A DNA stretch of 44,596 nt from a virus: positions 1 through 44,596 of the IMG/VR virus record IMGVR_UViG_3300038701_002231, one strand, 5' to 3'. Both the position numbers and the translations under genes were made by a program. The notes under the pieces were generated by a model. It was not told the DNA's origin. It searched no databases and worked only from the letters and a program-made list of their open reading frames with translations. Below are positions 1-44,596 of this stretch, one piece after another. Numbering within the stretch: the stretch's first letter is position 1; every line of letters starts with the position of its first letter.

Positions 1-1
1 A

Positions 2-124
2 GGTGATTTCACAAAGGCTGATACACTTCAGAATTTCAAAGGTAAGATAAACCAGACAATCGATGCTGATCCTACATTTAAAGAAGCAAATGATTTCTAT
101 AAAGAAGAATATGCACCGTTTTTT
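2..124. repeat. Terminal redundancy, left copy (= 44472-44594)
   Basis: This 123-base block is identical to bases 44472-44594, at an offset of 44,470. Base 1 and the last two window bases do not match. The block lies inside a coding sequence and the frame continues across it, so it looks like assembly overlap of a circular or permuted genome and not a biological terminal repeat. Confidence 0.95.
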
Positions 125-1219
125 AGAAGCCCTTATGGTAAACAATATCGCGATAATGTTCAACGCGGTGATGGCACCGGTAAATCTGATGCAGAAAACA
201 TAGCATCATTCTTCCTAAATAAGACCTCAAGCGCTGCTGATGACCTTAAACGTATCACAGATGCCGCACCCGACCCAAAAGCGGCAGATGATGCCGTAGA
301 GCTTTATTTCGACGCAACACTTGCCAAAAAAGGCAAGTTGAACCCGAAAGTGGTGAGAAACTTCATCGCTGACAACATGGATGTTTTACCAGAAGCACTT
401 CAGCGCAAATACGCTGGTGTGGTGCAGGACCTCATGGGTAACCAAAAAGCACAAGATAACGCAGTACAGAAAATACGCGACCTGGGCCGTGATATCAGAA
501 AAGCTGAGAAAGACTTATCGTCCACAGAAAGAGCTCTCAGTAGTGGTCCTCTTGGTAAAATGTCACGTTATGATTCAGACAAATATGTTGCTGATATCAT
601 GGGTTCAAAAGATCGCATGAAACAACTCAATGAAGTGATGTCTCGTTTTGAAAACGATCCAGATGCATTAGAAGGCTTTAAAGAAGCCACCGTTGAATGG
701 TTACAGAAGAAAGTTACTGGTACAGCGCGATCACAAATCGATACAGATGTTGTTGACGGCCCGTTACAGTTTGCCAAGCTTTCTCGCACATTTAATGACA
801 ACAGAGAGGCGTTGGCGAAAGTATTCGACGCTAATGAGATGAGCACATTAAACCAGATACATGAGATAATGTCCAAACAGGGCAATTTAGCCCGTAGAGC
901 GACCGTGGGCTCTGACACAGCTGAAAAGATAGCAGCTGCCGAGCAAAACGTCATGAACGCTATTGAGGCTGTTCTAAGGGTGAAATTCGGTATGATTAAA
1001 GGTGGTGGTTTAATGGCTACCGGTAAAAAAATCAAAGGTCAATTGCTCGGCGCGAATGGTCGCATGAAAGATGCTGAAGAGGTTCTTCAGCGTATGGCGT
1101 TCGACCCAAGGGTCGCCAAACATGTTCTTGAAATTGATCCGATGACCGTTGAAAATGGTAAATGGTTCTCTGAACTCAGAACACTTATCGCAGCGCGTGA
1201 AGCAACCAGCGAAGAATAA
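2..1219 (+). CDS. Internal virion / DNA ejection protein, C-terminal part (continues from 42957)
   Basis: This open frame has no start in the window because it is the end of the gene that begins at 42957. Joined across the 123-base overlap, the product is about 911 aa and this part supplies the last 405 residues. It is charged, alpha-helical and rich in Ala, Asp and Lys, with no catalytic motif that I recognise. The last of three consecutive large virion genes after the tail hub is, in podoviruses, usually an ejection or inner-core protein, so the role comes from position. The methionine at 338 is internal and should not be used as a start. The next gene, a small HTH protein, follows after a promoter-like gap. 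Confidence 0.75.
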   Translation, partial: GDFTKADTLQNFKGKINQTIDADPTFKEANDFYKEEYAPFFRSPYGKQYRDNVQRGDGTGKSDAENIASFFLNKTSSAADDLKRITDAAPDPKAADDAVELYFDATLAKKGKLNPKVVRNFIADNMDVLPEALQRKYAGVVQDLMGNQKAQDNAVQKIRDLGRDIRKAEKDLSSTERALSSGPLGKMSRYDSDKYVADIMGSKDRMKQLNEVMSRFENDPDALEGFKEATVEWLQKKVTGTARSQIDTDVVDGPLQFAKLSRTFNDNREALAKVFDANEMSTLNQIHEIMSKQGNLARRATVGSDTAEKIAAAEQNVMNAIEAVLRVKFGMIKGGGLMATGKKIKGQLLGANGRMKDAEEVLQRMAFDPRVAKHVLEIDPMTVENGKWFSELRTLIAAREATSEE

Positions 1220-1236
1220 TTTGTTGGAACTTTCCA

Positions 1237-1265
1237 TTGACAAATCATAAAATGTCGGGTATTGT
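1237..1265 (+). promoter_or_regulatory. Sigma70-like promoter upstream of the MerR/Xis-like gene
   Basis: TTGACA (1237-1242), a 17-base spacer and TATTGT (1260-1265) precede the HTH gene at 1299. The spacer and -10 contain TGTCGGGTATTG, a 10/12 match to the TGTCGGGGTTTG element found at other intergenic sites, which suggests regulation and possibly autoregulation. Confidence 0.6.
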
Positions 1266-1298
1266 CGGAGTATAAGGTAACTATACAAGGACAAGATT

Positions 1299-1490
1299 AT
1301 GAGTAAGTGGTACACGACGCTCGACGTTGCTGAAGAGCTTGGTGTGACAGTACGTACTGTTGAACGCTGGCGATCTGAAGGTAAATTTAAACCAAAGAGG
1401 CGTACTATAGGTGGTCACTCTCGATATTCCAAAGAACAGGTCGAAGAGAAGATCATGGAAACAATGTCACTCGATGAGATGTTAGAGTAG
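1299..1490 (+). CDS. MerR/excisionase-type HTH DNA-binding protein
   Basis: The 63-residue protein is almost entirely one winged HTH. It has a YTTLDVAEELGVTVRTVERW helix-turn-helix at residues 5-24, then basic residues and a GGHSRYS wing (about 39-45), typical of MerR/HTH_17 or Xis-like proteins. No integrase is visible in this genome, so a transcriptional role is more likely than excision. The start is supported by AAGGA about eight bases upstream and by its own promoter at 1237. It is the last rightward gene, and its stop overlaps the 3' end of the leftward operon by nine bases. The target is not shown by sequence; the TGTCGGG element in its own promoter is a candidate. Confidence 0.8.
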   Translation: MSKWYTTLDVAEELGVTVRTVERWRSEGKFKPKRRTIGGHSRYSKEQVEEKIMETMSLDEMLE

Positions 1491-2615
1491 CATTGATGGT
1501 GTAACATTTAAGTTACCGGCAAACCCATCATATTTATGGTAATATTCAACCCGTGCGCCACGACCGGATATATAACCGTGCGTGACAGCATATTGGTCTT
1601 TTGCTGCTAAAGTTGTGTGAATTTTCAGATCGATCAGTCCGTCATCACCCATTGGTTTTCTCTTGGCGTGGTGGAAATGACCAATGTGACCATATCTGTA
1701 TTTGGTGTCACCGTAGATTTTAGGATATAAACCCACAAATGTCTTGCTGACATCATTGATATTGCGCATATGACCGTGATGGGCCCATATACTCGTTTCA
1801 CCCCATTTATAAGCATAGAAGCCATTATTTGTGCAATCTACTGTCAACCGAGGATTATCGCGGTAAAGCCTGTCAAACCATCTTTGCATCCATACAGCGG
1901 CATCAGGATCATGATTCGCCTCAGCAATAATTAGGTGAACATGCTCGTGTTTGGCAAGCATCTTCTCGATGCCGTATTCCATCGCATCCATGCCGATATC
2001 GACAACTTCACCCCATGTTGTATCTGTGTCCAGGACGTGCTTGCTTGCCGGTGTGACACTATCCTTACCGTTACAGTGGAAAAAGTCCCCCAATTGCACA
2101 AAAACACCCGTATGGGTGTTCATGCTGTTATCGACTATATGATCAAACCACCTGTAGAGCATGTCCTGAGCGATTCGAGTGTTCCACGGTCCATCAGGGT
2201 CATGATTCGAGAACATACCAAGGTGGAAGTCCGAGAGCACGTAGCAGGACATTAAATCCTCGTATTTGACTTGAGTGGTGCGCTCAATCGCTTTACGGGC
2301 TGGCATATCCTTTAACATAGCCTCACCGACGCGATCAAAATGGTTCATTTGTTCAATAAGCTCACGATTGGTTTTGACCCATATACCACCGTCATCAAGC
2401 TTATAATAGCGCGATATACCAGAAACCATATGATCATCCATAATAGCAGCTTCAGCATCGATCATTTTAAGACCGAGTTTGTTTAAACCATCAGTTTCTT
2501 CTTGTTTTTTTAATCTGTACCGGAAAGTAGCTTCTGGAATGTCGATTGCTTTCGCAGCCGCTCGTTTGGACCTATGTTTTTTTATTAACGCAGCATAATC
2601 ATGTTTTTTTCCCAT
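1482..2615 (-). CDS. Calcineurin-like metallophosphoesterase with N-terminal HTH-like segment
   Basis: This 377-aa protein has all metallophosphoesterase signatures in order: SDFHLG (D129/H131), LGDFFH (about 175-180), an NHD triad (234-236), HHGH, and GHIGHFHH near the C-terminus. The first 40 residues (AAAKAIDIPEATFRYRLKK) resemble a helix-turn-helix, as in phage phosphoesterases tied to DNA metabolism. The substrate is unknown; nuclease or cyclic-nucleotide phosphodiesterase activity are both possible. I chose the ATG at 2615 because GGAGG lies five bases upstream; the in-frame ATG at 2627 overlaps that ribosome site. It is the last gene of the leftward operon and meets the rightward HTH gene tail to tail. 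Confidence 0.85.
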   Translation of the reverse strand: MGKKHDYAALIKKHRSKRAAAKAIDIPEATFRYRLKKQEETDGLNKLGLKMIDAEAAIMDDHMVSGISRYYKLDDGGIWVKTNRELIEQMNHFDRVGEAMLKDMPARKAIERTTQVKYEDLMSCYVLSDFHLGMFSNHDPDGPWNTRIAQDMLYRWFDHIVDNSMNTHTGVFVQLGDFFHCNGKDSVTPASKHVLDTDTTWGEVVDIGMDAMEYGIEKMLAKHEHVHLIIAEANHDPDAAVWMQRWFDRLYRDNPRLTVDCTNNGFYAYKWGETSIWAHHGHMRNINDVSKTFVGLYPKIYGDTKYRYGHIGHFHHAKRKPMGDDGLIDLKIHTTLAAKDQYAVTHGYISGRGARVEYYHKYDGFAGNLNVTPSMLL

Positions 2616-2677
2616 TGTTGCCTCCACATATCACCTGTGGATTATATCACATTTTTGGGGATCGTCTTAACTGTTTG

Positions 2678-4612
2678 TTAAGAAAGGATATCGGCCTTAA
2701 AACCGTGCGCCAGGGGATCGACCAATTTACGTGCTTCCATCTCGTAAAAATCAAGATCAACGTTAGTCACATCACCCATCTCATTCATCGGCATAACGTT
2801 CCAACCGTCATGAATTTTAATATAACGCTCTTCGTCTTTACCCTTCAGCGGCGGCATCACCTTAGTCAGCTGATTACCGGTGTCGCACATGTAATATCGC
2901 GTTACATTCTGAATTTGCTCGTTCCCCCACATCAAACGGGACGTACGCGGAACCTTTGTACGCAGCATGAAATCATGCGGTTCGTCGTGGTTCCGAATAA
3001 AGTCTCTGATTTGGATACCTTTAACGAGATGTGCTTCCACAGCTTTTTTGACGACAAGAGCGCTATGGTTCTGATGCCATCCGATGTCGTACTCATAAGC
3101 GCCTTTTCTCTTAAGCTTGCCGTCAGTGTATTCACCAATATAATTATTGACATCGCGGATAAACATTCTTCTATAATCGGCCCGTTCAAGGTCGAGTTTT
3201 GTGATTTCCATCCATTTCTTATTGACGGCTTCGAGCTCATTGATTTTGTCACGCGGCACCTTGACCGTAACACCATCTGTATTGATCTGGATAAGCTTCA
3301 CACCGTCGATTTTCATCTGCATTTCTGCAAGCATGCAGAGCATCAGCTGACCATTAATGGTGATCGTCATAGTGTATTTTGGGTCATAGAACGGTGAATA
3401 TTTGTTATTACTGTCACCATATACACCATTTAAGGCCAGTTTCAACATTGCATTTTCCGGTGTACCTTTAGCATAGGACAGTCGGTCTTTTTTCATGCGT
3501 GCGTAGATGTCACAGAACTTCGAAGACAGGTGCTCAGGGTACACCTTGTTCACGATGCCGATGGACGGGTATAGAGATGTCACATCATAGTCGATAATGG
3601 CGTTATGTTCGTCCTCTTGAACGATTGTGGGCTCAATCGACCCGTGTATGCCGCCTGTGCCAAAATCGAACTGAAAACCGTCAATAATACAATTCAGGTT
3701 CTTCACTTTACCTTTGACTTTCTTCAAATTGGCGTATTGTTCAAGCTCACCAAGGTTTTCAATTTCTGTGAATACACCCTTTGTCTCGGTGATTTTTTGA
3801 CCGTTCAACCAGTCCAGAACGGCGTTAAATTCAGGTCTTTCGAACTCAATATAAGGGAATATCACGTCCCGTATCTTAATAAAAGGGCGTTCTGTCTGTA
3901 CTGGTTTTCTGCCCTCATCGTCGAATTTATAACACTGAACACCGGCGTTTTCGAGCTCCATAATGAAGTAATCTTTGCCGATTTTTGTGTCATTATGGTT
4001 GATGAAATTACGACCATATTTTTCGGTCAATTCTTCCCTGAACTTAATCATATCAAGCGTTTCGAGGTAGAATTTATGTGTTTGGCGCACATCATGTACG
4101 TTATATTCTATGACCTCGCGAGATTGCTCGTATGTGAGCGGTTTTGCCGGGTCATAAGGCAGGTCTTGAACTGTTTCCGATTTCATGTTGAATTCAAGCA
4201 CTTTGAGCGATGTGGCGCGTGCTATGTTGTCAAAATGGTGTATCCGAAACAGGTCAAGCTGCGGCACCATCTGATTATTATCCCAGATGATTTGAGCGAA
4301 TTTCTCGTCCTTGGATGATTTAATGAGCTTTGTACCTTTTCTATGCGCCGCCAGAGCAAGTTCTTCACCCGATGAATCAGGCCCGAAGTTCTGGTACATG
4401 TAATGGATTACAAGATAATCAAAGAAATAGTTGTTAAAACCGACCCATCGTACAAACCCGTTCGAGCATGTCTCTAAAAACGTTCTGAAATCCTTCCAGT
4501 CATTGCGCCACGGTGACATCTCAAATATTTTGAGCTCACCTGTTTTGGTGTTGAGGAAAACAACCGAGAAGAGGTTATAGTACGTTTCAGCATCATGTAT
4601 TAAATCTCTCAT
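2678..4612 (-). CDS. Family B DNA polymerase with 3'-5' exonuclease
   Basis: The 644-aa protein shows family B motifs: Exo I DAE (7-9), Exo II GFNNYFFDY (59-67), Exo III YNVHD (170-174), the linker motif GTGGIHG (318-324), Pol A DYDVTSLYPSI (341-351), Pol B KLALNGVYG (391-399) and Pol C INTDGV (443-448). The metal-binding second Asp of motif C is present, while the first position is Asn, giving NTDG where cellular enzymes have DTDS. It is short for the family, and no terminal-protein gene is obvious, so protein priming is not supported. The start ATG at 4612 overlaps the stop of the upstream methyltransferase (ATGA); the GTG at 4624 is a less likely start. It is the replicative polymerase of this phage. 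Confidence 0.93.
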   Translation of the reverse strand: MRDLIHDAETYYNLFSVVFLNTKTGELKIFEMSPWRNDWKDFRTFLETCSNGFVRWVGFNNYFFDYLVIHYMYQNFGPDSSGEELALAAHRKGTKLIKSSKDEKFAQIIWDNNQMVPQLDLFRIHHFDNIARATSLKVLEFNMKSETVQDLPYDPAKPLTYEQSREVIEYNVHDVRQTHKFYLETLDMIKFREELTEKYGRNFINHNDTKIGKDYFIMELENAGVQCYKFDDEGRKPVQTERPFIKIRDVIFPYIEFERPEFNAVLDWLNGQKITETKGVFTEIENLGELEQYANLKKVKGKVKNLNCIIDGFQFDFGTGGIHGSIEPTIVQEDEHNAIIDYDVTSLYPSIGIVNKVYPEHLSSKFCDIYARMKKDRLSYAKGTPENAMLKLALNGVYGDSNNKYSPFYDPKYTMTITINGQLMLCMLAEMQMKIDGVKLIQINTDGVTVKVPRDKINELEAVNKKWMEITKLDLERADYRRMFIRDVNNYIGEYTDGKLKRKGAYEYDIGWHQNHSALVVKKAVEAHLVKGIQIRDFIRNHDEPHDFMLRTKVPRTSRLMWGNEQIQNVTRYYMCDTGNQLTKVMPPLKGKDEERYIKIHDGWNVMPMNEMGDVTNVDLDFYEMEARKLVDPLAHGFKADILS

Positions 4613-5202
4613 TCTGCACCCCACTGGGTCGCCATCGCTTCAGCAATCCCCTTATATGTTGTACTTCGAATTTTCCAACGGTCTTCACTTGGTGGTAAGT
4701 AATGTAACCGTTGCTGTTGATTTTTAGGCAATGATTCCATCTTAATTTTCACGTTGTCTGTCTCATGTAGCAAAGGTAAACCTTTTAACCATAAACACGT
4801 TGCTTTTTTCTCTGTGTGTCCGAACATCCAGGGTTGTATGACCTGTGATTGATTTTGACCTATTATTTTTTTCGCATAACCGTGCATTATCGGATTTTCG
4901 ATGCACACTTTTGGAATGTCGCAGTTAAGTAAATCACGGAAAAATACAGAACCATCTATCATGTTTTTCCATCGATCTTGATCTTTGTACAGATGGGAAA
5001 CACCGGAGTTACTAAGATACGTGCACGGCGGGTGAGCTATCATCAGGTCCCAGTCATAGTCGATGATGTCGAAAATATCACCTTGGTAATGGGGGCCATC
5101 TGATTCAGTCGGCAATAGGTCACATGACATAGCGTCATGTCCCCTTTCTAAAAAAGCATCTCTGACTACACCAGAATATTCACAAGCAATTAATATTCTC
5201 AA
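4609..5202 (-). CDS. Compact DNA cytosine-5 methyltransferase-like protein
   Basis: This 197-aa protein has a degenerate SAM-binding motif I (ACEYSGVVRDAF, 6-17), a clear C5-MTase motif IV HPPCTYLSNSG with catalytic-type C60, and IENP (101-104) at the motif VI position. It is much shorter than typical C5 enzymes and I see no full QxRxR motif VIII or large target-recognition domain, so specificity may be relaxed or supplied by a partner. It sits between an adenine methyltransferase and the polymerase, with four-base overlaps on both sides, which suggests modification of newly made phage DNA as anti-restriction. A changed reaction (for example hydroxymethylation) cannot be excluded. Confidence 0.75.
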   Translation of the reverse strand: MRILIACEYSGVVRDAFLERGHDAMSCDLLPTESDGPHYQGDIFDIIDYDWDLMIAHPPCTYLSNSGVSHLYKDQDRWKNMIDGSVFFRDLLNCDIPKVCIENPIMHGYAKKIIGQNQSQVIQPWMFGHTEKKATCLWLKGLPLLHETDNVKIKMESLPKNQQQRLHYLPPSEDRWKIRSTTYKGIAEAMATQWGAE

Positions 5203-5723
5203 CTCTCTCTCCCGATAAATTCTGTTTGTGTTTCATGACGACCAAATCGATACCAGGCCACATCTTTTGTGTGTACATGATCAGTGCCAGGAAACCATTT
5301 TAAGCGCCCCACAGCGATTATTTTAGAGCAATAGGGTAGATAGGGTGCTGCCTGATCTGTAAACGCCCACGGAGCGTCAAACAGCAACCAAGTATCATTC
5401 ATACTGCGAAGATGCTCTATAAGCGGGTGAAGGATTCCACGCGACCAAGGTGGGTTAGTGATAAGCGGATGGGCCGACCCACGCAGGTAAAAAGCATCAC
5501 ATTTGACGACATCAGGGCTATCTGGTGCGATGTCATATTGACCAAAACATTCAAGTCCCTGATCCATAAGCTGGTTTGCTAAAACGCTTGCACCGGCACA
5601 TGGTTCAACAAATGATGTTACACCTTCTTTTCGTAGATGCGGCGCTAGGACAGACACCGCTTTTGGGTCATGAGTATGATACTTGTTTTGTGGTATCCTC
5701 TTGAACTTTGACTGCTTCCCCAT
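5199..5723 (-). CDS. DNA N6-adenine methyltransferase
   Basis: The 174-aa protein has motif I VEPCAGAS (39-46) and the amino-methyltransferase motif IV NPPW (90-93), diagnostic of N6-adenine or N4-cytosine enzymes. The NPPW form is typical of phage adenine methyltransferases. The ATG at 5723 has GAGG seven bases upstream and overlaps the end of the preceding gene by 56 bases; the longer open frame to 5894 is only that gene's other frame. Its stop overlaps the cytosine methyltransferase start. The likely role is protection of phage DNA from restriction or marking of replicated DNA. The recognition sequence cannot be read from the sequence. Confidence 0.85.
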   Translation of the reverse strand: MGKQSKFKRIPQNKYHTHDPKAVSVLAPHLRKEGVTSFVEPCAGASVLANQLMDQGLECFGQYDIAPDSPDVVKCDAFYLRGSAHPLITNPPWSRGILHPLIEHLRSMNDTWLLFDAPWAFTDQAAPYLPYCSKIIAVGRLKWFPGTDHVHTKDVAWYRFGRHETQTEFIGRES

Positions 5724-5985
5724 CCGTAACCTCTTCATATAAAAAATTAAAATCGTCATCTGATAACACAAACAACTTACCAATTGGTGATTGACAAACC
5801 CACCAACCTGGACCAGCGCGTTCATTATGAAAGTCGCTGTGAACTGTGATATATTGCTCTTTGTCGTTAATGGTGACAGATGCCTTACCGACAATCACTC
5901 TTTGCAAGAACCAGTCAGGGTATTTTTGCTGTTTATCTGGTGTAAACTGAAAAGCATTTGTGTTGTGTGCTTTTGACCGATACAT
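5668..5985 (-). CDS. Hypothetical phage protein with W-W-C-Q core
   Basis: The 105-aa soluble protein starts at an ATG with GGAGG four bases upstream, one of the best ribosome sites in the operon. It has a central GPGWWVCQSPIGKLFVLSD segment followed by FNFLYEEV, a pattern I have seen in small phage proteins of unknown function. Its 3' end overlaps the adenine methyltransferase gene by 56 bases, so the two are probably translationally coupled and may act together. No catalytic motif is visible. Confidence 0.7.
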   Translation of the reverse strand: MYRSKAHNTNAFQFTPDKQQKYPDWFLQRVIVGKASVTINDKEQYITVHSDFHNERAGPGWWVCQSPIGKLFVLSDDDFNFLYEEVTDGEAVKVQEDTTKQVSYS

Positions 5986-5993
5986 GAAACCTC

Positions 5994-6200
5994 CTATTTC
6001 TTTGGTTTAAGCTGCTCATACGCGTATTTCAACTGTTCTTTAACCTCAGCCATGCCGATCTCACGTGCAACCGCTAAGTGATCGGCTGTGTCCTCGCCTT
6101 CATCGAGTTCAAGCGTTGCCCGACCCTCGACTTTCAGAGAGTTATAATTACCTAGATTGATGGTGCGCGATGCACCGACTGTTACTTCTTTAATCCTCAT
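5994..6200 (-). CDS. Small conserved-type phage protein
   Basis: The 68-aa product begins MRIKEVTVGASRTINLGNYN and has a beta-rich N-terminal half and an acidic, helical C-terminal half. The N-terminal phrase is familiar from small proteins in replication operons of other phages, but no function is known to me. It overlaps the upstream dNTP-hydrolase-like gene by 11 bases. A nucleotide-pool or single-stranded DNA role is only suggested by the neighbours. Confidence 0.65.
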   Translation of the reverse strand: MRIKEVTVGASRTINLGNYNSLKVEGRATLELDEGEDTADHLAVAREIGMAEVKEQLKYAYEQLKPKK

Positions 6201-6585
6201 TGTGTAGCCTTTCTCTTATTTCTGTGGTTTTGAGATCAATTTCCTTCATCCAACCCTTACGGGCAACTTCAGCTGGTCGATCATCTTCAGCCATACCGTT
6301 CATCATCGCATCACGCAACACCATGAGTGATCCTATTGCCTTAGAAACATGGTGAATACCACTATCTGGGTCGATATCTTCACCTTCCCACCAGAGCATC
6401 ATATGACGCAAGGTGCTGTCATAATAATCACTCATGAAAAGGGGTGTATCGCGAAAATTATACGGCCCGTATTTGATACCACCTTCAAGCATACTGGCAC
6501 CGACTTCCATCAGGACTGGGGCTGGCACGCAATACATTGATGCTTTTTTACGACCATGTGATTGTTTTGGGTTTTTTTCACTCAT
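6190..6585 (-). CDS. dATP/dGTP diphosphohydrolase-like protein (DUF5664 type)
   Basis: The 131-aa protein carries the signature of the phage dATP/dGTP diphosphohydrolase N-terminal family: GGIKYGPYNF (35-44), YDSTLRHMMLWWEGEDIDPD (55-74), then HHVSKAIGSLMVL (78-90). Members are reported in phages that remodel the purine dNTP pool, including some that carry 2-aminoadenine. I see no PurZ homologue here, so base replacement is not supported; pool balancing beside the polymerase and methyltransferases is the simpler reading. The start overlaps the stop of the GapR-like gene (ATGA). Confidence 0.7.
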   Translation of the reverse strand: MSEKNPKQSHGRKKASMYCVPAPVLMEVGASMLEGGIKYGPYNFRDTPLFMSDYYDSTLRHMMLWWEGEDIDPDSGIHHVSKAIGSLMVLRDAMMNGMAEDDRPAEVARKGWMKEIDLKTTEIRERLHNED

Positions 6586-6854
6586 TCAAACATGCTTTCA
6601 TTCAGGCGCTCTTCGTAAAGAGACACAAGTTCATCTGTTTCTTGACGTGTCTCACGATCCATCTTCCGACGTGCTACAACTTTACGCATGATTTTAGCGT
6701 CAAAGCCGACACCTTTGGCTTCGGAATAAATTTCTTTGATGTCTTCCATCAAAGCCGTTTTTTCCTCTTCCAGCCGTTCGACACGCTCGATGAAGCTCTT
6801 TAACCGAGCGCCAGCGTTGCCGCCAATATCCATTCCATCATTGAGTTGTGACAT
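6582..6854 (-). CDS. GapR-like nucleoid protein (DUF2312)
   Basis: The 90-aa protein matches the GapR/DUF2312 pattern over most of its length: LKSFIERVERLEEEKTALME, then EAKGVGFDAKIMRKVVARRK, then a short acidic helix. Caulobacter GapR binds overtwisted AT-rich DNA ahead of forks and stimulates type II topoisomerases. The family is concentrated in alphaproteobacteria, which is the best host clue in the window. A phage copy could help its own replication or compete with host GapR. GGAAGGAA precedes the ATG, and the gene overlaps both neighbours. Confidence 0.85.
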   Translation of the reverse strand: MSQLNDGMDIGGNAGARLKSFIERVERLEEEKTALMEDIKEIYSEAKGVGFDAKIMRKVVARRKMDRETRQETDELVSLYEERLNESMFE

Positions 6855-7053
6855 CTGTTTCGGTTCCTTCCTGTAATAGTTGGTTGATGTGATTTGCGAA
6901 CAAAAGCATCAAATTGATCTGTGCTTGTTCGGCTTTAGAAAGTTTATCGCGCTCTGTGGGCAGTAAACTCTCTTTTTTTGATATATCCACACTGACAACG
7001 ATATTGTCGTCATCAGCTTGGAAAAACGATAATGTGATTGTTTCTGTCTTCAT
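6838..7053 (-). CDS. Hypothetical small acidic protein
   Basis: The 71-aa product has a beta-like N-terminus (TETITLSFFQADDDNIVVSV) and a helical segment, AEQAQINLMLLFANHINQLL. It is the first gene after the hairpin that follows SSB, and its 3' end overlaps the GapR-like gene by 17 bases. I do not recognise it and see no catalytic residues. AGGT lies about five bases before the ATG. Confidence 0.65.
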   Translation of the reverse strand: MKTETITLSFFQADDDNIVVSVDISKKESLLPTERDKLSKAEQAQINLMLLFANHINQLLQEGTETDVTTQ

Positions 7054-7069
7054 GATTTACCTCAAAAAA

Positions 7070-7110
7070 GCAGGTCAGGGTGAAAACGACTAAGTAAAGC
7101 CCTGACCTGC
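7070..7110 (-). terminator. Hairpin terminator/attenuator directly after SSB
   Basis: GCAGGTCAGGG (7070-7080) pairs perfectly with CCCTGACCTGC (7100-7110) around a 19-base loop. On the minus strand the stem is followed by TTTTTT. It sits seven bases after the SSB stop, inside the leftward operon, so it probably sets a step-down in expression after SSB. The loop is long for a terminator; mRNA 3'-end protection is an alternative. Confidence 0.75.
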
Positions 7111-7116
7111 AACTGT

Positions 7117-7755
7117 TTAACCGAACATAGCGTCTACGTCGCTGTCTCCGGCATCATCATTCGCTGTTGTGTCACCTTCAGCTGAACCAAACTCGGAAGC
7201 TGCATCTGGAAGAGCAACACCCATGTTGTCATCGTGACCGAGCAATTGAATATGCTGCAATCCGACACAAACACCTGGGTTTTTCTTATTGTCTGTCCAG
7301 TACGCATTCAAAGTAGCACGTGCCCAACGACCTGAGTAAATCTCTTTGATTGCCTCTTCAGTTGTTGAAATTTCTTTACCGTTTGGATAAACAAATTTCG
7401 GCATGTACTTTGATGTCGCACGTAACAATGTCCAACCTTCAAACTCAGGACCAGCCGGTTTACCACCTTGTGGTAGATTATTCGGATCAAGAAAGCGCTT
7501 CTCAACGAATTGTTTTGCTCTTTTCTGGTCATTGTCCAAGTGCTTCAAGGCAACTTTACCCATCTCGTTTTTGAGAAGAGTGAAGTCCGATCCAGGTGGG
7601 CACAACAAGCTCATTGAGTAGAACTTGCTGATGCTACCGTCGTCGTTTTGACGCTCTTGTTGCTCAGTTAAAAATTGTGCATACGACATGCGCCCTTGAG
7701 CAGTAATAACACTCCCCGCTGGTGACATGTGGCATTTTGATAAATCTATTGACAT
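7117..7755 (-). CDS. Phage single-stranded DNA-binding protein (DUF2815 type)
   Basis: The 212-aa protein has the features of phage DUF2815/gp2.5-like SSBs: an early GRMSYAQFL segment, a central OB-like region with a GRWARATLNAYWTDN stretch, and a disordered acidic tail that ends in DVDAMFG. An acidic C-terminus with a terminal aromatic residue is how T7 gp2.5-type proteins contact polymerase and helicase. Upstream AAAGGA gives a good ribosome site. Its position next to the DUF2800 nuclease is the usual phage replication and recombination arrangement. A strong hairpin follows the gene. Confidence 0.85.
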   Translation of the reverse strand: MSIDLSKCHMSPAGSVITAQGRMSYAQFLTEQQERQNDDGSISKFYSMSLLCPPGSDFTLLKNEMGKVALKHLDNDQKRAKQFVEKRFLDPNNLPQGGKPAGPEFEGWTLLRATSKYMPKFVYPNGKEISTTEEAIKEIYSGRWARATLNAYWTDNKKNPGVCVGLQHIQLLGHDDNMGVALPDAASEFGSAEGDTTANDDAGDSDVDAMFG

Positions 7756-7780
7756 AACAGTTTTCCTTTCTTTCTGGTTT

Positions 7781-8944
7781 TCAATATATTGATCCGAACT
7801 CGTCTTCTGCGGATGGCCTCGCGTTCGGTCGAGGGTCCGATTCAGGCACCAGTGTCACGCCGGTCGAGATTTTATCAACCAGACCGTCTTCTACCAGTTT
7901 CCCAAATTCTTCTTTACCAATGGCCTTCTCGACCTTTGGCGCTGTCATAAACTTCTGTTCGAAAACTTTTGATCCATAACGTTTTTCAAGCTCTTTCTCA
8001 GCACTCGCCTTATCAACCCACATGCGAACCTCGCGTGTTTTAACAAGTTTCGTACCTGGTAAAGCATTACCTTCCTCGGCCCGTTGCTGGGCCAAGTCTT
8101 TCACCGATTGGCACCATTTCTCGATCAGCTTCACTTTGTTAAGAACAATATTGGCAAGGTCTTCATCCTTAATAAAATTAACCGGCACTGGTTTCGATGT
8201 ATCATCAAATAAATCCATGTCCATTACCTCTTCAACAAATTCAACATGTTTTGGGCACATCGGCTTCGCACGACAGAAAGTGCAGTGCTCACCAACCGCT
8301 AATGGAGCGTCAGGGTCTTCTGTTTTCACAGCTGCCTCAGCAAAATCCATCATCCAATCAAAAAGCTCGTCACGTGGCACATCCCATGTCCGTATTGGAC
8401 CAAGTTCGTGGTATGCGCGAGGTTGAACAATCGTAATACGCAACGTATCCCATTTCTTGTCTTTATAGACTTCAGCCGCACCCAGCCCGTAGCATAGACC
8501 TTGAATGTTGCCTTCAGCATCAACTGGTACACCGCGACCATGTTTATAATCGACCACGTTGAGGACACCATCTTTCAAACCAATAAAGTCAGCTGTACCC
8601 TTTGTGCCTTTGCCAAGAAATGGTAACTGAAGCTTTTCTTCGATCATGTGCTCACCCATGAGAGGGCGGCAATAATCAACGTATGATTCAACAGCATCGA
8701 TCATGTTCTGATTGACTGGAAAACTCATGTCGAGGTCATCCTTATCAACCTTGATTTCACTGCCCTCATAATGGGACGGTACAGTGTCTTCTCTCAGGCA
8801 CCTCTCACCGAGCTCGTGCGCAGCCGTGCCCTCAGCAGCATAGATAGATGACTTGTTTGGTAAGTCTTTCTCCATCCGTGCTGAACCTGGACACGCCCTG
8901 CGCCTAGAAAACGATGATGGGCCGTTTAATGAGTGAGCGCTCAT
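7781..8944 (-). CDS. DUF2800-type PD-(D/E)XK nuclease with Cas4-like cysteines
   Basis: This 387-aa protein has a RecB/Cas4-type nuclease core: EGTAAHELGERCL (38-50), GTADFIG (116-122) and VVDYKHGRG (130-138), with candidate catalytic D119, D132 and K134. C18 together with C221, C224 and C230 could hold an iron-sulfur cluster, as in Cas4 and AddB. It probably acts as a 5'-3' exonuclease in replication or recombination with the adjacent SSB and SNF2 helicase. Its ATG overlaps the stop of the upstream gene (TAATG). Confidence 0.85.
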   Translation of the reverse strand: MSAHSLNGPSSFSRRRACPGSARMEKDLPNKSSIYAAEGTAAHELGERCLREDTVPSHYEGSEIKVDKDDLDMSFPVNQNMIDAVESYVDYCRPLMGEHMIEEKLQLPFLGKGTKGTADFIGLKDGVLNVVDYKHGRGVPVDAEGNIQGLCYGLGAAEVYKDKKWDTLRITIVQPRAYHELGPIRTWDVPRDELFDWMMDFAEAAVKTEDPDAPLAVGEHCTFCRAKPMCPKHVEFVEEVMDMDLFDDTSKPVPVNFIKDEDLANIVLNKVKLIEKWCQSVKDLAQQRAEEGNALPGTKLVKTREVRMWVDKASAEKELEKRYGSKVFEQKFMTAPKVEKAIGKEEFGKLVEDGLVDKISTGVTLVPESDPRPNARPSAEDEFGSIY

Positions 8945-9531
8945 TACAGTGCCTTTATTTCTTGGTATGCTTCAGCGATCTTGTCTTCAGCAACGTTGCT
9001 CATTTTGATGTCCTGACCATCTGGTACATGTTTTGTGATGATCTTACGGATTTCAACCATTTTTGATGGCACCTGATTTCCGTCTTCATCTTTACCGCGC
9101 TCGTTACCAAGCTGGCGAAGGTCATCAAGTGTGATTTCATCATCACCAGACTTATCAATCGCCTCAAGCTTTGCAGCGATCTTTTCTTTTGCCTTCTCTA
9201 TGTTTTTATCGCTCATGTAAGGCAGGTGTTCTTCAATGATCTCACCTTTTTCGACCATCTCATCGATGGCTTTACCTTGCTTTACAGCACCCCATTTGCG
9301 AACTTTTTTCGGCTTTTCCTCTTCAACTTGTTCCTGCTCGGTGTCATTCGAAGTCTCAGGCTCTTCAGTTTCAGTGTTTTGTTCCTGCTCGGTAACAGTT
9401 TCTACCTGTGGCTTAGGGGTTACTTGTTTTGGCTCGACAGGTTTCTCAACACCGAACGCCTCAGCAAGTAATTTAATTTCACCGATCACATCTGTTGCGT
9501 GATCGCCCATAATTTCAAGTTTAATAGTCAT
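8944..9531 (-). CDS. Hypothetical acidic protein with disordered middle
   Basis: The 195-aa protein has a short N-terminal folded segment (GDHATDVIGEIKLLAEAFG, 9-27), a Pro/Thr/Glu/Gln-rich disordered stretch (about 30-75) and a charged helical C-terminal half. I do not recognise it. Its place between the SNF2 helicase and the DUF2800 nuclease, overlapping the latter by one base, suggests an accessory or scaffold role in recombination, but that is inference only. Confidence 0.65.
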   Translation of the reverse strand: MTIKLEIMGDHATDVIGEIKLLAEAFGVEKPVEPKQVTPKPQVETVTEQEQNTETEEPETSNDTEQEQVEEEKPKKVRKWGAVKQGKAIDEMVEKGEIIEEHLPYMSDKNIEKAKEKIAAKLEAIDKSGDDEITLDDLRQLGNERGKDEDGNQVPSKMVEIRKIITKHVPDGQDIKMSNVAEDKIAEAYQEIKAL

Positions 9532-9547
9532 GTAGTTTTACCTTTCT

Positions 9548-10861
9548 TTAATTAAAACCAAGTTCTTCAGACACGCCCTTCTTTCGAATGTTCGCAGCCT
9601 GAATTCGTTCATCAATAGAGCCTTTCAATGTCGCGTAATACCCGACACAAGGTTCTTTTTTACTGAAATGCACCATACGATCCATCATCTGATCGTTGTT
9701 GCCTGGCACCCAATCGGGCTCTACTGAAATTGTTGTTGACGCGGCCCATAGCGGTATGCTGTCGCGTGCAGCTTGGTTTTGACCAATGAAATACTTGCAC
9801 GATGGGTCTGTCTGAAATCTGTTGTATGAGTTTGCTTTCGCTTCTGAGCACATACCGCCGATAATCTGGGCAAACGGGGCATTAAGTTCTGCCTTGATTC
9901 GCTCGATCACTTCTTTGTGATGTGCAAAGATGATAATTTTACCGGCTTGATCAATATTATCTCGACACCACTCAACGACACCTTTGACTTTAGCAAGGCC
10001 GGTCAATCTTCTCAGCGTTGGTGCTTGATCAGCTGCTTTTTGAAGCGCTTTCACAATGTCCTGATCAGATGAAGCAAGTACCCGTTCGACAGCTGCAATT
10101 TCCTCACCTGGTATTCCATCAATCTTACCCTGAACTGGTAACAGGTCAAAACGTGGTTTTTCCCAATCCTGCCACACCTCTTCTTTCACACGGCGTAATA
10201 CACGGCCTCGCATTTGCTCTCTGAGATGCTTCAGGTTCTTACCACCAGTGATCTGAATACCGAAACCGTTATCCATTGTTGTGCAATACGCATTGACGAA
10301 CTGCCAATACGACATCGGGGTGTCATCTGATTTAAGTATTGTATCGGGAAATAAGGCCCGTAGAGCAGGGTATAATTCTGCGGGGTGGTTTAGTATGGGC
10401 GTACCCGTCATAATGTACACACGCCCTGCCCTATCGACAATACCACCTCTTTTATCCATCTTTGGACCGTAAAATGCTTTAGTACGTTTTGCCTTCATAT
10501 TTTTAAAGGCATCTGATTCATCACCACCAAGTACATCGATGTCCATTTTCATCAGCTTCGGGTGAAGTGTGCTCCCAATCAGACCATTGTAACTTAGGAT
10601 GTTAAATTTACCAGGTTGTGGTTCATCCTGGTTTTTCAAGATGACCGGATCGAAACCCCATTCGGCGGCTTCTTTCTCCCATACGAAGACACCAGATGCT
10701 TTCGCCACAACTGCTGTTGTGTGAGAGCCCAAGTCTTTAGCTGCTTTGAGGAATTGTCGGGTCTTCCCAAGACGCATACCGTCAAATAATGCGGCGTATT
10801 TGCGGTTCTTTAAGAATTCAGCACCAGTGCGCTGGTACTCAAATAAATCAGGTTCAATCAT
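9548..10861 (-). CDS. SNF2-type superfamily 2 helicase
   Basis: The 437-aa protein has motif I GMRLGKT (28-34), a DESD motif II (114-117) and MTGTP motif III (151-155). A second RecA-like domain follows, with GKIIIFAHHKEVI and a terminal DQMMDRMVHF that corresponds to motif VI. Such short SNF2 proteins are common beside phage DUF2800 and DUF2815 genes and are thought to remodel forks or recombination intermediates. DESD in place of DEAH, and MDRMVHF in place of the usual DRxHRxGQ, are family variants worth noting. Its start follows the RuvC-like gene after 35 bases, with a poor ribosome site. Confidence 0.85.
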   Translation of the reverse strand: MIEPDLFEYQRTGAEFLKNRKYAALFDGMRLGKTRQFLKAAKDLGSHTTAVVAKASGVFVWEKEAAEWGFDPVILKNQDEPQPGKFNILSYNGLIGSTLHPKLMKMDIDVLGGDESDAFKNMKAKRTKAFYGPKMDKRGGIVDRAGRVYIMTGTPILNHPAELYPALRALFPDTILKSDDTPMSYWQFVNAYCTTMDNGFGIQITGGKNLKHLREQMRGRVLRRVKEEVWQDWEKPRFDLLPVQGKIDGIPGEEIAAVERVLASSDQDIVKALQKAADQAPTLRRLTGLAKVKGVVEWCRDNIDQAGKIIIFAHHKEVIERIKAELNAPFAQIIGGMCSEAKANSYNRFQTDPSCKYFIGQNQAARDSIPLWAASTTISVEPDWVPGNNDQMMDRMVHFSKKEPCVGYYATLKGSIDERIQAANIRKKGVSEELGFN

Positions 10862-10896
10862 TTTTTTCAGTTTCTATAGTTTTCAGTTTTTACAAG

Positions 10897-11340
10897 TTAA
10901 GAATACATACCCTCATCTAACCAATAATGCAAGATGGCAATAGCATCTGCCTCATTATCATCCGCAGGTTTGTAACCACGTTTCTCGCATTCAGCGATCA
11001 TCGCGGGTTTTTTTGCATTACCGTTGCCGGTAAAACTCTTTTTAATGGTGCCCACTGGGACCCCGCAATATGGAATTCTATTCGCTTCACACCATTTTGT
11101 CAGTGTAGCAAGAAGACCACCGTAGACATGGGCCGCATCCGTCCCACGATGGCGGCGAACTTCCTCAAACACAACTTGATCAGGTTTCGGCATTTCACTA
11201 AGCCATTTCTCAAACTTAAGATAGCGCATGCCACCACCGGAGAAGCGGTCATTTGCAAATTTCTGTGTTCCACTTGTGACACCCGAATCAGACTGTGCGG
11301 CCCATCCGGTTGTTGTGCCTAGATCAAGAGTTAATAACAT
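10897..11340 (-). CDS. RuvC-like Holliday junction resolvase
   Basis: The 147-aa RNase-H-fold protein opens with LDLGTTTGWA (catalytic D6), has FEEVRRH (acidic pair 59-60) and ends with DDNEADAIAI (D127/D128 and D132), the RuvC catalytic set. Length fits phage RuvC-like enzymes, which resolve branched replication intermediates before packaging. It overlaps the 3' end of the HTH gene by 17 bases, so both probably come from the internal promoter near 11550. Confidence 0.88.
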   Translation of the reverse strand: MLLTLDLGTTTGWAAQSDSGVTSGTQKFANDRFSGGGMRYLKFEKWLSEMPKPDQVVFEEVRRHRGTDAAHVYGGLLATLTKWCEANRIPYCGVPVGTIKKSFTGNGNAKKPAMIAECEKRGYKPADDNEADAIAILHYWLDEGMYS

Positions 11341-11533
11341 CTAGTTTTTCCTGATTGATCATATCGACGATCTTTTTTGCTGTGTCCATTCGAATGCTGG
11401 ACCTGTCTTTTAATCTGATAATAGCCGCGCTATCATTCAACACTCTGCGACCAAAGGATGACGGTTTCTCTCCGCTGTCCTCCAAGTGACCGTAAATGTA
11501 ATTGATTAATTCTTCGTGACTGGGTATATTCAT
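11324..11533 (-). CDS. Small HTH regulator, probably leaderless mRNA
   Basis: The 69-aa protein has a helical region (SSFGRRVLNDSAAIIRLKDR, about 25-44) followed by RMDTAKKIVDMI. This resembles short lambda-repressor-fold proteins that I associate with alphaproteobacteria and their phages. No ribosome site precedes the ATG. Instead a good -10 lies eight bases upstream, so transcription should start at or next to the start codon. An AGGTA...TACCT inverted repeat covers the -10 and the start region, which suggests autorepression. It is the first gene of the internal unit with RuvC, SNF2, nuclease and SSB, and is a candidate early-gene regulator. Confidence 0.7.
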   Translation of the reverse strand: MNIPSHEELINYIYGHLEDSGEKPSSFGRRVLNDSAAIIRLKDRSSIRMDTAKKIVDMINQEKLDVINS

Positions 11534-11570
11534 AGGTAATGGTTATACCTCGTTTGTTGGGCGGGGTCAA
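11534..11570 (-). promoter_or_regulatory. Internal leftward promoter with overlapping inverted repeat
   Basis: On the minus strand TTGACC (11570-11565), a 17-base spacer and TATAAC (11547-11542) form a near-consensus sigma70 promoter. The predicted start is at about 11535, next to the ATG at 11533. AGGTA (11534-11538) and TACCT (11546-11550) are inverted arms, a likely operator. TTTCCAACAT (11586-11595) lies just upstream and recurs at three other promoters. Confidence 0.75.
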
Positions 11571-11606
11571 CACCTTATTTGTAAATTTCCAACATTTTAA
11601 GGATTT

Positions 11607-12002
11607 TTAATGTTTCATGGTGTGAAAATGGGGATAGATGCTCCCCAAAAAGATGGTGGCGCGTAGGTGGTCTTGGGCGTGTAGATGGTCGATAAAAGTG
11701 TAAATAGTTTTATAACCATCCCCAATGATCCCATCTGAAAAATATTCTCTGCACATTTTTTTTATTCTCTCAACATCAACCGCCCCTTGGCTGTCTAGGG
11801 CTTTGCGGATTGTTTTTTCGGAAAACATCACGTCTTTTAAGCACGCCATAATCGCGTTATACTGTGAATGGTGAACCCCTAATACATTTTCATCATCACT
11901 CATATATGATTTTGATTTAGCCGCAGATTTTTGCAAGCTTTCGATAAGGCGATCTAATGCTCGTAATCCCATCACCCTCGCTTCTTCAATTTCATTCGTC
12001 AT
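11607..12002 (-). CDS. Hypothetical helical protein
   Basis: The 131-aa product is mostly alpha-helical and contains EKTIRKALDSQGAVDVERIK and a His-rich C-terminus (HLHAQDH, PHFHTMKH). I do not recognise it. The ATG at 12002 has AAGGA upstream and overlaps the end of the previous gene by 11 bases; an in-frame ATG at 12020 is less supported. It is the last gene before the internal promoter. Confidence 0.6.
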   Translation of the reverse strand: MTNEIEEARVMGLRALDRLIESLQKSAAKSKSYMSDDENVLGVHHSQYNAIMACLKDVMFSEKTIRKALDSQGAVDVERIKKMCREYFSDGIIGDGYKTIYTFIDHLHAQDHLRATIFLGSIYPHFHTMKH

Positions 12003-12219
12003 TTTTATTGTCCTTGCCATTCACATATCTTTTAGGACGCTCCGTTACGTAAGCGCAAATTTCCGCCATATCTTTTACACCAGCGTTGTGCTCGCTGTTA
12101 TCGTTTATCTCACGATAAGCGGCAATTATATTATCGGGGTTACTTTTGTACGAAATAACCCCCACAAAACAACCAACGGCAAAACACAAACCGAATATCG
12201 GTAATAAATCAGTTTTCAT
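11992..12219 (-). CDS. Small single-pass membrane protein
   Basis: The 75-aa product has one hydrophobic helix near the N-terminus (LLPIFGLCFAVGCFVGVISY, 5-24) followed by a polar tail that ends KDNKNDE, so it is probably anchored with the tail in the cytoplasm or periplasm. ATGA overlap with the upstream gene supports the start. Function is unknown; superinfection exclusion or membrane takeover are possibilities without direct evidence. Confidence 0.6.
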   Translation of the reverse strand: MKTDLLPIFGLCFAVGCFVGVISYKSNPDNIIAAYREINDNSEHNAGVKDMAEICAYVTERPKRYVNGKDNKNDE

Positions 12220-12554
12220 CCCTCATTCTCCTGTGCTTGGGTTATCATTGCTTTGTACAACAAGAACCGTCCATCTTCTCTATCAAATTCTACATGATGC
12301 GTTTTAAGCGTGCCGCATATAGCATCCGTAGGCTCAATAGGCACTAACACATACCCATTTTCTAGCTTCTCTTGGGTCTTGAGGGCTGTTAGGATTTCTT
12401 CAACATCTTTTTGTAAAGCTTCTTTATCTCTTTTCAGTCTGCGCATTTGATCTGGGTATTTTTCAGCACCGCGATATGTACGACCAATACTCTCTAACAT
12501 TTCGCACCTTATGCGCTCCAAAGCCTGACGCGCTGCTGTGTTTTTATTCGTCAT
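12216..12554 (-). CDS. Hypothetical protein with ARQALERI N-terminus
   Basis: The 112-aa product has a charged coiled-coil-like region (about 10-60) and a compact C-terminal part (GYVLVPIEPTDAICGTLKTH). The first residues (TAARQALERI) resemble the start of its upstream neighbour (SAREALERI), which suggests the pair share an N-terminal motif. It overlaps that neighbour by 11 bases. No function recognised. Confidence 0.6.
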   Translation of the reverse strand: MTNKNTAARQALERIRCEMLESIGRTYRGAEKYPDQMRRLKRDKEALQKDVEEILTALKTQEKLENGYVLVPIEPTDAICGTLKTHHVEFDREDGRFLLYKAMITQAQENEG

Positions 12555-12801
12555 TGGTTGCTTCCTTTATTGCTTGTTCTGCATATTGCTTTAAATGCTG
12601 TACGCGCTGCCCATATTGGTAATCGTAATTTGCGATATACTCCAAAGCCGCCTTGTATTTCTCGGCTTGCTCTAGGGCGGTTTTAATTGTTTCAAAGTAC
12701 TCATCAGCGCCGCCACTAGATGTTTCCCATTCGCTGTAGAAATAAAATGTGCTTTGTATTCGCTCCAAAGCCTCACGCGCTGACGGGGTTTTATTTTTCA
12801 T
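12544..12801 (-). CDS. Hypothetical protein, N-terminal motif shared with next gene
   Basis: The 85-aa product starts MKNKTPSAREALERIQ and is helical, with a Tyr-rich C-terminal half (YIANYDYQYGQRVQHL). I chose the ATG at 12801 because it overlaps the stop of the preceding gene (ATGA); the open frame upstream of it belongs to that gene's other frame. No function recognised. Confidence 0.6.
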   Translation of the reverse strand: MKNKTPSAREALERIQSTFYFYSEWETSSGGADEYFETIKTALEQAEKYKAALEYIANYDYQYGQRVQHLKQYAEQAIKEATNDE

Positions 12802-12962
12802 TCGCTTTGACCCTTTATTAGTAAAACAGTTGCCGCACTTAACCAAACAAGCACAGCTATGAGCATAAGCCCCTCTGCGGGTCTTGCGGCTATTAAACCA
12901 ATTAAAAAAAACAGGGCTGGGGCTAAAATCATAGCCATGCCAATAATAGAATATTTATTCAT
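12798..12962 (-). CDS. Small two-helix membrane protein
   Basis: The 54-aa product has two hydrophobic helices (MAMILAPALFFLIGLIAA and MLIAVLVWLSAATVLLI) separated by a short RPAEG turn. The start lies in a tandem ATG-ATG (12965/12962) behind AGAGAGGGAG; the second ATG has better spacing. It looks like a small inner-membrane protein in the early region and is unlikely to be the lysis holin, which lies in the rightward lysis cassette. Confidence 0.6.
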   Translation of the reverse strand: MNKYSIIGMAMILAPALFFLIGLIAARPAEGLMLIAVLVWLSAATVLLIKGQSE

Positions 12963-13029
12963 CATCTCCCTCTCTTTCTGCCCGTAGGTGGTTAATTTGT
13001 ATTTAATTACTAAAATATTCATGTTACAG

Positions 13030-13212
13030 TTAATCAAACATATTATCAAAATCGTCGTGAAAAGTGCGGTCTGAGAGAGCAGTGATAAGCTGCTCTCTCA
13101 TTTCATCTGACAGGTTATGAAACACACCATCCTTTATCACAACGCAAGCGAAGCTACCTGCATGGGCCGTGTTTTCAAAGTTAATCTGACCGGATTTGAG
13201 CTTATGTGGCAT
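13030..13212 (-). CDS. Hypothetical 60-aa protein
   Basis: The product starts MPHKLKSGQINFENTAHAGS and contains HNLSDEMREQLITALSDR, a soluble helix. Its ATG overlaps the stop of a 49-aa gene (TAATG), which supports translation. No function recognised. Confidence 0.55.
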   Translation of the reverse strand: MPHKLKSGQINFENTAHAGSFACVVIKDGVFHNLSDEMREQLITALSDRTFHDDFDNMFD

Positions 13213-13361
13213 TATGTTAAAATCACTTTTTTGTCTTGATACACCGGCAGGTGTCGTGAGTATTTATTGGGGAATTTTTTACACACCTCAAACCACACCC
13301 ATTTCGGAAGATGCACAGCTTTTCTTTTGTTCCATTTTTGTAATTCTTTTTGGTTCATCAT
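13212..13361 (-). CDS. Small basic protein (49 aa)
   Basis: This short ORF reads MMNQKELQKWNKRKAVHLPK at its start and is Lys/Trp-rich (WNKRK, PKWVWFEVCKKF). Its first ATG overlaps the stop of the upstream gene (ATGATG) and its TAA overlaps the next ATG, so it fills an otherwise empty gap in a fully overlapping operon. Basic and aromatic composition suggests nucleic acid or protein binding (weak inference). Confidence 0.6.
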   Translation of the reverse strand: MMNQKELQKWNKRKAVHLPKWVWFEVCKKFPNKYSRHLPVYQDKKVILT

Positions 13362-13666
13362 TTAAGTTCTTTCTTTTTTGCGTTCATAACCCCGTAAAAA
13401 TTCACGATGTGCTGTAGTGCTTCTTCTGCGTCCGTGTCTTCTGGGACCCATATACCGAGGCCACCGAACGTTGGTCCCTGATAATGGTAAACCACCATTT
13501 CTATTGATTCTGCCGTTACTGTTGACACGCTCGGAGCATCTTGCCGACTGACCGGTATCATTTCACCTGGTTTAAAATCAGCGAACACCACCCTCTTAAT
13601 AGATGATGTAATGAACTCACCATCTTTCGGCCCAAATACGGCTACACCGGTATATTGATCACCCAT
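13358..13666 (-). CDS. Hypothetical protein
   Basis: The 102-aa product starts MGDQYTGVAVFGPKDG and contains YHYQGPTFGGLGIWVPEDTD, with a mixed alpha/beta look. GGAG about six bases upstream of 13666 supports this start over the ATG at 13690. It overlaps the small membrane-protein gene by eight bases and the next small ORF by four. No function recognised. Confidence 0.6.
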   Translation of the reverse strand: MGDQYTGVAVFGPKDGEFITSSIKRVVFADFKPGEMIPVSRQDAPSVSTVTAESIEMVVYHYQGPTFGGLGIWVPEDTDAEEALQHIVNFYGVMNAKKKELK

Positions 13667-13826
13667 GCTTACGCTCCATAAGCTCAGCAAGTTCGCCCTG
13701 CGTGATTAACGGGATCGGTGCATCGTTGTACTTGCTCTGGGCGTAGAAGTACCCTCCGATCAAACCGATTTGCAACATAGTTGCTGATAACAATACGCTG
13801 ATTACAGTCAAAGTTGTCTTATTCAT
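13659..13826 (-). CDS. Small single-pass membrane protein (55 aa)
   Basis: The product MNKTTLTVISVLLSATMLQI continues with a hydrophobic GLIGGYFYAQ and a polar tail TQGELAELMERKHG, so it has one membrane helix at about residues 5-29. GGAG six bases upstream and overlaps with both neighbours (8 bases each) support it. An in-frame ATG at 13829 adds one residue. Function unknown. Confidence 0.65.
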   Translation of the reverse strand: MNKTTLTVISVLLSATMLQIGLIGGYFYAQSKYNDAPIPLITQGELAELMERKHG

Positions 13827-14343
13827 CATTTGCTCCTATCCTATTTATAATTTCGACCATTAAATCATCATGACTCATTGGTGCCAGATCAGTATATTCA
13901 CAGGAAATATTAATATACCGCTCGTCTTTGATTAAATAGCTGTGACAGTGACCATGAACATTCACCTTATATCTATAACCCAGTTGATCAGAGTGACAGG
14001 GATAATGCGAAAACAAAACACCATCTTTCTTGTTTTCCATCATACTGTGCACCGTATCGAACCATCTGAGGTATCTCGGCATTGGTAAAGTGTCGTGATT
14101 ACCCAATATAAGATGTTTCGTCCCGTTCAATTGCTTCATTACAGGGTCAAGCCGAGTTGCCGGTTTAAAACATACATCACCAAGATGATACACCACATCT
14201 TTTGGGCCGACCACTGCATTCCAACGCTTAATCAATTCCTCATCATGCTCTTCAATGGTGTCAAATGGTCGTTTTTCAGCTTCAAACTTTAGAATGTTGT
14301 CGTGGCTAAAATGTGTATCTGATATATAAAATTTCTCGTACAT
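13819..14343 (-). CDS. Small calcineurin-like metallophosphoesterase
   Basis: This 174-aa protein has a complete motif set: SDTHFSH (D9/H11), LGDV (54-57), GNHD (81-84), SHYP (112-115) and HGHCH (130-134). It resembles the stand-alone phage phosphoesterases (YfcE-like size). It is unrelated in detail to the larger enzyme at 1482-2615, so the phage encodes two. The substrate is not shown; nucleotides, cyclic nucleotides or 2',3'-ends of RNA are possible. Confidence 0.87.
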   Translation of the reverse strand: MYEKFYISDTHFSHDNILKFEAEKRPFDTIEEHDEELIKRWNAVVGPKDVVYHLGDVCFKPATRLDPVMKQLNGTKHLILGNHDTLPMPRYLRWFDTVHSMMENKKDGVLFSHYPCHSDQLGYRYKVNVHGHCHSYLIKDERYINISCEYTDLAPMSHDDLMVEIINRIGANDE

Positions 14344-14347
14344 CGTT

Positions 14348-14560
14348 TTATCTCACATCGTTACAGTTCACGTTTCCAATATAAAGATGATCACCACCTC
14401 CACCAGCGGTGCGGCACTCAGTGCCCACCACGCCATCCCATGATAGGAAGATGAGGACAAGTAAGACAATCACAATCAACAGCATCACAAATAACATTAT
14501 CGCACCGAAAACGGCTTGTTGATCTTTAGATTGATATTGCCTATGAGCCCCTGAACACAT
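14348..14560 (-). CDS. Small single-pass membrane protein
   Basis: The 70-aa product has one long hydrophobic helix (AIMLFVMLLIVIVLLVLIFL, about 20-39) with a Cys-containing Gly-rich C-terminus (TECRTAGGGGDHLY). AAAGG seven bases before the ATG supports the start. Function unknown. Confidence 0.6.
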   Translation of the reverse strand: MCSGAHRQYQSKDQQAVFGAIMLFVMLLIVIVLLVLIFLSWDGVVGTECRTAGGGGDHLYIGNVNCNDVR

Positions 14561-14562
14561 GA

Positions 14563-14955
14563 TTAACCTTTCTTTTTAAAGCCGAACACATTGGTTGTGC
14601 TGACCTTATCTACAGTTTTGTACATGCCAAGATCGGCTGTCAGATGGACAACCATGTCCTTAGAAAGAGCAACACGAATCACACCATTCACGCGACCGGT
14701 GCCGTGCTCTTCATATTTATACTCGTCCCATTTCTCGATCACGATAGCGGCTTGGTTTTTTTTAGGTGCATTATAGACACCCTCACCCAGTTCCGTGCGA
14801 ACAATGTGATCGCCAACTTCTGGCATCTCATTAGCGTTTATTTTTTCATCGTACTCATCGAGTGCCTTGACAGCATCCAACCGACACGCGAATGAATTAT
14901 CCTCACCACCGTCTGTCAGTGCTTTCAATAGTGCTTTTTTAATAATGTCGTCCAT
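14563..14955 (-). CDS. Hypothetical protein downstream of the AAA+ cassette
   Basis: The 130-aa product has an N-terminal helical part (DDIIKKALLKALTDGG) and a beta-rich part (VGDHIVRTELGEGVYNAP, then GVIRVALSKDMVVHLTADLG) that could be a small barrel. It follows the CxCx4C protein by 15 bases with AAAGG upstream, in the same unit as the AAA+ ATPase, so it is a possible substrate or adaptor. I do not recognise it. Confidence 0.6.
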   Translation of the reverse strand: MDDIIKKALLKALTDGGEDNSFACRLDAVKALDEYDEKINANEMPEVGDHIVRTELGEGVYNAPKKNQAAIVIEKWDEYKYEEHGTGRVNGVIRVALSKDMVVHLTADLGMYKTVDKVSTTNVFGFKKKG

Positions 14956-14970
14956 AATAGTTTACCTTTC

Positions 14971-15237
14971 TTAGTCTGTTTCAACGAACGGGCCAATCCC
15001 GCAACCCGGTGCTCCACAATAGCAGATGGTGCCACCACTCTTCTGCCGTTGTTTCTTCTTTTTCTTGTTTTTCTTACCTTTGCCCTGCTCTTCAGCTTCT
15101 TTCATATGTTGATCTTGCATAACTTTAGTAAGATCATCGACCAAATCTTTAGCTTCATCGAGGTTGATACCTAGATCGATGCGACCGAAACCCTCATCAT
15201 CGGTTTCATTTTCTTTGTTGTCGTAAATTCCACTCAT
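14971..15237 (-). CDS. Lys-rich small protein with C-terminal CxCx4C motif
   Basis: The 88-aa product has an acidic N-terminus, a short helix (LDEAKDLVDDLTKVMQDQH, about 26-44), a dense Lys stretch (GKGKKNKKKKKQRQK) and a C-terminal GGTICYCGAPGCGIG. The spacing C-x-C-x4-C with CYCGAPGC is the pattern of post-SET zinc motifs in SET methyltransferases, but there is no SET domain here. Its ATG overlaps the stop of the AAA+ gene (ATGA), so the two are translated together. It may be a metal-binding adaptor, nucleic-acid-binding factor or substrate of the ATPase; none is demonstrated. Confidence 0.7.
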   Translation of the reverse strand: MSGIYDNKENETDDEGFGRIDLGINLDEAKDLVDDLTKVMQDQHMKEAEEQGKGKKNKKKKKQRQKSGGTICYCGAPGCGIGPFVETD

Positions 15238-16658
15238 GCTGCTTTCTCCAAATAATTTGATTGGTCTTTGTTATGGTGCTGCTGGCGTGCAATAGCAAAC
15301 ATAATGTCCTCTTCCTGAAGACCCTTTCTACCCTTACCAGCAATCTCACGTCGTATCGCATTGGACACAGCTATATCAATAATACCGACCAACATCGCAC
15401 CATTGATAATATCTCTTAACTTCTGATCACCGACCATGCGGTCATCCGCATATGCGATCTCAGCAACAGCATCAGCAAATGTTTCGATGCTTATGCCCTT
15501 TTGAAGCGGTACACCCTTCAGTGCATGCTGTATGATGATTGATGCATTCTTCTCATCTGGACGTGGTATCTCAATCTTACGATCAATACGCCCGTCACGG
15601 ACAATAGCTGGATCGAGGACATCAGGCCGGTTCGTTGCAATGATCACAATCGCTGCTGAATCATCGAGGCCATCCATCTCGGTCAAGAATGCTGGCACGA
15701 CTGTCGCACCCAGCCCATTCACACGAGAACCACGTGTCGCCAGTATCGCATCGGCTTCATCAATAAAGATAATTGCCGGATATCCATGCTCTTCCTTATG
15801 ACGCTTGGCATCATCAAAGATGTCACGAATAGTTTCTTCCGTCTCACCAACGAATTTATTAAGCACTTCTGGACCTTTAATGTACATGAAGCCGGTCTTT
15901 GCTGCTTTCGTCTTGTGAATTCTGGCAATGCTGTTAGCTGCTGCTTTACCCAGCATGGTTTTACCACAGCCTGGTGGACCGGAGAGCATGATGCCCTTAA
16001 TGAGTCGCTTATTGTAACGTTTAAACAACTCATCATGGAGAAGAGGCATCTCAATGGCTTCAATCATATCAGCCTTTGCATCTTCCAGCCCACCAATATC
16101 ATCCCAAGTGATGTCCGGTATTTTATTCGGACAAAACTTTGATGCTTCAAGCGGGGGTTTACCTAAATGTTCCACTATCTGCAACGACTTGGGATGCAAC
16201 AACACTTCGTCGCCACGCTTCAGGTCTTTGACAGCCTCAACGCGCAATTCCATATTCATTTTCTTCACGTAACACCATTTCTTATCAGGTGATATGCGGT
16301 CAACCTTTTGGAGCATGAGCGGTTCCTTTTGGATACGCTCAAGGACTTCAGTAAGTTCATCGATCTGGTCTTTGGCATCTTTGAGCGCCTCAACAGATGG
16401 GGGTGTTTCTGGTTTTGGTGGGCCAGGTGTGTACATATATGCCTGTCTCTGCACCATTTCTTGTCTCATTGTAAACGGGTCTTTACGTTTTCCCATATTG
16501 CTACCCTCATATTGTCTGATTAATGCATCAACTGCTGAAGACGGTATATTATAGTCCTCAACCAGGTCTTTAAATTTACGCTCATAATACATCTTTTTAT
16601 CGCGTGACGATGCGTCAAGCATTCGTACAATGCAATTTTGTAAATCTGACATGCTCAT
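15234..16658 (-). CDS. ARC/Mpa/PAN-like AAA+ ATPase
   Basis: The roughly 474-aa protein looks like a proteasomal-type ATPase. It has a predicted coiled coil (SVEALKDAKDQIDELTEVLE, about 88-107), an OB-like domain (about 115-165), then an AAA+ core with Walker A GPPGCGKT (about 227), pore-loop region YIKGPEVLNKFVGETE, Walker B IIFIDEAD (about 296) and ATNRPDVLDPAIVRDGRIDR with sensor Asn and arginine fingers. The KGPEVLNKFVGETE and VVPAFLTEMDG phrases resemble ARC/Mpa more than FtsH. There is no protease domain and no C-terminal HbYX proteasome-docking motif (it ends YLEKAA), so it may act as an unfoldase or remodeller. It is the first gene from the leftward early promoter. The start is uncertain (ATG at 16658 or 16652). 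Confidence 0.9.
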   Translation of the reverse strand: MSMSDLQNCIVRMLDASSRDKKMYYERKFKDLVEDYNIPSSAVDALIRQYEGSNMGKRKDPFTMRQEMVQRQAYMYTPGPPKPETPPSVEALKDAKDQIDELTEVLERIQKEPLMLQKVDRISPDKKWCYVKKMNMELRVEAVKDLKRGDEVLLHPKSLQIVEHLGKPPLEASKFCPNKIPDITWDDIGGLEDAKADMIEAIEMPLLHDELFKRYNKRLIKGIMLSGPPGCGKTMLGKAAANSIARIHKTKAAKTGFMYIKGPEVLNKFVGETEETIRDIFDDAKRHKEEHGYPAIIFIDEADAILATRGSRVNGLGATVVPAFLTEMDGLDDSAAIVIIATNRPDVLDPAIVRDGRIDRKIEIPRPDEKNASIIIQHALKGVPLQKGISIETFADAVAEIAYADDRMVGDQKLRDIINGAMLVGIIDIAVSNAIRREIAGKGRKGLQEEDIMFAIARQQHHNKDQSNYLEKAA

Positions 16659-16707
16659 TGGGGAATATCTCGTGTGTTTGTTGAAGCGATCCACATTGGA
16701 TGAAACC

Positions 16708-16736
16708 AACATACGACAACTCGATCTCGTTGTCAA
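16708..16736 (-). promoter_or_regulatory. Leftward early promoter
   Basis: On the minus strand a perfect TTGACA (16736-16731), a 17-base spacer and TATGTT (16713-16708) lie 50 bases upstream of the AAA+ gene. It should drive the 15-kb leftward operon. ATTTCCAACATTTT just upstream (16741-16754) is a motif shared with other promoters. Confidence 0.75.
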
Positions 16737-16759
16737 CACAAAATGTTGGAAATATACAA

Positions 16760-16789
16760 TTGACCGTAGCACGATAAATACTGTATATA
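16760..16789 (+). promoter_or_regulatory. Rightward promoter for primase-helicase
   Basis: TTGACC (16760-16765), an 18-base spacer and TATATA (16784-16789) point rightward, divergent from the leftward early promoter. The -10 abuts the perfect hairpin at 16792-16823, which would form the very 5' end of the transcript. Confidence 0.55.
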
Positions 16790-16791
16790 AA

Positions 16792-16823
16792 AAGAACGCT
16801 CTTCAAAAGAGAAGAGCGTTCTT
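16792..16823. promoter_or_regulatory. Perfect 13-bp inverted repeat in the divergent region
   Basis: AAGAACGCTCTTC (16792-16804) and GAAGAGCGTTCTT (16811-16823) pair perfectly around AAAAGA. In the rightward transcript this would be a 5' hairpin about 50 bases before the ATG at 16873. Read leftward it is followed by TTTATATA and could be a terminator that shields the early promoter from antisense transcription. A protein-binding operator is a third reading. Confidence 0.8.
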
Positions 16824-16872
16824 AACAATGTCTAAGGCAACATTCGTTCAACAAAACTACACAGGGATCATT

Positions 16873-19095
16873 ATGGATCAAATAAACACACAAGGCAACA
16901 CAAAAAGAGCAATTAATTATTTAAAAAGTTTCGGCCCAGACCGTTACTATTCCCTCACGGCGATACATCCCGAATCAGGGCTGACCACATCCGTTACAGG
17001 CCACATTAAGCACGACATCGATGACATCAATGATTTCATTCGTGCGCATAATGATAATCAAAACCTGTACTTTGCCGTGAATGAGCCGTATTCGGACACG
17101 GGCGATAAGAAGCTCACCAAGGACGATGTCTCCACGATACATGCTATATGGCTCGACGCTGATCCAAAGAAGGACCAACCGTTTGATATCGAGCGCACCA
17201 AGCTGCTGAAGTTTGCTGATGAGCTTAACCAGTCATCAAACCCGCCATCGTTCATCAATGACTCGGGCGGCGGTATCCAGGCGTTCTGGTTGCTCGATAA
17301 GCCGCTCGACGCGGACGAGCACCGTGAGTACGCCGAGAGCCTGTCCAGGGGCCTTGCTTTTAAATATGAAACAGACAGTGTTCACAATATTGACAGGCTC
17401 ATGCGCCTACCGTTCACAACCAACATCCCGACATCTAAGAAAAAGAACCGAACCCGCGCACTAGCAAAGCCGCTATATGTGCAGGGTTCACCCGATAACA
17501 TCACCAAATACACCAATCCCGAATCATTCATCAATCCGATCACCGCTGCCGAGGCCAATGAAGTGGATTATGACGTTGATTTATCCATGGAGGAAGATGT
17601 TGCTGGCCCCATCGATGAGGACTTGATGACCAAATTCAAATATGACCTCGATCATAATGAGAAGCTGCATGACATATATTTTGGACTTATCAATAAACCA
17701 TCGCGCTCTGAGTATGACATGACCCTCACCAAAGAACTGAAATGGGCTGGCTACACCATCAAGCAGATCGGGAATATCCTTTACAATTATCCACATGGTA
17801 AGAATGAGAGCATCACGAGGCGAGAAATCATCCGCTGCTATCAGCGCACCGAGAACCCGTTTGATAACTTCAAACTGTCTGATGAGCAGCTAGAAGCCAT
17901 CGAGAAGACCACACCGGTTGAAATAACCCAGCACCGTGAGGACACCCTATCCAAATTCGCTATTCGCAAGCCGTCTAAGCTAAACTGGCGTAAATCTGGT
18001 GATCCTATTTATAAGAACCTATTATATAACAAGGCAATCTCTGTCTGCTACGGGCAATCCAATGTCGGTAAATCATTCGCGGTTGCTGATCTATCGGCCC
18101 GTATTGCGAATATGGACGACTGGGGCAGCTATAAATATAAGTTGAGAGATGCGAAGGACCGCCTGAAAAAGATCGATGTTGTCTATATTTGTGCCGAGGC
18201 CGGTGCCAGCTTTGATAAGAGGATGGAAGCCTTAAGGCGCAAGCTCGGAATGACCGAGCAAGAGTTTGGAGAATTCGGCTTTAATATCATCAATGACGCG
18301 CCGTCATTCGCCAAGGACATGGATGATGCCAAGATGATCGTCAAGCGCATCCGTGAGTTTGAGCATGCCCATAGCCGCACCGTTGGCCTTGTCGTTGTCG
18401 ATACGCTCGCCACCACCTTCCAGGGCGGCAATGAGAACTCATCTGAGGACATGGGTATGTATATATCGAATATGAAATACATCCAGCGCTATGCCGATTG
18501 TGGCGTTCTCATCGTCCACCATTCAGGTAAAGATCAAGCCGCCGGTGCGAGAGGCCACTCATCTCTTAGAGCCGCCACCGATACAGAGCTTGAGGTCACA
18601 TCAGAGAAGGTTGGCAACACCTACCGCAGAGAGATTAAGGTCAAGAAGCAGAGGGAAGGCGAGAACGATACGACAACACCATTCGCTCTCGGTGTCATGG
18701 AATTAGGTAGAGATATTGATGATGATCCGATCACAACATGCTACATGATCCTGGAGGGCGATACGGAATTTGACAACGCTGTGCCCAATCCCCTTGATGC
18801 ATTATCACCTCGTGATCGGGCTGCTTATGATGCTGTCAGGATATATCAAGAGGAAAATATAAACCCCGACAAATACCGTCATACTGAATTACAGATCAAA
18901 CAAATTATATTTTGTGACATTTTCTATAATCGTGAAATAATCGTTCAAAAGTTTGGACAGATTGACTTGTCCGAGCTCGACTTTTTAGCCATCCCAAATG
19001 ATGCCGATCGGAAGAGGTTTGGACATGCTTGGACAGCCTTGGTCAAAAGTGAGTGTCCAAGGGTTTCTGAACAATATCAATTACTTAACGACTGA
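16873..19095 (+). CDS. RepB/AEP-type primase fused to RecA-like helicase
   Basis: The 740-aa protein joins a RepB-like archaeo-eukaryotic primase domain (WLDAD with D95/D97, DSGGGIQAFW at 130-139, NIDRLMRLPF at 172-181) to a RecA-fold helicase: Walker A GQSNVGKS (394-401), Walker B VGLVVVDTLA (504-513) and VLIVHHSGKD (545-554). It would unwind and prime, as T7 gp4 does but with an unrelated primase fold. I chose the ATG at 16873 (AGGGA five bases upstream); the ATG at 16828 has no ribosome site and abuts the hairpin. Codons in the main body look more GC-rich than those of the neighbours, and its 3' end overlaps the TTGGACA repeat cluster. Confidence 0.88.
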   Translation: MDQINTQGNTKRAINYLKSFGPDRYYSLTAIHPESGLTTSVTGHIKHDIDDINDFIRAHNDNQNLYFAVNEPYSDTGDKKLTKDDVSTIHAIWLDADPKKDQPFDIERTKLLKFADELNQSSNPPSFINDSGGGIQAFWLLDKPLDADEHREYAESLSRGLAFKYETDSVHNIDRLMRLPFTTNIPTSKKKNRTRALAKPLYVQGSPDNITKYTNPESFINPITAAEANEVDYDVDLSMEEDVAGPIDEDLMTKFKYDLDHNEKLHDIYFGLINKPSRSEYDMTLTKELKWAGYTIKQIGNILYNYPHGKNESITRREIIRCYQRTENPFDNFKLSDEQLEAIEKTTPVEITQHREDTLSKFAIRKPSKLNWRKSGDPIYKNLLYNKAISVCYGQSNVGKSFAVADLSARIANMDDWGSYKYKLRDAKDRLKKIDVVYICAEAGASFDKRMEALRRKLGMTEQEFGEFGFNIINDAPSFAKDMDDAKMIVKRIREFEHAHSRTVGLVVVDTLATTFQGGNENSSEDMGMYISNMKYIQRYADCGVLIVHHSGKDQAAGARGHSSLRAATDTELEVTSEKVGNTYRREIKVKKQREGENDTTTPFALGVMELGRDIDDDPITTCYMILEGDTEFDNAVPNPLDALSPRDRAAYDAVRIYQEENINPDKYRHTELQIKQIIFCDIFYNREIIVQKFGQIDLSELDFLAIPNDADRKRFGHAWTALVKSECPRVSEQYQLLND

Positions 19096-19221
19096 TTGAA
19101 TGGAGCTTGGACAAGTCATGGACACTTTGGACAGATTTGAGGGAAAGGGTTTGGACATTTGGACAAAGTACTTAAGGTACTGTCCAAAGTCCATCCGGAA
19201 CTTTTTGGAGAAGTTGTCCAA
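18953..19221. repeat. TTGGACA iteron-like cluster, candidate replication origin
   Basis: Ten exact TTGGACA copies lie within 269 bases: direct at 18953, 19019, 19029, 19107, 19127, 19151 and 19159; inverted (TGTCCAA) at 19054, 19181 and 19215. A near copy (ATGGACA) is at 19118. About 0.03 would be expected by chance. The copies at 19150-19157 and 19181-19188 form the outer arms of a hairpin whose inner arms are AGTAC and GTACT. The cluster straddles the end of the primase-helicase gene and the noncoding region after it, the usual place for a phage or plasmid origin. Confidence 0.8.
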
Positions 19222-19228
19222 GGGAATA

Positions 19229-19316
19229 TTTTGGAGAGTTTGGCTAAAAGTGAAAAGGTGTGAAAAATGCAAACCCCGACATTCGGTTTTGAAATGTTTT
19301 GGAGAATTTGGCTAAA
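19229..19316. repeat. Two direct copies of a 20-bp element after the iteron cluster
   Basis: TTTTGGAGAGTTTGGCTAAA (19229-19248) recurs with one change at 19297-19316, 68 bases apart. Between them lies CAAACCCCGACA (19270-19281), a recurrent intergenic element. The region 19096-19403 has no convincing gene; the open frame at 19100-19315 has no ribosome site. Confidence 0.7.
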
Positions 19317-19403
19317 GATGGAAACGGCAAGAATGAGAGACAAAATGATGATAATGCTTTGGGCCGTAATTACAGATCGCCTGGGTGGGGTGAAATAAAT
19401 TGA

Positions 19404-19796
19404 ATGAATGAGATTAAATATAAAACCTGGTTAGAGCGTATCTATGATGTGATGAATGTAAAACGGAATAATCAGTATAAGTGGTTTACGCATCACATGA
19501 TCCAGCAAGAGCTTGGTATTTTGTCAAAAGATAACAACAAAAATACATATCGTTATTTATCAAGGTTGATCCAGCGGGGATATGTTGAAAGAGCAGCAGC
19601 GCCGCAAGAAGTGAATAAAAACGTTCTCAGGCCAAAAGTTGCGGGTTCAAAATATGTTTATAGGCTTACGGGCAGACCTTACAAAGCTAAAACATGGCAG
19701 CTTCGCAATCAGGACGCGCGTGAGTACGATGAAAAGTTTAGACGCAGGCAAGTAGCCAAGAAGTATCCAGAGTGGTTCAGGGAGCTCTTAAAATAG
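19404..19796 (+). CDS. Winged-helix-like DNA-binding protein
   Basis: The 130-aa basic protein contains a plausible winged helix: KWFTHHMIQQELGI (helix), then NTYRYLSRLIQRGYVERAAA (recognition helix and wing, about 47-66), then a Lys/Arg-rich tail. It follows the iteron region and primase-helicase, so it could be an origin-binding or regulatory protein. Ribosome-site support is weak (GGGGTG about 12 bases upstream). The gene is followed by a hairpin shared with the convergent gene. Confidence 0.6.
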   Translation: MNEIKYKTWLERIYDVMNVKRNNQYKWFTHHMIQQELGILSKDNNKNTYRYLSRLIQRGYVERAAAPQEVNKNVLRPKVAGSKYVYRLTGRPYKAKTWQLRNQDAREYDEKFRRRQVAKKYPEWFRELLK

Positions 19797-19807
19797 AAAG
19801 TAGGACG

Positions 19808-19834
19808 AAAAAAAACCGCTCAGAAGAGCGGTTT
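19808..19834 (-). terminator. Terminator between convergent genes
   Basis: AAACCGCTC (19813-19821) and GAGCGGTTT (19826-19834) enclose an AGAA loop. On the minus strand eight T residues follow, a strong intrinsic terminator for the leftward operon that ends at 19957. Rightward it has only three T residues and may be weaker. Confidence 0.85.
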
Positions 19835-19956
19835 AATAGTTTACTATGAATATTAAAGCATATGATACATGATAATAAATATTGTTAAAGTGTATATGAT
19901 ACTAATTGTTTCTATAAATATTTTAAAAATTGTTATCATAATTTTAACCTTTCTTT

Positions 19957-20895
19957 TTATGGATATATTTTCAATTCAATGGCGCAGCGTTCGATCTGAT
20001 CCCATTCAACAAAGTGACAGCCGGCTTTTACATCGCCGTTTTTGTAAATGGTATCAATTGAATAATGACCAAGCTTTTTAAAATCACTTGTGATCTGATC
20101 CGCGTGGATATCAAACTTTGATTTTTCTTTAATTTTACGAATTAAAACAAAGGTTTGTTTTGCGTCTTCAACAGGAAATTGAGCGTTTTTGCTTGTTTCG
20201 ATCACATCGCCATTAACACGCATTAATGTCTTTTTAAGATGATAAGGCGTAAAGCCTTTGCATTCTTTGAACTCTTGCCAGAGTAAGCCAAGTTTTAATT
20301 GTTCTTTTTGTTCCTTAGCGTCTTTTATGGCTTGCGCCTTGCGTTCTTTTTCAAGTGCGTCGGCATGATCTGATAAAACTTGATCCGTGTCATTTTTTAA
20401 CGATTCAAATTCACGTGTAAACGCAACGGGCGGTTTTTTACCAAAGAATTCAAAAATATCAATAGCGTTTTGCATTGCCCACTTTGCTTCATTTATATCA
20501 CTAACTTTCAAGGCATTTTTGCGACGCTTGGCGGCGCTTTTTAGTGCGTCTTCTTTTTGTGATAATGCATCTTTGATTAATGCATCTTTAAATGCTTTAT
20601 CAAACTTTTGTGACCATAAAAACTTTTTTAATACTTCTGTATTAACGTAAAACTGTTTTTTATGGTTTATAGCGCTGCGCAGCGTGCTTTGGTGCTGCGA
20701 CGTGCTAATAGAATAGGAATCACTGTTCACAAAACACGTGTGATAGTCAATAAAGTGACACATCGGAAAATGGCTCCCGTATGAGTATAACGTAGGACCA
20801 TAAAAGAATACATTCCCGTTATTGGTCCGACCCTGGTCCTGGTTTTGTTGTGCATATACGTGTATGCATTCATCGTTTGTAAATACTTGTCTCAT
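19957..20895 (-). CDS. Hypothetical protein with phage-type N-terminal domain
   Basis: The 312-aa protein opens with NDECIHVYAQQNQDQGRTNN, then FFYGPTLYSYGSHFPM (about 30-45), a domain I have seen in unrelated phages without assigned function. A long Lys/Asp/Ala-rich helical region (about 95-215) and a C-terminal alpha/beta part follow. It is the last gene of a leftward three-gene unit read from the promoter at about 21180, with ATGA overlap to the gene before it. It lies against the direction of the surrounding genes and is AT-rich, which suggests an acquired module. Confidence 0.75.
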   Translation of the reverse strand: MRQVFTNDECIHVYAQQNQDQGRTNNGNVFFYGPTLYSYGSHFPMCHFIDYHTCFVNSDSYSISTSQHQSTLRSAINHKKQFYVNTEVLKKFLWSQKFDKAFKDALIKDALSQKEDALKSAAKRRKNALKVSDINEAKWAMQNAIDIFEFFGKKPPVAFTREFESLKNDTDQVLSDHADALEKERKAQAIKDAKEQKEQLKLGLLWQEFKECKGFTPYHLKKTLMRVNGDVIETSKNAQFPVEDAKQTFVLIRKIKEKSKFDIHADQITSDFKKLGHYSIDTIYKNGDVKAGCHFVEWDQIERCAIELKIYP

Positions 20896-21023
20896 TTTCT
20901 TAATTCCTTTGTAATTTTGTTTAGTAATGGTTCGAATTCATCTTTCCATATTTTTTTTGTGTCTTGATCGGCTGTTAACATACACAAGCGCAATAAGGCC
21001 AGTTCATCACGTGATAACTTCAT
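20892..21023 (-). CDS. Small hypothetical protein (43 aa)
   Basis: The ORF reads MKLSRDELALLRLCMLTADQ and ends KITKELRK; it is amphipathic and helical. AGGTG lies about eight bases upstream, and its stop overlaps the start of the 312-aa gene (ATGA), which supports coupled translation. Confidence 0.65.
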   Translation of the reverse strand: MKLSRDELALLRLCMLTADQDTKKIWKDEFEPLLNKITKELRK

Positions 21024-21026
21024 AAT

Positions 21027-21122
21027 CTATTCACCTTGTTCGAATAGTGTTAGATCATAATCATCATTGACGGCGTTGTAAGCCTCATTAATGAATTCGT
21101 TGATAAGCGTGTTCGTTTCCAT
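21027..21122 (-). CDS. Small acidic protein (31 aa)
   Basis: The ORF reads METNTLINEFINEAYNAVND and ends LTLFEQGE. It is the first gene after the leftward promoter at 21180 and ends four bases before the next start. Its shortness lowers confidence, but position and promoter fit. Confidence 0.5.
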   Translation of the reverse strand: METNTLINEFINEAYNAVNDDYDLTLFEQGE

Positions 21123-21155
21123 AGTTTTGTCTTTCTTTTTTAGTTGCTTACTTGT

Positions 21156-21210
21156 CAAACCCCGACAAGCTCATAATTAATTATAGACATAGCTTGTTGC
21201 GCTTGTCCAA
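21156..21210 (-). promoter_or_regulatory. Leftward promoter with nested inverted repeats
   Basis: On the minus strand TGGACA (21209-21204), an 18-base spacer and a perfect TATAAT (21185-21180) drive the unit 21122-19957. TTGGACA, the iteron heptamer, covers the -35. ATAATTAATTAT (21173-21184) is a perfect palindrome over the -10, ACAAGCT (21165-21171) and AGCTTGT (21191-21197) flank it, and CAAACCCCGACA (21156-21167) lies just after the predicted start. Confidence 0.8.
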
Positions 21211-21238
21211 CAAAAAAACGAATTATTTTTAAATTATT

Positions 21239-21267
21239 TTACAAGCCTTTGTTTTTGTGCGTATTAT
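21239..21267 (+). promoter_or_regulatory. Rightward promoter giving a leaderless transcript
   Basis: TTACAA (21239-21244, poor), a 17-base spacer and TATTAT (21262-21267, good) end six bases before the ATG at 21274. Transcription would start at the A of the start codon. There is no ribosome site. Confidence 0.55.
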
Positions 21268-21273
21268 AACGAT

Positions 21274-21711
21274 ATGGGAAAAGACGTAGATAATCCATTG
21301 AAGCCTAGAATCATGAAACTATTGCTTAAAGGTGAATCGCCAAGGTTCATTTCTAAGGATTTATCGTGCAGTGAGGATTATGTATATTCGATTTTGGGGA
21401 GTGCTGATTTTGCTAATAAAATCAAGGACTTAGCGGAAAACAGTTGCAAGGTTGCAAGTCTTGAAGCCGTTGAGACGCTCAAAAAAATAATGCTTGACAA
21501 TAAGATTTCTGCGCCGTCTCGAATCAATGCTGCCAAGGCTATTCTTGATAAAGCAACAGAGATCACGGGCACGGATAACGACACGGAATCACCCGCTAAC
21601 ATGTCTCAGAGACAGCTTGCAGAGCGCTTAAAGGCATTACAAGCCGAAGCAAGCGAACGGGCTAAGCCTATTGATACGGGTGTTATAGATATGGATAATT
21701 TATTGTCGTAA
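21274..21711 (+). CDS. Candidate terminase small subunit (HTH protein)
   Basis: The 145-aa protein has an N-terminal HTH-like part (GESPRFISKDLSCSEDYVYS, about 20-39), then a helical segment ASLEAVETLKKIMLDNKISA, then PSRINAAKAILDKATEITG (about 81-99), which resembles phage small-terminase or homeodomain-like proteins. The end is polar, MSQRQLAERLKAL to DMDNLLS. No other small terminase is visible near the large subunit at 26896. The assignment is by resemblance and elimination; a regulator is the alternative. It has no ribosome site, and its promoter predicts leaderless mRNA. Confidence 0.5.
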   Translation: MGKDVDNPLKPRIMKLLLKGESPRFISKDLSCSEDYVYSILGSADFANKIKDLAENSCKVASLEAVETLKKIMLDNKISAPSRINAAKAILDKATEITGTDNDTESPANMSQRQLAERLKALQAEASERAKPIDTGVIDMDNLLS

Positions 21712-21866
21712 TACGTGCATAATATATAGCATTATCACTCATATAAGCCTTGATTGTCTGTAAGCCTTGGTGGAAGCCGTTCAGCTATTTACATACTATA
21801 TATTATCACTCTAATTATGTTAAAGGGTGATCCCGACCCCCTGGGGGGAGGGCGGTTGCGCTGCTG
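21712..21866. other. Noncoding repeat-bearing region, possible packaging or control site
   Basis: No gene is supported here. TAAGCCTTG occurs twice (21744-21752, 21761-21769) and TTATCACTC twice (21732-21740, 21803-21811), each preceded by an ATATA-type stretch. A GC-rich block CCCCCTGGGGGG (21837-21848) stands out in AT-rich surroundings. It lies just after the candidate small terminase, so a pac or cos function is possible but unproven. Confidence 0.5.
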
Positions 21867-21946
21867 CGAGGGCGTGCACCCCAATTCTCTAAAATTTGTA
21901 AAATTCAAAATCCTTGTTGACTATTTCCAACATATTATATACAGTT
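21867..21946 (+). repeat. Duplicated promoter cassette, copy A
   Basis: This 80-bp block matches 22145-22224 at 73 of 80 positions, with no gaps. It contains CTCTAAAATTTGTAAAATTC, then TTGTTGACT, TTTCCAACAT and ATTATATACAG. Promoter readings are TTGTTG/TATATA with a 16-base spacer or TTGACT/TATACA with 15. It lies about 30 bases before a small gene. Confidence 0.85.
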
Positions 21947-21976
21947 GTTTTGCAGCTTCAACAGATGAGGATTATT

Positions 21977-22105
21977 ATGGATTTAAAAGATAGAATTAAG
22001 GCAGTTATTCAGGAACACTATTGGAGCAAAGCGCCGAGCCAAAGATCAATGACCATAGCTGTGATCACAGACCTTCAAAATGCTATAGATGCTGAAGATG
22101 ATTGA
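21977..22105 (+). CDS. Small hypothetical protein behind cassette A (42 aa)
   Basis: The product starts MDLKDRIKAVIQEHYWSKAP and ends NAIDAEDD; it is helical and charged. GAGG seven bases upstream supports the ATG at 21977, not the open frame's first ATG at 21914, which lies inside the promoter cassette. No function recognised. Confidence 0.6.
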   Translation: MDLKDRIKAVIQEHYWSKAPSQRSMTIAVITDLQNAIDAEDD

Positions 22106-22112
22106 TTAGTAA

Positions 22113-22130
22113 TTATGCTCTATAGCGCAT
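22113..22130. repeat. Palindrome-like element TTATGCTCTATAGCGCAT, copy 1
   Basis: This 18-base element recurs at 22580-22597 with one change (G to A). The core ATGC-N8-GCAT is an imperfect palindrome. Both copies are followed after about 10 to 14 bases by TATACGAGG or TATATGAGG. With the promoter cassettes they define a repeated gene-cassette unit. Confidence 0.7.
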
Positions 22131-22144
22131 AAAATGAATTTATA

Positions 22145-22224
22145 CGAGGTCGCGCATCCCAGCTCTCTAAAATTTGTAAAATTCAAAATCTTTGTTGACT
22201 CTTTCCAACATATTATATACAGTT
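22145..22224 (+). repeat. Duplicated promoter cassette, copy B
   Basis: Copy of 21867-21946 (73/80 identical), ending about 22 bases before the gene at 22247. The block from CTCTAAAATTTG to TTCAAAATC and the TTTCCAACATATTATATACAG stretch are unchanged, so selection or recent duplication has kept the core. Confidence 0.85.
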
Positions 22225-22246
22225 ATTTCAAAGATCAGGAGATAGT

Positions 22247-22603
22247 ATGAAATTTTATAGATATGAAAGTCGTCGTTATTCAGTGACAATTTGTCCAGAT
22301 AGAGAAATATTTGGAACGTCAAAAGCTGAGTTACAATTAATTGAGTTTAAACTTCATTCTGAGACACCAAAAGGTCATTGGATCGGTATTTGGGGTGGTA
22401 AAGACACATGGGTTAGTAAAACATCAAAAAAAAGGTATGCTCATCCGTCGAAGGATGAAGCTTTACAGTCCTATGTTGCTCGAAAAAAAGCGTTTGTTAG
22501 ACACTCCAAAAATAGATTACGCCGCGCAGAAGAGGATTTAGCTTTAGTGGAGAAAGATTTGGATATAACAAACACTGCTTTATGCTCTATAACGCATGAA
22601 TAA
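22247..22603 (+). CDS. Hypothetical protein behind cassette B
   Basis: The 118-aa product has a beta-like N-terminus (MKFYRYESRRYSVTICPDRE), a Trp-rich centre (GHWIGIWGGKDTWVSK) and a coiled-coil-like C-terminus (RLRRAEEDLALVEKDLDI). AGGAG lies six bases before the ATG. The last codons overlap the second palindrome-like element. No function recognised. Confidence 0.7.
   Translation: MKFYRYESRRYSVTICPDREIFGTSKAELQLIEFKLHSETPKGHWIGIWGGKDTWVSKTSKKRYAHPSKDEALQSYVARKKAFVRHSKNRLRRAEEDLALVEKDLDITNTALCSITHE
22580..22597. repeat. Palindrome-like element, copy 2
   Basis: TTATGCTCTATAACGCAT overlaps the 3' end of the 118-aa gene. It matches 22113-22130 at 17 of 18 positions and is followed by TATATGAGG. 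Confidence 0.7.
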
Positions 22604-22622
22604 CTTTTATATGAGGCAGATC

Positions 22623-22670
22623 ATGAAAATGACTAAAAAACCTGAACAAAAAGCGTTCAAAATCTGCTAA
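22623..22670 (+). CDS. Possible 15-codon peptide
   Basis: ATGAGGCAGATC immediately precedes ATGAAAATGACTAAAAAACC, giving a good GAGG site six bases from the ATG. The peptide is Lys-rich (MKMTKKPEQKAFKIC). TTCAAAATCT inside it resembles the promoter cassettes, so this may be a remnant of a third cassette or a leader peptide for the gene at 22740. Confidence 0.3.
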   Translation: MKMTKKPEQKAFKIC

Positions 22671-22739
22671 ACTTTTAGAAAGCCCCATTTTCCGTCAGAG
22701 AGTGGTGCCGGATAAGAAAAAGACCGAGGATAAACACAA

Positions 22740-22979
22740 ATGCCGCACCAAAAAACCACCGACTGGATAGAATTTTACTCGAACGGGCTCGATCAAGCGC
22801 CTTTTGATGAGGAATTATATATCGAAGTTATGTTTTTAGATGGTGTTACAGATCAATTTCACGTCGATGAAGTGGATTGGGGCATGATTGATAATTGTGC
22901 TGAAATCATAGCCTACCGTAAATTATCGTGCATAACCGAAGCACTTAAACGGGTCTATAAAAAAGGATCGTCTCAATAA
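22740..22979 (+). CDS. Hypothetical acidic protein
   Basis: The 79-aa product (TTDWIEFYSNGLDQAPFDEE, then DQFHVDEVDWGMIDNCAEII) is acidic and Trp/Tyr-rich, the look of small phage proteins that bind or mimic other molecules; that is speculative. GAGGA lies about nine bases upstream. A terminator hairpin follows directly. Confidence 0.6.
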   Translation: MPHQKTTDWIEFYSNGLDQAPFDEELYIEVMFLDGVTDQFHVDEVDWGMIDNCAEIIAYRKLSCITEALKRVYKKGSSQ

Positions 22980-22993
22980 CAACTTGAACCAAA

Positions 22994-23041
22994 CCCCGAT
23001 AACAGGTATTCTTAATGAAATATTAACCTGTTTTTTCGGGG
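22994..23041 (+). terminator. Nested terminator before the tail-fibre gene
   Basis: AACAGGT (23001-23007) pairs with ACCTGTT (23026-23032), followed by a run of six T residues (23031-23036). An outer CCCCGA (22994-22999) pairs with TCGGGG (23036-23041), so an alternative fold exists. CAAACCCCGATA at 22990-23001, a near match to the recurrent element, overlaps the outer arm. Confidence 0.75.
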
Positions 23042-23051
23042 ATTTTCGGTT

Positions 23052-24020
23052 ATGGCATCACCAACACGATATGAACTTTCTTATGATTTCACTGCGTTCC
23101 AGGCATCTGACGCATCCACACCGCTACCAGCGGATCGTATCGAAATTGAGTTCAACAATATTGATACGACCACAGATGAGATTATAGACAATCTCGGCCT
23201 TATTCAAAGAACAGATGGTGCTTTAGCCAATTCAGTAGTTACTCCGGAGGCTTTTTCGTCAAGCGCGTTGGCACTGATGTCTGGTGGATTCAACCCGCGT
23301 GGCGATTGGGCCGACGCTACAACCTACGCAGTTGGTGATTTGGTTGTTGATAGTGGTACTACATACGTGTGTTATATAGCCCACACCAGTTCCGGTTCAC
23401 TCGACTCAAGTAAATTTCTCGGATGGGGTGTTTCGACAACAGCTGGTGCTGTCAGTTTTGCACCGACTGGTACAATTGTTTCAACGACTGTTCAGTCCGC
23501 GATTGAAGAGCTTGACGCTGACAGGGTGGCAAACACGGCTGCTTTATATAAGTTTAATGTATCTACCAATGATACGACACCTGGTAGTTTCACTGAGAAG
23601 ATATCAGCCGGTGATGTGATCACGTTTACTGTTGCTGATGATGGTGCTGATGAAACTCTGACGATATCGGTTGCTGATCAAGCGGTTACACCGGTAAAAA
23701 TTGATCGCACAGTAAATGCGATTGGTGGCATTGGTGGTGGTACACAGGACATTAACCTGGCAAGCGGTCGAACTGTTACAGCGACCATCGATACAAGCTC
23801 AACAACATTCACGTTTAGTAACATTTTATCTGGCGCTGATGCGTTTGATCTTTATCTCACAAATGGGGGTTCACAAACCATTACTTGGCCCAGCAGTGTC
23901 AATTGGGCTGGTGGCACAGCACCGACTTTAACATCTTCCGGTGTCGATCACTTAGTATTTACAACACCCGATGGCGGCACAACTTGGTATGGCTACGTGG
24001 CTGGATTGGATATGTCGTAA
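23052..24020 (+). CDS. Tail fibre protein
   Basis: The 322-aa protein has an N-terminal region of a type found in phage tail fibres (ELSYDFTAFQASDASTPLPA, then IEFNNIDTTTDEIIDNLGLI). A WADATTYAVGDLVVDSGTTY segment (about 85-104) resembles carbohydrate-binding modules. The C-terminal beta-rich domain (DINLASGRTVTATIDTSSTT to GTTWYGYVAGLD) is typical of fibre knobs. It follows the terminator and has only a distant GGGGA ribosome site. It overlaps the glycine-rich gene by one base, so they are probably co-translated and may be fibre and adhesin. Confidence 0.8.
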   Translation: MASPTRYELSYDFTAFQASDASTPLPADRIEIEFNNIDTTTDEIIDNLGLIQRTDGALANSVVTPEAFSSSALALMSGGFNPRGDWADATTYAVGDLVVDSGTTYVCYIAHTSSGSLDSSKFLGWGVSTTAGAVSFAPTGTIVSTTVQSAIEELDADRVANTAALYKFNVSTNDTTPGSFTEKISAGDVITFTVADDGADETLTISVADQAVTPVKIDRTVNAIGGIGGGTQDINLASGRTVTATIDTSSTTFTFSNILSGADAFDLYLTNGGSQTITWPSSVNWAGGTAPTLTSSGVDHLVFTTPDGGTTWYGYVAGLDMS

Positions 24021-24853
24021 TGTTGGAATACCATAGGAAATTACTGCGTGTTGTTGGTAGCCTTGTCTTCACAGAGGCAACAGGCGGCACAATTACGACT
24101 GATGGTGATTATAAAATCCACACATTTACATCATCTGGCACCTTCGAAGTTACAAAATTAGGCGCAGACGATACCGTTGAATACCTTGTGGTTGCTGGCG
24201 GTGGTGGTGGTGGGTTTGATCTCGGTGGTGGTGGCGGTGCTGGTGGTCATCGCACTGCTACAGGTATGACAATTACCCAAACGTCTTATTCTGTGACAGT
24301 TGGCGCTGGTGGTGCTGGAAGTTCATCTGGTTCATCACAAGGTGGACCAGGGGGCAATTCATCTTTTAACGGTATTACCTCAACGGGTGGTGGCGGTGGT
24401 GGATCACGGTCAGCTGTTAAAAATGGTGCATCCGGTGGCTCCGGTGGTGGTGGTTCTAATGATAGCGGTTCTGGTGGTAACGGGACGGGCGGTCAAGGTA
24501 ATAGCGGCGCTTCTGGTGGCAGCTCAAATTCTGGTGGTGGTGGCGGTGCTGGTTCGGCTGGAACGTCAGGCACTCCAAGCACTGTATCAGGCAGCGGTGG
24601 TTCTGGGTTATCAAGTAGCATCACAGGCTCTAGTGTAACACGCGCTGGCGGTGGTGGTGGCGGTGGCGGTGCTGGTGTTTGGCCTGGTGGCTCTGGTGGC
24701 TCTGGTGGCGGCGGCGCTGGTGGCACAAACGCAAACGGCTCAAGCGGCGCGGCTAATACTGGCTCTGGCGGTGGTGGTGGCAGTAGTGCTTCATTCCGAA
24801 ACGGTGGAAACGGTGGTTCTGGTGTCGTAATTATTAGGTATAAATACAAATGA
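24020..24853 (+). CDS. Glycine-rich adhesin-like tail protein
   Basis: The 277-aa protein starts at 24020 in a TAATG overlap with the fibre gene. After an N-terminal beta part with FTSSGTFEV and VEYLVVAGGGGGG, residues about 65-260 are dominated by long Gly/Ser runs and it ends GVVIIRYKYK. Polyglycine blocks with conserved loop boundaries recall gp38-type receptor-binding adhesins that cap fibres, though no homology is shown. The sequence is made of repeated GGTGGT-like codons, which should make it prone to length variation. Confidence 0.75.
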   Translation: MLEYHRKLLRVVGSLVFTEATGGTITTDGDYKIHTFTSSGTFEVTKLGADDTVEYLVVAGGGGGGFDLGGGGGAGGHRTATGMTITQTSYSVTVGAGGAGSSSGSSQGGPGGNSSFNGITSTGGGGGGSRSAVKNGASGGSGGGGSNDSGSGGNGTGGQGNSGASGGSSNSGGGGGAGSAGTSGTPSTVSGSGGSGLSSSITGSSVTRAGGGGGGGGAGVWPGGSGGSGGGGAGGTNANGSSGAANTGSGGGGGSSASFRNGGNGGSGVVIIRYKYK

Positions 24854-25392
24854 TATATTTACTTGCATTAATTGGTGGAATTTTTTATCGGATGCGCGGC
24901 GGCTGGCCTAGCACTCCAAGGCCGTTTGAGCAAATGCTTTTCTGCTTGCCCGTTGGTTATGTCGCCTATTTGGGCACAGACTGGTACTACGCGCTGATTA
25001 TTTACGCCTTGTCCGTGGGCGCTTGTTTGAAAGGCCACGGTAGAAACATGGATTTAGGCGCATGGAAGGGCGATGCAGATTTTGAGGATTACGAACGATG
25101 GACAGGGTATTACAAGCTACACGGTAAGATACCAGAATACTGGTATGACGTTGGTGGTGTCGCAATATCTGGCCTTATAGTTACGCTTCCGCTTATCTTT
25201 ATCAATCCGTTGGCGGCGTTTGCGGGGCTGTTGAAAGCACCTGCTTATATGTTGGGCTGGTGGATGCACCCGAATTACGATGATGGGAAAATCAAATTTA
25301 ATATTTATAAATTTACACTGCGTTCATCAACCGAATGGGGTGAGTATTTCACGGGCTTGTTTATATGGCTCGGACTTATCGCATGTCTTTAA
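24850..25392 (+). CDS. Polytopic membrane protein
   Basis: The 180-aa product has several hydrophobic segments (IYLLALIGGIFY; MLFCLPVGYVAYL; YYALIIYALSVGACL; ISGLIVTLPLIFINPLAAFAG; YFTGLFIWLGLIACL). A soluble loop between them is rich in Asp, Glu, Trp and Tyr (KGDADFEDYERWTGYYKLHG). It overlaps the glycine-rich gene by four bases and opens the lysis region. Its role is unknown; it is large for a holin. Confidence 0.65.
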   Translation: MIYLLALIGGIFYRMRGGWPSTPRPFEQMLFCLPVGYVAYLGTDWYYALIIYALSVGACLKGHGRNMDLGAWKGDADFEDYERWTGYYKLHGKIPEYWYDVGGVAISGLIVTLPLIFINPLAAFAGLLKAPAYMLGWWMHPNYDDGKIKFNIYKFTLRSSTEWGEYFTGLFIWLGLIACL

Positions 25393-25406
25393 TACAGGAG
25401 AATGAA

Positions 25407-25544
25407 ATGGATAAACTAAAAGAAATCGCTAATAAAATTTGGGCTTCCAAGTTTAAATACGCCGCAATTGCTGCGGTGGTTATGGTTATTATTTACATGA
25501 TAGCTTTCGGGATTAATGCGCCAGCAGGGTTCGGCAATGGATAA
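25407..25544 (+). CDS. Small single-pass membrane protein (45 aa)
   Basis: The product is MDKLKEIANKIWASKFKYAA followed by a membrane helix (IAAVVMVIIYMIAFGI) and a short Gly-rich end. GGAG lies seven bases upstream, and its stop overlaps the holin-like gene by eight bases. It could be a holin partner or antiholin. Confidence 0.65.
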   Translation: MDKLKEIANKIWASKFKYAAIAAVVMVIIYMIAFGINAPAGFGNG

Positions 25545-25761
25545 AGACGCAATGATTAGAAAACTGCAAGAACTTGACGCGAAAATAGCAACGGAATATC
25601 CGATTATTGATGGCTCGACAAAGGCTGGCATTGGTTTCGGCGCAACATTAGGAAGCATGTCAATAAATGACTGGATGGGGTTGGCAGTTGGTTTTGCAAC
25701 ATTAATTTACATGGCTTTACAAATAGAGGCGGCTTGGCGGCGCAGGAAACTGGATAAATGA
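25537..25761 (+). CDS. Holin, T7 gp17.5-like class II
   Basis: The 74-aa product has a polar N-terminus, a weakly hydrophobic stretch with GIGFGATLGSMSINDWMGLA, and a strong helix (VGFATLIYMALQIEAAW) followed by basic RRRKLDK. The layout and the SINDWMGLA to LQIEAAW region recall the T7 gp17.5 holin. It lies immediately before other lysis genes. I use the ATG at 25537; the open frame upstream (25516) belongs to the overlapping small gene. Confidence 0.7.
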   Translation: MDKDAMIRKLQELDAKIATEYPIIDGSTKAGIGFGATLGSMSINDWMGLAVGFATLIYMALQIEAAWRRRKLDK

Positions 25762-25931
25762 CCCGTGGGCTTAAAAGCAGCGAATTTCTTATTACATTGC
25801 TTGCTCTTATTGCTGGGGCTGGCCTTGCTGTTTACGGCGTTGAAGCAGGAATTATTGCATCGGTTCTCAGCCCTGCAATTGCGTTTATCGGCTCTCGTGG
25901 CGCGGTTAAATTTAAACAAGGTGAATCGTGA
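25758..25931 (+). CDS. Small two-helix membrane protein, holin-like
   Basis: The 57-aa product (MTRGLKSSEF, then LITLLALIAGAGLAVYG and GIIASVLSPAIAFIG, ending in basic KFKQGES) has two membrane helices. Its ATG overlaps the stop of the holin gene (ATGA). It may be a second holin or an antiholin. Confidence 0.65.
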   Translation: MTRGLKSSEFLITLLALIAGAGLAVYGVEAGIIASVLSPAIAFIGSRGAVKFKQGES

Positions 25932-26047
25932 CAAATAATGATAACATTATTCCGATATTTGAAGCGAAAGCTTGGCCTAAAGAGTGGAGCAAAGAGCAAG
26001 AAGCCGAGTGGCGGCTCACCTTGGAAAAAATTAAATACGATAAGTGA
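25928..26047 (+). CDS. Small Trp-rich protein with GTG start (39 aa)
   Basis: GTG at 25928 follows AAGGTG and overlaps the upstream stop (GTGA). The product contains IIPIFEAKAWPKEWSKEQEA and ends LEKIKYDK. It occupies a different frame from the N-terminal extension of the lysozyme ORF and looks more protein-like than that extension, so it is preferred here. Confidence 0.5.
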   Translation: MTNNDNIIPIFEAKAWPKEWSKEQEAEWRLTLEKIKYDK

Positions 26048-26048
26048 T

Positions 26049-26471
26049 ATGCGATTAGAAACTGTGAGGAATGATTTAATGGTGCATGAGGGTTTTAGAA
26101 GTGAAGCCTATCAAGACCATTTAGGGTATTGGACAATAGGGTACGGGCGTTTAGTTGACGATAGACGCGGCGGTGGCATAACCCAAGACGAAGCGCGTAT
26201 GTTGCTGGATAACGATATTGCAAAGGCGTATAATGCGCTATCCCGTGAATTGCCGTACTTTGAAGGGCTTCCGTCACAAGTTCAGCGCGGATTGATAAAC
26301 ATGGCGTTTCAGCTTGGTATTAATGGCTTATTAAATTTTAAAAAAATGCTTGGGCATATTAAAACGGGCGATTACTCCAACGCGGCAAAAGAGGCTTTAC
26401 GGTCTAAATGGGCAGAGCAAACACCAAACCGCGCAGCAGAGGTTACGGAGTGGATAAGATGGGCGGCATAG
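26049..26471 (+). CDS. Endolysin, GH24 lysozyme
   Basis: The 140-aa core has the T4-lysozyme catalytic layout with exact E-x8-D-x5-T spacing: E14 (VHEGF), D23 (YQDHLG) and T29 (YWTIGYGR). It cleaves peptidoglycan. From the ATG at 26049 there is no signal peptide, so release would need the holin. An in-frame ATG at 25938 would add 37 basic residues without a clear membrane helix, but that segment overlaps the small GTG gene and is less likely to be coding. Spanin genes follow. Confidence 0.85.
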   Translation: MRLETVRNDLMVHEGFRSEAYQDHLGYWTIGYGRLVDDRRGGGITQDEARMLLDNDIAKAYNALSRELPYFEGLPSQVQRGLINMAFQLGINGLLNFKKMLGHIKTGDYSNAAKEALRSKWAEQTPNRAAEVTEWIRWAA

Positions 26472-26752
26472 GTCTATTAATGAAATTAATTATGAGTAAC
26501 TGGCAGATTGCCCTTGTGATCGCCGGTATAACTGTTGTCGCGCTCGGCGGCATGTATATCAAAGGTTACACAGATGGTGGTGGTAGCCTTCGTGACCTGT
26601 ATCAACAGCGCGTGATTGAAAAACAAGCAGAGCAGATAGAAACGGAGCTCGATCTGTCTGACGAATTATTAAAGAGGAACAGGGAGGCTGACAATGCGGA
26701 AGGTGATGACATGCGTATTATCATTGATGGTATTAAGCGGCTGCACCAGTAG
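26459..26752 (+). CDS. Inner-membrane spanin (Rz-like)
   Basis: The roughly 97-aa product has an N-terminal membrane helix (NWQIALVIAGITVVALGGMY) and a charged coiled-coil-like periplasmic part (IEKQAEQIETELDLSDELLK). It overlaps the lysozyme 3' end, and the Rz1-like lipoprotein gene begins inside it in another frame, the classical spanin arrangement. ATG 26459 (GGAG upstream) or 26480 are both possible starts. Confidence 0.75.
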   Translation: MGGIGLLMKLIMSNWQIALVIAGITVVALGGMYIKGYTDGGGSLRDLYQQRVIEKQAEQIETELDLSDELLKRNREADNAEGDDMRIIIDGIKRLHQ

Positions 26753-26906
26753 CATCGTTGCACAAGATGTTCAGTGCAGGAATTGGCCCAAAGAACCGGT
26801 CAGTGATCAAGCTGATGGGTCTGAAGTTCTTAAGTATGTAAATGCAGGATTTATAGCATATAAGTCATGTTATAAGGCTGCAACAGGAAATGACTATGAC
26901 GGATGA
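26694..26906 (+). CDS. Outer-membrane spanin lipoprotein (Rz1-like)
   Basis: The 70-aa product has a short lipoprotein signal with lipobox LSGC (residues 14-17; MRKVMTCVLSLMVLSGC), so the mature protein would be lipidated at C17. It overlaps the Rz-like gene by 59 bases in a different frame and the large terminase by 11. Mature part: VQCRNWPKEPVSDQADG and a C-terminal helical stretch. It would fuse the membranes with Rz at the last step of lysis. Confidence 0.78.
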   Translation: MRKVMTCVLSLMVLSGCTSSIVAQDVQCRNWPKEPVSDQADGSEVLKYVNAGFIAYKSCYKAATGNDYDG

Positions 26907-28551
26907 TCTATCCTATTTAACCGATGACCATATCGAAACAGAAACAATGCTTATCCAGCGCGAGATCATGCGCAAGAAAGCATCTAAAACCATGATTCCG
27001 TTTTGTCAGATTATGATGCCTGACCCTGAGAACCCAGATGATGTAAACGCAACAGAATACCAATCGGTAGGGCATGCTAAAATGCTTTGTGATGTCGTTG
27101 AGCGCTTCGAGAGTGGTAAATCAAACCGTGTCGCTGTATCTATCCCACCACAGCACGGGAAGACCATCACACTGTCTCAAATGGGACTGGCGTGGATATG
27201 GGGAAAGAACCCACGTAAGAATATTTTGGTTGTTACATATAACCAAACCCGCGCAGATGAGCTGGGTCATGAATTCAGACAGCTTATTCGAGACAAACCG
27301 ACATTTAGGCAGGTGTTCCCAGAAGTCGAATTCCAGACCGATGCTAAGTCCAAATCATTCATGCAGAATAAAAATGGCGGCAAGCTTTTCTTTATTGGTG
27401 TCGGTGGTACGATTACGGGCCGTACAGCTGATTATATTATTATTGATGACCCGTTCAAAGGTGATGATGATGAATTTACTGAAAACCATCTCGAAAAAAT
27501 ATGGTCATGGTTCTACAAAGTTGCATATTCACGTGCATCTAACAGAACCAAAATATGTGTCATCCACACCCGTTGGGCTGAGGACGACCTTATTGGAAGG
27601 CTCTGCGATCCCACTCATCCAGAACGAGACAAACGCTTCAAAGGAATAGCGGATGATTGGGAATTTATGAACATACCAGGTGTTATACGCGACGAAAAAC
27701 TTGCAAGTGCGCTTGGATTGAAGCTGAGTGTTCCGAAAGATAAAAAAGTTATCGATCAATTCGGTACTGAACCCGTAACAGCGTTGTGGCCCAATGAAAA
27801 ATCTCTTGAATTCTTTGCACAATGGAAAAAGGGTGATCCAAGATCGTTCTCAGCGCTGGTCATGGGCCAGCCTACACCCGATGACGGTATGTACTTTACT
27901 CAGGACATGGTGGTCGAATATGACCGAGATGAGTTGCCTAATAATCTCCGTATCTATGGGGCTTCTGATCACGCTGTGTCTGAGAAGCAACAGCGCGACA
28001 AAACTGTTGTTGGTTGTGTTGGTGTTGATGAGAATGACGACATTTGGATTTTACCTGATTTGGTCTGGGATCAAATGGCTACCGATAGAACTGTTGAAGA
28101 GCTTTTGGCATCGATGCAGAGGCATAAACCGGTTCTTTGGTGGATGGAAAGCGAATTGATCTCTAAATCGTTCGGCCCGTTTCTCCGCAAGCGCATGGTT
28201 GAAACTCAGACATATACAATGATTGATCCTGTAACCCCGACAAAAGATAAAATGTCCAGAGCGCGATCAATACAAGGTCGAATGAGCATGGGTAAGGTGC
28301 GTTTTCCCCGATTTGCACCATGGTATCAGGATGCAAAGAACCAGTTAATGCGGTTCCCATACGGGGCAAATGACGACTTCGTTGACTGGTTGGCATGGAT
28401 TGGGTTAGGATTGGTGAAGGAAATCGCGGCTAGTTCTTACAGGTCCCCTAAAGACAAAACCCCGAAAACCGGCACAGCCGGGTGGGTTATTCACCAGAGT
28501 GAAATGCAAAAAAAGAATGAGCAACGCACCAAACAGTCAAAAGGATGGTAG
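26896..28551 (+). CDS. terL: Terminase large subunit
   Basis: The 551-aa protein has an ATPase Walker A IPPQHGKT (about 83-90), Walker B YIIIDDP (about 180-186), and a C-terminal RNase-H-like nuclease with GASDHAV, WWMESE and NDDFVDWLAW acidic positions. The preferred ATG is 26896, seven bases after AGGA; the ATG at 26890 is too close to it. It packages DNA into proheads with the portal encoded next. The candidate small subunit lies 5 kb upstream, which is an unusual separation. Confidence 0.93.
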   Translation: MTDDLSYLTDDHIETETMLIQREIMRKKASKTMIPFCQIMMPDPENPDDVNATEYQSVGHAKMLCDVVERFESGKSNRVAVSIPPQHGKTITLSQMGLAWIWGKNPRKNILVVTYNQTRADELGHEFRQLIRDKPTFRQVFPEVEFQTDAKSKSFMQNKNGGKLFFIGVGGTITGRTADYIIIDDPFKGDDDEFTENHLEKIWSWFYKVAYSRASNRTKICVIHTRWAEDDLIGRLCDPTHPERDKRFKGIADDWEFMNIPGVIRDEKLASALGLKLSVPKDKKVIDQFGTEPVTALWPNEKSLEFFAQWKKGDPRSFSALVMGQPTPDDGMYFTQDMVVEYDRDELPNNLRIYGASDHAVSEKQQRDKTVVGCVGVDENDDIWILPDLVWDQMATDRTVEELLASMQRHKPVLWWMESELISKSFGPFLRKRMVETQTYTMIDPVTPTKDKMSRARSIQGRMSMGKVRFPRFAPWYQDAKNQLMRFPYGANDDFVDWLAWIGLGLVKEIAASSYRSPKDKTPKTGTAGWVIHQSEMQKKNEQRTKQSKGW

Positions 28552-28553
28552 AT

Positions 28554-30656
28554 ATGGATGAAGTAAAACCCGATCAAGAGGGCACAGACAGCGGTGTGCA
28601 ACGCGAAGAGCCGAACCTTGAGGCTGGTGTGGAACAAGCGGTCAAGAAATGGCAAGAGAAAATCTGTGCGGCGAAGAAATACTTTGATGATGACTTCAAA
28701 CGCATGCGCGAGGACATGACCATTGCAAGACAGGGTGCAAGTGATGATTGGGTCAAAGATGGTAATTATACTGTGCCTATTATCAATCGTTATCTCAATC
28801 AGGCCGTTGCCTCATTATATGCTAAGAACCCCACAGCGACAGCTGAACGCCGCAAGAGCATGGATTACAAGTTATGGGACGGTAAACCTGAATCAGCTTT
28901 AGCGGCACTCAAAGCCATTCAAATGGGCGACATGAATGCGTTGCCTCTTGTTGAGGACATCGAGCAAGGTCGTCAAAAACACGAGTTGATGGATAAAATC
29001 GGTAAAACTCTTGAAATATTATTTGATTATTATGCAAATGAGCAGAAACCGCGACTAAAACCAATGATGAAATCATTCGTCAGGCGCGGTAAAACATGCG
29101 GTGTGGCCTACATGATGTTAGGTTTTCAACGTGAATTTGGTCAATTAAGCCCAGATGACACGGTGAGACTTGAAGATGCGCGTGAAAAGATGGCTGAACT
29201 GCAACGCCGGATGCAGGATATGGTTGATGACGAAATCACACCAGATCGTGAATACGAAAAACATGAACTTGAGACACTGATCGCTGATCTTGAAGGCAAG
29301 ACGGAAATGCTTTTACGGGAAGGACCATTGTTCATGTTCCCTAAAGCAACCGAAATTATACCTGATCCAAGATGTACTCAATTGTCAGGGTTTGTCGGTG
29401 CCGGTTGGATTGCCAGAGAATTTCATAAATCACCGGATGAGATACAAATGTTGTATCAGGTCGATCTCGGCGGTCAATATGCTCCATATAAGCAGCACGG
29501 CAAGGGTGAGATGGCCCAGTACCACCGTGATAGTGAAGACACCAAAGGTGATGGTGAAAAAACTGATGGTATGGTTTGTGTTTGGGAAGTTTACAATAAA
29601 GAGCTCGGTCAGACATTCACCATTGCTGATGGTTATAAAGGTTATCTGGTAGCACCGAAAGAGCCTGATTACTGGATGGAAGGTTTCTGGCCTGTATTTG
29701 CTCTACCGTTCAATGAGGTCGAAAGTGAAGAGCATTTATTCCCTCTCTCTGATGTTCACCAATTAAAGCATGTTCAGGCTGAATACAACCGCTCCCGTGA
29801 GTACCGTCGTCTCCACAGAGAAGCGAACAAACCGAAATATATGGCTGTTAAAGGTCGTTTAACAGATAACGATAAGGGTAAACTTGAATCTGCTCAAGCG
29901 CACGCTTTGATCGAGCTCGAATCACTCGGTCAAGGTGAAAGGGTTGACAATCTTCTACAGGCATTTAAACCAGTACCGATTGACCCTGCTCTATACGAGA
30001 CAAACAGTGAGATGGAAGACACTTTGCGTACAGTTGGTGCCCAAGAAGCTAATATTGGTGGGGCATCCGGTGCGACAGCGACAGAAGCATCCATTGGTGA
30101 AGGAAGCCGTATGACATCGCTTTCATCCAATGTTGATGATCTCGATGAGTTTTTATCTGATGCATTCAGTGCTCTTGGTCAGTTGATGCTGATAGAATTG
30201 TCAGCTGAGACAGTCACGGAGATTGTAGGACAAGGCGCTGTGTGGCCTGAGCTCGACCGAGAAACTATCGCAAAGCAGATTTACTTGCGGATACGGGCCG
30301 GAAGCTCAGGACGACCCAACAAGGCCGCTGAATTGGCAAATATGGAACGAGGGATGCCTTATCTTATCCAGTTGCCTGGTGTCAACCCATATCCTCTTGG
30401 TCAACGCTATGCTGACCTTCTTGAAATTGACCTTGATGACATCATTATTGAAGGCATGCCGTCAATTCAGGCGTTAAATGCCCAAATGGGCAACGTACAG
30501 GGTGATGCGGCAGCTGCGGAAGGTGATCCTAACGCACAAGGCGGTGAGGGCTCTGACAATGCTCAATCAGCCCAGCAATCACAGCCTGGTGGTCAACCTG
30601 AATATACAGCCGATACGCCGATCTTAAACTTTGATGAGCAGGGGAACATGGTATGA
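28554..30656 (+). CDS. Portal protein
   Basis: The 700-aa protein is long, helical and acidic, with a YTVPIINRYLNQAVASLYAK start region and a central clip-like part (ADGYKGYLVAPKEPDYWMEG to FPLSDVHQLKHVQAEYNRSR). A Gln/Gly-rich C-terminal tail follows. Such proteins directly after terL in podoviruses are portals. AAGGA seven to eight bases before 28554 favours that start over 28545. Confidence 0.9.
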   Translation: MDEVKPDQEGTDSGVQREEPNLEAGVEQAVKKWQEKICAAKKYFDDDFKRMREDMTIARQGASDDWVKDGNYTVPIINRYLNQAVASLYAKNPTATAERRKSMDYKLWDGKPESALAALKAIQMGDMNALPLVEDIEQGRQKHELMDKIGKTLEILFDYYANEQKPRLKPMMKSFVRRGKTCGVAYMMLGFQREFGQLSPDDTVRLEDAREKMAELQRRMQDMVDDEITPDREYEKHELETLIADLEGKTEMLLREGPLFMFPKATEIIPDPRCTQLSGFVGAGWIAREFHKSPDEIQMLYQVDLGGQYAPYKQHGKGEMAQYHRDSEDTKGDGEKTDGMVCVWEVYNKELGQTFTIADGYKGYLVAPKEPDYWMEGFWPVFALPFNEVESEEHLFPLSDVHQLKHVQAEYNRSREYRRLHREANKPKYMAVKGRLTDNDKGKLESAQAHALIELESLGQGERVDNLLQAFKPVPIDPALYETNSEMEDTLRTVGAQEANIGGASGATATEASIGEGSRMTSLSSNVDDLDEFLSDAFSALGQLMLIELSAETVTEIVGQGAVWPELDRETIAKQIYLRIRAGSSGRPNKAAELANMERGMPYLIQLPGVNPYPLGQRYADLLEIDLDDIIIEGMPSIQALNAQMGNVQGDAAAAEGDPNAQGGEGSDNAQSAQQSQPGGQPEYTADTPILNFDEQGNMV

Positions 30657-31132
30657 GGAAAGTAAAGCTGAAAAACGGTACAATTATGCAGTTCCCAGAA
30701 GGTACACCGGAAGATGTGATCGAAAAGGCCGTCAAGAAAGTATCACCTTCTGAATTTTCTGATCAGATACGCAGTAAAGATATAAAAGCTATTGCAAAAA
30801 TGCTTGAGGACACAGTAAAACGTATTTCGCCACCACGTGTGTCTGAAGAGGCGCGAATTCGCGATCTGAAGCAAATAGCCAAGGATATGACGACTGACCA
30901 GAAAGATTTTTTCTCCCCGGCTGTCGGTAAGCAGACAATGACCCTTCAATCCGCGATAAAAGATTTACAGTCCGTCGTTAAAAGCTTGGTTGTCATGGTT
31001 GATAATCAGTCCAGAGCGCATGAGAAGGCACATAGTGAGCTTGTATCAGCCCTTAATGAGATGACAAAGGCATATAGTGCACCAAAAACAATAAAACGCG
31101 ATAAAGACGGTAAACCAACAGGAATTTCATAA
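30653..31132 (+). CDS. Hypothetical virion-associated protein
   Basis: The 159-aa protein begins with a short domain KLKNGTIMQFPEGTPEDVIE, a small module seen in varied phage proteins, then long helices (SAIKDLQSVVKSLVVMVDNQ). It overlaps the portal stop by four bases, so it may help head assembly or belong to the fibre block that follows. Confidence 0.65.
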   Translation: MRKVKLKNGTIMQFPEGTPEDVIEKAVKKVSPSEFSDQIRSKDIKAIAKMLEDTVKRISPPRVSEEARIRDLKQIAKDMTTDQKDFFSPAVGKQTMTLQSAIKDLQSVVKSLVVMVDNQSRAHEKAHSELVSALNEMTKAYSAPKTIKRDKDGKPTGIS

Positions 31133-31875
31133 TGGCTGATCAATATCTATCCGATTTACCTGAAGCATCAGACATCACGGATACCAAAGTTTATGGTGAA
31201 CAGAGTGATGTCGCGAAACAGTTTGACGCACAGCTTTTCAAAGGTGATAAAGGTGATAAAGGCGACACTGGTGATACCGGCGCTACTGGCCCACAAGGTG
31301 CTACTGGGTCAGCTGGTGCAGATGGTGCTGACGGACAAGGTGTGCCCACTGGTGGTACACCTGAGCAGATTTTATCAAAGATAAATGGTACTGATTATAA
31401 CACTCAATGGGTGGATAAACCTGGCACGGGTGGTTTCAGCGCAAACACTGACGGGACACCCTGTAACATCACTGCTATCCGTGCAGATGGTACAGCATGT
31501 GCTTTATCGGCTGGTGCTTCTGGTTCAAATTTCAGGTTTGATAGCGCAGGTAATTTTCAAATCCAATCACAGCCAAAATCAGACATCGTTGCAGGAAACG
31601 GTGATAATATGGCAACCCTTATGACGCTGACCAATGGTGGGGACCTAACAGTCACCGGTACAGTTGAAGGCAGAAATATGACCACCGATGGGTCGAAGCT
31701 TGATAATATTGAACCAAATGCGACCGCTGATCAGACTGGCGCTGAGATGGTTACAGCGATTAATACCGAATTGGGCAGCACTGACTGGCAATCCAGTGGT
31801 GGTACCGTTATTTCTGTCGGGACAACAGCCCCCAGTTCACCAAGCACTGGTGATCTTTGGGTAGATACAAATTAA
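31132..31875 (+). CDS. Collagen-like tail fibre protein
   Basis: The 247-aa protein has a short collagen-like run of Gly-X-Y triplets (GDKGDKGDTGDTGATGPQ and on to GADGADGQG, about 38-69), then beta-rich fibre sequence (SNFRFDSAGNFQIQSQ; GGDLTVTGTVEGRNMTTDGS) and an end SSPSTGDLWVDTN. Collagen triplets build trimeric shafts in many phage fibres. It overlaps the preceding gene by one base. Confidence 0.8.
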   Translation: MADQYLSDLPEASDITDTKVYGEQSDVAKQFDAQLFKGDKGDKGDTGDTGATGPQGATGSAGADGADGQGVPTGGTPEQILSKINGTDYNTQWVDKPGTGGFSANTDGTPCNITAIRADGTACALSAGASGSNFRFDSAGNFQIQSQPKSDIVAGNGDNMATLMTLTNGGDLTVTGTVEGRNMTTDGSKLDNIEPNATADQTGAEMVTAINTELGSTDWQSSGGTVISVGTTAPSSPSTGDLWVDTN

Positions 31876-31885
31876 GGGATAAACC

Positions 31886-33172
31886 TTGTCTGATATAAGA
31901 ATTGACAGATATGATGTAAATATCTCAGGTACAAGTGGTACAATATCAATTACAGATGTTGGCAACGTAAACAGTGCCTTTGTGCGCATCACAGGTTCAA
32001 GTCGCCAAGACAGTGCGGGTGTCATAGGAAACACTGGTAACCTTGGTCCAGATCATTTGGGTGTACGCCTTGAAATAACAGGCACTACAGAGATTACTTA
32101 CACAAAGCAAAACTCTGGTGATACCATTAAGCTCATGATTGAGGTTTGGGTCTACACAGGTGCGAGCGGCGGCGCTTATGAATTTATATCAAGGCAGCGC
32201 GGCACAGTCACTGTTACAGGCACAAACAACACAGCGGCCATAACTGGCATAACAGAGCGCAATGATTGCGTCCCTATTTTTACAGGGTTTACGACTTCTG
32301 AGGCTTCAAATAGTAATTGGGAATATGCGGCCATGGCTTGCCACATAAACTCGTCAAGTCAAGTCAGGTTTGACCGCAACAACTCTGGCACAACGATTGT
32401 TTGCGCTTATGACATTATTGAGTTTACAGGGTCTGCTTGGTCAGTTGGTTGCGCACGCTCTGCAAGCCACGATGCAAATGGTGCGCATTTTTCTGGTGGC
32501 GAGGTTGTTACAATGAATGCTGATAGCGATGGTCAAAGCGGAAGCACATTTGATGTGACTGACTGGGGCAGTGCTATGATTATGCAGGGTACAATGGGTG
32601 GCGACAGTTCTGAAACTGGTCTTTCTGATACTTTAATGTATTTTTTGCCCGGGCCTTCTACAACGCAATTAAGATGCACGCTTGATAATTCTAACAGCCG
32701 CAATGACAGCGTTTCTTATGCTTATATTATTCAATGTGATGATTTAACGGTTAATCGTAACACCCTTGGCAGCATTACAGAGGGCAATAATAGCTATGGC
32801 ACAAACCTTGCTGCACCTTCTGGTTACGATTACGGCACGCCACTTAATGAAATGGCGCTTGAATGGTTTCCAGGCACAAACGGTGAAGGAACAGCCCACG
32901 CTCGCGGTGCATTAAATGCGATTATTGTTGATACGGGTAGCGCATACCAAGTGCGGCACTGGGTACACAGATCAGGTAATGACGTAGCTGTTGCTTATGG
33001 GTTGGTAGATTTATCAAACCTCACTACGGCGGCTTCAACAACGGGTCAAATAAAAGTCTGGACAGGTAGCGCATTTGAGGCAAAACCAATGAAGGTTTGG
33101 AACGGGTCAAGCTGGGAAACTAAACCAGTCAAACATTGGAATGGATCGGCATGGGTCGAAACACCATATTAA
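31886..33172 (+). CDS. Tail/fibre structural protein with TTG start and WNGS tandem repeats
   Basis: The 428-aa beta-rich protein starts at TTG 31886, six bases after AGGGA. The C-terminus has three tandem 13-residue units (KVWTGSAFEAKPM, KVWNGSSWETKPV, KHWNGSAWVETPY), a pattern common at the tips of phage tail proteins. The body is Gly/Ser/Thr-rich with no catalytic motif. It is probably a receptor-contact or fibre protein together with the collagen-like product. Confidence 0.75.
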   Translation: MSDIRIDRYDVNISGTSGTISITDVGNVNSAFVRITGSSRQDSAGVIGNTGNLGPDHLGVRLEITGTTEITYTKQNSGDTIKLMIEVWVYTGASGGAYEFISRQRGTVTVTGTNNTAAITGITERNDCVPIFTGFTTSEASNSNWEYAAMACHINSSSQVRFDRNNSGTTIVCAYDIIEFTGSAWSVGCARSASHDANGAHFSGGEVVTMNADSDGQSGSTFDVTDWGSAMIMQGTMGGDSSETGLSDTLMYFLPGPSTTQLRCTLDNSNSRNDSVSYAYIIQCDDLTVNRNTLGSITEGNNSYGTNLAAPSGYDYGTPLNEMALEWFPGTNGEGTAHARGALNAIIVDTGSAYQVRHWVHRSGNDVAVAYGLVDLSNLTTAASTTGQIKVWTGSAFEAKPMKVWNGSSWETKPVKHWNGSAWVETPY

Positions 33173-33183
33173 AGAGGTAAACA

Positions 33184-33435
33184 ATGGCATTGCTCATACC
33201 AGGTGGTGGTTATTTTCTAAAACCAGATGGTGGCAGGTTGCTCTTCCCAGGGGAAGTGCCAACAAATGTCATACCTAAAATCAAACAGGGTGGTAATCTT
33301 AAATTACGAAAGAAACAGAAAGAATATGTACGTGAGAGTTCACGTAATGTGCTTAATTCTGTATTAAATCCTGAAAAACTGATAACTTATGATGAAACTG
33401 AAGACTTAGTGCTTCTGCTTGCAGTGTTAAAATAG
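33184..33435 (+). CDS. Small structural-region protein, ends in amber TAG
   Basis: The 83-aa protein has a Gly/Pro-rich start (LLIPGGGYFLKPDGGRLLFP), a Lys-rich middle and a hydrophobic end. AGAGGT lies upstream. Its TAG is followed in the same frame by 90 sense codons (33436-33705) before a TAA, so this gene and the next one could be joined by readthrough. Confidence 0.65.
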   Translation: MALLIPGGGYFLKPDGGRLLFPGEVPTNVIPKIKQGGNLKLRKKQKEYVRESSRNVLNSVLNPEKLITYDETEDLVLLLAVLK

Positions 33436-33447
33436 AAAGGAAACATC

Positions 33448-33708
33448 ATACCAAGAAATAACGATCATACTTATGCCAACTATGGGTCTATTCCAGCTGG
33501 TATCGAAACAATTACATTAAGTGACACAAAAGAATATCTAGGTTGCATTGGGTTTATGACTCAAGAAGACGGTGTTCTCGCCGTTGAAATGGTTGACGGT
33601 TCAACTGGAACATTTTTTGTTACAAAGAATGTTCAATATGCCGCTGAGGTTAAAATTTTTAAATCGACCGGTACAACAGATGTAACGAACGTAACTGTAT
33701 TTTATTAA
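33448..33708 (+). CDS. Structural-region protein with apparent ATA start
   Basis: Eighty-six residues with good protein character (RNNDHTYANYGSIPAGIETI, then VLAVEMVDGSTGTFFVTKNV) have no ATG, GTG or TTG before codon 37. AAGGA (33437-33441) lies six bases before ATA 33448, the ideal position for a start. Alternatives are readthrough of the TAG at 33433 or a sequence error in an ATG. No function is recognised; its position suggests a small virion or fibre-associated protein. Confidence 0.6.
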   Translation: MPRNNDHTYANYGSIPAGIETITLSDTKEYLGCIGFMTQEDGVLAVEMVDGSTGTFFVTKNVQYAAEVKIFKSTGTTDVTNVTVFY

Positions 33709-33711
33709 TTC

Positions 33712-33740
33712 TTGACAGAGATGTCGGGGTTTGTCATACT
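33712..33740 (+). promoter_or_regulatory. Promoter for scaffold/capsid genes
   Basis: TTGACA (33712-33717), a 17-base spacer and CATACT (33735-33740) precede the scaffold gene. The spacer contains TGTCGGGGTTTG (33722-33733), identical on the opposite strand to elements at 19270 and 21156, so this late promoter may be under common control. Confidence 0.7.
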
Positions 33741-33794
33741 TTGAACATGCCAACGTCGTGAGACAGTGGGTAATCCCTTAGAAGGAGGCTGTAA

Positions 33795-34832
33795 ATGGTT
33801 TCGCCAACCAGTGATGAGAACACTCAAAACTCTCAAACCGAGGACATGAACAACGAGGACCAGTACACCGAAGATTCGTCCACTTCAGATACCGAGGATT
33901 CGTCCGGCTCGGATAAGTCAGAGAAAGAACCGTCAACGTTCGATGTGGTTATGAACACATTAAACTCAGATGGTGAAGAGGATGACGAAACTGAGGTTGA
34001 CTCAGATGAAGATGGCTCGAAGGATGAGGATGATGAGAAATCATCAGACAAAGACGACGAGGCTTCTGACGAACCGACCGAAGAGGAACTGAAATCTTGG
34101 AAACCCAAGACGAAGGAACGCTTCGAGAAGTTGCAGACCATGTACCGTGAAGAAAAAGAAGCACGGGAAAAGGCTGAAGTTGATGCTGGTCATTATAAGC
34201 AGTTTACTGAATTTTTAGATACAAATCGTATCTCACAAGATGAAGCAAACCAGCTTTTTAATATCGGCGCTATGATGAAGAACGATCCTGTAGAGGCTCT
34301 GAAGCTGATTACGCCATATTATCAAGATTTGTTACAAGTAACGGGGAATATTCTTCCACCTGATCTTCAGAAACAAGTCGCTGAAGGATACATTACGAGA
34401 GAAAATGCTCTTAAGATGTCCCAGATGCAAGCTCAAAACGCCACTAAACAGGCCATAGAGCAAGACCAAACCCAATATCAGAAACAGCAGCAAAATCGTC
34501 AGCAGCAAGACCAAATGAAAGCTATACAAGGTGGAATATCATCTTGGGAACGAAATTGGTCCACATCCGATCCTGATTACAGCAAAAAGAAAGACCGTGT
34601 TCTTGATCGCGTTGAGTTGATGTTGACAAGGGCAGCTAAGAGCGGAGCTTTACCTCAGACAGTTGAACAGGCCGTAGAGCTTGCTAATAAAGCCAAATCT
34701 GATGTTGAAGCCGAATTAGCCCAGTTCAAACCTAAGAAATCTGTAACAACTGTTGATGGTGGAAGTTCTTCTACCGCACTGCCGGAGCCAAAGAATACTG
34801 AAGACGTGATTCGCAGAACACTAAATATGTAA
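33795..34832 (+). CDS. Capsid scaffolding protein
   Basis: The 345-aa protein has a very acidic Ser/Asp/Glu-rich N-terminus (about 1-95), a coiled-coil-like centre (KERFEKLQTMYREEKEAREK), a Gln-rich stretch (about 215-240), and a Lys-rich C-terminal region. It sits directly before the major capsid gene with an AAGGAGG ribosome site. All of this is typical of podovirus scaffolds that guide prohead assembly and then leave. Confidence 0.85.
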   Translation: MVSPTSDENTQNSQTEDMNNEDQYTEDSSTSDTEDSSGSDKSEKEPSTFDVVMNTLNSDGEEDDETEVDSDEDGSKDEDDEKSSDKDDEASDEPTEEELKSWKPKTKERFEKLQTMYREEKEAREKAEVDAGHYKQFTEFLDTNRISQDEANQLFNIGAMMKNDPVEALKLITPYYQDLLQVTGNILPPDLQKQVAEGYITRENALKMSQMQAQNATKQAIEQDQTQYQKQQQNRQQQDQMKAIQGGISSWERNWSTSDPDYSKKKDRVLDRVELMLTRAAKSGALPQTVEQAVELANKAKSDVEAELAQFKPKKSVTTVDGGSSSTALPEPKNTEDVIRRTLNM

Positions 34833-34854
34833 CTGCCAACAATAGGAGCGAATC

Positions 34855-35898
34855 ATGGCATTCACAGTACAAGAGATTGAGAACCTGGCAAACGCCACTC
34901 TTGATCACCACATGAACAAGGGAACAATTTATTCCCAAACAATCCAAGACAAGCCTTTGCTTCAGTCTTTCGATAAGAAAGCGAAGCGTTTCCCAGCTGG
35001 TAAGGAATTCCTTACTGTACGGGTAAAAGGTGAGTACACAACTAGCATCCAGGGCTTCTCCCACGATGATACAGTGAACTACTCTAACCCTGCTAACATC
35101 AAAACAGCAACTTACCCTTACAAGCGTATCCACGCTGGTATCGAAGTTACGTTTGATGAGTTGCAGCGCAACGGTATTTCTGTAACTGAAAGCACAACTG
35201 GGCGTAACGTATCTCGCCATAGTGAGCGTGAAGTGACAGCATTGGCTGATCTTTTCGATGATAAGATCGAAGACATGATGGAAGGTCGCGCACGCGGCAT
35301 GAACGACATGTTCTGGCGCGATGGTTCACAAGATAGTGAGCTCGTACCTGGTCTTAAGTCACTTATCATGACTGATCCTACATCAGCTACCGTCGTAGGT
35401 GGTATCGACCAGAGCACAAACACATGGTGGAGAAACCGTGCGGTGCTTGGTGTCAGTACTTCTACACCGGCAAACTCTACAATTGCACAGGTTCTTCAAA
35501 AAGAATTCCGTCAGTTGAAAAAGTTTGGTTCACCGAAGCATATGATCTTCGCTGGTTCCGACATGCTTGATGCTCTTGAAAAAGAACTTCGTGCGAACGG
35601 CACTTACACTGACAACGGATGGGCCGGATCAGGTGCAATCGACATGAGTGTTGCTGATACCCAGTTTAAAGGTGTGACGATCAACTATGATCCTACACTG
35701 GATGATGAAGGTGAAGGTAAATACATGTACATAATCGATATGAACGCGATTTACCCAATGTACATGGATCAAGAGCGAAACAAGCGCCACAGCCCTGCAC
35801 GTCCACATGACAAGTATGTTATGTACCGTGCTGTGACTGACGTTTGTGGTTTGGTCTGTAAGCAACGTAACACCTCTGGTATCGTTACAATTGCGTAA
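34855..35898 (+). CDS. Major capsid protein (probable HK97 fold)
   Basis: The 347-aa protein follows the scaffold with a strong GGAG site. It contains a capsid-like sequence course: an N-terminal helix, SFDKKAKRFPAGKEFLTVRV, YPYKRIHAGIEVTFDELQRN, DLFDDKIEDMMEGRARGMND, and a C-terminal KYVMYRAVTDVCGLVCKQRN. Position, length and neighbours support the call; the fold is inferred from family knowledge. Confidence 0.9.
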   Translation: MAFTVQEIENLANATLDHHMNKGTIYSQTIQDKPLLQSFDKKAKRFPAGKEFLTVRVKGEYTTSIQGFSHDDTVNYSNPANIKTATYPYKRIHAGIEVTFDELQRNGISVTESTTGRNVSRHSEREVTALADLFDDKIEDMMEGRARGMNDMFWRDGSQDSELVPGLKSLIMTDPTSATVVGGIDQSTNTWWRNRAVLGVSTSTPANSTIAQVLQKEFRQLKKFGSPKHMIFAGSDMLDALEKELRANGTYTDNGWAGSGAIDMSVADTQFKGVTINYDPTLDDEGEGKYMYIIDMNAIYPMYMDQERNKRHSPARPHDKYVMYRAVTDVCGLVCKQRNTSGIVTIA

Positions 35899-35927
35899 CC
35901 AGTAAAAGATAGAAAGGAAATACTATT

Positions 35928-36821
35928 ATGTCTTTTAAGAAAGTAGAAGCGATTGCAAGCGGAATAGTTGCCACATCCGGCACAGTAACATTTGCATATC
36001 CAACTAACACCAATGCCGGTACATTTGCTGGCTTTGGTCATCAAATCTGGGTTGATAAGTTCCAGAGCATGTTGAGTGCGCCAACAGACTTTACAGTTTC
36101 GTTTGGTGCAAGTGACATCACTGTTACTTACCTCGGTGCGACAACTATCCCAGCGGGTGCTCGTCTTCAGGCCCAGTTCAATGAGCTTGGCAATGATGAT
36201 GAAATTGCTGACATCGACTTTACGGACGATGTTGTCAATAACACATCAGCTGTGTCACTCGTAAAAGTGAACCTTGGTGCCCCTGATGCAGCTGATGCTG
36301 ACGGCGTGTGTGCATCACAGGCAATCACAGCTGCGGGTACTGGTACAATTGCCGGTGCGCTTGCTTCAGGCGGCGTAGCGACATTCGATGTGCCACGTAA
36401 CGTTGTAGCAGCTTGGACAACCACAGCTGTCATGACTGTAACGGGCACAGATGAGTACGGAAACGTGATTGTGGAAAGTTCCGCTTCAGGTACTTCCATG
36501 GCTGGTAAAAAAGCCTTCAAGACGATCACAGCGGTTGATGTATCAGTTGATGTGACAGGCGCAACAGTCGGTACAGGCGATGTACTTGGTTTACCAGTAT
36601 TCGTCCCAGGCACGGGCCATGTTGTTCTTGAACTAGAAGATGGTGCAGCTGCAGTAGCTGGTACGTTGGTAGCTGGTGTATCTACAGCGGCTACAGCGAC
36701 TACAGGTGATGTGCGCGGTACATATGACCCTGACACAGCAGCAGATGGTTCAGCAGTCTTTGAATTGGTGATGGCATTGCCTGATCCTAAGTACAAAGGT
36801 GTTGCCCAGTACGCTGGATAA
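35928..36821 (+). CDS. Capsid-associated (decoration-like) beta-rich protein
   Basis: The 297-aa protein is Thr/Ala/Val/Gly-rich and beta-rich (GIVATSGTVTFAYPTNTNAG; VVAAWTTTAVMTVTGTDEYG). It lies between the major capsid gene and a terminator-like hairpin. Decoration or head-completion proteins often occupy this place. No motif proves the role. Confidence 0.65.
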   Translation: MSFKKVEAIASGIVATSGTVTFAYPTNTNAGTFAGFGHQIWVDKFQSMLSAPTDFTVSFGASDITVTYLGATTIPAGARLQAQFNELGNDDEIADIDFTDDVVNNTSAVSLVKVNLGAPDAADADGVCASQAITAAGTGTIAGALASGGVATFDVPRNVVAAWTTTAVMTVTGTDEYGNVIVESSASGTSMAGKKAFKTITAVDVSVDVTGATVGTGDVLGLPVFVPGTGHVVLELEDGAAAVAGTLVAGVSTAATATTGDVRGTYDPDTAADGSAVFELVMALPDPKYKGVAQYAG

Positions 36822-36830
36822 TAATTAACG

Positions 36831-36861
36831 TAAAGAGCGGTGTTCGCCGCACCGCTCTTTA
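36831..36861 (+). terminator. Terminator after capsid genes
   Basis: TAAAGAGCGGTG (36831-36842) pairs over 12 bp with CACCGCTCTTTA (36850-36861) around a seven-base loop. It ends in TTTATT and would reduce transcription from the capsid block into the tail genes. Confidence 0.8.
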
Positions 36862-36891
36862 TTAACTCTAACTGCGAAAGGCAAAGAAAAC

Positions 36892-37356
36892 ATGCAGTAT
36901 TATAACGCAACGGTCCGTCTAGCTGGATCAACAATCAATGAAGTCCCTAAATACGATTTATCAGCACCGGAAGTTCTGGTGCTTCAGTACATTCACGGTG
37001 TGGATGCTGTCGTCAAATTACAAAGATCGGCAAACAAACCTGTCAAATCAAATGCTGAAAAAGAGCGTTTGAAATCTAAATACGATCAGGCTCTCGTTAA
37101 ACGAGAACAGTCTATCGACCGTATTTTTGGTGCTCTTGGTCAACTACCTCAAGATTTACCAGATGAAGTTCTGGAAATGCATGACATTTATGATGAAGAT
37201 GATGTCGTGGAAGTCGCTAAAAGTGCGACACGTAAAAGTAAAAAATTAGATGATAACCCAGATATGGTGAAGAACCAGACTGAGGCAAACAGGCTCGATA
37301 GAGTTTTACCAGCCGAAGCGGTGAACATGGATGATCTGGTAGATATAATGGAGTAA
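36892..37356 (+). CDS. Hypothetical head-tail region protein
   Basis: The 154-aa protein begins MQYYNATVRLAGSTINEVPK, then SAPEVLVLQYIHGVDAVVKL, a family I have seen in the structural blocks of other podoviruses. The rest is charged and helical. Its role is unknown; it may be a small head-completion protein. Confidence 0.7.
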   Translation: MQYYNATVRLAGSTINEVPKYDLSAPEVLVLQYIHGVDAVVKLQRSANKPVKSNAEKERLKSKYDQALVKREQSIDRIFGALGQLPQDLPDEVLEMHDIYDEDDVVEVAKSATRKSKKLDDNPDMVKNQTEANRLDRVLPAEAVNMDDLVDIME

Positions 37357-37360
37357 GGAT

Positions 37361-38059
37361 ATGGCCCGTAAAAAACAATTAAACGAATTGGTCGCTCAAC
37401 TTCGAGCGGAAACGGGCCGTTCCCAAAGTGTATCTGTCGGGGTTGCCGAATTGGATAATCTCAAAGAGATGATTCGCCGCACTCAGGAAGTGCTTTATGA
37501 TGACTATGATTGGCCTTTCTTGCGTGTAGAACGCACTGTTACTCTTGCAAATGGTCAGAGATACTACGACTTCCCATCAGATTTGAATTATGACCGCATT
37601 GTCGAAATCAGATATAAATACAATAATGTTTACACACCTTTAGAGCGTGGCATTGATTTTGATGATTATTCAATTTTTGACAGCACCGCTGATGAGCGGT
37701 CGTCACCGGCTCTTAAATGGGATGTCCGTAACACCGGCTCAACAGAGCAATTAGAAATATGGCCTATCCCGAACGAAACAAACACTATAATCTTCCGTGG
37801 CACCAAATCTCTATCAAGCCTGGTTGAGGAAAACGATAGGGCCGATCTTGATGACCGCCTTATCGTTCTCTTTGCCGCAGCGGAAATACTAGCGCGTCAG
37901 AAATCATCTGATGCACAAGCTAAATTAGAACAAGCTAATAATCGATTATTGATATTACGAAGAAACTCTCAGTCTGAGAGCAGAACGATCCAGATGGGCC
38001 TTGGTAATCAGGCAAAAGATCAGTCGAACAGGCTTAAAACACGAATTATAGTGAGTTAA
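37361..38059 (+). CDS. Head-tail adaptor / tail tubular A-like protein
   Basis: The 232-aa protein has an N-terminal helical part (ELDNLKEMIRRTQEVLYDDY), a DWPFLRVERTVTLANGQRYY segment and ETNTIIFRGTKSLSSLVEEN followed by DRLIVLFAAAEILARQ, the course of T7 gp11 or P22 gp4-type adaptors. It precedes the large tail-hub gene by one base, as expected. GGAG lies seven bases before the ATG. Confidence 0.82.
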   Translation: MARKKQLNELVAQLRAETGRSQSVSVGVAELDNLKEMIRRTQEVLYDDYDWPFLRVERTVTLANGQRYYDFPSDLNYDRIVEIRYKYNNVYTPLERGIDFDDYSIFDSTADERSSPALKWDVRNTGSTEQLEIWPIPNETNTIIFRGTKSLSSLVEENDRADLDDRLIVLFAAAEILARQKSSDAQAKLEQANNRLLILRRNSQSESRTIQMGLGNQAKDQSNRLKTRIIVS

Positions 38060-38060
38060 T

Positions 38061-39812
38061 ATGCCATATGTTCAAATGCAAGACATCAGACTTGGCATGG
38101 ATCGGAAGCGTAAATCACGTGTCGTTTCCCCCCTTGGTTCGGCATGGACGATCAAGAACGCTCATTTGACCCGTGGTGGTGATATTGACCGCCGTAAAAA
38201 GTTTGTAAAGCAACCTGGTACATTCCCGTCAACCACAGCCGGTTTATTCGCAATAAATGAAACACTCTACTGTGTTGGTTATGATTCAGGTGAGGCTGGC
38301 AACGTCCCATCGGGTGTTACCCACATCCTTACACAGCACCCTACACCAGCTACAGCCATTATTAAGGCAAGAGGTGCGGAGGCGTTTGATGGTCAATTAT
38401 ACTCAATTATCGAGTATAGTGATGGTAATATTTATCATTTTTACGATGATGACCGTGTTACAGACTGGGACACTCTTGCTTCAGATGTCGGCACAAACGA
38501 TGCTGTCGCAGCTGCTCTTGCAACGGCAATAGATAAATCAGCTGTTGTGAACGCATCATCTGCGTCATCCGTTGTCACCGTTACAGGTGAGGAAAATAAC
38601 GTTTCTTTCACCATAACTGGCGCTACAGTGAATAATGGGTCAAATGCGGACCAAACCCTAACCGTAGTGCAAACACAAGCTGCTGGGGCTTCTCAGCCTC
38701 AAATAAACACGGTTACAGTCGGGGGAACCTTCGAAGCCGCTGACCAGTTTACAGTCACAATTAATTCCACAGAAGAATATACTGTGACAGGTGGCTCTTC
38801 TGGTACAGGTACAAGCGCATTGACATTTAAACAAAAGTTATATTCAACAGCTGCATCAAATTTGTATTTTTGTGCATTAAATGCGCCAACTCAGTGGATT
38901 TCGGGTACAGATTACGGTTTTATTAACATGGCATCTCAAACAGCTGGTCAGGAAACACTTGTTACAGCTGAAGAATATCAGGGCCTCATGGCTATCTTCA
39001 GTGCGAACAATATTAGAGTTTGGTCAATTTCAGAGGATTCATCAGCGAACGTCTTTCTGCAAACATTACAAAATACCGGTACGGAAGCACCTGAATCAGT
39101 GCTTGCTTACGGAAACAATGATGTTTTCTATTACCACGTATCGGGAATACGTTCGATAAAAGCGCGTGACTCGTCAAACGCTGCGTATGTCTCTGATGTG
39201 GGTACAGCGATTGACACCCACATCAGAGAATACTCTGAAACACTCAACGAGGAACAAACCACACGGGCCGTATCCGTAATCGAACCTGTCGATGGTCGTT
39301 TTTGGATGGCTATTGGTTATCGAGTATATGTTTTATCGTATTTCCCATCTGCTAAAATATCAGCATGGTCATATTACGAACTAGATTTTCAAATCACGCA
39401 TTTTGCAAAGATCAATGATCGGATTTATGCGCGTGGATTGGAAGATGATGGCACAGAGAACCTTTATCTTTATGGTGGAACAGGTAACGATGTATACCCC
39501 GACGCTGGTGAAGACGAGGTTGTAATCGAGTTGCCTTATATCAGCGCACAGGACCCTGCAAGCTTTAAAGAGTTGCTTGGATTCGATATTGTTGGTATAA
39601 ATGATTGGAGGGTTGATATTTTACCCGACCCGTCAGATGAAACTGTCACCGAATATCAAGGCATCGCATCTGGCACAACTTACGGTGAACCAAGATATGC
39701 TGTAACCGGTGTTACACCTTTATTCGCTGTAAATTTAACCTGTAGATCAGCAGGTCCGGCAACGTTATCTGCACTCGCCATGCACTATTCAGGAAATTTT
39801 GAGGATGGATAA
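38061..39812 (+). CDS. Tail hub / tail tubular B-like protein
   Basis: The 583-aa protein has repeated beta-propeller-like segments (AGLFAINETLYCVGYDSGEA; AFDGQLYSIIEYSDGNIYHF; YPSAKISAWSY-type motif near 425-435). This is usual for podovirus tail-nozzle or stabilisation proteins (T7 gp12, P22 gp10). It directly follows the adaptor and precedes the internal virion genes. Confidence 0.82.
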   Translation: MPYVQMQDIRLGMDRKRKSRVVSPLGSAWTIKNAHLTRGGDIDRRKKFVKQPGTFPSTTAGLFAINETLYCVGYDSGEAGNVPSGVTHILTQHPTPATAIIKARGAEAFDGQLYSIIEYSDGNIYHFYDDDRVTDWDTLASDVGTNDAVAAALATAIDKSAVVNASSASSVVTVTGEENNVSFTITGATVNNGSNADQTLTVVQTQAAGASQPQINTVTVGGTFEAADQFTVTINSTEEYTVTGGSSGTGTSALTFKQKLYSTAASNLYFCALNAPTQWISGTDYGFINMASQTAGQETLVTAEEYQGLMAIFSANNIRVWSISEDSSANVFLQTLQNTGTEAPESVLAYGNNDVFYYHVSGIRSIKARDSSNAAYVSDVGTAIDTHIREYSETLNEEQTTRAVSVIEPVDGRFWMAIGYRVYVLSYFPSAKISAWSYYELDFQITHFAKINDRIYARGLEDDGTENLYLYGGTGNDVYPDAGEDEVVIELPYISAQDPASFKELLGFDIVGINDWRVDILPDPSDETVTEYQGIASGTTYGEPRYAVTGVTPLFAVNLTCRSAGPATLSALAMHYSGNFEDG

Positions 39813-39814
39813 CA

Positions 39815-40432
39815 ATGTGTAAAAGTTCAAAACCCCCTAGAGACAATTCAGCAGAGATCGCCCGACAACAGGAAGAGGCCCGTCAATCACGCATCGCGCA
39901 AGGCCGATCAAGTATTGACAGTGCGTTTGGTGGGTTTAATGATGAATTCTTTGATGAATATCAAAACCAATATCTCGATTATTATAACCCACAACTTGAA
40001 GATCAATATGGTGATGCTGTAAAGCGTCTTACATTGCAACTTGCTCAAACCGGTAACTTGACCGGTTCTACTGGCGCAAACCAGTTGTCTGATTTGCAAA
40101 AATATTACGATCAGCAGAAGTTGTCAGTGACAAATCAAGCTGTGAATGCAGCAAATGAGCTTCGTGGAAACATTGATTCGAGGAAGTCTCAGTTATATGC
40201 CGACAATCGCGGTGCAGCTGATCCAGGTAGTGCATCAAGTGCGGCTGCTTCAGCGGCTCAAGCTTTACAGCCAACAGCACCAACATCACCACTTGCTAAT
40301 GTATTCAGTGATTTCTTCGGAAATCTCGGCAATGTAGCGGCAATCCAGAATGCATCGAAATACAACGAAGGCACTGGTGTCCAAACATTCAACAGTGGCG
40401 GTGGTAGCTCAAGTTCGAGGGTGGTTAGATGA
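39815..40432 (+). CDS. Internal virion-type protein, Ala/Ser/Gln-rich
   Basis: The 205-aa protein starts MCKSSKPPRDNSAEIARQQE and is helical (LSDLQKYYDQQKLSVTNQAV) with an Ala-rich stretch (SASSAAASAAQALQ) and a Gly/Ser tail. Small proteins with this start and composition commonly lie after the tail hub in podoviruses. Role by position: virion core or tail assembly. Confidence 0.68.
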   Translation: MCKSSKPPRDNSAEIARQQEEARQSRIAQGRSSIDSAFGGFNDEFFDEYQNQYLDYYNPQLEDQYGDAVKRLTLQLAQTGNLTGSTGANQLSDLQKYYDQQKLSVTNQAVNAANELRGNIDSRKSQLYADNRGAADPGSASSAAASAAQALQPTAPTSPLANVFSDFFGNLGNVAAIQNASKYNEGTGVQTFNSGGGSSSSRVVR

Positions 40433-40887
40433 TAAAAGAGCAAGTGCGAAGCCCATCAATATTTGATGTGGAGCATATTATTGACCATTTACGACCAGAA
40501 GACGAAGAAGAAATTCGTGCACTGGATGGGTCAACAGCTGAACAAGCACTTGCTGAAACACCTGATTTACTTGAGAATTCCCAAGTTTGGGAAGTAGACG
40601 GTGAAGTGGTTTGTATTTTTGGTGTGACACCATATGAGGGTAAACAAGGTATTATTTGGATGTTAGCGACGAAGAATTTTGATCAATATAGTATGATGTT
40701 CGCCGCTCGATGTAAATCGGTTGTAGCTCAAATGGTGTCAAAATACGATTATGTTTTTAATTATGTTTATTCAGAGAATAAGCGTTCAATCAGATGGCTA
40801 AAATGGCTTGGTTTCCGTGTAGGGAAGCCCGAAGCAATAGGTATCGAGGGAGGGAACTTTCACAGGTTCCATATGAGAAATGTGTGA
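40429..40887 (+). CDS. GNAT-like protein, T7 gp13 (DUF2833) type
   Basis: The 152-aa protein has a GNAT-like course: VWEVDGEVVCIFGVTPYEGK, IIWMLATKNF, then YDYVFNYVYSENKRSIRWLK and WLGFRVGKPEA. The SIRWLKWLGF phrase is typical of T7 gp13-like proteins, needed for virion maturation in T7. Acetyltransferase activity is doubtful in this group. It overlaps both neighbours (4 and 8 bases). Confidence 0.78.
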   Translation: MIKEQVRSPSIFDVEHIIDHLRPEDEEEIRALDGSTAEQALAETPDLLENSQVWEVDGEVVCIFGVTPYEGKQGIIWMLATKNFDQYSMMFAARCKSVVAQMVSKYDYVFNYVYSENKRSIRWLKWLGFRVGKPEAIGIEGGNFHRFHMRNV

Positions 40888-41611
40888 TCCAGTTTCAGCA
40901 GGTCTAGTTTTATCAGTCGGTGGGTCGTTCTTAGAGAGCCGCGAAGCTGAAAAGAACGCGAAACGTGTTCAAAATGCAAAGAACAACGCTTACGAGGCAA
41001 ATATGATTCGTCAGCGCCAATATGCAGATGAGACTGGGGCAGCGTTTGGTGAAAATATAAACAAGCAAGGTCGTGAGAACTTCGACGACCAAAAAGAAGC
41101 TGAGGCAGATCGTGTTGAACAGGCGTTTAACTCCATTCGTACAACACCAACAGCGGATACTGGTCTTGTGGCATCAACACCCAAAAATGTTGTTATCGCA
41201 CGTGAGAGAGCGAATGCAGAAGCCGGTGCTGAGACAGACAGAGATGTAGGAAATTTAGCAAACCTTACCGGATATCAAGGGGCCATGTTCAATCAGGGTC
41301 TTGATCGGAATGAGTTTGCACGATTGTTCGGAAATGTACGGGACAAAGCATCTCGTGATGCAAACCTGCTGGGCCTTGATATGCAAGCCGCAGCTAATAA
41401 TGCACAAAAAGGTCCATCGTTGTTTCCGACCCTCATGAAAACCGCTGGTCAAGGCATGTCAATGTTTGGTGCCGGTGGTGGATCATTTAGTAATACAGTG
41501 GAGGGTTCTTTACCTGCAAGTGGTATCGGCCCAGGTGCACCAGTAACAAGCTATGGTGTATTCAATAAAGGACAACCAGTGAAATTGTTTGGTTCACAAC
41601 TTAAATTTTAG
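40880..41611 (+). CDS. Internal virion protein, T7 gp14-like position
   Basis: The 243-aa protein starts MCDPVSAGLVLSVGGSFLES, a weakly hydrophobic start typical of gp14-like ejection proteins. Long helices (AKRVQNAKNNAYEANMIRQR) and a Gly-rich tail follow. A phrase LPASGIGPGAPVT near its end recurs as LPSTGVGPGAPIE in the next protein, which suggests a shared peptide or cleavage-type motif. Confidence 0.72.
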   Translation: MCDPVSAGLVLSVGGSFLESREAEKNAKRVQNAKNNAYEANMIRQRQYADETGAAFGENINKQGRENFDDQKEAEADRVEQAFNSIRTTPTADTGLVASTPKNVVIARERANAEAGAETDRDVGNLANLTGYQGAMFNQGLDRNEFARLFGNVRDKASRDANLLGLDMQAAANNAQKGPSLFPTLMKTAGQGMSMFGAGGGSFSNTVEGSLPASGIGPGAPVTSYGVFNKGQPVKLFGSQLKF

Positions 41612-41619
41612 GATAGGTC

Positions 41620-42957
41620 ATGAAGAACCCATGGGCAGAAGTAGGAAATCAAGCGGTAAACGCCCTCTATAAGAGCTATATGACGCAGCCTTCCCAGGCT
41701 GACATACAACAAGCTCAACTCAAAACTCGGTTATTGGACGCACAGGTCGGAACAGAGAATGCGCGTCAAAACAAGATCGGCTTGGAAGCTGGGATGCTAC
41801 AGGATAGACGTGGTGTTCCAAGTCAACTGGCGAAGCTTTATGGTGAAGTTTACGCTCCCATGCAGAAAGAAGGTGATCTTCCATCTACAGGCGTAGGCCC
41901 AGGTGCGCCGATTGAAGCAATGCCGGATCAAAATACAGTCACAAATCGTTTCATGCAGAATTTACCTGGTTTCGCAGAGAATGCTGCTCGGTTTACATTA
42001 GATAATCCTAATCAATTCGCTGATGTTTTTGCCCCGTTTATTGGCGGCGCTGGTGCACCACAAAAGATGTTTGAGCGTGCCCAAATGGGCGCTGGCACTG
42101 ATTACGCAAACACAATGTCCGGCGTGCGTGAGAACAACGCTGCTGACTTAAATCAGGCACTTTCTGTACAAGGTCTGAAGAATGACGCTGGTTTCACATT
42201 GTCACCTGGTGCCGGTCGATATGACGCGCAAGGCAATGAAATAGCACAACAACCGTTCAAAGAAGGCGGTGGCTCATACATAGAAATGCCAGATGGAACG
42301 GTGGTTTCAATTGATGGCGGTATGCCATATCAAGCCGGCAAAACGGAAAGGGGTAGATTAGAAGGTGGTGATCGATCACTTGAAAGCTACCAAGTGATGT
42401 CTGAAATGTACCGTGATGCACTGGTGAGTAATCCGTCCTCACCTGGAACACGAGGTAATTTAGCACGTATGGCGAACGGTGTACTAGGACAGGTTAAAGA
42501 CCTGAATATGAGCCCTGAGCTTACAGCGCAGCTACAAACTGTGCAGGATTCACTCGCAGGTCAATTTATTGATCCTGCGACCGGTCAGGTCATGAATGAG
42601 GATTTATATGCGGCATCAACGATTGCAAATGTATTACCGTTTGCCGCAGCGTCAGCTATCACAGGGTCTTCTGGTCGATCTTTGTCTGACCAAGACCGTC
42701 AGACTTTAGAGCGCACAATCGGGACACCTGAAAGTTGGTTTGCTACATCAGACAAGCTTGTATCTCGTCTTAATCAAGTCGATGAGCTTGTTTTACGATT
42801 GAGAGAGAAATACCAAGGCCGTATGAGTGGCACTATTCTAACACCTGATTCGGGTTTTACCGATGGTGGTGTTCCCCCTGTTGTACCAAGTATCACACCT
42901 GACATAATTGACAATATGACAGAGGAAGAACTGGATGCATTTTTGGCGGGTGAATAA
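41620..42957 (+). CDS. Internal virion / ejection protein
   Basis: The 445-aa protein is helical and Ala/Gln/Gly-rich without catalytic motifs I recognise. It has LPSTGVGPGAPIE near residue 90, shared in form with the end of the previous protein, and an acidic C-terminus (MTEEELDAFLAGE). AGGA lies six bases upstream. Its stop overlaps the start of the next ejection gene by one base. Confidence 0.72.
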   Translation: MKNPWAEVGNQAVNALYKSYMTQPSQADIQQAQLKTRLLDAQVGTENARQNKIGLEAGMLQDRRGVPSQLAKLYGEVYAPMQKEGDLPSTGVGPGAPIEAMPDQNTVTNRFMQNLPGFAENAARFTLDNPNQFADVFAPFIGGAGAPQKMFERAQMGAGTDYANTMSGVRENNAADLNQALSVQGLKNDAGFTLSPGAGRYDAQGNEIAQQPFKEGGGSYIEMPDGTVVSIDGGMPYQAGKTERGRLEGGDRSLESYQVMSEMYRDALVSNPSSPGTRGNLARMANGVLGQVKDLNMSPELTAQLQTVQDSLAGQFIDPATGQVMNEDLYAASTIANVLPFAAASAITGSSGRSLSDQDRQTLERTIGTPESWFATSDKLVSRLNQVDELVLRLREKYQGRMSGTILTPDSGFTDGGVPPVVPSITPDIIDNMTEEELDAFLAGE

Positions 42958-44596
42958 TGGATATTGAACAAAAAAGATTAATGGCAAAGCGGAAATTGGC
43001 AAAACAAAAAGCCATGAGTATGTCTGCGCCACAAGCAGCACCAGTTGAGCAACCAGCTGCTCAAACCCCTGTCATGCAACCTGAACCACAGGCAGAACCA
43101 CCAAGCAATTGGGCTGTAGCTGGTGAATCATTTACTCGTGAGCTACCATCAAACTTGTTAGGTATTCCTGGTGATGTTGTCGATTTCATTGGTAACACCG
43201 GTCGTGCTTTATATACAGGTGTTACAGAAGGATGGGATGCACCAGTTCAAACAGCAGAACAACCCTTGTTCGGCTCTGACTGGATGAAAGAAAATCTCTT
43301 TTCCGAAGTTGCAGACCGTGATGATTATACAACAGGTCAGAATTTACTTGGTAATGTCTTATCAATCGGTGGTGAGGCTGCTGCCGGTGGTGTTGGTCTT
43401 GCTCGACAAGCGCCACGATTAGCAAAAGAAGGACCGGAAATATTAAAAGATGTTGTTGAACCATATTTGACACGGCCCAATGCACAGGTTGTTCAAGATG
43501 CTGCTGGTGGTGCCGGTGCGGGTGCCGGTCTTACAGTGGCAGAAGAGAATGACATGGGACCGATTGGTACATTGTTCAGCATGCTTCTCGGTGGTGCTGG
43601 AACAACAGGCATGGTAAAAACAGCGGAAACAAGAGCACCAGTTGTCGGTCGGAACGCACAAGCAAGAGCCGAATCACCTGTTATGCCTGGTGCAACAAAC
43701 CGCGCTGTTGACGATGCCAGAAGTATCACAGATGAAATTGTCACAAATCGATCAGATGCACTTGAAAATATCGATAATACGCTGAAATTAACTGACGAGA
43801 CAGGGCTTCAGGAACCAACACTTGGTCCTGCATCAGGTGATATTGGATTATCTCAATTAGAGGTCAACCAGCGCGTTAAAAACCCAAAACAGTTTCTTGA
43901 AAAAGATCAAGCTGTACGCACAAGTGTTGCTGATAAGTTTGGTGAATTCCGGAACCCTGATGCCGATGTAACAGCACCACAACGATCTGCGTCGAACATC
44001 ATTGACGAGGAAGTGGGCCGTGCTCAGAGTGTAGTTGATGATATAGCGGGTCAAAAAGACCTTACAGAGCAACAATTACGTGATCTTGAGATTGAAGGTG
44101 AGCAAATTCAGGCACCTATTCAAGCCCGTAGGGGTTCTGAAGGGCGTGCAAGTGCTGAACTCGATCAACAGGTCAAAGCGACACTGGATGAGAAAACAAC
44201 TGTTAAGAACCAAAAATTCGAACAATCAGCTGAAGGTGCATATGTTGATGCGAACAGCCTTGCCAAACTGATTGATGATGTCAATGCTGAAGCACCCAAG
44301 CTTGCGCCAAATGCGCGATTGCCTGACTACATCATGCAGGGTATTCGTAAGTTCATCCCACAGCCTGGCACATTAGAGGGTCCTAATTCTACAGCCGGTA
44401 TGATACCAGCTGATGAGGTTTTGAAGCTTCGCCGGTATCTTGACACCGAAATTCAATCGCTGAAGGCAAAGGGTGATTTCACAAAGGCTGATACACTTCA
44501 GAATTTCAAAGGTAAGATAAACCAGACAATCGATGCTGATCCTACATTTAAAGAAGCAAATGATTTCTATAAAGAAGAATATGCACCGTTTTTTCC
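42957..44596 (+). CDS. Internal virion / DNA ejection protein, N-terminal part (continues at 2)
   Basis: ATG 42957 overlaps the previous stop (TAATGG). The frame is open to the window end and matches the frame at base 2, giving about 911 aa in total. The first part has a basic start (DIEQKRLMAKRKLAKQKAMS), a Pro/Gln-rich linker (about 25-50), and two Gly/Ala-rich, possibly membrane-active segments (LSIGGEAAAGGVGLARQ; GTLFSMLLGGAGTTGMV). Long charged helices follow. It is the largest ejection protein and may form the channel or core. No transglycosylase motif is visible in what I can read. Confidence 0.78.
   Translation, partial: MDIEQKRLMAKRKLAKQKAMSMSAPQAAPVEQPAAQTPVMQPEPQAEPPSNWAVAGESFTRELPSNLLGIPGDVVDFIGNTGRALYTGVTEGWDAPVQTAEQPLFGSDWMKENLFSEVADRDDYTTGQNLLGNVLSIGGEAAAGGVGLARQAPRLAKEGPEILKDVVEPYLTRPNAQVVQDAAGGAGAGAGLTVAEENDMGPIGTLFSMLLGGAGTTGMVKTAETRAPVVGRNAQARAESPVMPGATNRAVDDARSITDEIVTNRSDALENIDNTLKLTDETGLQEPTLGPASGDIGLSQLEVNQRVKNPKQFLEKDQAVRTSVADKFGEFRNPDADVTAPQRSASNIIDEEVGRAQSVVDDIAGQKDLTEQQLRDLEIEGEQIQAPIQARRGSEGRASAELDQQVKATLDEKTTVKNQKFEQSAEGAYVDANSLAKLIDDVNAEAPKLAPNARLPDYIMQGIRKFIPQPGTLEGPNSTAGMIPADEVLKLRRYLDTEIQSLKAKGDFTKADTLQNFKGKINQTIDADPTFKEANDFYKEEYAPFF
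44472..44594. repeat. Terminal redundancy, right copy (= 2-124)
   Basis: Identical to bases 2-124; the last two window bases differ from the left copy. It lies inside the 911-aa ejection-protein gene, in frame. Confidence 0.95.

Follow-up and report, generated by a model that had tools for sequence, protein, structure and literature searches.

What might a phage do with an ATPase of the proteasomal type? In the Pup-proteasome pathway, ARC ATPases form the front end, and a gene resembling them lies in the window, by which we mean the whole 44,596-nucleotide stretch analyzed here, a 44.6-kb virus record. The left arm of the window carries phage DNA polymerase, helicase and exonuclease genes, and the terminase gene is in the right arm, where an ORF at 23885-24853 (+) consists mostly of long glycine-serine runs. 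The leftward gene block that contains the ATPase also includes a compact SNF2-like helicase (9548-10861, -) and a DUF2800/PD-(D/E)XK exonuclease (7781-8944, -). As to the host, the relatives of the terminase and polymerase come from mixed hosts, and the nearest cultured phages with such an ATPase gene infect Brevundimonas, an alphaproteobacterium. The gene and its upstream region are organized as follows.

15234..16658, minus strand: ARC/Mpa-type AAA+ unfoldase, 474 aa, identified by a TIGR03689 match, its position in the tree and an Mpa fold match.
16708..16736, minus strand: sigma70-like promoter TTGACA-17-TATGTT, 5' of the ATPase gene, agreeing at 10 of 12 consensus positions.
16792..16823, minus strand: 13-bp hairpin and then a T run, terminator-like, between the ATPase gene and the divergent primase-helicase gene.
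16828 (start), plus strand: divergent primase-helicase gene, beyond the 5' end of the ATPase gene.

The mechanical ORF for the ATPase begins with a GTG at 16772 and would encode 512 aa; the ATG at 16658 is the better start, because the sigma70-like promoter falls within the GTG extension. The ORF from this ATG to 15234 on the minus strand is real, and all of the sequence phrases quoted from it in the earlier note are found in it. The position that the note gave it, at the head of an operon, is consistent with the divergent layout, with the promoter and with the hairpin at 16823-16792. The promoter match is to be read against a regional total of 17 promoter matches where shuffled sequences give 15.0. 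Early expression of the ATPase operon is a reading rather than a result, since the promoter matches do not exceed those in shuffles. Among terminator-like hairpins, those at 13072-13100 (+) and 16823-16792 (-) are strong, and the interval 12500-19500 contains 14 such sites compared with 6.2 expected from shuffles.

An AlphaFold2 model of the ATPase, computed as a single chain from a 33-sequence alignment, has a mean pLDDT of 88 and, together with the sequence motifs, gives this predicted anatomy.

16437..16655, minus strand: N-terminal helical region, residues 2-74 (AlphaFold2), with lower confidence at 54-59.
16329..16394, minus strand: coiled-coil helix, residues 89-110 (AlphaFold2), placed as in ARC/PAN.
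16161..16316, minus strand: single OB-type five-strand barrel, residues 115-166 (AlphaFold2).
15957..15980, minus strand: Walker A, GPPGCGKT, conserved (sequence).
15846..15857, minus strand: substrate-gripping pore loop KFVG, with the aromatic-aliphatic-Gly pattern in 49 of 51 clade members.
15756..15761, minus strand: Walker B DE, within FIDEAD (sequence).
15588..15599, minus strand: arginine-finger segment RDGR (sequence).

The order of coiled coil, OB-like domain and AAA+ module (residues 180-473) that had been proposed from the sequence is thus present in the model, with one OB barrel. The sensor ATN is present, and Walker A and B, the pore loop and the arginine-finger segment are likewise intact. 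The C terminus reads SNYLEKAA, which is neither HbYX nor GQYL, and the absence of an HbYX tail had been noticed before.

Several lines of evidence place the protein in the ARC/Mpa lineage. Pfam gives nothing beyond a general AAA domain for the ATPase. The best NCBIfam model is TIGR03689 (ARC/Mpa; E 9e-79, 265.5 bits, residues 145-469), which outscores the PAN, Cdc48 and FtsH models and matches across the OB and AAA parts. The score does not reach the equivalog cut-off of 504.75 bits, and the window ATPase is therefore kin to ARC and not the equivalent of a proteasomal ATPase. A sequence search of solved structures puts p97/VCP on top, with both of its AAA domains matched, and matches Mpa over residues 145-469; a fold search with the model returns mycobacterial Mpa chains as top matches (E 6e-28, 35% identity). 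A maximum-likelihood tree computed from 116 AAA cores unites the window protein with 49 other viral sequences (bootstrap 96, SH-aLRT 72); this group of 50 joins cellular ARC with support of 99/93, and the rows nearest to the window are the viral loci L007 and L001 (100/99). PAN (100/100), FtsH (100/100), Cdc48 and Lon all fall outside the viral and cellular ARC sequences. The tree rules out a placement with PAN, which is a clade of its own, and one with FtsH, of which no peptidase domain was matched in the ATPase either. The earlier note had named ARC, Mpa and PAN together as kin, and had asked for family models, a tree and a predicted structure; these uphold the ARC/Mpa part of its claim, and PAN and Cdc48 drop out as nearest relatives. 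A position within the FtsH, Rep-type or ordinary phage AAA families, which it held would count against the link, is not found in the tree. The phage gene is a member of the ARC/Mpa lineage.

The next question is whether this member still works with a proteasome. A GQYL-type tail docks Mpa on the 20S core (PMC8755798). An HbYX or GQYL tail is found in 0 of the 51 members of the viral clade to which the window belongs, and the C-termini of these members are unrelated to one another. Seven other viral ARCs (L035 and L038-L043, on IMG/VR contigs; six of them in the tree) lie within or beside the actinobacterial ARC group and serve as a control. They are probably recent captures, and six of the seven have a GQYL or GMYL tail, the seventh, L043, stopping at a contig edge; judging from these tails, they could dock on a host proteasome. 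With the pore loop in 49 of 51 clade members and a docking tail in none, as against six of the seven captured ARCs, the viral clade has kept the motor and lacks the docking. Neither a 20S proteasome subunit (PF00227) nor the Pup ligase PafA/Dop (PF03136) is found in any of 47 viral records, which include genomes of 436-608 kb and to which the scan was confined; the controls for both were detected. The record of the window has no 20S gene, in line with the earlier observation that no protease gene is present. A further ARC-like gene was seen amid small phage-like genes on L086, a 7.7-kb contig of a Nanoarchaeota MAG that is probably a viral contig binned with an archaeon.

One alternative is a captured proteasomal ATPase with a non-canonical contact to a host protease (HslV, Anbu or ClpP), to which it would pass its substrates. 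All close cellular relatives of the ATPase are proteasomal ATPases, HslV-type proteins occur in Proteobacteria, and the proteasome model matches E. coli and Caulobacter in controls. However, the tail that captured ARC genes keep is missing throughout the viral clade, and the C-termini of its members are unrelated. The idea, also put forward in the earlier note, finds no support in these tails, and we regard it as quite unlikely. Because there is no proteasome and no docking tail, the ATPase most likely acts as a stand-alone, protease-free unfoldase or segregase, as far as its sequence and those of its relatives allow a function to be read.

The more informative part of the locus, missed in the first reading, is the partner gene that follows the ATPase gene and, in relatives, a DUF1360 gene. 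Downstream of the ATPase the window contains the following.

14971..15237, minus strand: partner protein, 88 aa, with C-terminal CYCGAPGCGIGP; it adjoins the ATPase gene in relatives too.
15001..15024, minus strand: cysteine cluster of the partner, C72-x-C74-G-A-P-G-C79, similar to the tail in L001, L007 and L300.
14563..14955, minus strand: third gene, 130 aa, soluble, without a family match; it is third in L001 as well (32% identity).
14348..14560, minus strand: fourth gene, 70 aa, with one membrane segment and two cysteines near its end; no significant family match.

The partner and ATPase genes share 4 nt (ATGA), and the partner protein ends in SGGTICYCGAPGCGIGPFVETD. The predicted structure has a disordered start and a helix at residues 26-63, modelled at low confidence (pLDDT 62). 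The pattern CGxPxC occurs in one of the 494 frames of the window. The arrangement is repeated, with a like tail, in L001 and L007, and both a search of viral contigs for the window-type cysteine tail as a DNA pattern and a protein search for relatives of the partner return the L001 contig only; Pfam and PHROG name nothing significant.

This pairing recurs in the clade. Of the non-fused members with a small ORF downstream, which make up the 30 comparable viral loci, 23 have a cysteine pair in the small ORF after the ATPase, compared with 76 of 404 when the other long ORFs of these loci are taken as the starting point (Fisher p=1e-10, a guide only, as the background includes spurious ORFs and the clade members are related). 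By mechanical ORF calling, about 13 of 38 non-fused members have no clear cysteine partner; in L013 and L014 partner-like ORFs were seen by eye beyond the limits of the scan. A typical partner is 62-115 aa long, begins with a charged or glycine-rich stretch, has a helix in the middle and closes with a cysteine cluster. The cluster varies widely (CKC, CVC, CEC, CWC, CGCGC, CCGRSCCGR, CxCGxPxC, CCxxxCC, CGCGG), and little sequence is common to the partners as a whole. A profile built from 12 partners and tested on loci fetched afterwards recovers those of L304 (1.7e-6), L300 (9.1e-6) and L315 (1.6e-5), and places L297, L226 and a second L300 partner within the top 22 of 6593 ORFs. In L312, L300 and L013, two different cysteine-bearing small genes stand in tandem directly after the ATPase.

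A different arrangement is seen in one branch of the clade, which is monophyletic (18 rows, 100/100); the cultured Brevundimonas phages Strzyga and Polewnik belong to it. Most ATPases of this fused branch carry GCGDPxCxxC in their own N-terminus, and their alignment has no recognisable coiled coil or OB domain. Of 11,532 frames in the viral loci, 15 contain the pattern CG[ANDSE]P.C; fused-branch ATPases account for 12, and the remaining three are the partner genes of L001 and L033 and another ORF in L007. From this short pattern we infer that the fused and separate cysteine motifs may be homologous.

The small ORF could alternatively code for a metal or redox protein that has nothing to do with the ATPase beyond a shared operon, as the wide variation of the cysteine clusters and the scant sequence shared among partners would allow. 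Gene order, overlap and spacing are nevertheless kept over a highly diverged clade, and a similar motif is built into the ATPase in the fused branch; we take this to be the least probable of the alternatives considered here.

In the Pup pathway the central helix of Pup binds the coiled coil of Mpa, and the disordered, glycine-rich start goes into the pore (PMC8755798). The partner invites comparison with Pup, and its profile was run against 7170 ORFs of cellular ARC loci: the 30 best matches are all Pup (best E 1.6e-4). With the alignment reversed, Pup still comes first and takes 28 of the 30 best places (E 8e-3). After column shuffling, in 60 replicates, the E values are 1.0 or worse, yet Pup fills up to 23 of 30 places. 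The forward profile is above the shuffles and only about 9- to 50-fold better than the reversed controls. A comparison of partner and Pup by hhalign yields a 17-column match at 39% probability. PF05639 (Pup) does not match the partners of ten relatives up to E 10, nor that of the window at 0.01, and a GGE or GGQ end is absent from the partners, the ends of which contain cysteines. The claim of proven homology to Pup is withdrawn, as the reversed control also favours Pup and one shuffle reaches 23 of 30. The partner is Pup-like in anatomy and not a member of the Pup family, and the likeness in sequence is weak and partly compositional.

These results bear on the possibility that the partner is a true, divergent Pup, attached covalently through its cysteines by a tagging enzyme from host or phage. 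Its size, the glycine-rich starts of several members, the central helix, the place after an ARC gene and the uniform rank of Pup in the forward search would fit. The missing GGE/GGQ end, the lack of a Pup ligase in the 47 viral records and the behaviour of the reversed controls speak against it, and the presence of a similar motif in the ATPase itself is easier to understand if the partner is a fixed adaptor than if it is a covalent tag. We consider a true Pup less probable still than the feeding of a host protease, if not quite as improbable as an unrelated passenger.

In 16 loci the partner gene is directly followed by one for a DUF1360 membrane protein with the motif CxYCxSHW, which occurs in 0 of 2787 other small ORFs of these viral loci. 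The DUF1360 gene is absent from the window, L001 and L007; to call the fourth gene of the window its analogue would be a guess. A scan started from DUF1360 gave 39 further loci, six of which (L297, L300, L304, L312, L315 and L322) have an ARC-like ATPase upstream and, in each case, a cysteine-bearing small ORF between the two genes; L300 combines the window-type tail GGLICICGERGCNIGPF with DUF1360. The ATPase scan added one more new locus, L214/L217. About 32 loci have DUF1360 without the ATPase, and it is thus not specific to the cassette; two of these, L308 and L319, have different cysteine-bearing small ORFs upstream (CGTGGCQCRR and CGMDGCRCKR). The DUF1360 protein of L014 has no match among deposited phages. 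At L306:1-758, on a contig edge, an ORF ending in RGCGC contains a Pup-like helix, VVNDIDEVLADAEQAAEE, and overlaps the start of DUF1360; an ATPase gene would fall past the edge.

The surroundings of the ATPase raise the further possibility that it remodels a phage replication or recombination complex, in the manner of a helper for a helicase or clamp loader. In the window it adjoins polymerase, primase-helicase, SNF2-like helicase and exonuclease genes, and in relatives the recognisable neighbours are mainly DNA-metabolism genes; a census of neighbour functions found only DNA-metabolism and homing genes to recur, with no shared pathway. The cassette is conserved among relatives, however, and the neighbours are not, a DUF1360 membrane protein in the cassette is a poor fit, and the domains are ordered as in protein unfoldases, not as in clamp or helicase loaders. 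This is the best of the alternatives, and it is still unlikely.

A plausible scenario, to which we assign a probability of roughly 55%, is that the ATPase forms a stand-alone unfoldase or segregase ring of the ARC/Mpa lineage, served by a dedicated adaptor of Pup-like build from the next gene. The predicted hexameric ring would grip an unstructured polypeptide end with its aromatic pore loops and, powered by ATP, unfold or extract the attached protein. The partner would deliver the target to the ring: its helix could pack against the coiled coil, and its flexible start could go into the pore. In pupylation the substrate is attached at the C-terminal end of Pup, and the cysteine cluster, at the corresponding position, may hold the target or a metal. 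The DUF1360 membrane protein of many relatives suggests that the complex may be brought to a membrane. More tentatively, at somewhat less than even odds, the clade may represent a phage system of wide occurrence that extracts chosen proteins without a proteasome, by means of an ARC-type unfoldase and a ligase-free, Pup-like cysteine adaptor, often with DUF1360, Pup-style delivery by a helix being combined with a cysteine grip in place of the covalent tag. A diverse phage clade with the motor and a cysteine-tailed partner, and minus the docking, would show how such a motor operates without a protease. The system may uncover a new means by which phages put host proteins out of action or extract them, and it is relevant to the possible origin or reuse of Pup-type delivery. 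The genes are directly testable, including the fused forms of the two cultured Brevundimonas phages.

The ARC family is already known, as are single viral members annotated as proteasome-associated ATPases. In the open-access literature, which excludes subscription journals and preprints, we found no description of a phage ARC/Pup pair, of this viral clade, or of the partner or cassette; one paper terms an Erythrobacter phage ORF 'proteasome' and makes no link to an ARC-type family. ARC/Mpa of Actinomycetota and others shares the coiled coil-OB-AAA order, the pore loop and the ATPase motifs with the window protein; it has two OB barrels and ends in GQYL, whereas the window protein has one barrel, lacks GQYL and belongs to a separate viral clade, and neither 20S nor Pup ligase nor classical Pup is encoded nearby. 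Archaeal PAN and eukaryotic Rpt resemble it in their order of coiled coil, single OB and AAA, but PAN lies outside the viral and cellular ARC sequences in the tree and has a C-terminal HbYX that the window ATPase is missing. Pup is like the partner in size, disordered start, single central helix and a gene near ARC, but it ends in GGE or GGQ and has a ligase, whereas the partner ends in a cysteine cluster and no ligase was found. DUF1360 (PF07098 / phrog_781), of unknown function and found in many phages without the ATPase, shares CxYCxSHW with the third cassette gene in 16 of the first-sampled relatives. Closest among named phage proteins are the ATPases of Strzyga and Polewnik (ON529867, ON529863), called 'proteasome-associated ATPase' in GenBank, which have no separate partner and no recognisable coiled coil or OB domain in the alignment, and which belong to the same viral clade as the window protein, at 33% identity, with GCGDPNCMEC at their own N-terminus.
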